This document shows, in pieces, positions 1-34,865 of a DNA stretch of 34,865 nt. Source of the stretch: Thermoplasmata archaeon (GTDB taxonomy: Archaea > Thermoplasmatota > Thermoplasmata > Lutacidiplasmatales > UBA184); NCBI GenBank assembly GCA_030037875.1, contig JASHPV010000093.1:1-34865 (forward strand). Reading direction: 5' to 3'. The translations under genes and the position numbers were made by a program. Positions within the stretch are counted from its first letter, which is position 1, and every line of letters begins with the position of its first letter. Under the pieces are notes generated by a model. The model had not been told where the DNA came from. It was given only the letters and a program-made list of their open reading frames with translations, and searched no databases.

Positions 1-499
1 ACCCGGGGAACTCGAAGGAGCTGTCGGCGCCAAGGGCCATCATTCCGGTGACGGAGACGTTGAGCTTGACGAAGGCGTTCAGGACGTTGGGGTCGGTGGT
101 GATGGTGGATTGGGAGAGCGTGACGGTGCCGGCGTCGCTGAACCAGAACACGTTGGCCAGACGCTGGGCGACCGTCCCCGCGGTTCCGATGAACTGAACC
201 CAGTCGATGGTAAGCTTCTCCACGATGAGCGTGCCGCCGGCTTGGACCGAGATATTGCCGGCCTCGTAGTAGACCGCGGACCCTGTGGTTCCGGGGCTCA
301 GGACGACGGTCTGGCCCGCCAACACCGTCAGGTCGCCGTGCCCGTAGCTCGCATCGGAACGGAACCCGCCGGCGGCCGATCCGGCCGTCGAAGGATGCGT
401 CGCCGCAGGGGCGAAAGCGAAGAGGAATCCGACCGAGCTGAGTACCAGAATTCCCAGGACGAAGGCGACCGCCACACCATTTCCTACGCTAAACTTCAC
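1..499 (-). CDS. Surface/secreted protein, N-terminal part (runs off window)
   Basis: An open minus-strand frame starts at a GTG (499-497) and continues past base 1, so only about 166 N-terminal residues are visible. It begins MKFSVGNG and has one hydrophobic segment at about residues 8-30 (VAVAFVLGILVLSSVGFLFAF), a signal peptide or N-terminal anchor. The following stretch is rich in Gly, Thr, Ser and Val, with pieces such as VYYEAGNISVQAGGTLIVEKL that suggest beta-strand repeats of an extracellular protein. A TATA-like element lies about 75 nt upstream. No enzymatic motif is visible. The frame is open upstream of the GTG without an obvious better start. Function is unknown; an archaeal cell-surface beta-rich protein is an inference. 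Confidence 0.7.
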   Translation of the reverse strand, partial: MKFSVGNGVAVAFVLGILVLSSVGFLFAFAPAATHPSTAGSAAGGFRSDASYGHGDLTVLAGQTVVLSPGTTGSAVYYEAGNISVQAGGTLIVEKLTIDWVQFIGTAGTVAQRLANVFWFSDAGTVTLSQSTITTDPNVLNAFVKLNVSVTGMMALGADSSFEFPG

Positions 500-570
500 G
501 AATGGGCCCCCATTTTCGCTAAAGCAATGGGACCGGTCTCGGTCCGTAGGATTTAGATGGGTTGGTCCCG

Positions 571-580
571 GTATATGAAC
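571..580 (-). promoter_or_regulatory. TATA box for the surface-protein gene
   Basis: The minus strand reads GTTCATATAC here, in the 137-bp gap between the oxidoreductase stop and the surface-protein start. A start site about 27 nt downstream would give a leader of about 45 nt. Confidence 0.45.
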
Positions 581-636
581 CAATCTCACGCAAGCACCGC
601 CGATAGCGCCGGCCTGAGGTGAAATGAGGCGCTCGG

Positions 637-1689
637 CTACGTTCCGACGTCCGAAACGCTGGTCCGAAGCACCACCTTGCCGAACACGTCCGGAGCCCCC
701 AGGCGTCGGAAGGCGTCGACCCCTTTCTCCCACTCCCACTCGCTATCCACGACGGGAACGAGGTGGCCCTGGGCTAGCTCGGCGTAGACTTGGTCGAACT
801 CCGCTCGGCTCGCCATCGTGCTGCCACGGATCGAGCCTTGCCGCCAAAAGAGCGTCCGGAGGTCGAGCTCGACATCGGGACCTTCCGTCGCCCCGATCAC
901 CACCAGTCGCCCGCCTCGCGCAAGGGCACGAAGGGATCGAGGGACCGTTTCGGCGCCCACCGAATCGAAGATCACATCCACGCCCCGCTTCTTGGTCCAG
1001 TCCCAGAGGAGCCGATCGTGGGACCTTTCCGCGGAGACGACGAGACCCGCCTCGGCTCCCAGCGCGACGGCACGTTCCACCTTCGCGGCATTCCGACCCA
1101 CCACCGCCACCCGCCCGCCGAGCCGGTGGGCGATTTGGACGGCGGCAGGAGCCACAGCCCCGCCGGCCCCGATGACCGCGACGGTTTCGCCAGGCCGAAG
1201 CTCGCCTACGGTCCGTAGCGCCCGCCAAGCCGTCTGAAACACCAAGGGGGCTGCGGCGGCTTGCGCCCAGCTCCATCCGGATGGCTTGGAGTGTACGTTC
1301 CGCCGTGGCACGACGACCAACTCCGTCGCGGAGCCTTGCGTGTGCTCCCCGAGGATCCGGAGATTCCGGCACAGCGATTCCTGGCCTTTGAGGCAATACT
1401 CGCAGGTGCCGTCCCAGAGCGCGGGGTTCACCAAGACCTCGGTCCCGAGGGGTACGTCGGACACGTCTTCCCCGACCGCGTCGACCACGCCGGCGGCGTC
1501 CGACCCGAAGACGTGCGGGAGCTCGATCGGGACCCCGGGGATCCCTTCCAGTACGAAACGGTCGAGCCGGTTGAACGCAGCCGCGCGTACGCGTACCCGC
1601 ACCTCTCCCGGGCCGGGTTCCGGCCGGGGAATGTCGACCCAGCCTACCCGCTCGGGTCCGCCATGGGCTGCGAAACCGAGCCCCTTCAC
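637..1689 (-). CDS. MDR-family zinc-type oxidoreductase (quinone reductase/alcohol dehydrogenase-like)
   Basis: About 350 residues with the medium-chain dehydrogenase/reductase layout: an N-terminal GroES-like domain (LPHVFGSDAAGVV) and a Rossmann domain with AVIGAGGAVAPAAVQIA for NAD(P)H. The structural metal loop keeps three Cys (CEYCLKGQESLC). The usual catalytic-zinc signature (Cys near residue 40 and GHE) is replaced by FNRLD and FGSDAAG, so a zinc-independent quinone-reductase-like reaction is plausible. The GTG start at 1689 overlaps the TGA of cysS (GTGA), which decides the start and implies co-transcription. A longer in-frame extension would run into cysS and looks like shadow sequence. 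Substrate cannot be inferred. Confidence 0.85.
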   Translation of the reverse strand: MKGLGFAAHGGPERVGWVDIPRPEPGPGEVRVRVRAAAFNRLDRFVLEGIPGVPIELPHVFGSDAAGVVDAVGEDVSDVPLGTEVLVNPALWDGTCEYCLKGQESLCRNLRILGEHTQGSATELVVVPRRNVHSKPSGWSWAQAAAAPLVFQTAWRALRTVGELRPGETVAVIGAGGAVAPAAVQIAHRLGGRVAVVGRNAAKVERAVALGAEAGLVVSAERSHDRLLWDWTKKRGVDVIFDSVGAETVPRSLRALARGGRLVVIGATEGPDVELDLRTLFWRQGSIRGSTMASRAEFDQVYAELAQGHLVPVVDSEWEWEKGVDAFRRLGAPDVFGKVVLRTSVSDVGT

Positions 1690-3137
1690 GCCACGCCGTC
1701 CCGTTTCCACTGCCACCGGGTCTCGGTGCCTTGGTCCTCCAGCACGATCCCGGCCTGGAGGAGGGACTGCCGGATCCGGTCCGCTTCGCCGAAGTCTCCC
1801 CGGTTCCGGGCCCGGCCCCGGGCCTCGATCGCGACCTGCACGAGGGCCGAGAACTCCACCGGCGCCTTGGCGCTCGTTCGTTCCGGGAACAGTCCGAGGA
1901 CCTCCGCGGCCCAGCGATAGGGAGTTCCGAGGGTCACGAGCGCCGCGCCGGAGAGGCCTTCCAGCTTCGCGCTCCATTCGTTCAGCATCCGGCCCCAACC
2001 GTACAGCGCCGCGATGGCCTCACGCGTCTGGAAGTCCTCGGCCAGGATCTCATCGAGACGGAGCGGAAGCTCCGTCGCGGTCTTCGCGATCTCAGGGGGA
2101 AGCTCCCGGCCCGGGCGGGTGAGCCCCCCTCGAAGGAGCTCCTCTCGCAACCGACGATACGGTTGGGCCAGCGTCGCGTAGCCTTCGCGGGCCTCCTCGA
2201 GACTCTTGCCCTCCTCGTAATTGAGCGGGCTCCGGTAATTCGCGTTCAGATAGTAGAAACGGAGCACCTCCGGACCGTACCGGCGGAGGGCTCCTTCGAG
2301 CCCGCTGACGTTGCCGACGGACTTGGCCATCTTTTCGCCGTGCATCTGAAGCATGCCGCCGTGCATCCAATAGTTGACGAGCGGCTTCTTGCCCGAAGCG
2401 CCTTCGGCCTGGGCGATCTCGGCCTCGTGGTGGGGGAACTTGAGGTCCTCCCCGCCGCCGTGGATATCGTACTGATCGCCCAACAGCCGGCCGGTGATCG
2501 CCGTGTCTTCGATGTGCCAGCCCGGACGGCCCGGGCCCCACGGGCTCGCCCAGGCCGGCTCGCCCGGCTTCGCCGCCTTCCAGAGCGCGAAATCTTCCGG
2601 GGCCCGCTTCTTCGGGTCCATCTCCACGCGCGCGCCCGGGCGCAAAGCCTCCAGGCGCTGGCCCGAGAGCTGACCGTAATCCGGGAACTTCGCGACCTCG
2701 TAGTACACGTCGCCCTCGACGGCGTAGGCGAAGCCCCGGTCGATGAGGGTGGACACCTGGGCGATGATCTCTGGCATGTAGTCGGTGGCGAAGGGATAGA
2801 GATTCACGGCCCGGGCGTCGAGCTGGTCCATCCCCCGAAGCCAACCCTGGAAGTGGAATTCGGCGAGCTCGAGGGGGTCTCGACCCTCGGCCTGTCCGCG
2901 GGCGATGAGCCTGTCGTCGAGATTGGTCACGTTCTGGACGTAGAACACATGGTAGCCCCACCGGCGCAACGCCCGGGCCACGACGTCGAAGGTGATGGCC
3001 GTGCGGCCGTGTCCGATGTGGGCCTCCGCGTACGGAGTCAGTCCGCAGACGAACAACCCGACCCGGGGGCTCTCCCGGGGGACAAAGGCGCGGACCTCCC
3101 GAGAGAGAGTATCGTACACCCGGAACGCGCGAACCAC
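1686..3137 (-). CDS. cysS: Cysteinyl-tRNA synthetase
   Basis: A 483-residue class I aminoacyl-tRNA synthetase that charges tRNA-Cys. It has HIGH at residues 40-43 ([10 protein letters not shown]), a KMSKS variant KMAKS at 269-273, and the family block GWHIE...[20 protein letters not shown]. Zinc ligand candidates are Cys31, His236 and Glu240. The position of the E. coli Cys209 ligand (usually WHIEC) is Asp211 here. The GTG start at 3137 lies one base after the stop of the cystathionine gamma-synthase gene; an ATG two bases upstream is out of frame. Its place directly behind transsulfuration genes ties Cys supply to charging. The 3' end overlaps the oxidoreductase start. Confidence 0.95.
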
Positions 3138-3138
3138 A

Positions 3139-4284
3139 TCACACCGCCCTGAGGCCGCGCGTCACGTCGGACACCAGGTCCCGGCTGTCCTCGATTCCGC
3201 ACGAGAGTCGAACGAGGCCATCGCGGACGCCCCGGGCCGCGCGTTCGGCCGCGGGAACACTGGCATGGGTCATGGTGGCCGGGTGCTCGGCCAGCGATTC
3301 CACTCCGCCGAGGCTCTCGGCGAGCGTGAAGATCTTGAGCGCCTTGAGGAACCGTCGAGCCGCCGGTTCGCCACCCTTCAGCTCGAAGCTCACCATCCCC
3401 CCGCTGCCCGACATCTGACGGCGGGCCAGTTCAGCCTGAGGATGGGAGGCGAGGCCCGGATAGTGGACCGAGGCCACCCGGCGGTCCTTCTCCAGGAGGG
3501 CGGCGACCGCGTGGCCGTTCCGGTCATGGGCGCGCATGCGGACCCCCAGCGTGCGGATCCCCCGAAGGACCAGGAAGCAATCGACCGGGCTCGGGACGGC
3601 GCCGACGGCGTTCTGCAACCACGCCAGTCGCTCGCCCCATTCCGGGTCGGAGGTCACGAGGGCCCCCCCGATCAGGTCGGAATGTCCGCCCAGGTACTTC
3701 GTGGTGGAGTGGAGGACCAGATCCGCTCCCAGTTCCAGCGGTCGCTGGAATACCGGAGTTGCGAACGTGTTGTCCACGACCACGCGGGCCCCGTGCCGGT
3801 GGGCGAGGGCGGTGACGGCCGGGAGGTCGGTCAATTTCATCAGAGGATTCGTCGGGGTCTCCAGATAGACTACGGCCGTGGGGCCTTCCTCGAGCGCCGC
3901 CGTGAACGCGTCGACCGACGTGGGGTCAACGTACGTGATCGAGAGCCCGAACTGCCGCCGGTGGTGCTCGAACAGGCGCCAGGTACCTCCGTACAGGTCG
4001 TCCCCGGCGACGATCCGGTGATTGGAGGGAATGTCCTCGAGCAACGTCGCGAGCGCCCCGAGACCGGACGAGTAAGCGAGTCCCCGGCGACCGGTCTCGA
4101 GGTCGGCCAGGGCCGCCTCAAGGGAGGTCCGGGTCGGGTTCGATGTCCGAGAGTAGACGTAGCCCTTGTTCTCGTTCGGCGCCGACTGCTCGAACGTGCT
4201 CGACAGGTACAGCGGGGTGTTCACGGCGCCCGTCAGCGGATCCGGGCCACTCCCGGAATGGACGAGCCGGGTATCAAGCCGCAC
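3139..4284 (-). CDS. Cystathionine gamma-synthase / gamma-lyase family PLP enzyme
   Basis: A 381-residue Cys/Met-metabolism PLP enzyme. The PLP lysine is Lys196 in HSTTKYLGGHSD, with Asp171 (VVVDNTF) and YSRTSNPTR at 44-52 as family signatures. It works in transsulfuration, either making cystathionine or cleaving it to cysteine; sequence alone does not separate synthase from lyase. Because the next gene upstream is a cystathionine beta-synthase with CBS domains, a reverse transsulfuration pair (beta-synthase plus gamma-lyase) is the favoured reading. The GTG start overlaps the end of that gene by 11 bp, and the stop is one base from cysS, so the cluster is translationally packed. Confidence 0.9.
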   Translation of the reverse strand: MRLDTRLVHSGSGPDPLTGAVNTPLYLSSTFEQSAPNENKGYVYSRTSNPTRTSLEAALADLETGRRGLAYSSGLGALATLLEDIPSNHRIVAGDDLYGGTWRLFEHHRRQFGLSITYVDPTSVDAFTAALEEGPTAVVYLETPTNPLMKLTDLPAVTALAHRHGARVVVDNTFATPVFQRPLELGADLVLHSTTKYLGGHSDLIGGALVTSDPEWGERLAWLQNAVGAVPSPVDCFLVLRGIRTLGVRMRAHDRNGHAVAALLEKDRRVASVHYPGLASHPQAELARRQMSGSGGMVSFELKGGEPAARRFLKALKIFTLAESLGGVESLAEHPATMTHASVPAAERAARGVRDGLVRLSCGIEDSRDLVSDVTRGLRAV

Positions 4285-5677
4285 CGTGCGCCCCCCGATC
4301 CGATAGGTAAGTTAGGAGGTCATGGCGGGTGAGGAGCCCCAGTACCTGGCCACTCTTCGGGTCCCGTACCAAGAGGGCCCGGACCTCCTTGAGTCTCCGA
4401 AGGACCTCGCCAATCGGCTCCTCCTCCAGCACCTCCGGAAAGGTGGGTCCCATGACCGCCGTGACGGTCCGTTCGAGAACGGTCTGGTCGAGGAGGACGG
4501 CGCGCAGGATCTCCTCCTCCACGACGCTGCCCACGTTCTCCTTTCCCGCAAGTACGGGAAGCTGCGAGATGGAGTGCCGCTGGAGCAGGCCGAGGGCATC
4601 GCGCACGAGCGTCGTGGGGTCCGCGGCGACGAGCGCCGGTGCGACGTCCTTCCCCCGGACGAGGTCGCCCGCGGTCGCCCCCTCGTCCAGGAATCGGTTC
4701 TCCCTCATCCATTCGTCGGAGTAGAACTTCGATAGGTACCGGTCCCCCGAATCGGGCAACACCACCACGATGGTGGAGCCTTCGGGCACCGGACGTCGGG
4801 CCAGCCACTTGAGGGCGCCGGCCACCGCCGAGCCGGAGGAACCCCCGACGAAGAGCCCCTCCTCCCGAGCCAACCGGCGCGCCATCAGGAACGACTCCTT
4901 GTCGTCGACCTGGACGAACTCGTCCATCGCCTTGAAATCCACCGTCTTGGGAATCATGTCCTCCCCGATGCCTTCCACCTTGTACGGGGTAACGCGAATC
5001 GTTTCGTGCGTCTCGAAGTAGTGCTGCAGGATCGACCCCTTGGGATCGACCGCGATGATTTTGACCGAGGGCCGGTGGTCCTTGAAGTACCGTCCGATCC
5101 CGCTCACCGTCCCCCCGGTCCCGATGGTGGCGACGACGGCGGTCAGGGCGTCGCCGGCGCCGCGATCGATCTCGGGAGCGGTGCCCCGGTAGTGAGCGCC
5201 CGGGTTCTCGGGATTTTCATACTGGTTGGGATAGTAGGAGTTCGGGATCTCCTTCGCAAGGCGCTTCGCGACGGAGTAGTGGCTCATCGGGTGGTCGGGA
5301 GGAAGCTGGCTGGGAGTGATGACCACGCGCGCCCCGAACGCTCGGAGTAGTCGGATCTTCTCCGAGCTCATCTTATCCGGGATCACGAAGACCGCATGAT
5401 ACCCACGGACCGCGGCGACCAGCGCGAGGCCGACACCCGTGTTCCCGCTGGTGGCCTCGATGATAGTCCCTCCGGGTTTCAGCCATCCCTGCTTCTCCGC
5501 GGCATCGATCATCGTGGGACCGATCCGGTCCTTCACCGAGCCGCCCGGGTTGAGGTACTCGAGTTTGGCCAGTACACGGTACGGGTACCCCCGGGCCACC
5601 CGATTCAACGGGATGAGCGGGGTGCGACCGATCAGGTCGAGTATCGACCCGGGCTCAGAGGGCGGAGAAGCTCCCAC
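4274..5677 (-). CDS. Cystathionine beta-synthase with C-terminal CBS domain pair
   Basis: About 467 residues. The N-terminal PLP-II fold domain carries ILDLIGRTPLIPL, the PLP lysine Lys49 in NPGGSVKDRIG, the substrate loop ATSGNTG and the phosphate loop GTGGTVSGIG. Two CBS domains fill roughly the last 120 residues (VRDALGLLQRHSISQLPVL and a second copy near LTRHDLLTYLS), which usually bind adenosyl ligands and regulate activity. It condenses serine and homocysteine to cystathionine, though O-acetylserine sulfhydrylase activity cannot be excluded. I chose the GTG at 5677 because it sits about 10 residues before the conserved start of the fold and about 44 nt below a TATA-like element; an in-frame start at 5779 would place that promoter inside the gene. 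Confidence 0.85.
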   Translation of the reverse strand: MGASPPSEPGSILDLIGRTPLIPLNRVARGYPYRVLAKLEYLNPGGSVKDRIGPTMIDAAEKQGWLKPGGTIIEATSGNTGVGLALVAAVRGYHAVFVIPDKMSSEKIRLLRAFGARVVITPSQLPPDHPMSHYSVAKRLAKEIPNSYYPNQYENPENPGAHYRGTAPEIDRGAGDALTAVVATIGTGGTVSGIGRYFKDHRPSVKIIAVDPKGSILQHYFETHETIRVTPYKVEGIGEDMIPKTVDFKAMDEFVQVDDKESFLMARRLAREEGLFVGGSSGSAVAGALKWLARRPVPEGSTIVVVLPDSGDRYLSKFYSDEWMRENRFLDEGATAGDLVRGKDVAPALVAADPTTLVRDALGLLQRHSISQLPVLAGKENVGSVVEEEILRAVLLDQTVLERTVTAVMGPTFPEVLEEEPIGEVLRRLKEVRALLVRDPKSGQVLGLLTRHDLLTYLSDRGAHGAA

Positions 5678-5713
5678 GAGCCGGCCAGAAGCGGATTCCC
5701 CATTAACGCTACT

Positions 5714-5729
5714 GCCGCTTATTAGCGGC
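5714..5729 (-). promoter_or_regulatory. TATA element inside a perfect palindrome upstream of the Cys cluster
   Basis: The plus strand reads GCCGCTTATTAGCGGC: 6-bp perfect arms around TATT. The AT-rich centre lies about 44 nt upstream of the chosen beta-synthase start, which suits a TATA box with a roughly 17-nt leader. GC-rich arms flanking the TATA core could be an operator; that role is inference. Confidence 0.5.
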
Positions 5730-5774
5730 GAGAATCTACCCCCCTCCCGGAATGGAGCGGACGGTAGCGTTCGT

Positions 5775-5800
5775 ACCATTCGAACGGGTAATGGTTAAGG
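5775..5800 (+). promoter_or_regulatory. Inverted repeat and TATA-like element before the BlaI-like gene
   Basis: ACCATT (5775-5780) and AATGGT (5790-5795) form an inverted repeat with a 9-bp spacer. It abuts a weak TATA-like GGTTAAGG (5793-5800) about 38 nt upstream of the TTG start. A GGAG ribosome binding site lies at 5824-5827. The repeat is a candidate autoregulatory operator for the BlaI-like protein. Confidence 0.4.
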
Positions 5801-5833
5801 CACCCCCCCGTCCCAAATTGGTCGGAGATTCGC

Positions 5834-6196
5834 TTGCTTGGTGCACTCGAAACGAAGGTTCTGGCCTCCCTGCGGGAGCTCGAGGAGGCCCCGGCGGCCC
5901 GTGTGAGGGCCGACCTGCTGAGGCGCGGCACCCGGGTGGCCTACACCACGGTGGCCACCATACTGAGCCGCCTCTGGGGCAAGGGCCTAGTCCGCCGTCG
6001 ACGCGAAGCCTGTCGCGGGGGGGAACGCTACGTGTACCGGTACGCGCCCAATCTCGAGCACCGGTATCTGAGCGACCTCGTGAAGGGCGTGGTCCGCATG
6101 TTCGGTCCCGCGGGGGTGGTCCACCTCAACGAGGAGATCTCCAAGCTGCACCCGACCGAGGACCGGGAGCTCCGTCGGCGCCTCGGATTCGACTAG
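5834..6196 (+). CDS. BlaI/MecI/CopY-family winged-helix repressor
   Basis: A 120-residue protein matching the BlaI/MecI (penicillinase repressor) winged-helix layout: LGALETKVLASLREL as first helix, TRVAYTTVATILSRLWGKGLV as the recognition region (compare the typical 'ayTTVaTiLsRL..KGlv'), then RRREACRGGERYVYRYAP as the wing, and a C-terminal helical dimerisation tail. The TTG start is supported by GGAG six bases upstream. The next gene, 13 bases downstream, encodes a BlaR1-like membrane metalloprotease, so the pair probably forms a signal-triggered derepression switch. The ligand is unlikely to be a beta-lactam, because the partner has no visible penicillin-binding sensor domain. Confidence 0.8.
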   Translation: MLGALETKVLASLRELEEAPAARVRADLLRRGTRVAYTTVATILSRLWGKGLVRRRREACRGGERYVYRYAPNLEHRYLSDLVKGVVRMFGPAGVVHLNEEISKLHPTEDRELRRRLGFD

Positions 6197-6209
6197 CGCG
6201 AGGCGCCCT

Positions 6210-7112
6210 GTGAGCGCCGCGTCCGGCCTGCTCTACCTTCCCGTCGTGGTATGGATCGCCACGGGCGTCGGGCTGCTCATCGCCTACCGGAAGTCCACCC
6301 CGCGGCTGGTGCTCCGGCTGGCGGCCGGATTTCTGGCGTTGTGGGCCGTGCTCGCCACCACGGTCCTGGCATGGGTTCTCTTGAACGGTGGGGTCGACGG
6401 AGTGGTGACGCTCCTCCACTCGCCGCTGCTCCTATTCCAAAGCCGGTGGATGCTCGTGTGGCTCACCGGAGCCGTGGGGGCTCTCGCTGTCCTCACGGTG
6501 GCCTTCTGCCTCAACCAGGTCGTGGGCCATGGGCTCTTGAGGGTGCTCGCCACCGACCCGGTTCCTTGGCCGGCCGCCTTACCCACGCCGGAGCGCCCCA
6601 CGTCCTTGCTCGAGTTCGAATCCCCCGCGGCGGAAGCGTTCTCGTTCACCCTGGTCGGGCTGGGTCTCAACGAAGGCCGCCTGCCCTTTCGCCGCGACGT
6701 GATCCTCGTCTCTCGACGCCTCCGAGCGCTGCTCGTCGGGAAGGAGTTTGAAGCGGTCGTCGCCCACGAGCTGGGTCATATCCGCGGCCTCGACTCCCGG
6801 TACCTCACTTTCCTTCGGACCTTCGCCCACATGATGCGGTGGGACCCTCTGCTGGCCTACCTTGCGCGCAGCCTCACGACGCGGGAGGAGTACCGGGCCG
6901 ACCTGGATGCCGCTCGGATCACCCATCAACCCCTCGCGCTGGCCCGGGCGCTGTACAAGGCCGTCACGACAGCCGACCTAGTTCCCGCTCGGCCGTTCCC
7001 GGCGCTGTTGGGCGCGACCGGCCGTCACGGCCGAAGCGAAGCCTACGAGAGGATTCGACGGCTCGTGGCACTGGCCGAATCCGGCGCGTTCGAGGGGGGG
7101 TCGATTGTCTGA
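6210..7112 (+). CDS. BlaR1-like integral membrane M48/M56 metalloprotease
   Basis: About 300 residues. Three hydrophobic segments occur at about 5-25, 33-58 and 82-101. The cytoplasmic protease region has the zinc motif HELGH at 186-190 and a downstream glutamate motif EEYRADLDAA at 226-235, the HExxH...E..AD arrangement of gluzincin M48/M56 peptidases. Bacterial BlaR1/MecR1 proteases activate in response to a signal and lead to loss of BlaI; the adjacent BlaI-like gene suggests the same logic. No extracellular sensor domain is attached. The following surface-protein gene overlaps its 3' end by 8 bp and may supply the sensing part or be the regulated output. Start: GTG at 6210. Confidence 0.8.
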   Translation: MSAASGLLYLPVVVWIATGVGLLIAYRKSTPRLVLRLAAGFLALWAVLATTVLAWVLLNGGVDGVVTLLHSPLLLFQSRWMLVWLTGAVGALAVLTVAFCLNQVVGHGLLRVLATDPVPWPAALPTPERPTSLLEFESPAAEAFSFTLVGLGLNEGRLPFRRDVILVSRRLRALLVGKEFEAVVAHELGHIRGLDSRYLTFLRTFAHMMRWDPLLAYLARSLTTREEYRADLDAARITHQPLALARALYKAVTTADLVPARPFPALLGATGRHGRSEAYERIRRLVALAESGAFEGGSIV

Positions 7113-7908
7113 GCGGCGGGTGACCCGCCGAGGTCGCCGGACCTGGATCGCTGTGGCCGTCGTTGCGGCCGGAATTCTGCTCGTCCTTCCGGTGATCGGG
7201 ACCCCGGCGGCCGCCGCGTACCCTGTGCTCCCGGACCGGGACTGGAGCCCCATCCTGGGCGCTCTCGGGGGCCCCACCCTCACACCGGGAGGCGCCGGCT
7301 CGGTGACGTTCCGCCTGGAGAACCCCTTGCCAGACCCGCTTGTCGGGACCCGGGTCTCCCTCCAGGTGTACGCGTTCAACCCGACGAACGGGGGCGCCGT
7401 TCAATCTCCTCCCGCCGGCTCGGCGCCCACGTTTCCCGGCGGAACGCTCGGCGACAACGCCACCCCGCCCGCCGAGCTTCCGTTCGGCACGAGCTGGAAC
7501 GAGAGCCTGCCGGTCACCGTACCGTCCACCGCACCCACCGGGGACTACGCGGTCCGCTTCTCGGTGACCTTTTCGATGAACAACACGAGCTACCTCCTCG
7601 AGTCGAGAGGGTTCTTCTCGGCCACGGCGTGGGCCCGGGCGACGGAGTATCCGAACGGGACCCCCACGATCAACGCGAGCGAGCTGGGCGTCTCGGGGGT
7701 CGTCCCCGAGACCTCCATCCTCGTGAGCCCCTCGTCCACGCCGGCGGTCCTGTACGTGGTGCTGGGCGTCGGACTCGCGTTCGCGGCGCTGGGGGCTTAC
7801 TGGTGGGCCCGGTCCGAAACGAAATCCAGGTCGGGCGCTCGCCGGCCTTCTCCGCCCCAGAGCGCCCCCACGGCCTTCGGAAGCAAGCGGAGTAACGATG
7901 GCGACTGA
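7105..7908 (+). CDS. Surface protein with N-terminal signal and C-terminal membrane anchor
   Basis: A 267-residue protein. A positively charged N-terminus (SERRVTRRGRR) precedes a signal/TM segment at about 13-38. Residues 40-205 form a Gly/Pro/Thr-rich extracellular region with several N-x-S/T sites; GSVTFRLENPLPDPLVGTRVSLQVYAF resembles an immunoglobulin-like or NEW3-type beta domain. A second TM segment (AVLYVVLGVGLAFAALGAYWWA) and a basic tail follow. The TTG start overlaps the protease stop by 8 bp and has a G-rich ribosome site (gaggggggg). It may be the sensor or target of the BlaI/BlaR1-like pair; that is inference. Its last 112 bp overlap the convergent geranylgeranyl reductase gene. 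Confidence 0.7.
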   Translation: MSERRVTRRGRRTWIAVAVVAAGILLVLPVIGTPAAAAYPVLPDRDWSPILGALGGPTLTPGGAGSVTFRLENPLPDPLVGTRVSLQVYAFNPTNGGAVQSPPAGSAPTFPGGTLGDNATPPAELPFGTSWNESLPVTVPSTAPTGDYAVRFSVTFSMNNTSYLLESRGFFSATAWARATEYPNGTPTINASELGVSGVVPETSILVSPSSTPAVLYVVLGVGLAFAALGAYWWARSETKSRSGARRPSPPQSAPTAFGSKRSNDGD

Positions 7909-9047
7909 CGGAGCAACCGGCGCACGACGTGCGTCGGAAAGTCGATGTCCCCGAACGCCACGATCGTCTCCGTCGTGCCGGATTCCTTGAGCGCCTCCAG
8001 AATGGCCTCGAGCTCCGTGTCGGAGAACTTGAGAAACAGCCGGCGGAGGTACTGCGCCTTGTCGAACTCCTCGCCGAACTCCCGGCGCCAGGACTCGTCG
8101 TATCGCGAGAGCCGGGCCGCCGACAGGTCGTCATCGACCAGGGCCTCGTGCACCACGTCGACCGCGAGTTCCGCGGCCCGCATCCCCGTGTAGATCCCTC
8201 CGCCCGAGAGCGGTTTCGCCTGCGCTGCGGCATCGCCCACGAGGACGATGCGCGGGCCGGAAATGTTCGGAACGGTACCGATCGGAATTCCCGAAACGAG
8301 ATAGCCCGTGGGGTTCCGAAGGGGCTGGCCGAACCGCCGGCCGATCTGGGCGACGAGATGCTCGTAGTACACGCGGGCGGGCGTGCCGTCGGCGTTGGAC
8401 GCGACGCCGACACGAGCTCCGCCGGCGCCGTCCGGGATCCACCAGCCGAAGAGGCCTGGAGAGATCGTGTTGCCGACATAGACCTCGACGAGGTCCGGGT
8501 CTCCCGGTGACTGGGGAAATTCCGCCTCGAATGCCGGCAGGATCTCGACGGGCCGTCGGAGCCGGAAGGCCCGGGCCACGGCGCTCGCCACCCCGTCCGC
8601 GCCGACCACGATTCTCGCTTCGATCTCGCCGGGACGGTTCCCGTGGCGGGTGACCTTGGCGCGGACGCTCCCGTTCGGCGGTCCCACAAGGCCGTCGAAC
8701 CGGGTCTCGGTCTCGAACGCGGCCCCCGCGTTGGCCGCTCGGTCGGCCAAGGCGATGTCCAGACCGGCTCGGTCGATGACGAAGGCCCTTGGCTCGGGCG
8801 CTCGGAAGGAGAGGGATTTCAATTGGGGGCTGAACACGGTCGCGCCGTGTACCGGCCGACGGACGACCTGAGGAGCCTTCGCCAGGTCGAGCACTCGACG
8901 GGAAACGAGGCCGGCACACTGGACCGGATACCCGACTCGTCCGTGCTCTTCGATGACCAGGACGGAATGACCGTGTCGAGCGAGCCGTTCGGCGGCAGTG
9001 GAGCCGGCGGGCCCCGCCCCGACCACCAGGACATCGACCGCCGTCAC
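7797..9047 (-). CDS. Geranylgeranyl reductase family FAD enzyme
   Basis: A 416-residue FAD-dependent oxidoreductase. The N-terminus has the dinucleotide motif VLVVGAGPAGSTAAERLA, then the GGR-family active-site block GYPVQCAGLVS. Later come GLFGWWIPDG (the family's Y/F-x-W-x-F/I-P site) and the second FAD motif IVLVGDAAAQAKPLSGGGIYTGM. Family members saturate geranylgeranyl chains of archaeal ether lipids; some act on other isoprenoids or are electron-transfer homologues. The GTG start lies nine bases after the kae1 stop, so it is probably co-transcribed with kae1. Confidence 0.9.
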   Translation of the reverse strand: MTAVDVLVVGAGPAGSTAAERLARHGHSVLVIEEHGRVGYPVQCAGLVSRRVLDLAKAPQVVRRPVHGATVFSPQLKSLSFRAPEPRAFVIDRAGLDIALADRAANAGAAFETETRFDGLVGPPNGSVRAKVTRHGNRPGEIEARIVVGADGVASAVARAFRLRRPVEILPAFEAEFPQSPGDPDLVEVYVGNTISPGLFGWWIPDGAGGARVGVASNADGTPARVYYEHLVAQIGRRFGQPLRNPTGYLVSGIPIGTVPNISGPRIVLVGDAAAQAKPLSGGGIYTGMRAAELAVDVVHEALVDDDLSAARLSRYDESWRREFGEEFDKAQYLRRLFLKFSDTELEAILEALKESGTTETIVAFGDIDFPTHVVRRLLRQSPSLLRLLPKAVGALWGGEGRRAPDLDFVSDRAHQ

Positions 9048-9056
9048 GGGTCGGAC

Positions 9057-10043
9057 CTAGCCCGTTCGCCACGGAGCGGCGACCAAGTCCGTGCGTTGAC
9101 GGGGTTGCACGATCGACTCGGCGACGGGCACGGTGACGCCGGCATGGAACGCGAGCAAGCCGGTCCAGGCGATCATGGCGCCGTTGTCGACGCAGAGCGA
9201 TTTGGCCGGCGCATACGAAGTCTTCGCACGGGATTCGGCCATCGAGCGTACCATCGTGCGCAGGCGTTCATTGCACGCTACGCCTCCGCCGAGTACGACC
9301 GATTCCTTCTGCCGGTGGGCCAGGGCCCGCTCGGTGATTTCCGTCAGCATCGAGTAGGCCGTGACCTCGACCGAGTAGGCCAGGTTCTCTCGGGAAGCAC
9401 CGTGGGCATGCAGCACCTGGCTCGCGGTGAGCATGCCGGAGAAGGCTACGTCCATCCCGTGGACGGAGTAGGGAAGGGGGAGCAGCTCAACGCCCTCGAG
9501 CGCCGCCTTTTCGATCGCCGGGCCCCCGGGGAATTGACCTCCGAGCGAGATCCAGAGCTTATCGAGAAAGTTCCCGATCCCTACATCGAGCGTCTCGCCC
9601 AGCACGCGATATCGCCCCGAGCCGTACGCCATGACCTGGGTGTTCCCGCCGCTCGCGTACAGCAGAACCGGGTCGTCCAGGCCGCTCAGGACCCGGGCGA
9701 TCTCGATGTGCGCCACGCAATGGTTGACGGGGACCAGCGGCCGGCGCCAGAGCAGCGAAAGGGTTCGCGCGACCGTCGCGCCGGTCCGAAGACATGGGCC
9801 CAAGCCGGGGCCTTGAGCGAACGCTACCGCCTCGATCTCTCGCGGGGAGACATGGGCCGCGGCGAGCGCGTGTTCGACGAGTCCGGGGAACACGTCCACG
9901 TGGTGGTTCGCCGCCTCCCGCGGATGAATTCCTCCGGTCGACGGCCGGTACATGTCGGACGCGAGCCCGAGGACCTCCGCGTTCTCGTCGACGATGCCGA
10001 CGGACGCCGTATGCGCCGTCGATTCGATCCCGAGCACCACCAT
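9057..10043 (-). CDS. kae1: KEOPS complex subunit Kae1 (tRNA t6A37 threonylcarbamoyltransferase)
   Basis: A 328-residue ASKHA-fold protein of the Kae1/TsaD/Qri7 family, catalytic subunit for N6-threonylcarbamoyladenosine at position 37 of ANN-decoding tRNAs. It shows the N-terminal LGIESTAHTASVGIV, metal-binding histidines in NHCVAHIE (H-x3-H), ASGGNTQVMAY, GETLDVGIGNFLDKL and the C-terminal GGVACNERLR. No Bud32 kinase domain is fused, unlike several euryarchaeal Kae1-Bud32 proteins, so Bud32 should be encoded elsewhere. ATG start at 10043. A small gene lies 57 bp upstream on the same strand and likely shares its promoter. Confidence 0.95.
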   Translation of the reverse strand: MVVLGIESTAHTASVGIVDENAEVLGLASDMYRPSTGGIHPREAANHHVDVFPGLVEHALAAAHVSPREIEAVAFAQGPGLGPCLRTGATVARTLSLLWRRPLVPVNHCVAHIEIARVLSGLDDPVLLYASGGNTQVMAYGSGRYRVLGETLDVGIGNFLDKLWISLGGQFPGGPAIEKAALEGVELLPLPYSVHGMDVAFSGMLTASQVLHAHGASRENLAYSVEVTAYSMLTEITERALAHRQKESVVLGGGVACNERLRTMVRSMAESRAKTSYAPAKSLCVDNGAMIAWTGLLAFHAGVTVPVAESIVQPRQRTDLVAAPWRTG

Positions 10044-10100
10044 TGGGGTCGCAACAGTGCGGCGAGGTTAAAACGCCCCCGCGGGGAAGGAAGGTGGCGC

Positions 10101-10331
10101 CTACTCTTCGACCGACTCGATCCGGAAGTACACGCTCTTTCCGCGAAGGGCTTCCTGGATCTGGTCGGCGAATCGGAGCGAGTCTTTGACCGAGGCCTCG
10201 CGTCCCCAATCGTACACGAAATCGTATCCACTCCCCGCTTCGCGGCGGAAACCGAGGTCTTCGAGCGTGTCGGTCACCTCGGAAAATGGCGCTCCTTCGC
10301 TGTCGAGCTGAACGAGGAGGTAGGTCTTCAT
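10101..10331 (-). CDS. Small conserved-looking protein, function unknown
   Basis: 76 residues starting MKTYLLVQLDSEGAPFSEVTDTLEDLGF and ending SVYFRIESVEE. The alternating hydrophobic strands and an amphipathic helix (KDSLRFADQIQEAL) suggest a small alpha/beta ferredoxin-like fold. I do not recognise the family. I chose the ATG at 10331 because a TATA-like element lies about 34 nt upstream; the longer in-frame version adds an Arg-rich stretch that overlaps tgtA. It sits between tgtA and kae1 on the same strand, so a tRNA-modification link is possible but unsupported. Confidence 0.65.
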   Translation of the reverse strand: MKTYLLVQLDSEGAPFSEVTDTLEDLGFRREAGSGYDFVYDWGREASVKDSLRFADQIQEALRGKSVYFRIESVEE

Positions 10332-10360
10332 CTCGGAACGGGTCGACAAGGCGGAAGTGG

Positions 10361-10368
10361 GTATATCA
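10361..10368 (-). promoter_or_regulatory. TATA box for the small protein-kae1-reductase unit
   Basis: The minus strand reads TGATATAC, overlapping the tgtA stop codon and about 34 nt upstream of the small gene's ATG. It would give an almost leaderless transcript for the downstream minus-strand genes. Confidence 0.5.
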
Positions 10369-12306
10369 GTGCTCTGGGGCCGGCGCGGCCTGCCGCTCCT
10401 CCGGCGCCTCCGGAACCGGATTTCGAGCATGGGCGGTCACCGCCACGGCGACGCCACGCACGAGGCGACCCATCTCATGGGCCGCGAGTTCCGCTCGGCC
10501 CACGGCAAGAAGTTCATCCGCCCGGTCCACGAGCAGCACGCTCGCTCCTGGCACGATGCCGGGATCCACCGGCCCGGCGAACCGCGAGAAAAGGCTGCGA
10601 CCCTCTCGAACGAACGGGACCGCGTCGTCCAGTACGACAACCCGGAGGCCGGGGGGTTTCTCCCACCGATGAAGCAGGCCCGCTCCGATCCAGGTCGGGC
10701 GGGGAAGGCCGTCGTTCCCGATGCGGAATGCCGGCTGGTTCCGGAACGAGAACTCTCTCAGGCGTCCGGTGTTCCGGGACCGGATCCCGTGCAGGTCCGG
10801 TTCCTTCCGCGGAAGCGGGCAACCGGGAAACTGCCATTCCAGGAGGGCGTCCATCTGTCGTTGGGTCCACTCCGCCACGCGCTGGGATCGCTCCGACCCT
10901 TCGGGGAGCCGGAACCCCGGGGCGTCCTCCGGGTCGGTTCGTTCGTTCGGGGGTCGCTCGAACTCCTCGGGCCCGACCCAAACCCCGACGGGGTACACCT
11001 CGGAGAGCTCGAGGGGAACAGGCCCGATGGCCGTCGGCACTTCCCACAACAGCGGCTGCTGGTCCGGGCCGCGCACCGGGACCTCCGAGAGGCATTCCGG
11101 AACGAGAGGAACGCGCCGGTGGGCTCGGTAGACTCCCTTCGACAACCGCCAGCGCGATAGACGCTCCTGAAACCGGGCCACCGCCGGACGCTCCCGACTC
11201 GTCGCCGTCACCTCGCGGAAGGACGGCCGACTGTCCGGCTCCACGGCCAGAAAGACGCTCGAGCCCTTGACGGCCGCCCGAAGTCCGGCGAGAAGGGCCG
11301 GATGGGCGGAAGCCCGGCGCTCCACCAGCTCCCACAGGGCTCCCGCTCGAATCGCCTGGCGCACGCGACGTACTTCGGTAGCGCACATCCAGAGGTTGTG
11401 GCGAGCGATGGCGACCTCCCGCTCCGCCACCGGCAGTTTAGCGAGGCTCGTCAGGGGGCGTTCCTCACAGAGTCGGCACCCGCAGAACGGTTCCTTGATG
11501 TCCTCGAGCGCCAGGGTTCCTTCCGGAAACAGCAGGCTCCCCCGCCGGGCGAACTTGTGATACGCCGCCGAATCGAACAGGTCGATCCCAAACAGCGCCG
11601 CGAACGCGAACGTGATGGGATGTCCCGTTCCAAAGAGATGAACGGCGCGCTCGGGAGCGAGCGCCGGCCGGGCCGCGAGTAAGACCCGGGCCAGGTCGGC
11701 GAACCGATACTGTTCGAGCAGCGGCACCACGCCTCCCACCGCCAGAACGTCTCCGAGTGCCGAGGCCCCCTGCGCGCTCGCCCAGCGGAGCTCGGGAAAC
11801 AGTCCGCCCTGCACCGGAACCGCGAGCAAACCGGCCCGGGCCGCCCGGGCCTTCCGGGCCCGCTCGAGGGTGAGCTCCACTCCCCGACGCGCCTCTTCTG
11901 CGGAAGCCCCGGGCTCTCCGAAGACGTCGAGGACCGCCGCGATGTCGCTACCGATCCGACCCTGGAAGTCGAGAATCTCCTCCGGATCGACCTCCACGTG
12001 TCCGTAGGCGTGTTGCTGGAACGCGCCGGAGTCGGTGAACACGGGTCCGGAAAAATTGAGGAGCCGGTGAATCCCCTCCCGCTCGGCCCTCTCTTTGAGC
12101 GGAGCCGATCGCCAGGTGATGTACGACGACGTGATCACCGCGGACAACCCGAACTGGGCGGCGATCTCGTTGGGCGGGATAGCCTGGTTCCGTGGGTCCG
12201 GATGAACCACCGGTAGCAAGGCCGGCGTGTCGACCGTGCCATGAGGCGTCGAGAAACGACCGACCCGCGCGAAGCCATCCCGCGCCCGGATCTCGAAATC
12301 GATCAT
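10366..12306 (-). CDS. tgtA: Archaeosine tRNA-guanine transglycosylase with PUA domain
   Basis: About 646 residues, the length of full archaeal ArcTGT. It swaps guanine 15 in the D-loop for preQ0 on the way to archaeosine. The catalytic TIM-barrel region has the Asp of FTDSGAFQQ (about residue 93), LFGTGHPITFAFA, and the zinc site CGCRLC followed by a His (IARHNLWMCATEV). The C-terminal region ends with a PUA-like segment (ASVLLVDRADELLAVGRAELAAHEMGRLVRGVAVAV) that contacts tRNA. An ATG at 12306 directly follows an in-frame GTG at 12309; either may be used. The UDG gene ends about 22 bp upstream on the same strand. Confidence 0.93.
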   Translation of the reverse strand: MIDFEIRARDGFARVGRFSTPHGTVDTPALLPVVHPDPRNQAIPPNEIAAQFGLSAVITSSYITWRSAPLKERAEREGIHRLLNFSGPVFTDSGAFQQHAYGHVEVDPEEILDFQGRIGSDIAAVLDVFGEPGASAEEARRGVELTLERARKARAARAGLLAVPVQGGLFPELRWASAQGASALGDVLAVGGVVPLLEQYRFADLARVLLAARPALAPERAVHLFGTGHPITFAFAALFGIDLFDSAAYHKFARRGSLLFPEGTLALEDIKEPFCGCRLCEERPLTSLAKLPVAEREVAIARHNLWMCATEVRRVRQAIRAGALWELVERRASAHPALLAGLRAAVKGSSVFLAVEPDSRPSFREVTATSRERPAVARFQERLSRWRLSKGVYRAHRRVPLVPECLSEVPVRGPDQQPLLWEVPTAIGPVPLELSEVYPVGVWVGPEEFERPPNERTDPEDAPGFRLPEGSERSQRVAEWTQRQMDALLEWQFPGCPLPRKEPDLHGIRSRNTGRLREFSFRNQPAFRIGNDGLPRPTWIGAGLLHRWEKPPGLRVVVLDDAVPFVREGRSLFSRFAGPVDPGIVPGASVLLVDRADELLAVGRAELAAHEMGRLVRGVAVAVTAHARNPVPEAPEERQAAPAPEH

Positions 12307-12330
12307 CACTGGAAGCCCAGATACGCGCGT

Positions 12331-13047
12331 CTACGTCGACCCGTGGCCTGCGCCCCCCATTCCCGGCGACCACGATGATCGGATGTTGTCGAGGAGGTCG
12401 AAGAACATCCGAGAGGTCAGCTTGCCGGTGTTCGTGTTCTGCGGACTGGGATGGTACGACGCCCACATCATCGGGCGACCGGCTCCTAGCGGCACGCACC
12501 GGCCGTGCGCGAATCCCTCGCTCGGTCGGGCGATTCCGTAGAGATCCGGGACCGCGTCTCTCAGCGCATCCCAGGCGAAACCTCCGAGGGCCAACAGCGA
12601 CCGGGCCTTCGGGAGGAGCCGGAGTTCCCGGGCGAGGAACGGGAGGCAATTCCCCCGCTCCGCCGGAGTGGGGCGGTTGTCCGGGGGAACGCATCGCACC
12701 GCGGCGGTGAGGTACGCATCGTCGTAGCGGAGCCCGTCGCCACGGGCCGTCGAGTGCGGCTGGTTGGCGAACCCCGCGGCATGCAGCGCCCCCACGAGGA
12801 ACGCGGCCGAGCGGTCGCCGGTGAACACACGTCCGGTCCGGTTCGAGCCGTGGGCCGCGGGCGCGAGTCCGACGACCACCAGTCGAGCCTGGGGGTCGCC
12901 GAAGCCCGGGACGGGGCGTCCCCAGTAACTATCGTGGCGAAATTGCTTCTTCCGCTCGTTAGCCACCCGTTCCCGATACGCCACCAATCGCGGGCAGCGA
13001 CGGCAGACCACGATCTCTTCGCGGAGCTGTTGGAGACTATCGGCCAT
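12331..13047 (-). CDS. Family 5 uracil-DNA glycosylase (UDGb)
   Basis: 238 residues. The diagnostic family 5 motif GLAPAAHGSNRTGRVFTGD is present, and the second catalytic motif is near SYHPSPQNTNTGK. Four cysteines suited to the [4Fe-4S] cluster occur as CRRC (15/18) and in the RCVPPDNRPTPAERGNC stretch. The enzyme removes uracil, and in some homologues hypoxanthine or other deaminated bases, to start base excision repair. ATG start at 13047 with AAGGTCC just upstream. A minus-strand TATA-like CTTAAAC lies about 45 nt upstream in the divergent promoter region shared with the radical SAM gene. Confidence 0.93.
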   Translation of the reverse strand: MADSLQQLREEIVVCRRCPRLVAYRERVANERKKQFRHDSYWGRPVPGFGDPQARLVVVGLAPAAHGSNRTGRVFTGDRSAAFLVGALHAAGFANQPHSTARGDGLRYDDAYLTAAVRCVPPDNRPTPAERGNCLPFLARELRLLPKARSLLALGGFAWDALRDAVPDLYGIARPSEGFAHGRCVPLGAGRPMMWASYHPSPQNTNTGKLTSRMFFDLLDNIRSSWSPGMGGAGHGST

Positions 13048-13110
13048 GGCAGGACCTTAGCGACCGAGACCGGGAACGAGGTCGACCGTTTAAGGGCGGC
13101 TCGCCCGCAA

Positions 13111-13120
13111 CGCTATACCC
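13111..13120 (+). promoter_or_regulatory. TATA box of the radical SAM gene
   Basis: CGCTATACCC lies about 28 nt upstream of an ATG at 13143. That spacing implies leaderless transcription and supports the ATG over the in-frame GTG at 13131. Confidence 0.55.
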
Positions 13121-13142
13121 GCTATCCCGTGTGACCAGGGTA

Positions 13143-14279
13143 ATGGAATTCGAGACGATCCAACTCCTTCCGATGGCGTCGAGCCACCGGGGCGCCCTCT
13201 CTCCCGGGTGCGAGCAGTGTCAGGAGGGAAAGAAACTCGTCCTGTTCGTGACGGGACTGTGCCGTTTCCGTTGCTTCTACTGCCCGGTGTCGGAGCGACG
13301 AAACCAGCTCGATGTGGTCTACGCCAACGAGCGCCGGGTCCAGTCGGATGCCGATGTTCTCGACGAGGCGCGAGCGATCGGCGCATCTGGCACAGGCATC
13401 ACGGGCGGAGACCCGCTCGGCGTGATCGACCGGACCGTTCACTACGTGGAGCTCCTCAAGGCCGAGTTCGGTGCGAACCACCATATCCATCTCTACACCC
13501 ACGAGCCCAATCCGGAAAAGCTTCGGCGATTGGCCGAAGCCGGGTTGGATGAATTCCGCCTCCACATTCCGCATTACTTGTGGGGTTCGCTCGGGAGTCA
13601 CGGCTCGGCGTACCGCGACGTGTTGGCGGCGGCCCCTTCGTGGGGGATTCGTCGGGGCGTAGAGATCCCGGTCCTTCCCGAGAAGGAAACGGAACTCCGT
13701 CGTTTGCTCCGTTCGCTGGACCGGTTGCATCTGGATTTCATCAACCTGAACGAAATGGAGTTCTCCGCGACCAACGAATCGGCCCTCCACGGCCGAGGAT
13801 ACCGGGTCGACACGTGGAACGGGTGGGGGGTCAAGGGAAGTCGGGCGACGGCGGAGAGGATCGTCCGCGAGGTGCGGCTCTCGACCCCGCTCCACTATTG
13901 TTCCTCACGGTTCAAGGACAGCGTCCAGCTCCGGAAGCGTCTCCTACGTCGGGCGGAACGGACCGCTCCCGCGTTCGCGGACCAAACCGAGGACGGCACG
14001 ATCCTCCTCGGGATCGTGGAAGCCGCGGACGAACTTCAGTTGCCGCGGGTGGTGGAAGCGATGGGCTCTATCGGCCGCGTTCCGGCGGCCGACTACCGGG
14101 TCGATGCCGCCCGGCGTCGGGTAGAGCTGGCTCCGGACCGGTTGCGTCGATTCGCTCGCCGGTTGCGTTTTCCGGCGTTCGCCGTGGAGCTGTACCCCAC
14201 CGAGGACGCGATCGAAGTGGAGCGCACCCCGCTCAACGCCGCGGCATTTCCGTCGAACCGCGGTACGGGTGGATGGTAG
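13143..14279 (+). CDS. Radical SAM protein, COG2108-like archaeal family
   Basis: About 378 residues. The [4Fe-4S]/SAM motif is C40-x3-C44-x2-C47 in VTGLCRFRCFYCPVS, followed by ITGGDPLG, a typical SAM-binding strand. An extra pair C23/C26 (GCEQC) precedes it and could serve another metal. The pattern GCEQCQEGKKLVLFVTGLC...VYANERRV...HHIHLYT matches the archaeal COG2108 group as I remember it; its reaction is not established. The ATG at 13143 fits the TATA box position. The last 187 bp overlap a convergent minus-strand frame encoding a small Cys-rich protein. Confidence 0.85.
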   Translation: MEFETIQLLPMASSHRGALSPGCEQCQEGKKLVLFVTGLCRFRCFYCPVSERRNQLDVVYANERRVQSDADVLDEARAIGASGTGITGGDPLGVIDRTVHYVELLKAEFGANHHIHLYTHEPNPEKLRRLAEAGLDEFRLHIPHYLWGSLGSHGSAYRDVLAAAPSWGIRRGVEIPVLPEKETELRRLLRSLDRLHLDFINLNEMEFSATNESALHGRGYRVDTWNGWGVKGSRATAERIVREVRLSTPLHYCSSRFKDSVQLRKRLLRRAERTAPAFADQTEDGTILLGIVEAADELQLPRVVEAMGSIGRVPAADYRVDAARRRVELAPDRLRRFARRLRFPAFAVELYPTEDAIEVERTPLNAAAFPSNRGTGGW

Positions 14280-14452
14280 TTCTCGTCGCAGACGTGGCTT
14301 CCGTGGGTCAGATACCGGACATCCCCTCGCTGGTGCTTGATGGAACACGGGCCCCACCCGTCGTCCTCGGCCCCGTACCACATCGGGCATTCCCGGCAGT
14401 GGAGGGTCGTCCCGCCCGGGCCGAGTGTGTTCGAGACCACGGGAAGCGTCAC
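14093..14452 (-). CDS. Small Cys/His-rich protein downstream of folD
   Basis: Up to 119 residues. The first 65 look genuinely coding: C19-x2-C22, C36 and C55, with His40, His50 and His53, in LHCRECPMWY, GWGPCSIKH and SHVCDENYH, a plausible zinc or iron-sulfur site. The GTG at 14452 overlaps the folD stop (GTGA), which decides the start. The C-terminal half is Arg/Ser-rich and low in complexity because it lies antisense to the radical SAM gene over 187 bp. I do not recognise the family. Confidence 0.55.
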   Translation of the reverse strand: MTLPVVSNTLGPGGTTLHCRECPMWYGAEDDGWGPCSIKHQRGDVRYLTHGSHVCDENYHPPVPRFDGNAAALSGVRSTSIASSVGYSSTANAGKRNRRANRRNRSGASSTRRRAASTR

Positions 14453-15345
14453 GATGGGCCTGCCGCCTGCATGTTCCACGCGTCGAGAACGTTTCGCATG
14501 AGCTGCGCCACGGTGACCGGTCCCACTCCGCCGGGGACCGGCGTAATCGCGTCGACCCATCCATCGAGGGAGACCGGGTCGGCGTCCCCAGCAGCCCGGA
14601 CGTGCGAAGGGGCCGACGGGTCCGCGACGCTGCTGAGGCCGACGTCGATGACGACCGCCCCTTTCGGTACGACATCCCGGGTAAGGAGCCCCGGAATTCC
14701 CGCGCAGCTGACAATCACCTCATTTCCGGCGAGCACCTGGACCAGATTTGGCGTGCGAGAGTGGGCCACCGTCACGGTAGCGTCTCCGGACTCTCCGCGC
14801 GCCGACAGCAGAAGCGCCAACGGCAGGCCAACCGTCGGCGAACGGCCGATGACGGCGAAACGATGTCCACGCGTCGCGATGGAATAGTGACGAAGGATCT
14901 GAAGGACCGCAAGCGCGACCGCGGGGGCGTGAGCGGGCCGCCCCTCGACGAGCCCTCCGAGGTTCACCGACCCTACGCCATCCACGTCCTTCTCCGGTGA
15001 GAGCTCGTCGACTACCGCTCGGAAATCGACGCCCTTCGGCAATGGGTGCTGAACGAGAACGGCGTGAACTGAGCGATCTCCCTCGAGCTCCTGAATCTGT
15101 TCCCGCAATCGGGCCGTGGAAGTCTCCTCCGGCAGTGAAACGTCCCGGAATCCGACACCGACGGCCGTGGCCGTTCGTTCCTGCTGCTTCAGGTAGAAGG
15201 CGAACGGTCCCCCGGAGCCGAGATGCACGCTCGCCAGCACAGGAGGGGGTCGAGATCCGCTGCCGTGGCGGATTTGGGACCGTACCTCGTCGAGCAGCGC
15301 CTCGCCGACCGGCTTGCCGTACAGTTGTCGCGTCAGGGTCCCCAC
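14449..15345 (-). CDS. folD: FolD-like methylene-tetrahydrofolate dehydrogenase(/cyclohydrolase)
   Basis: About 298 residues with the FolD order: N-terminal folate domain, VLVQHPLPKG (Gln99), SPEKDVDGVG (Asp120), then the Rossmann part HRFAVIGRSPTVGLPLALLL, VIVSCAGIPG and the C-terminal TPVPGGVGPVT. It interconverts methylene-, methenyl- and formyl-tetrahydrofolate, or an archaeal pterin analogue. The catalytic Tyr is present (Tyr51 in FAFYLKQQE), but the Lys four residues later that is essential for cyclohydrolase activity is Gln55. The usual PCTP block is replaced by HAPAVALAV. The GTG at 15345 was chosen because it has GGAG five bases upstream and gives a normal family length. Confidence 0.88.
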   Translation of the reverse strand: MGTLTRQLYGKPVGEALLDEVRSQIRHGSGSRPPPVLASVHLGSGGPFAFYLKQQERTATAVGVGFRDVSLPEETSTARLREQIQELEGDRSVHAVLVQHPLPKGVDFRAVVDELSPEKDVDGVGSVNLGGLVEGRPAHAPAVALAVLQILRHYSIATRGHRFAVIGRSPTVGLPLALLLSARGESGDATVTVAHSRTPNLVQVLAGNEVIVSCAGIPGLLTRDVVPKGAVVIDVGLSSVADPSAPSHVRAAGDADPVSLDGWVDAITPVPGGVGPVTVAQLMRNVLDAWNMQAAGPS

Positions 15346-15498
15346 TTGCTCCGGAAGCGGCCGATTACCGGGTCGTCGTACATTAACGCGAGCTAACCTT
15401 TTTTGACGCGGAATCGCGCCAACCTGCACCACTAGGCCCAAAAATTCGGGATTCGGCTCTTCCAGACGCGTCCGGTCGCGGAGGAACCACCTAAACCA

Positions 15499-15507
15499 TT
15501 TATATGG
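15499..15507 (+). promoter_or_regulatory. TATA box of lonB
   Basis: TTTATATGG is centred about 27 nt upstream of the lonB GTG at 15530. It is the clearest TATA box in the window and implies a leaderless message. Confidence 0.7.
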
Positions 15508-15529
15508 AGCCTCCCTCGTTTCGATTGAA

Positions 15530-17596
15530 GTGGTCACCCCGGGCAACCAGAGGACAATTTCGGGGGCAGATACGCCGGATGATACACCCGCGGCCGATAC
15601 CGTCGCCCCCGTAACGCCCAGCACCGGATCTGACGAGCTCGAATCGTGGGGGAAGTCCCTCACGTACCAGAGCACAGGGCAGGTCGAGGTCCCCCCGAAG
15701 CTGATCGACCAGGTCATCGGTCAGGACGACGCGGTCGAGGTCGCCAAGAAGGCCGCCGCCCAGAAGCGACACATGATCCTGATCGGCGAGCCCGGGACGG
15801 GCAAGAGCATGCTCGGTCGGGCGATGACCGATTTTCTGCCGAAGGAACAGCTCCAAGACATCCTCGCCTACGCGAACACAGAGGACTCCAACGAGCCCAA
15901 GATTCGCGTGGTCCCGGCCGGAAAGGGCAAGGAGATTGTCGCCGCCCAGAAGCTCGAGGCCGCGCAGCGGAAGGAGCAGCGCACGATCTTCCTGGTCGTC
16001 GCCGCGTTGCTGGTGCTCGGTCTCACGGCGTGGATCGTCTGGACCTCGCACGATTACGACGCGATCCTGATCGGCATTCTGGTGATCATCATCCTATGGG
16101 CCGTCGTCCGCTTCGGTTCGGGTCGTGATGCCGGCGGCGTAGGCGTGGCGAAGCTACTGGTCACACATGCACCGGACGAACGTCCTCCGTTCATCGACGC
16201 CACCGGCGCGCACGCCGGGGCGCTCCTGGGCGATGTCAAGCACGACCCATTCCAGTCGGGTGGCCTAGAGACTCCCCCGCATGAGCGGGTCGAGATCGGA
16301 GCCATCCACAAGGCCCACGGGGGTGTGCTGTTCATCGACGAGATCAACCTGCTCAAGATCGAGAGCCAGCACTCGTTGCTCACCGCCTTGCAGGAAAAGA
16401 AATTCCCGATCGTCGGGCAGTCCGAACGGTCGGCCGGGGCGATGGTGAAGACCGAGCCCGTGCCGTGCGACTTTGTGCTCGTCGCCGCGGGAAATGTGGA
16501 CAGCGTTCAGACGATGCACCCCGCGCTCCGCTCCCGGATACGGGGGTACGGATACGAACTGTACGTCAACACGACGATGGCCGACACGCCCGCGAATCGG
16601 ATGAAGATCGTCCGGTTCGTCGCGCAGGAGGTCGTCAAGGACAAGAAGATCCCTCACTTCAGTCCCGCCGCGACCGTTGAGGTGATCCGCGAGGCTCAGC
16701 GTCGCGCCGGTCGCAGCGGCCAACTGACGCTCCGATTGAGGGAGCTGGGCGGACTCGTACGGGTCGCCGGGGACATCGCGAACTCGGAGAGCGCCTCGGT
16801 CGTCGGGCCGGAACACGTCGTTCGCGCGAAACGGGCGAGCCGATCCCTGGAACAGCAGATCGCAGACCGGTACATTGAACGGCGACGCGAGTATCGGATG
16901 TTCAACACCGAGGGGGCGGCCGTCGGTATGGTCAACGGCCTCGCGGCCATCAACGCCCAGACCGGCATGGCGGAATTCTCGGGGATCGTCCTCCCCATCG
17001 TGGCCGAAGTGACCCCGGCCCAGACCCGGGAAGGGGGGGTCGTTGTCGCGACGGGTAAGCTCGGAGAGATCGCCCGGGAGGCCGTGCAGAACGTCAGCGC
17101 GCTGATCAAGAAATACACAGGCGAGGACATCTCCAACCACGACATCCACATCCAATTCGTCGGGACCTCGGACGGCGTCGAGGGAGACTCCGCCTCGGTC
17201 TCGATCGCGACCGCGGTCATCAGCGCGCTGGAAGGCGTACCGGTCGACCAGTCGCTCGCGATGACCGGCTCCCTCTCGGTCCGAGGGCAGGTCCTCCCAG
17301 TCGGCGGGGTGACCGCCAAGGTGGAGGCCGCGGCCGATGCCGGCCTGAAGCGCGTGCTCGTCCCGGCCGACAACCTGTCCGACCTCGTACTTGAGAGCCG
17401 GTACCTGAACCAGATCGAGGTGATCCCGGTCGATACGCTCCGCGATGTGCTCCGCTACGCGCTGGTCGGGCAGACGGCGAAGAAAGAGTCACTGCTCGAG
17501 CGTCTTGCGGCCATGGTTCATGCCACCTCGCGGACCGACGTGCCGGCCGCGTCGCCGGTGAAGACCCCGGCGGGTCGTCCGGCGGCGGGATCGTGA
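15530..17596 (+). CDS. lonB: Archaeal LonB membrane-anchored ATP-dependent protease
   Basis: 688 residues. An AAA+ domain carries Walker A GEPGTGKS (86-93) and Walker B VLFIDE (266-271). The LonB-specific insertion between them holds two TM segments (about 152-173 and 177-195) that anchor the hexamer to the membrane. The C-terminal protease domain has the Ser-Lys dyad: Ser554 in EGDSAS and Lys597 in GGVTAK. It degrades unfolded and regulatory proteins at the cytoplasmic membrane face. The N-terminal 35 residues are Thr/Pro/Asp-rich. The GTG start fits the TATA box. The stop overlaps the start of the next small gene. Confidence 0.96.
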
Positions 17597-17850
17597 AGGG
17601 CGCCACTCGCATCCCCTCGCACCGAGGATGGGAGCGAACGACCCGAGGGTCCCCGTTCCAGATCAATGCGCCTCCCGAGGAGAGTCGAGGCGAGGAGCGA
17701 TTCTTCAATCGTCCCTGCTACGAGTTCAACGGAGCGCTGGCTCGCGGGATGGACGACACGTACTGTCGGCACTGCCGGCATTACCTGACGGCCCGCTGCC
17801 CGCACATCGACGAGTTCCTGGACGACGTGGACGATCTCGAGCCCGAATAG
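17593..17850 (+). CDS. Small Cys-rich protein between lonB and NMN adenylyltransferase
   Basis: 85 residues. The second half looks conserved and metal-binding: C42, C58-x2-C61 and C69 in RPCYEFNGA and [15 protein letters not shown], then an acidic tail ([13 protein letters not shown]). The GTG start overlaps the lonB stop (GTGA), so translation is probably coupled to lonB. The first 30 residues are Arg-rich and less convincing, so a downstream start remains possible. I do not recognise the family; a small zinc protein of the lonB operon is the most that can be said. Confidence 0.6.
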
Positions 17851-17861
17851 AGGGGGCCCTC

Positions 17862-18404
17862 GTGGCGGGACTGATCGTCGGCCGGTTTCAGCCCTTCCAC
17901 CGTGGCCATCTCGCGGTGGTCTCCGACCTCCGCCGCGCACATCCCGACGCGCCGCTCATCCTGGCCATCGGAAGTGCCCAAGAATCGTACACCTCGGAGA
18001 ATCCGTTCACCGCGGGGGAACGAATCGAGATGATCCTGCAGGCCCTGGTGGAGGCCCACCTGGAGCGCTGTCTCCCGGTACCGGTCGCGGACATCCACCA
18101 GCATGCTCAGTGGGTGGCGTACCTGCGTGGCCTATTGCCACCGTTCGACGTCGTCTACACGAACAATCCGCTGACTCGGCTTCTGTTCGAACGGGAAGGC
18201 GTCCGGGTAGAATCGCCCCCTCTCGTGAATCGGGAGAGGTTCCAGGGCGCCGTGGTCCGCCGACGGATTCTCGAGGGAGGTAACTGGAAGGAGCTTGTGC
18301 CCCCGGCCGTGGCCCAGTATCTCCAAACGATCGCCGCCCCCGAGCGGCTCCACCGGATCGCGGAGCGCGACGCCGCTTCTGAACCGGCTCGGTCGAAGCC
18401 CTGA
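17862..18404 (+). CDS. Archaeal nicotinamide-nucleotide adenylyltransferase
   Basis: About 180 residues of the archaeal NMNAT/HIGH nucleotidyltransferase type, which makes NAD+ from NMN and ATP. It has GRFQPFHRGH at residues 7-16 (the HxGH motif), AIGSAQESYTSENPFTAGERIEM, VYTNNPLT and the C-terminal phosphate-binding VRRRILEGGNW. The GTG at 17862, eleven bases after the small gene's stop, places the HxGH motif at its usual distance from the N-terminus. It is the last gene before the tRNA and probably belongs to the lonB transcript. Confidence 0.93.
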   Translation: MAGLIVGRFQPFHRGHLAVVSDLRRAHPDAPLILAIGSAQESYTSENPFTAGERIEMILQALVEAHLERCLPVPVADIHQHAQWVAYLRGLLPPFDVVYTNNPLTRLLFEREGVRVESPPLVNRERFQGAVVRRRILEGGNWKELVPPAVAQYLQTIAAPERLHRIAERDAASEPARSKP

Positions 18405-18445
18405 GCCCCAGGTCTCGGGGCGAGTTTGGTCGCGGCCCGGCGTAC

Positions 18446-18453
18446 GATTATAG
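18446..18453 (+). promoter_or_regulatory. TATA box of the tRNA-Thr gene
   Basis: GATTATAG is centred about 30 nt upstream of the first tRNA base, the expected archaeal spacing. Confidence 0.6.
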
Positions 18454-18479
18454 GTGCGACCCCCTCGTCCTACCCCGAC

Positions 18480-18552
18480 GCCACCGTAGCTCAGTTGGCA
18501 GAGCAGCTGATTCGTAATCAGCAGGTCGAGGGTTCAAGTCCCTCCGGTGGCT
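18480..18552 (+). tRNA. tRNA-Thr (anticodon CGT)
   Basis: 73 bases fold as a full cloverleaf. The acceptor stem GCCACCG pairs with CGGTGGC. The D stem is GCTC/GAGC and the anticodon stem GCTGA/TCAGC around TTCGTAA, giving anticodon CGT (reads ACG, Thr). The T arm is GAGGG-TTCAAGT-CCCTC and the discriminator base is T. CCA is not encoded, and no intron is visible. A T4 run begins two bases after the gene (18554-18557) and may terminate transcription. The 3' end is repeated in degenerate form five times over the next 9 kb, so this gene seems to anchor the island. Confidence 0.97.
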
Positions 18553-18704
18553 GCTTTTCCTCGTTCCTGACTTATCGTCCTTGGAGCTGGAGCGTGCGCC
18601 TCAAGGGACTAGGACCCCAGCGGAAACAACCCCCCGTGTTCGAAAGTGTCCGTTGGACGAAGCCTGAGCCATCTAGAAATTAACGTGCGGGTTTCGGGCG
18701 TGAC
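18532..18704 (+). repeat. Direct repeat A: tRNA T-arm/acceptor end plus 3' flank
   Basis: This copy starts at the T arm of the tRNA and runs about 150 bp into its 3' flank. It aligns with 21667-21837 at roughly 70-75 percent by eye. The best-kept blocks are the tRNA end, GGACCCCAGC, a CCCCGTGTTC-like block and GCCTGAGCCA. Confidence 0.8.
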
Positions 18705-18854
18705 CAAAGTCCTCATCCACCTCCCGGGCGCGCGTTTCAACGGAGACCTCTGGGATCTGACTGATCCGCTCTATTGAGGCACCGTCGCGTAGACGGGGTG
18801 GTTTCTCCGCAACATTTGATTTACGTTCAAGTATGCCTTCAAGCAGCATCGACC
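18553..18854. other. Non-coding stretch after tRNA-Thr
   Basis: No gene is supported here. It holds a T4 run right after the tRNA, the 3'-flank part of direct repeat A (to about 18704), and a weak AT-rich element (TTGATTTACG, near 18816-18826) that may be the TATA box of the hydrolase-ATPase gene. Confidence 0.6.
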
Positions 18855-20636
18855 ATGTCGAAGCCCAGACTGGACCAACGCATCCAGTTCTGCGCAACCC
18901 GAGACGGGACCAGGATCGCGTGTGCCAAGACGGGCGAAGGTTACCCCATCGTTCGGGCCGCGCATTGGCTCACCCACCTAGAGTTCGACTTCGAAAGTCC
19001 GGTGTGGAATTATTGGATTCGGGAACTCTCCCGTTTCAATACGTACATCCGCTACGACGAGCGCGGATTCGGGCTGTCCGATTGGAACCCGACCGAGCTG
19101 AGCTTCGAGAGCTTCGTCAGCGACTTGGAGTCGGTGGTCGACTTCCTCGGCCTCCAGCGATTTGCCCTGCTAGGCGGTTCGCAAGGGGGCGCGGTTGGGA
19201 TAGCATATGCGGCCCGTCACCCAGAGCGCGTGAGCCACCTCATCCTGTACGCCTCCTTTGGAAGAGGCCTCAAAAAGATGGGGGGCCGGGAACAGGATCC
19301 CGGGGCGCTCGCGAGGTGGGAGTCCTTGACGCAAATGATCGAGCTGGGCTGGGGCCGGGAAAATCCCGCCTACCGTCAGCTGTTCACTTCTCTGTTCATG
19401 CCGGATGCGAACGCGGAGCAAGTGCGCTGGTTCAACGAACTCCAAAGGGTATCGTGCCCACCCAAGAACGCCGCCCGACTCCTCGAAATCCTCGCCGATA
19501 TTGACGTGGTCGATCTTCTTTCGAAAGTCTCTGTCCCCACCCTCGTCTTACATGCCCGCCACGACGAGGTGATCCCCTTCGAGGCGGGCCGAGGGTTAGC
19601 CGCTCGGATTCCGGGAGCCCGGTTCGTTCCCTTCGAGGGTCGGAATCACATTCTGCTTGAGTCAGATCCCGGGTGGGCTACATTCCTGCGTGAGATTCGT
19701 GAGTTTCTCGGTGTCGGAGTGGGAGGCGGCACGGAGGTCGTTCCGCTCGTCTCAGGGGAAGCCGGCGCTGAGCTGGCGTCTCAGCGTCTTCTAATTCAGA
19801 TGGAGGCGGTTCCTCTTTCAAGTTTTGCGATCGCCGGAAACTACGTTCGATACTCCTCCAACGTTCGCAGCGCTCTGAAGGACTGGAAACAGCGAGTCCT
19901 TGGGAGCTTGACCTCAGCCCGGCCAGGCATCGAGAACTACCTCATTTGGGGTTCACCGGGCAGCGGGAAGAGCTTCCTGATCCAAGAGGTAGCTCGATCG
20001 CAGGGCAACTCACTCCAGTTCGATGAAATCAACCTGGCGGAATGTGACGAGAGCAGTTTCGTCGCTCGGTTGCGAGAAGCGAGTGCGACAGATTGCCCAT
20101 GCCTTTGCTTGATTGACGAGGTCGACGCGAAGCCGGTCGACTCCTGGCCGTACGAACGGCTGCTCCCGTACCTAACTGGAAGCAACCGTCGGACGCCGCT
20201 GATCAATGTCCTCGCGGGAAGCTCAACGTCCGGCTTAGAAGAAATGAAGCAGCGAATCGCAGCTCGCCCGAAGGGCTCAGACCTCTTGAACCGCATTCCG
20301 GCGGACAACGAAATGGTGATCCCCGGTCTAGAGCCCGGGGATTCGGCTCTCGTCGTCCTGGCTCAATTGAAGCGGGCGGGAGCGAACCTCGGCCATCCCG
20401 TGCGCGAAGTCGAAAAGCTCGCGTTGTACTACATTCTCCTAAATCCGCGTCTTTCGAGTGCTCGGCAACTCGCCGAGTTCGCCCGCCAGTGCGTAGAGCG
20501 TCTTCCCCCGGCAGAGGACCGGGTGAAGTATGACCATCTCTTCCGCGCCGGAGATCCCGAGAACAAGGCGTTTTGGAACCGAGTCGAGCTCCAGCGCCCC
20601 GGCTTATCCGACGCTTTTGTCTCCATCAGTGATTGA
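18855..20636 (+). CDS. Alpha/beta hydrolase fused to an AAA-type ATPase domain
   Basis: About 593 residues in two clear parts. Residues 1-287 form an alpha/beta hydrolase of the type often attached to regulatory domains: FCATRDGTRIACAKTGEG, YDERGFGLSDW, nucleophile Ser109 in GGSQGG, Asp237 in HARHDEV and His265 in GRNHILL, so the triad is complete. Residues about 300-593 form a P-loop ATPase: Walker A GSPGSGKS (366-373), Walker B LCLIDE (417-422), a sensor-1-like INVLAG and an Arg before IPADNE. The ATG at 18855 follows the AT-rich element by about 30 nt. The join is in frame with no gap. Function is unknown; ATP-controlled hydrolase, sensor or defence protein are all possible. It is the first gene after the tRNA. 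Confidence 0.8.
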   Translation: MSKPRLDQRIQFCATRDGTRIACAKTGEGYPIVRAAHWLTHLEFDFESPVWNYWIRELSRFNTYIRYDERGFGLSDWNPTELSFESFVSDLESVVDFLGLQRFALLGGSQGGAVGIAYAARHPERVSHLILYASFGRGLKKMGGREQDPGALARWESLTQMIELGWGRENPAYRQLFTSLFMPDANAEQVRWFNELQRVSCPPKNAARLLEILADIDVVDLLSKVSVPTLVLHARHDEVIPFEAGRGLAARIPGARFVPFEGRNHILLESDPGWATFLREIREFLGVGVGGGTEVVPLVSGEAGAELASQRLLIQMEAVPLSSFAIAGNYVRYSSNVRSALKDWKQRVLGSLTSARPGIENYLIWGSPGSGKSFLIQEVARSQGNSLQFDEINLAECDESSFVARLREASATDCPCLCLIDEVDAKPVDSWPYERLLPYLTGSNRRTPLINVLAGSSTSGLEEMKQRIAARPKGSDLLNRIPADNEMVIPGLEPGDSALVVLAQLKRAGANLGHPVREVEKLALYYILLNPRLSSARQLAEFARQCVERLPPAEDRVKYDHLFRAGDPENKAFWNRVELQRPGLSDAFVSISD

Positions 20637-20858
20637 GGCCAAGGAACTCCTTCCCGATTCGCCCCTTCGAACGCGGCTCTCGCGTTAGGAACCCCCGCAT
20701 GCGGTCGAAGGGAGGGCCCCATAGAGGATTTCGTGCACACACCCCCGCGGGGGCAAGCCACGGGCTTTGGGTGACTAGAAGCGGGCGGAATCGGTTGATT
20801 GAATGGCCGAGACGGGCAATTCGTCAGTCGGGGAACGCGCTCTCCCCTAGGTGCATAG

Positions 20859-21350
20859 CTAGCGTGCGGGCGTCGAGTAGCTGTACCAACCTTGGAAGCC
20901 CACGGAGGCCGTATAGTTCGCCGAGGGGCCCATGGGAAATCCGGGGGCGCTAATCGACTGACTGATTGAGATCGTAAACGAATGGTTATCCGTCGTCCAA
21001 CCGCACGTTCCGAACGTGGCCGGACCCTCCCCGCACCCGACCAAGGTACCCCACGTTGCACTTGTCCCATTGGCCGCAAGAATCGACACTGCAACTCCCG
21101 GGCCGGTGGTGAGCCACCATCCGAATTCGAGGAGCGCTCCAATAGGTACTCCGGACTCCGTAAAGTTCTGCCAACTCACGATCGTCGACCAATTCACGAC
21201 CTTCGCAGTGATGAGGTGCTGGAATTCCACGACGTGGTCGATGGGAGCGTTGTAAATCCCGAGGAACGCAGCGCTCACGACCGCGAGGGCGACTCCGAGA
21301 GCGGCGACAACCGCAAGAAAGATCCGCAGATCGATCAGGATTCGCTTCAC
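20859..21350 (-). CDS. Small secreted or membrane-anchored protein, unknown
   Basis: 163 residues. The N-terminus MKRILIDLRIFLAVVAALGVALAVVSAAFLGI is a signal/anchor segment. The rest is extracellular in style, rich in Ser, Thr, Gly and aromatic residues, with several N-x-S/T sites and two Cys (VGCGEG, GTCGWTT) that could form a disulfide. The GTG start is backed by GGGAGGG about seven bases upstream. It lies convergent to the hydrolase-ATPase gene within the first module of the island. No family recognised. Confidence 0.65.
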   Translation of the reverse strand: MKRILIDLRIFLAVVAALGVALAVVSAAFLGIYNAPIDHVVEFQHLITAKVVNWSTIVSWQNFTESGVPIGALLEFGWWLTTGPGVAVSILAANGTSATWGTLVGCGEGPATFGTCGWTTDNHSFTISISQSISAPGFPMGPSANYTASVGFQGWYSYSTPAR

Positions 21351-21641
21351 AGTTCACCCTCCCGCGCTGCCAATTTCAGGCTAAGACCAAAGGTAGCTCT
21401 TCCGTCAAGGCGGCTGAACGCAGACGAATCACCTTCAGCGCTGACTGTCGCGACGGGTGCGGGACACTCCCAAGAGCGCTAGATGTTCCGCGCACCTCTG
21501 CCCGTCGGACAGCACGGCGGGACTAGGAGGTATGAGGGTCGTGAGGGAGGCGTCCGGGGTCCTTTGGCAGTAAACCACCCCTTCCCCACGTCGACTTCGC
21601 GCTGGCAACATCCCCGAGCGCAAGTAACGAAGGGAACGCAG

Positions 21642-21685
21642 ACCGGCTCATGGACCCGAACCCTTAGTTCAAGTCCGTCCGGTGG
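21642..21685 (+). repeat. Island site B: tRNA-end copy with hairpin
   Basis: ACCGG (21642-21646), then GGACCCGAAC, loop CCTTA, GTTCAAGTCC and CCGGTGG. The inner arms pair at 8 of 10 positions, and the outer ACCGG pairs with CCGGT. The right half matches the tRNA-Thr 3' end at 18/20; the left half is not in the tRNA. Confidence 0.8.
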
Positions 21686-21837
21686 GTGTTATTCCGCGCC
21701 CCTGCCTCATCCTCTCTGGCGCCGGAGGGTGCACCTGACCGGTCTGGGACCCCAGCCGGGACAACCCCCTGTGTTCTAAGGGTCCAACGTACCAAGCCTG
21801 TGCTATTTGGAAGTCAACGCCCGCGATTCGCGCATCA
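21667..21837 (+). repeat. Direct repeat B: copy of tRNA end plus 3' flank
   Basis: This pairs with 18532-18704 at roughly 70-75 percent over about 172 bp with a one-base gap. With repeat A it brackets a 3.1-kb segment containing the hydrolase-ATPase and surface-protein genes. Confidence 0.8.
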
Positions 21838-21929
21838 CGAATATCCGGTCGGTTGAAGGCGTTCCTGAATGAAAAATTTGAATGAGATTCGACTGCCTCA
21901 GGGCACTGGAAGGTGGGACGGAAGCAGCA

Positions 21930-22502
21930 CTAGCGTCGGTGTCCCCGGGCGTGACGACCACGCCCCGCCCGGAGGACCCTATACTCGGACTTGACCAACC
22001 CTCGGGGAAACGCCTCGGTAGAAACGTGCCTCAGCCGAAGGTCATGAGGCAGCTCCCCGAAGAGAGGTACCCCTTGCCCAATCAGCACCGGGAATCGGTT
22101 GACGATGATCCTATCGATGAGCCCCGCCCTCAGAAAGGCTTGAATCGTCTTGCCGCCGTCGACATAGATGTGCCGAACCCCGCGCTTTTGGAGAAGAGCC
22201 ACCGCTTTCTCCGGTGAGCAGTTCAGCACCTCGCATTTCGCCGTCTTCGGGATTCTCACCCGGCTCGGCTTGTGAGATAGTACGATCACCGGCTTTTCGT
22301 AGGGCCAGCGCCCACCGGTCCGTCGCATCCAGCCGAGCACCCACTTGTAGGTCTTTCGTCCGATGACGCACGCGTCGATCGTCGCGATGAAGTCCTCGTA
22401 GCCGTTCGGATCCCCGCCGACGGTCGGAAGGAAGTCTAAGCTGCCGTTCTTTCGAGCGATGAAACCATCGAGGCTCGTCCCGACGAACACAGAGGCGCGC
22501 AT
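21930..22502 (-). CDS. Dihydrofolate reductase/RibD C-terminal family protein
   Basis: 190 residues. The N-terminus ASVFVGTSLDGFIARKNGSLDFL is the RibD_C/DHFR-like start, followed by IDACVIGRKTYKWVLGW, KPVIVLSHKP and the NADPH-binding IYVDGGKTIQAFLRAGLIDRIIVNRFPVLIGQGVPLFGE. These proteins reduce pterin- or pyrimidine-like substrates with NADPH; many are orphan reductases, so a true DHFR role is not implied. ATG start at 22502. The C-terminal 20 residues are Arg/Gly/His-rich. It is the only gene between sites B and C, and transcribed opposite to the site orientation. Confidence 0.85.
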   Translation of the reverse strand: MRASVFVGTSLDGFIARKNGSLDFLPTVGGDPNGYEDFIATIDACVIGRKTYKWVLGWMRRTGGRWPYEKPVIVLSHKPSRVRIPKTAKCEVLNCSPEKAVALLQKRGVRHIYVDGGKTIQAFLRAGLIDRIIVNRFPVLIGQGVPLFGELPHDLRLRHVSTEAFPRGLVKSEYRVLRAGRGRHARGHRR

Positions 22503-22975
22503 GGAACGTGGAGAAGCAGGCGGCTAATGAACCCGTACCACTCGGACGAGGGCAGAATAGCGGCCTCAGACCTCCTTTCGTCGCTCCTTCGAAGGCGTCT
22601 GCGGAGCGGACCAACCTGACATGGATCTTCCGACGGCCGGGGCAGGAAAACACAGTTTCAGGATCCTCGGCCGCATCCGGTAGCCGAACGGGGTTCAGGA
22701 GGCTGCCGAGCGAACTCGCGTTCAAGGTTGTCGAGAACTCCGCACAGAGGACGGCGCTGTCCATATCGCTCGACTCGACGCCCCGTGTAGGCTCGGCGTT
22801 TGCCGGTGGGGGGATATACGCACCCCTTTCGCAGGTTGATTTTGGGCAGGCCACGTATCACAGTGCGAGTAAGGGAAGAGAAGCTGGCAGACACGCGGAC
22901 TTGAACCCTTAGTTCAGGTCCCTCCGGTGGCTGGTCTTCAAGCCCCGGACCACTGTCGTAGCGCAGCGACCCCCG
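22503..22975. other. Intergenic stretch containing island site C
   Basis: No gene is convincing. Frames on both strands are open for stretches but show no family signature or good start. A TATA-like GATATACG lies near 22814-22821 with no clear gene behind it. Site C is at 22897-22931. A decayed gene is possible. Confidence 0.5.
22897..22931 (+). repeat. Island site C: tRNA-end copy with hairpin
   Basis: GGACTTGAAC, loop CCTTA, GTTCAGGTCC, then CTCCGGTGGC. The arms pair at 9 of 10 positions. The right half matches the tRNA-Thr end at 19/20. The loop and left arm resemble site B, showing the hairpin half is shared by the sites and not taken from the tRNA. Confidence 0.8.
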
Positions 22976-24223
22976 ATGCAGATCTCGAAAGAAACCGAGC
23001 GACGATTTGTGCTCGGCCTGCAGGGGCTTTGGCCAGGGCGCCGCTGGAGCGGCGTTCAGGGAGTACGCGATGCACTCCTTCAGTGTCGCCGTATCCAGGT
23101 AGACCCGCTCGACATCGTCGGACGGAACCACGACCTGGTGCTCGCGAGCCGGGTGGAAGGATATCGACCCGTGGACCTCGAAAGGGTGCTCTACGAGGAG
23201 CGAACAGCGTTCGAGCACGGCGGGAACCTGAACATCTACCCGCGAGAGCGGCTCGCCCTACAGTGGTCTTGGGTCTACCACGAAGGACTCCCGGTTCGAT
23301 GGGAGGAATGGGGACGCGCCCACTCCGCGACGGTCCGTCGCGTTCGAGGGAGGATCGACCGAGGTGGCCCTTCCGGAGCCGGCGACTGGGCCGGCGGCGA
23401 GCCGGTCGAAGAATATCGATCCCGTCGACTCGAAGGGTTGGCGCTCCATTACATGTGGCGCCGCTTCGACGTCATGATCCACCACCGCGAGGGGAACCGG
23501 AAATTCTACGACCGCACCGAGCGCCTGTTCGGACGCCTTCCGGCGCCGATCTCGAGAGAAGAGACCAGGGCCGACCTCGCGCTTGAGACGCTTGGATGGC
23601 TGGGGCTGTCTGGCCATGACGGAACCCAGTTCCTGAGGATTCAGGAGGAGGGCCGCGGCCGCTCCCGTCTCTCGAAACGGCAGCTTAGGGACGGCCTAAC
23701 GGCCTCGGGACGCCTGACGGAAGTCCTCGTGGAGGGCCATCACGAATCTTCGGTGCTCAGGACTGAGGACCTCCCGTTTCTCGAGACCGTCGCCCAAGGA
23801 GAGATACCGAGGTCCTGGCAGACCCACGCCACCGAGCCCGAGACAACGTTCCTAGCTCCGCTTGACGTCACCTCGGCGCACGGTCGTTCCGAAATGCTGT
23901 TCGGCTTCGAGAATCCTTTCGAAGTCTACAAGCCCCCGTCCCAACGTCGATGGGGCTACTACGTCCTGCCAGTGCTGTTAGGGGACCGACTCGTCGGTCG
24001 CATTGAGCCGGTTCGGGACAAAATCGCGCACTCCTTACGAATAAGCCGAGCCTGGTGGGAGAAGGGCGCGAGACCGGGCGAGATCGTCAAGCCATTCTCT
24101 CGCGGTCTCGATCGGTTCGCTCGCTACCTCGAAGCACCCAACGTTATATTGGGCGAGATCGGCTCGCCCCGGTTCCGGGACGCTGTGGCGAGGGAACTTC
24201 GCCGGCTTGCCAATGGATGTTAG
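22976..24223 (+). CDS. YcaQ/AlkZ-like winged-helix DNA glycosylase
   Basis: 415 residues of the HTH_42 (YcaQ/AlkX/AlkZ) family. The catalytic Q-x-D is at 41-43 in RRIQVDPLDIVGRNHDLVL, matching the YcaQ subtype. Further family blocks are LYEERTAFEHGG, FYDRTERLFGRLP, and near the C-terminus LAPLDVTSAHGRSEMLFGFENPFEVYKPPSQRRWGYYVLPVLLGDRLVGRI. Characterised members unhook DNA interstrand crosslinks or excise bulky alkylated bases, and some protect antibiotic producers. ATG start only 45 bp after site C, so it sits like the first gene of a cassette. A single longer member can also act as a transcription factor-like protein; the glycosylase role is by family. Confidence 0.88.
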   Translation: MQISKETERRFVLGLQGLWPGRRWSGVQGVRDALLQCRRIQVDPLDIVGRNHDLVLASRVEGYRPVDLERVLYEERTAFEHGGNLNIYPRERLALQWSWVYHEGLPVRWEEWGRAHSATVRRVRGRIDRGGPSGAGDWAGGEPVEEYRSRRLEGLALHYMWRRFDVMIHHREGNRKFYDRTERLFGRLPAPISREETRADLALETLGWLGLSGHDGTQFLRIQEEGRGRSRLSKRQLRDGLTASGRLTEVLVEGHHESSVLRTEDLPFLETVAQGEIPRSWQTHATEPETTFLAPLDVTSAHGRSEMLFGFENPFEVYKPPSQRRWGYYVLPVLLGDRLVGRIEPVRDKIAHSLRISRAWWEKGARPGEIVKPFSRGLDRFARYLEAPNVILGEIGSPRFRDAVARELRRLANGC

Positions 24224-24385
24224 TGCGGTCCTTCCACAGGAGGCCTCCCGCCCCCAAGCGCTCGTGGTCGTTGTGAGTCTCGTGGCCGGAGTGATTCCCT
24301 CCGGATTCGGAACCATTGTATTGGCGGTAGGACTTGCCCGGTTGTCAAACAGCGAACCGCAACCCCTCGGCAGCAGGAGGAATCT

Positions 24386-25324
24386 GTGGAGAACCTTGGG
24401 TCGCCGAACAGAATGGGAGATTCCAACCCGACGAAACTTCCGAGATTTACCCCCCGGACCATCCCTCGACTGCTGAAGATCCGCCCCTACATCCTCAACT
24501 TCTGGGGGTTGGGCCTCCGATATTTGGTCAACGGTCGGAACCGCTCCGGGTACGACGTCAAGGTTGGCGGGGCCCGACCCCAGTCCCTGCACTGTTCAGA
24601 CCGGGCCGAGCTTGCCTTCGTCATCTACAGTGCCTACTTCGGCGTCACGCTCCTGCCCGACTCGGAGGTCGCTCCGCACGTCGAGCATCTTCTGGGTCGG
24701 TTTCGTTACATTCGGGAACGGTTGGAGAGCAAGTTTACGACTGATCAAATTCGGCTGTATTCCACGGGGGGATGGCCTGGATTCAAGGAAGCGGCCCTCT
24801 ATGCCTTGATTCGACGCGTTCGCCCCCTCGAAGTGATCGAAACCGGAGTGGGTCAAGGAATCTCCTCCACCTTCATTCTTGACGCGCTTCACGAGAACGG
24901 GAGAGGGCACCTGACATCCATCGACCTTCCCAACTTCGACCCGTCTGGGTACCGGTACGGGGACGGCACTGTAGACCGTGTGTTTGTACCGACTGAATTG
25001 GGCGCAGGGTGGCTCGTGCCGGAAGTTCTACGAAGCCGTTGGACCTTGCTCATCGGTCCGTCTCAGGACGTTCTCCCAACGCTGTCGATTCGACCCCAGG
25101 TGTTCCTCCACGATTCCATGCACACGTACGAGCACATGAAAATGGAGTTCGAGTGGGCCTGGAGTCGCCTCCCTATGGGGGGCCTCCTGGTTAGCGATGA
25201 CATCTCATGGAACAAGGCGTTCCCTGATTTTCTAGTGGCCCATGCGCCTGAGGCGGTACCTCTGTGCGTGGAAGAAGTCGGGGTGGCCCTCCGCGCAGTC
25301 CCTCCATCCGAGATCTCAGTGTAG
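24386..25324 (+). CDS. Class I SAM-dependent methyltransferase-like protein (Methyltransf_24 type)
   Basis: About 312 residues. The Rossmann core has VIETGVGQGISSTFILDAL (SAM-binding motif I), LTSIDLP (acidic motif II end) and VFLHDSMHTYEHMKMEFEWAWSRLPMGGLLVSDDISWN, the pattern of Methyltransf_24 and the related cephalosporin-hydroxylase-like family. The N-terminal 120 residues are basic and less typical. The GTG start has GGAGG six bases upstream. Substrate is unknown. It follows the YcaQ-like gene by 162 bp in the same direction and shares its module between sites C and D. Confidence 0.78.
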   Translation: MENLGSPNRMGDSNPTKLPRFTPRTIPRLLKIRPYILNFWGLGLRYLVNGRNRSGYDVKVGGARPQSLHCSDRAELAFVIYSAYFGVTLLPDSEVAPHVEHLLGRFRYIRERLESKFTTDQIRLYSTGGWPGFKEAALYALIRRVRPLEVIETGVGQGISSTFILDALHENGRGHLTSIDLPNFDPSGYRYGDGTVDRVFVPTELGAGWLVPEVLRSRWTLLIGPSQDVLPTLSIRPQVFLHDSMHTYEHMKMEFEWAWSRLPMGGLLVSDDISWNKAFPDFLVAHAPEAVPLCVEEVGVALRAVPPSEISV

Positions 25325-25463
25325 GTCCGCTTCCCACTTGGCTGGCGGATGCGATTTGACCTTGCAAGCATCCGGTCGGGAGCGGGCATCGACCCCAAAG
25401 CTTCCCTTTTCCCACCTTGGCTTTGCACCGGCAAGGTCCTTTTGCGAACGGAGGGAGGGAAAC

Positions 25464-25512
25464 ACCGGCGGTCTTGGGAGCTCGAACTCTGGGTTCGACT
25501 CTCCCCGGTGGT
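25464..25512 (+). repeat. Island site D: tRNA-end copy with hairpin
   Basis: CACCGG, a 7-base spacer, GGGAG-c-TCGAAC, loop TCTGG, GTTCGA-ct-CTCC and CCGGTGG. TCGAAC/GTTCGA pair perfectly, GGGAG pairs with CTCCC, and the outer CACCG pairs with CGGTG. The arm bases differ from sites B and C on both sides at once, as expected if the structure is kept. Confidence 0.75.
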
Positions 25513-25603
25513 TGGCCCTTATGTGATGACGTGAGAGCTCGTTGGGTTGGTTGATCTATCTCCCACCCACTTGCTTTTGACCGAGCGGGCGGTTTCCATA
25601 GCC

Positions 25604-25960
25604 ATGAGTACGAACAAGACGATCGTCGAGAGATACATGGCAAGCACGGACCGCACGAAGGTCGGCCCCCTACTGGCCGACGATGTGGAGTGGATCGAGT
25701 GGGGCAATGGAGTCCCCCCAACCGGAGTGCGAACGCGAGGAAAGGCCGCGTTCATTCAGAATTTTGGGAACGATGAACTTCGGTCGGAGGTCAGCCGGAT
25801 GACCGAGCAAGGCAACGTGGTCGTTGTGGAGGGCACGGCTCACGTCCACAAGAAGGACGGCACCCACCTGTCCGTTCGGTTTTGCGACATCTTCGAGCTC
25901 GAGAGCGGCAAAGTGAAGCGGCTGAACTCGTTCGGGGCGCTGATCAAGGACTCCGCCTAA
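25604..25960 (+). CDS. NTF2-like/SnoaL-fold protein
   Basis: 118 residues, the standard length for the cone-shaped NTF2/SnoaL fold. Signatures are IVERYMASTDRTKVGPLLADDVEWIEWGNG, RGKAAFIQNF, VVVVEGTAHVHKKDGTHLSVRFCDIFELESGKVKRLNSF. Such proteins are isomerases, hydrolases, dehydratases or non-enzymatic binders, so no reaction can be assigned. I chose the ATG at 25604 since it starts the fold correctly and an AT-rich element (TGCTTTTGAC) lies about 28 nt upstream. It is the first gene after site D and a common passenger type in gene cassettes. Confidence 0.82.
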   Translation: MSTNKTIVERYMASTDRTKVGPLLADDVEWIEWGNGVPPTGVRTRGKAAFIQNFGNDELRSEVSRMTEQGNVVVVEGTAHVHKKDGTHLSVRFCDIFELESGKVKRLNSFGALIKDSA

Positions 25961-26063
25961 GCGAACCAAGGGAATGTCCGGGTCGATTGGCACCCAAGGG
26001 GAATCCCCGAAGCTACTCGTCGGGCACCGATGAGCCTAGGTTTCCCGTTTCGCGATGGCACCC

Positions 26064-26597
26064 CTATCTTGGAGGATTATCCTTGATCCGACCGACATCG
26101 TGCGCCCATCGGATCCAGTTGTAGATTGGCGCTTCGACGTCGATCTGCCAGAGGAGGGCATTCAGCTCGCCCAGGTGCTGGAGCTCCTCTTCGACCAAAT
26201 GCCATAGAACCTCACGGACCGGGATGTCGCAATCATGGTCCGACCCGGGGCCTTTCGGTCTGGCAATCGTACGATCTAAGTCGCTCTCCCGCAAGGCGGC
26301 CATGAACCGCCCGATGTGTGTCTGGAGGTACGTCTCGAACTCCTTCAGCTGCGCGACTGTAGGGGGATCACCGATTTCCGGCTCGGGAGGCGGGAATGCG
26401 TCCGGCGAGCAGTTCTTTATCCAGAAGTATAGCGCCCCCGAAGAATGCGCTAGGATGTCGACAAGCGACGGGTAGGACGCACCCCGGTCACGAGAGAGCT
26501 CCTGGGGTGGAAGCTTTGCGAATGTCTCCAGGTAGCCGCCGCGCGAGGCGGCAAGGTAGTCGAACCACTCCCGCAGCGTATCCAGCTCGGAGACCAT
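26064..26597 (-). CDS. DinB-family metal-binding four-helix protein
   Basis: 177 residues with the DinB/YfiT four-helix bundle pattern: LREWFDYLAASRGGYLETFAKLPPQEL, then SLVDILAHSSGALYFWI with the first metal His, and PVREVLWHLVEEELQHLGELNALL with the second and third His. Homologues are metal-dependent thiol transferases or unknown stress proteins. ATG start at 26597; a minus-strand TATA-like CTTTACG lies about 26 nt upstream, which suggests a leaderless message. It shares the D-E module with the NTF2-like gene and is convergent to it. Confidence 0.82.
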   Translation of the reverse strand: MVSELDTLREWFDYLAASRGGYLETFAKLPPQELSRDRGASYPSLVDILAHSSGALYFWIKNCSPDAFPPPEPEIGDPPTVAQLKEFETYLQTHIGRFMAALRESDLDRTIARPKGPGSDHDCDIPVREVLWHLVEEELQHLGELNALLWQIDVEAPIYNWIRWAHDVGRIKDNPPR

Positions 26598-26686
26598 GTC
26601 GATGCTCGGTCAGACTCTCATCGTAAAGAGGCCTTTCATGGAGGAGGGTGGAACGGGGTAGGACAGCCGGCATGCCTCAGCTGTGG

Positions 26687-26720
26687 GGAGTTGAACGGAG
26701 CGTTTACTCTCCTCCGGTGG
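26687..26720 (+). repeat. Island site E: degenerate tRNA-end copy with hairpin
   Basis: GGAG-t-TGAAC, loop GGAGC, GTTTA-ct-CTCC, t, CCGGTGG. The bulged layout is the same as site D although bases differ. The right half matches the tRNA end at 15/20, including the full CTCCGGTGGC. Confidence 0.65.
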
Positions 26721-26982
26721 CGGCCAATTTTCGGGAGTCCCACGGCTCGCGATATGCCGCGCGGGTCGCTTCGCTCACAACTTCGGGGTCGTCGTTGGCA
26801 AGATCGCGTCCACTTTCAAAGCAGAACCAGAAACTGGGACCTGGGTTCCGGGTGGAAACCGCAGACTTGCTACATCGCCGTCGGCAAAGGTCACAGCTCA
26901 TGTAGGATGCCGGGAAGATTTGGTATACCGTTTCAACACCCCAAAGCCGGGTTAAGTTCCGCGATCGATCAGTCGTGGATCC

Positions 26983-27411
26983 ATGAAGCCTCGTGTGACC
27001 GTGCTTACGCTCGGAGTGGACGATCTGGACCGCGCGCTTCGATTTTACCGGGAGGGCCTAGGGCTGGATACGGAAGGAATAGTTGGCGCTGAACTCGAGC
27101 ACGGAGCGGTCGTGTTTTTTTCTTTGCAAGGAAATCTAATGCTCGCGCTCTATCCCCGGAAGGAAATCGCGTGGGATGCGAGGGTCGAGGCGCAGCCGAG
27201 GAGTTCGACGGAGTTCACCATCGGTCACAATGTCAACAGCAAAGAGGAAGTGAACGACGTGATGACCCAAGCTCGGGCGGCCGGCGCACAAATCGCGAAA
27301 CCCGCCGGGCCGACATTCTGGGGAGGCTACGCGGGTTATTTTCTCGACCCCGACGGACACCTGTGGGAAATCGCCTGGAACCCCGAACTCCGGGTCGAAG
27401 AGGGCCCGTAG
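26983..27411 (+). CDS. VOC-superfamily protein (glyoxalase/bleomycin-resistance type)
   Basis: 142 residues with two beta-alpha-beta-beta-beta modules: VTVLTLGVDDLDRALRFYREGLGLDTEG and, in the second half, AGAQIAKPAGPTFWGGYAGYFLDPDGHLWEIAWNP, the classic C-terminal metal-Glu motif (WEI). VOC proteins are metal-dependent lyases, dioxygenases or drug-binding resistance proteins; substrate unknown. The ATG at 26983 lies about 28 nt after a TATA-like GTTAAG (26951-26956). It is the only gene between sites E and F. A T7 run inside the gene (about 27115-27121) is in a Phe-Phe context and keeps frame. Confidence 0.87.
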   Translation: MKPRVTVLTLGVDDLDRALRFYREGLGLDTEGIVGAELEHGAVVFFSLQGNLMLALYPRKEIAWDARVEAQPRSSTEFTIGHNVNSKEEVNDVMTQARAAGAQIAKPAGPTFWGGYAGYFLDPDGHLWEIAWNPELRVEEGP

Positions 27412-27454
27412 GTCGGGACTCACAGGTCACCCCCGAGCGTCGAAGGTGGCTCTT

Positions 27455-27493
27455 CGCCGGGAGTTTGAACTGTTGCTTCGAAGCCCTCCGGTG
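27455..27493 (+). repeat. Island site F: most degenerate tRNA-end copy
   Basis: CGCCGG, gag, TTTGAAC, loop TGTTG, CTTCGAA, gc, CCT, CCGGTG. Outer CGCCGG/CCGGTG pair with one G-T wobble, and TTGAA pairs largely with TTCGAA. The match to the tRNA end is 14/20; the block CCCTCCGGTG is intact. Confidence 0.6.
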
Positions 27494-27515
27494 ATCGGCA
27501 AAATGGGGTCGCGGG

Positions 27516-28280
27516 TCATTCCCGCCACATGTTGTCGAGCACGATGACCGGATAAGAGCAAACTCGGGGCGCGGTGATGGCAAACAGGACCGCTTCCACG
27601 ACTTCGCGGTTCGTGAGCCGGCCATGCGCCGCTGGCTCCCGCACTTCGTTCCATTCCGGCGCCAAGGGGTCGGTGTCGTCAAAGTCGGGAGGGTAGATCG
27701 CGGACACGCGAATCCCGTGCTCTTTGAGCTCCATGCGCAGCTTGTCACTGAATCCGGACTGGGCGTGTTTCGCGGCGTGGAAGACCGCTGACGCCTCCCC
27801 CGAGCTTTGGCCGAGCAATGCCGCCGTAGAAACGACCGTGACGATGTCGGCCGCGGCCGATCGCCGCAGTGCCGGGAGAAGCTCCTTGGTCACCAGGACC
27901 GTTCCCGTAACGGCCGCCGCAAGGGTCTCGGCGATCGTAGCCTCCGTGAGGTCTTCGAGCCTCCCCGGGAGCCAAGGGGCGGCATTGTTGATCAGTACGT
28001 CGACGACCGGCGCGAGGGTCAACGTACGCCGGCACGCCTCTCGGATACTGTCGGCATCGGCGAGATCACATTGTGCGCTGGTGGGCTCCCGTCCCGTGCG
28101 CGTCTGGATGGCCGCGGCCACGAGAGCCAACCGAGATGAATCGCGGCCCCACAGAACGAGCTCAGCACCCAGATCCGCGGCAACAATGGCTAGCGCGCGC
28201 CCCAACCCGCGAGCGGCGCCGGTAATGACTATGCGTCGCCCCGAGAGAGCCTTGTCCCCCGGGCGGGGCGATCCAAACAT
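27516..28280 (-). CDS. Short-chain dehydrogenase-like protein lacking the catalytic Tyr
   Basis: 254 residues with the SDR fold: cofactor motif TGAARGLG (20-27), VLINNAAPW (NNA at 98-100), catalytic-type Ser151 in VVSTAALLGQ, and the YxxxK region AVFHAAKHAQ at 165-174. There the Tyr is Phe167 while Lys171 is kept. Classical SDRs need this Tyr as the general acid/base, so the protein may be inactive, use another residue, or act as a binder. An NAD(P) cofactor is expected. ATG at 28280; a minus-strand TATA-like GTGATATGAT lies about 25 nt upstream, fitting a leaderless message. It follows site F by about 20 bp and may be the last cassette. Confidence 0.85.
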   Translation of the reverse strand: MFGSPRPGDKALSGRRIVITGAARGLGRALAIVAADLGAELVLWGRDSSRLALVAAAIQTRTGREPTSAQCDLADADSIREACRRTLTLAPVVDVLINNAAPWLPGRLEDLTEATIAETLAAAVTGTVLVTKELLPALRRSAAADIVTVVSTAALLGQSSGEASAVFHAAKHAQSGFSDKLRMELKEHGIRVSAIYPPDFDDTDPLAPEWNEVREPAAHGRLTNREVVEAVLFAITAPRVCSYPVIVLDNMWRE

Positions 28281-28300
28281 TGCGGTCTGAAACGGGTTCT

Positions 28301-28310
28301 ATCATATCAC
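28301..28310 (-). promoter_or_regulatory. TATA box of the SDR-like gene
   Basis: The minus strand reads GTGATATGAT, centred about 25 nt upstream of the ATG at 28280. Confidence 0.5.
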
Positions 28311-28518
28311 GATAATCGCGACGTTCGGACGCGGGACCCAAGAGACCGGCGACTTTTCCCCCAGGGGCTTATCCTCCGGGCACGGTTTCCGAAACCTTCC
28401 CCCAGAAGAAACTACACGGGCATCCGGGCGAGGTTGCCACAGGGCGCGGGACGCCGTTCGGGAAGACGGATTTTTGGGCGTTTGGCGGTCCTTCCCCGAA
28501 GCAGCACGGTCCGGGCTC

Positions 28519-28526
28519 CTTTTAAG
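28519..28526 (+). promoter_or_regulatory. TATA box of the tiny membrane-protein gene
   Basis: CTTTTAAG is centred about 25 nt upstream of the ATG at 28548, implying a leaderless transcript and supporting that start. Confidence 0.55.
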
Positions 28527-28547
28527 TTCCGGCAGGAGAACCGGGGC

Positions 28548-28709
28548 ATGTCCGCCTCTACGCCCTGGACGCCAGCGCCGCCACCGCCGACCTACGATCC
28601 AAACGCTCTGCTGCGACGGATCGACCAGACCACCACCCAGATCTTCCATTGGGTCAGGATTGGGGTCGTGGTGTTGATCGTACTCGTGCTGGTCAGCATT
28701 GTCTTCTGA
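28548..28709 (+). CDS. Tiny single-pass membrane protein
   Basis: 53 residues: a Pro-rich N-terminus (STPWTPAPPPPTYDP), an amphipathic stretch (NALLRRIDQTTTQIFHWVR) and one C-terminal TM helix (IGVVVLIVLVLVSIVF) ending at the stop. This is a tail-anchored layout with the N-terminus likely in the cytoplasm. The TATA box about 25 nt upstream makes it a believable gene despite its size. No family recognised. Confidence 0.6.
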   Translation: MSASTPWTPAPPPPTYDPNALLRRIDQTTTQIFHWVRIGVVVLIVLVLVSIVF

Positions 28710-28817
28710 CCGAGAGCCGGGTCCAACCCCCCGAGCCAAACGGCAACGGCGGGAGGTTCAGGCCAGTCCCGCTATCGGGAGAAGGAAGCGAGGTACAGTT
28801 TCCGTCCGGATAGACCG

Positions 28818-29351
28818 TCAGTCAATGTCGAGTTCTGCCTCTCGCTTCAATAGGGCGTTGGACTCGTCGCGGGTCGCGTCCTCGATATCGACCTCCGCGC
28901 CGATCATCTTACGGTCCATTTGCTGAACGATTCCGAACATCCATTCAAAATTGTGCATGATCAACGGGTCCTTGAGTGCCGTTCGCGCGCGACCGATGAC
29001 GTCGATCGGATTGCGAAGAGCGTAGTAGTAGCCGTTGATCCAGGTCCCGAAGGCTTCCCAGACCAGATACCGGTCCAGCACGTGCTGGTGCGTGAGCGAG
29101 CCCACCAGCTCGAAGAAAGCCGCGACCTCGAGGTTGGTGATGTCGTCGTGTCGGCCCGCGAGGAGCCGTTCGGCCAGTTGCTTCCGGCGTCGTCGGAAGG
29201 CCGGGGAGTCGAACCGCTCTCGAAGGGTCAATACCGCGTTCGCGCTGTTCAGGCGCTGCGAGACTCGGACCTGCCACCACAATAGAACGACCGTGCCGAT
29301 AGCGACCGCCCACGCGGCGCCGGCCGTGACCGTGGTAATGTCGATCGCCAT
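28818..29351 (-). CDS. Membrane-anchored protein of unknown function (DUF4760-like)
   Basis: 177 residues. One N-terminal TM segment (TAGAAWAVAIGTVVLLWWQV) precedes a helical cytoplasmic region: LNSANAVLTLRERFDSPAFRRRRKQLAERLL, EVAAFFELVGSLTHQHVLDRYLVWEAFGTWINGYYYAL, and an acidic end. The TM plus 'R..R..LA..LL...N...FFE..G.L......D..LV...F' pattern recalls the DUF4760 family, whose role is unknown. The ATG at 29351 was chosen since a minus-strand TATA-like GTTATACTCG (29390-29381) lies about 34 nt upstream. Confidence 0.7.
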   Translation of the reverse strand: MAIDITTVTAGAAWAVAIGTVVLLWWQVRVSQRLNSANAVLTLRERFDSPAFRRRRKQLAERLLAGRHDDITNLEVAAFFELVGSLTHQHVLDRYLVWEAFGTWINGYYYALRNPIDVIGRARTALKDPLIMHNFEWMFGIVQQMDRKMIGAEVDIEDATRDESNALLKREAELDID

Positions 29352-29380
29352 GGACGCCCGGTAGATTCGGCTAGCACGTC

Positions 29381-29390
29381 CGAGTATAAC
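29381..29390 (-). promoter_or_regulatory. TATA box of the DUF4760-like gene
   Basis: The minus strand reads GTTATACTCG, about 34 nt upstream of the ATG at 29351, giving a leader of only a few bases. Confidence 0.5.
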
Positions 29391-29496
29391 TCGGAGGACG
29401 GTAGGTTGCGAGAGGACGGACGGCAAGCGCCGGGGAGCGGCTCCCCTTTCGACGCGGTCTCGAATCCCTCTCCCCGCGCGGGTTCCGTAGGGTTAC

Positions 29497-29504
29497 GTAT
29501 TAAT
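29497..29504 (+). promoter_or_regulatory. TATA box of the cyclic-nucleotide-binding-fold gene
   Basis: GTATTAAT is centred about 27 nt upstream of the GTG at 29528, again a leaderless arrangement. Confidence 0.6.
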
Positions 29505-29527
29505 CCCGGGAGAAAGTCTCGGCGGCC

Positions 29528-29968
29528 GTGGCGAGGACGGTAGAGTTTCCAGAGGGCGAGCTCGCGAAACGACTCTCGAAGGTCTCGATTCTTGCGAGCC
29601 TGTCCGGCTCCCAGTTGAAGAAGCTCGCGAAGTGGGTGAAGGTCGTCGCGTACGGAGAAGGCGAAACGATCGTCAAACGAGGCGAGGAGGGGATCGGGCT
29701 GTACTTGATCCTCGACGGCTCGGCCGAGGTCCGGCGGGGCAATCGGAGCCTTGCGCGATTGGAGGAAGGGCAGTTCTTCGGCGAGATGTCGATCTTTGAT
29801 AGCCAACCTCGGTCCGCGGACGTAACGGCTCTCCACCCTTCGAAGCTCGCCGTCGTGTCGAAGTGGGAGTTCTGGGGCTTTGCGAAGGCGGAACCCGACG
29901 TCCTGCGCGGCATCCTCGCCGAGATGACCCGACGCCTACGGTTGACCGACCAAGCCCTGTCCGAGTGA
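29528..29968 (+). CDS. Stand-alone cyclic nucleotide-binding (CRP/cNMP) domain protein
   Basis: 146 residues forming one cNMP-binding beta-roll: LSGSQLKKLAKWVKVVAYGEGETIVKRGEEGIGLYLILDGSAEVRR, then the phosphate-binding cassette FFGEMSIFDSQPRSADVTAL, which keeps the Gly-Glu and the Arg that contact the cyclic phosphate. A final helix (VLRGILAEMTRRLRLTDQAL) resembles the CRP dimer helix. There is no DNA-binding domain, so it must act through a partner or by binding alone. Cyclic nucleotide use in archaea is poorly established, and the true ligand could differ. GTG start fits the TATA box. Confidence 0.85.
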   Translation: MARTVEFPEGELAKRLSKVSILASLSGSQLKKLAKWVKVVAYGEGETIVKRGEEGIGLYLILDGSAEVRRGNRSLARLEEGQFFGEMSIFDSQPRSADVTALHPSKLAVVSKWEFWGFAKAEPDVLRGILAEMTRRLRLTDQALSE

Positions 29969-30149
29969 TCTCCTCCTCGAAACGGCATAAGCCCGGGAAC
30001 GAGCCTCTACATCGACTGAAGGTGGCTCGCTTCCGCACCGGGACTGGTCTATCGTCAATCTGTCCCGGATCGGGAAGTTCGCACGTTCACGGGAGGTGAA
30101 ATATCTCCTGCCCGTGCGCCGCGGATGCAAAACAGGGACGTAGCCGTTC

Positions 30150-30890
30150 ATGAAAATCACTTTCCTTGGCACGGGGGCAGGCAACTTCCTGGGGGGCCGC
30201 CGGCAAATGAGCAGCGCCTTCTTTGAGGGACTGCTGCTGGACTGCGGCGCCGGCGCGACAGGTCGGCTCCACGATACCTCGCTGTTTGACCAGGTGGAGG
30301 GAATCCTGATCTCCCATTTACACACCGACCACATCGCCGGACTGTTCGACTTTCTCCTGCACACCCTGCTCACAGGACGAAAACGTCCGTTGACGATTGT
30401 CACTCCGCCAGGGCTCTCGCCGATCCTCCGAGACATGAACCGCGTCCAGGCGATGGTCAAGGACCCGGCCGAGCTCTACGACTTTCGACTGGTCGAGAGT
30501 CTCCGGCCCGAAGCGATGATCGGTCGGTGGCGGGTACGGGGCATCCCGTTGGACCACACAGTGTACAATCTCGGTTATCTCGTCACTTCCGACGATGCCA
30601 CGCTCTTCTACACAGGGGACACGCGGCAGCCGTCGGCTCCGGAAGGGCTGCGCGCCGATTTCGTCGTCCACGAGGCTACCTACGCCGACCGGGACGCTCA
30701 CCGCGCCCAAGAGTACGGGCACTCCACGCCCTCCCAGGCCGCCCACGCCGCGACCGTCATGAAAGCTAGCCGACTGTTCCTCACGCACATCGGCAGCCGG
30801 GAGGGAATCGATGCCGAGATCTCGCGCGAAATGCGGGCTGGCTTCGCTGATTCTACTCTCGCGGAAGACCTTAGCCAACACGAACTATAG
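30150..30890 (+). CDS. RNase Z-like metallo-beta-lactamase-fold hydrolase
   Basis: 246 residues starting KITFLGTGAG, with the metal motif SHLHTDHIAG (H56, H58, D60, H61), the bridging Asp in LFYTGDTR, FVVHEATY and a C-terminal LTHIGSR. This is the RNase Z/arylsulfatase-like branch of MBL proteins. It is shorter than a standard RNase Z (about 300 residues), and I see no clear exosite arm, so it may be a phosphodiesterase or another hydrolase rather than the tRNA 3' processor. A possible TATA (GAAATATC) lies about 47 nt upstream of the ATG. It is monocistronic by spacing. Confidence 0.82.
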   Translation: MKITFLGTGAGNFLGGRRQMSSAFFEGLLLDCGAGATGRLHDTSLFDQVEGILISHLHTDHIAGLFDFLLHTLLTGRKRPLTIVTPPGLSPILRDMNRVQAMVKDPAELYDFRLVESLRPEAMIGRWRVRGIPLDHTVYNLGYLVTSDDATLFYTGDTRQPSAPEGLRADFVVHEATYADRDAHRAQEYGHSTPSQAAHAATVMKASRLFLTHIGSREGIDAEISREMRAGFADSTLAEDLSQHEL

Positions 30891-31098
30891 GATTCGGGTT
30901 GACTCGATGGCGGGACGAACCCACCTTGGTAGGTCCCACGCCTTCAGTCGGCTCCGCCCGCGCCGGATCCAACGGCGAATCCCCGGAATGGCTCGGGAGA
31001 CTGGTCAAAGGCTGAATCGGGACGCGTACTAGTGACGGCTGAAGGTTCGGTTGGCTCGGACCAGAGAAACTCGGCCCCTCGCTCGGGAGGGGTGGCTT

Positions 31099-31107
31099 GT
31101 TAAATAC
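31099..31107 (+). promoter_or_regulatory. TATA box of the STAND ATPase gene
   Basis: GTTAAATAC is centred about 28 nt upstream of the GTG at 31131, implying a leaderless transcript. Confidence 0.6.
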
Positions 31108-31130
31108 GGCGCCCCGCCCCTAGGATTGGC

Positions 31131-33485
31131 GTGGCCATTTCGGCGACGCAGACCCGACCCCGGATCGGGCGTCTGGATACTTGGGAGGCGCTCGTTAATC
31201 GACGAGAGCGGGCGCGCTCTGGTTCCGCGGGAATCACCCTTTTGGACGGACCGCTCGGAGTCGGTAAATCCACCTTTCTCCGGGCGTTGATCGACGATTC
31301 TCGGGCCACCGGGTTCCGGATCTTCCAGGCCCGGGCCGCCAGCGAGAATCCGTCCCCGTTCTCGCTGATTCGCGAAGCCCTCGCGACCGGGGGCTCCTCG
31401 GAGCGGGTTGGAGCGCTGCCGACCGAACCGTCCGCCGGGCCGATGCTGGCCTTCTTGCCGGCGTTCGGCATGCAGGGAGTCGACTCGTTGGCGGGGGACG
31501 CCATCCGCACCGCCGCGGACGGGACCCAGGCCGAGCTGGAATCCGACCGGCAGCGGCTGTCGGCTCAGCTCGCGGAGCCATTGATGACCGCGGCGAGCAA
31601 AGGGCCCGTGCTCCTCGCCCTGGACGACCTCCACCGGGCGGACGCGGCTTCCTTGGCATTCCTCCGGTACCTTCTCCCACGGATCGAGGGTCGCAGCATC
31701 TGGGTGATCGCCGCCGTGGACTCACCCGATTCGCACAACGTCCCCGATTCGTTGGATACCCTGGTTCGCGGTCAGTCGCTCGACCGAATCTCCCTTCCCC
31801 CCCTCTCAGAAGGGGAGGTGGAGGACTTCCTACACTGGCTCGACCCTCGGCGACGATTCCGCCCGCCCGAGGTGCGCCGTCTCTTCTCCGAAACCGGTGG
31901 TCTTCCGATGTTCATCGAACGACTGGTCCGCCATCCTCCCGCGCTCAACGAAGCCCTCCCGGAGGGCGTCTCGACTCCCCTCTCGGGAGGGCAACCTGCC
32001 CTGGGGGAGATCGACCCGGCCACGCGGCGACTGCTGAACCTGGCGGTCGTGGCGGGGAGCGAGTTCTCGTTCGACACGCTTGCGGCCGCGGCCGGCGGCG
32101 ATGAGGAACGAATCGTCGAGGGGCTCGAGCAGCTCGTGGGAATGGGGATCCTTCGCGAGCTGGAGTGGGACCGTTTCGCCTTCACCCAGGAGGAGCTTCG
32201 GCACCAGCTCTTCGCAGAGCTCGGGGCCCAGAACGTCCGGCATCTCCATCGGCGGATCGCGGCGGCGTTCGAGCGCAGCGCCTCTCGTGAGACCGAGACG
32301 GTCTACGCCCTGGCGCGCCATTCGTATCTCGGGGGTCTGGATGCCGCCGTTCAGTACAATCAGCAGGCCGCCCAGCTCGCGGTGGCGGCGTTCCAGCCGC
32401 TTGCGGCGATCGCGTACCTCGAACAGGCGCTCGAGGCGCTCCATCGAGCCGACCCGGACGATCTGGCCACCGAGACCCGGATCCGTCTCGAACTCGCCAT
32501 GCAACGAACACGCGCGGGGGAACTCCAGGCCGCGGAATCGCTGCTCAACGAATTCCGGGCCGACCGTCGCTTATGGACCGCGGCCACCCCCGTCGACCGC
32601 GCGTTTTTCGCCCTCTTGCGAGCCCGACTTTTGGCCGACCAAGGACGATGGGATGAGGCGGAACGTTCGTTCCGAGACCTACCGCCCAGCGGGCCTTTCG
32701 CGGGGTCGGTGCCGCTCCGTATCGCGACGCTCCGGCTCCGGGGTGAGATTCTCTTTTACCGAGGCAATTACCGGGAATCCTTGGCGACGCACGACGAAGC
32801 GTTGCGACTGGCCACGGAAGCGGGAGAGGTCCGCGAGGCAGCGGCGGAATCGATCCGACGGGCGACGGCGCTATCGATGCTGCCCGGGCGGGAGGACGAG
32901 GCGCTGGACGGCTTCCGAACCGCCACTGACAAGCTCATCGAGGTCGGCGACCGGGCGGAAGCGGCGTTCGGGCTTCTCTGTCTGGGAGTCCAGCTGAACT
33001 CTCAAGGCCATACTGACGAGGCTCGGGCGGCTCTCCAACGTGCGTTCGAGTTGGGGGAGGCTGCGCACGACCTTCGTCGTTTGGGTTGGACCTCCCTCGG
33101 ACTTGCCGATTTGGAATTGGACCAAGGTCATCTGCCCGACGCCGAGGCGCACAACCGAGTCGCGCTGTCGTTGTTTGATCAGATTGGGGATTCGCTCGGC
33201 CGGGCCCGCGCCTTTTTGACCGAGGGTCGGCTCGCGTTGGTCCGTGAAAACGTGGCGGCCGCGGAAACCGCCTTCACCAGCGCCCGTCAGATCTTCACCG
33301 ACCAGAATCTCAAGGCCGACGAACTCGAGGTGGACCTCCGGGAAGTAGAGGTCCGGCTCGCTCAGAACGATCGCTCGGCGGCTCTCCGCGGTCTAGAACG
33401 GCTACGCGACCGCGGGTTGGAACGACTACGGCCGGACCTCGTTGGGGACTGGCGTCGGCTGCGGGACCGCCTGGCGGCTCGGTAG
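31131..33485 (+). CDS. STAND-type P-loop ATPase with TPR-like repeats
   Basis: 784 residues. The NTPase part has Walker A GPLGVGKS (40-47) and Walker B VLLALDDLHRAD (160-171), the MalT/AAA_16 style seen in signal-transduction ATPases, then a winged-helix-like region (LLNLAVVAGSEFSFDTLAAAAGG...LVGMGILREL). From about residue 380 to the end, helical TPR-like repeats dominate, e.g. AIAYLEQALEALHRADPD, GNYRESLATHDEALRLATEAGE, GHTDEARAALQRAFELGEAA. No DNA-binding or effector domain is attached. Such proteins are ligand-triggered oligomeric switches. GTG start fits the TATA box. Its 3' end overlaps the convergent MFS gene by 60 bp. Confidence 0.85.
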   Translation: MAISATQTRPRIGRLDTWEALVNRRERARSGSAGITLLDGPLGVGKSTFLRALIDDSRATGFRIFQARAASENPSPFSLIREALATGGSSERVGALPTEPSAGPMLAFLPAFGMQGVDSLAGDAIRTAADGTQAELESDRQRLSAQLAEPLMTAASKGPVLLALDDLHRADAASLAFLRYLLPRIEGRSIWVIAAVDSPDSHNVPDSLDTLVRGQSLDRISLPPLSEGEVEDFLHWLDPRRRFRPPEVRRLFSETGGLPMFIERLVRHPPALNEALPEGVSTPLSGGQPALGEIDPATRRLLNLAVVAGSEFSFDTLAAAAGGDEERIVEGLEQLVGMGILRELEWDRFAFTQEELRHQLFAELGAQNVRHLHRRIAAAFERSASRETETVYALARHSYLGGLDAAVQYNQQAAQLAVAAFQPLAAIAYLEQALEALHRADPDDLATETRIRLELAMQRTRAGELQAAESLLNEFRADRRLWTAATPVDRAFFALLRARLLADQGRWDEAERSFRDLPPSGPFAGSVPLRIATLRLRGEILFYRGNYRESLATHDEALRLATEAGEVREAAAESIRRATALSMLPGREDEALDGFRTATDKLIEVGDRAEAAFGLLCLGVQLNSQGHTDEARAALQRAFELGEAAHDLRRLGWTSLGLADLELDQGHLPDAEAHNRVALSLFDQIGDSLGRARAFLTEGRLALVRENVAAAETAFTSARQIFTDQNLKADELEVDLREVEVRLAQNDRSAALRGLERLRDRGLERLRPDLVGDWRRLRDRLAAR

Positions 33486-34859
33486 TTCCATCGGCACCGG
33501 GTCGGTGCCGGTGCCTAGGAACGGGGCGACCGGCGGCGCACCTTTCACGGGCTCGGCCTCGTAGCGCATCGACCGAAGGTTTCGCAGGCCTAGAGCGACC
33601 AGACCCGTAGCGAACAACCCCGCCCCGGCCACCGCGTAGGCGACCAACACGCCGCTCCATTCGATCAGGAGGCCCCCCACGAAGATCCCGACGGGCGTCA
33701 TCGCGAGCCCCACCGTCTCATCGATGCTCAGGTACCGCCCCAGGAGACCGGAAGGAACGGTACGCTGCACGAACGAGAAAAACGCCGTGGTGATCAACCC
33801 GAAGAGGATGCCGAGCACCACGAGGGCTGGCCCGGCGACGGCGAACATCGGAACCAATACAAGAACTCCGAACAGAGCTCCGCTCCCCCACAGCACGCCG
33901 ATGAGGACCCGGCCAAAATGTCGCAGGATGCCGAACCGGCCCATGGTCAAGGACCCGACGAGGAAGCCGCCGCTGAATCCGGCGAGGAGGTAACCGAACG
34001 CGCTCGCCGCTTGTCCGAGCGCGTCGACGGTGTAGACGACGAGAAACGGCGTGGAGATCGCCAGAAAGAAACCGAGGCCGATCGAAACGAACGTGAGCTC
34101 GAGAAGGGCTCGGTTGGAACGTAGGTAGCGCAGTGCGATCCGGATATCTTCTGCCAACGATGAGGGGGTGGCTGAAGCGGGACCTGCGAAAGACCTCCCT
34201 GGTGGGGCCGAGATCCGGGTCATCAACACGCCCGAGAGAAGGAATACGCCAACCGCGACCGCGAACGCCGGGTAGGTCCCGATCGTCACCAACAGGTAGG
34301 CTGCGGTGGCCGCCGCGGCTGTGGAGGCAACGGCCGTCGACGCCTGAAGGATGCCGTTCGCATCGTCGAGCGTGTCCGGATGAACAAGGCTCGGCAGGAT
34401 CGCGTTGGAAGAGGGTCGGAAGACCGCGGTCACCGCTTCCAGAAGGAATACCAATGCGAGCACGAGGTCGAGGTTGAAGCCGATGGCCCAAACGCTCAAC
34501 GGGACGATGGCTAGAACGGCCGACTGCAGGAGACCGGTGAGGATGAGCAGTTTGCGGCGGTCGTACCGGTCCGCGATGGCACCGGCAGGCAGGCCGATCG
34601 CGATGACGGGAAGCGATGCCGCGATCCCGACATAGGCCACTGCGAGGGGAGAGCCGGTCGCCTCGAAAACTAGGAAGAGGAGAAGCACGTCGGCCATTCC
34701 GAGTCCGGCCCAACTCGTGACGTTCCCGGCCCAGTAGGGCCAGAAAGCTCGGTTTGCGACCAGCCTCCGGTGGAGCCACGCCGCCGCCTCTGCGTTCCCC
34801 CCTGGCCGAACGGACGACGCCAACGGTGTGTAACCGGGGCTCCCGGGTAATGATTCCAA
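33426..34859 (-). CDS. MFS transporter (MFS_3/EntS-like exporter)
   Basis: About 477 residues with 10-12 hydrophobic segments. It has the MFS loop 2-3 signature in GLPAGAIADRYDRRKLLILT, and EAVTAVFRPSSNAILPSLV and GILRHFGRVLIGVLWG, typical of the MFS_3 exporters (siderophore, drug or unknown efflux). The C-terminal tail is Pro-rich and lies beyond the last TM. The start is uncertain: the frame opens with a TTG at 34859 near the window end, while another TTG at 34823 would also precede the first TM segment at about residue 45. The real start could also lie outside the window. Convergent 60-bp overlap with the STAND gene. Confidence 0.85.
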   Translation of the reverse strand: MESLPGSPGYTPLASSVRPGGNAEAAAWLHRRLVANRAFWPYWAGNVTSWAGLGMADVLLLFLVFEATGSPLAVAYVGIAASLPVIAIGLPAGAIADRYDRRKLLILTGLLQSAVLAIVPLSVWAIGFNLDLVLALVFLLEAVTAVFRPSSNAILPSLVHPDTLDDANGILQASTAVASTAAAATAAYLLVTIGTYPAFAVAVGVFLLSGVLMTRISAPPGRSFAGPASATPSSLAEDIRIALRYLRSNRALLELTFVSIGLGFFLAISTPFLVVYTVDALGQAASAFGYLLAGFSGGFLVGSLTMGRFGILRHFGRVLIGVLWGSGALFGVLVLVPMFAVAGPALVVLGILFGLITTAFFSFVQRTVPSGLLGRYLSIDETVGLAMTPVGIFVGGLLIEWSGVLVAYAVAGAGLFATGLVALGLRNLRSMRYEAEPVKGAPPVAPFLGTGTDPVPMELPSRQAVPQPTPVPNEVRP

Positions 34860-34865
34860 CGTCCT

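Follow-up and report, generated by a model that had tools for sequence, protein, structure and literature searches.

BlaI/BlaR-type switches have been studied almost only as regulators of antibiotic resistance. The closest described systems are the staphylococcal and Bacillus BlaI–BlaR1 and MecI–MecR1 pairs, in which a repressor is encoded beside a membrane gluzincin protease that carries a fourth transmembrane (TM) helix, TM4, and a penicillin-binding ectodomain. BlaR1 cleaves BlaI directly, at Asn101-Phe102, has H201 and E242 as the His and Glu of its HExxH...ExxxD signature, and in its own fold is closest to ZMPSTE24/Ste24 (PMC9834060). In Mycobacterium tuberculosis, BlaI (Rv1846c) is accompanied by a sensorless BlaR (Rv1845c) and controls blaC, ATP synthase and other genes (PMC5473688). 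Our literature search, which missed most subscription papers, found no description of an archaeal BlaI–M56 pair.

The locus described here belongs to archaea that have no peptidoglycan wall. It lies on a contig of 34,865 bases, analysed over its whole length (the window), within a 1.77-Mb draft Thermoplasmata genome whose relatives include named Thermoplasmata archaeon MAGs. The repressor and protease families and the sensorless BlaR are known; what is new is their presence in an archaeal lineage without peptidoglycan and the wiring to a phylum-wide envelope protein, called Surf below. The features of the locus are as follows.

5759-5786, forward strand: candidate BlaI operator, GGACGGTAGCGTTCGTAC (5759-5776) overlapping the palindrome CGTTCG-TACCATT-CGAACG (5768-5786), the form that the family-wide GtACGaACcgGTtCGTaC takes in this genus
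5775-5795, forward strand: exact inverted repeat ACCATT-CGAACGGGT-AATGGT (N9) noted in the sequence-only reading
5790-5800, forward strand: probable promoter of BRE/TATA type, AATGGTTAAGG, some 40 nt ahead of the start codon
5834-6196, forward strand: BlaI/MecI-type winged-helix repressor, 120 aa, TTG start, matching PF03965
6210-7112, forward strand: membrane zinc protease of the M56/M48 gluzincin type, 300 aa, with three TM helices, HELGH and E227xxxD231
7105-7908, forward strand: surface protein Surf, with signal peptide, Ig-like ectodomain, TM helix and short tail
7105-7112, forward strand: 8-nt overlap of the protease stop (TGA) and the Surf start (TTG), with an SD-like purine-rich stretch directly upstream
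7797-7908, both strands: 112-bp tail-to-tail overlap of Surf (forward) and the geranylgeranyl-reductase-like gene (reverse)
7797-9047, reverse strand: geranylgeranyl-reductase-like gene (GGR), convergent with Surf

The three open reading frames announced by the sequence-only reading, for a repressor, an HELGH protease without a penicillin-binding domain and a surface protein, are all found where it had placed them, and its remark that they overlap or nearly touch is borne out by a 13-nt gap between BlaI and the protease and the 8-nt overlap between the protease and Surf. The window BlaI is a member of PF03965 (Penicillinase_R), matching over its whole length (residues 2-117, E=1.8e-11, 44.8 bits against a cut-off of 22.6), so that the profile match covers both the winged helix and the C-terminal dimerisation region; all 23 orthologues match the same profile. 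Its TTG start is supported by the ATG, GTG or TTG that relatives have at the same codon, and it is the sole PF03965 gene found in the draft genome. Its PDB matches are 2g9w (the best), which we take to be M. tuberculosis Rv1846c (BlaI), and MecI.

Across 24 orthologues of the protease, HELGH (186-190) and E227xxxD231 show no or almost no variation. An HMM alignment with S. aureus BlaR1 (8exp) is gapless from before HExxH to ExxxD, and the 41 residues between H186 and E227 equal the His-Glu spacing of BlaR1, which gives the protein a BlaR1-type gluzincin signature. Three helices of TM length are present in its structural model (pLDDT 83), the protein ends about 70 residues past E227, and TM4 and the extracellular penicillin-binding sensor domain are absent. 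The predicted topology is N-out with the zinc site inside, which the positive residues between TM1 and TM2 fit. The archaeal system resembles BlaI–BlaR1 and MecI–MecR1 in having a repressor beside a membrane gluzincin protease with the same HExxH...ExxxD spacing, a predicted N-out TM bundle with a cytoplasmic active site, and a palindrome at the promoter. In contrast, it has no TM4, penicillin-binding ectodomain or beta-lactamase, its host has no peptidoglycan, and a surface-protein gene is coupled downstream. Unlike a bla/mec divergon, the locus has no beta-lactamase or PBP2a genes adjoining it, its neighbours being cysteine synthase-CBS, Surf and the reductase. The mycobacterial pair is similar in its sensorless BlaR, and differs from the archaeal operon in being bacterial and in the genes that its BlaI controls (PMC5473688).

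The family assignment of the protease bears on a different reading, in which its substrate would be Surf or other membrane proteins, as in HtpX/Ste24-like quality control, with BlaI merely setting the level of the operon. The window protein resembles HtpX/Ste24 (M48) in catalytic motif and fold: it scores above the curated cut-off of PF01435 (Peptidase_M48) and below that of PF05569 (M56; E=8e-5, 22.4 bits against 31), the best M48 E-value among the 24 orthologues beats that for M56, and the top Foldseek matches of the model are ZMPSTE24/Ste24, followed by BlaR1. However, BlaR1 itself shares this closest fold (PMC9834060), the His-Glu spacing is identical to that of BlaR1, and several further families also have such a protease paired with BlaI, so we regard quality control as quite improbable. 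Two orthologues (G010 and G006) pass the PF05569 cut-off, and the window protease stays far below the NCBIfam HtpX equivalog cut-off (29.7 bits against 422). A recent bacterial origin of the protease was rejected: the bacterial matches are weak, of M48 type (27-53% over short stretches), and, unlike the window protease, they adjoin other genes, such as LemA-like ones, with no BlaI-like neighbour detected. No plasmid relatives were found.

Protease orthologues were searched for in 61 related genomes, and strong ones turned up in four genera (g1, g2, g5 and g6) of the Thermoplasmata family to which the window belongs. All 24 loci examined from these genera have the order BlaI-M56-Surf on one strand, and named Thermoplasmata MAGs show it too. 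This answers the call of the sequence-only reading to look for the three-gene order in relatives: Surf adjoins the pair in 24/24 loci, with an IS607-like element intervening in one of them. BlaI and the protease are 6 to 30 nt apart, and the Surf start lies exactly 8 nt inside the protease gene, preceded by an SD-like purine-rich sequence, in 18 of the 24 loci, across diverged genera. This recurrent overlap makes it very likely that the three genes form one translationally coupled operon. Shared neighbourhood by itself is weak evidence, because the whole block CysS-CGS-CysK...GGR-Kae1-TGT is syntenic throughout the family loci. The junctions within the triad are broken in 1/24 loci, whereas the GGR-Kae1 junction has more than 1 kb inserted in 9/19.

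The interrupted locus (L038 of G032, about 5570-7440) is a natural break of the translational coupling: an IS607-like element, identified by eye as a MerR-type/serine resolvase plus a TnpB-like protein, splits the protease from Surf and leaves all triad genes intact. The close relative G027 has no interruption at this point.

The reading that we hold to be somewhat better than an even chance is that of a BlaI/BlaR-like switch, based on regulated proteolysis, which governs the three-gene operon that encodes it and has Surf as its main output. At the sequence level it is supported by the gene order, the start/stop coupling, the catalytic signature, a shared conserved upstream element, a single genomic site and the wide occurrence of Surf in genomes that lack the pair. 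BlaI dimers would bind a palindrome that lies directly ahead of the BRE/TATA region and extends partly into it, thereby holding down transcription of blaI-M56-surf. A signal from the envelope or membrane may be sensed by the protease itself, either with its TM helices or with the external TM2-TM3 loop of about 22 residues, and once activated the cytoplasm-facing zinc site of the enzyme would cut BlaI within the C-terminal dimerisation region; that the archaeal enzyme cleaves BlaI at all we infer by analogy with BlaR1. The derepressed operon would then yield more Surf through translational coupling, reinforcing the envelope if Surf has the envelope role that we presume, and fresh BlaI would reset the switch. 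Equally, Surf could act back on the protease.

The operator on which this reading depends is probably not the one first proposed. The inverted repeat ACCATT-N9-AATGGT of the sequence-only reading is indeed present at 5775-5795, and the 1.77-Mb draft genome has no second perfect copy. A 6-bp repeat with a 9-nt gap is unremarkable by itself, since roughly 8 of any sequence are expected per window (~35,000/4096). It is perfect in 4/5 g1 loci, where the block is nearly identical, and was not found in the other genera, which rules it out as a family operator beyond g1. The right arm, AATGGT, leads directly into TTAAGG, where a TATA-like box stands in most relatives, and a box of the TTAAGG/TTAAAG/TTATGAG type is found at a similar position in nearly all relatives; the arm is thus probably part of a BRE/TATA box.

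Motif discovery on the upstream regions instead yielded a different palindrome, GtACGaACcgGTtCGTaC, family-wide and across genera at about -80 to -60, with scores of 107-128 against 32-39 in shuffles (widths 16-18), values that are inflated by the relatedness of the sequences. When each genus was held out, recovery was modest: the motif was found again in the majority of loci from g5 and g6 and in 3/5 from g1 at p<0.02; g2 gave none. Upstream of Surf it was missing from each of the ten loci examined that have no pair (p>0.3, 10/10). We therefore propose this palindrome, just upstream of the first repeat, as the better operator candidate; its parts in the window are CGTTCGTACC/CGAACG. The genus form, CGTTCGTACNATTCGAACG, has one copy in the genome within 2 mismatches, the next site having 3 mismatches, so the BlaI-M56-Surf operon is probably the only or main target of the switch, although weaker variant sites are conceivable.

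The position of this element is also relevant to the possibility of mere cohabitation, in which BlaI-M56 would act on its own expression or on that of the divergent cysteine synthase, with Surf co-transcribed but not functionally linked. The candidate operator region does lie between the divergent cysteine synthase and BlaI, the surrounding block is syntenic as a whole, and the IS607-like element of G032 parts the protease from Surf without destroying any gene. On the other hand, where CysK has been displaced by kilobases (G010 and G025) the upstream element stays with BlaI, and the exact 8-nt overlap is kept in 18/24 loci over diverged genera. We consider such cohabitation unlikely.

The AlphaFold model of Surf has an N-terminal hydrophobic helix, one high-confidence Ig-like beta-sandwich as ectodomain (about residues 51-167), a juxtamembrane segment and a TM helix (214-237). 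Described as double-anchored in the sequence-only reading, Surf does have the C-terminal anchor, but the conserved AxA-YP junction near the N-terminus marks the other hydrophobic segment as a probable signal peptide, and a type I topology, with a signal peptide and a single C-terminal TM helix, is probable. Sequence searches found no homologues of known structure; a PF10633-like match is weak, and a fold search with the model returned generic Ig-like domains with low query TM-scores. The last ~35 residues are antisense to the neighbouring reductase gene, and earlier stops in relatives suggest that this C-terminal tail is dispensable.

In the sequence-only reading, Surf had been put forward as the missing sensor or as the guarded target. 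In this arrangement the ectodomain would read the state of the envelope and the TM helix would contact the protease, replacing TM4 and the sensor of BlaR1. The tight translational coupling, which favours equal amounts of protease and Surf, is in line with this, as are the conserved juxtamembrane segment plus single TM helix of Surf and the lack of TM4 and ectodomain in the protease, whereas in some other Thermoplasmatota families the M56 partner of BlaI does possess TM4, together with a long loop and a short tail on the outside. The distribution of Surf argues against it. A Surf profile search gave matches in 161/300 genomes of the class and 44/90 genera, mostly in single copy and with E down to about 1e-36 outside the family, and in 24/194 genomes across the phylum, other classes included. 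In three sister genera (g3, g4 and g7; 12 genomes) BlaI was not found and Surf is kept, adjoining the cysteine synthase directly in g3 and g7; in the incomplete genomes G002 and G192 neither was found. The juxtamembrane motif, LGVSGVxPET in the family and VxGIIPDSSFSV-like in others, is conserved class-wide, including genomes that lack the pair, and therefore did not evolve to serve this protease. Conversely, pairs in three other families (f20, f25 and f26) have a 3-TM protease and no Surf alongside. A missing fused sensor does not require a separate one, as the mycobacterial BlaR is also without it (PMC5473688).

Surf is thus far older and more widespread than the BlaI-M56 pairing, and its constant neighbour is the convergent, overlapping reductase gene, an overlap also seen in the sister genera and other families; it was therefore not a component invented for the switch. 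With the switch standing in front of so old and widely conserved a gene, Surf is probably controlled by it and not its sensor. From the proposal of a BlaI/BlaR1-like archaeal switch with a surface gene, the M56-type pair without a penicillin-binding domain and the adjacent Surf stand, but the dedicated sensor does not. We regard Surf as separate sensor or watched client as doubtful overall, the role of guarded target being possible; a split archaeal BlaR, in which an ancient envelope protein of independent evolutionary origin, captured into the operon and coupled to it in translation, serves as a trans sensor whose state or amount the protease reads, we consider rather unlikely. Surf as a fission product of a BlaR1-like protease was ruled out, as its distribution is much broader than that of the pair and its sequence is unrelated.

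In a tree of the neighbouring reductase, pair-bearing g2 groups beside the genera without the pair, which needs two changes; the simplest reading is that the family ancestor gained the pair and one lineage later lost it, a double gain being an admissible alternative. The antisense overlap of Surf with the reductase is unusually stable, being exactly 81 bp including both stops in 12 loci of five other families (L145, L146, L147, L153-L156, L158-L160, L176 and L182; compare 7797-7908 in the window).

The repressor–protease pair is present in several peptidoglycan-free archaeal lineages, one family of which couples it to one conserved, uncharacterised protein of the envelope. This makes it directly testable which stimuli other than beta-lactams such switches respond to, and the phylum-wide Thermoplasmatota surface protein gains a first functional handle. 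Compared with the family studied here, BlaI-M56 pairs of other Thermoplasmatota families have the repressor–protease pairing in common, whereas their locations and palindromes differ. The neighbours, identified by eye, are rpoD-like genes in f25 and cytochrome-oxidase-like (cox-like) genes in f20. The f35, f46 and f62 proteases are longer: they add a fourth TM helix, and outside the membrane they have a large loop and a short tail; this plan (L229-L234) is closer to BlaR1, without a recognisable penicillin-binding domain.

BlaI-like domains also occur outside such pairs. In f23 (L220 2251-2979, L221 4687-5442) one is found in an ORF of ~245 aa followed by an ORF of ~410 aa, with no M56 neighbour, and at L212 6311-6664 (G113 contig 110) lies a BlaI closely resembling the f1 type (E about 1e-34) with no protease alongside, a possible orphan regulator. 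The f20 BlaI is preceded by TACATATGTA, which fits TACANNTGTA, the operator of the related CopY family (PMC7253601). In f25 (L213, L214, L216, L217 and L211), where the pair lies downstream of the rpoD-like gene, a strong palindrome, GATTACTAT-n4-ATAGTAATC, is found at the TATA region and start codon.
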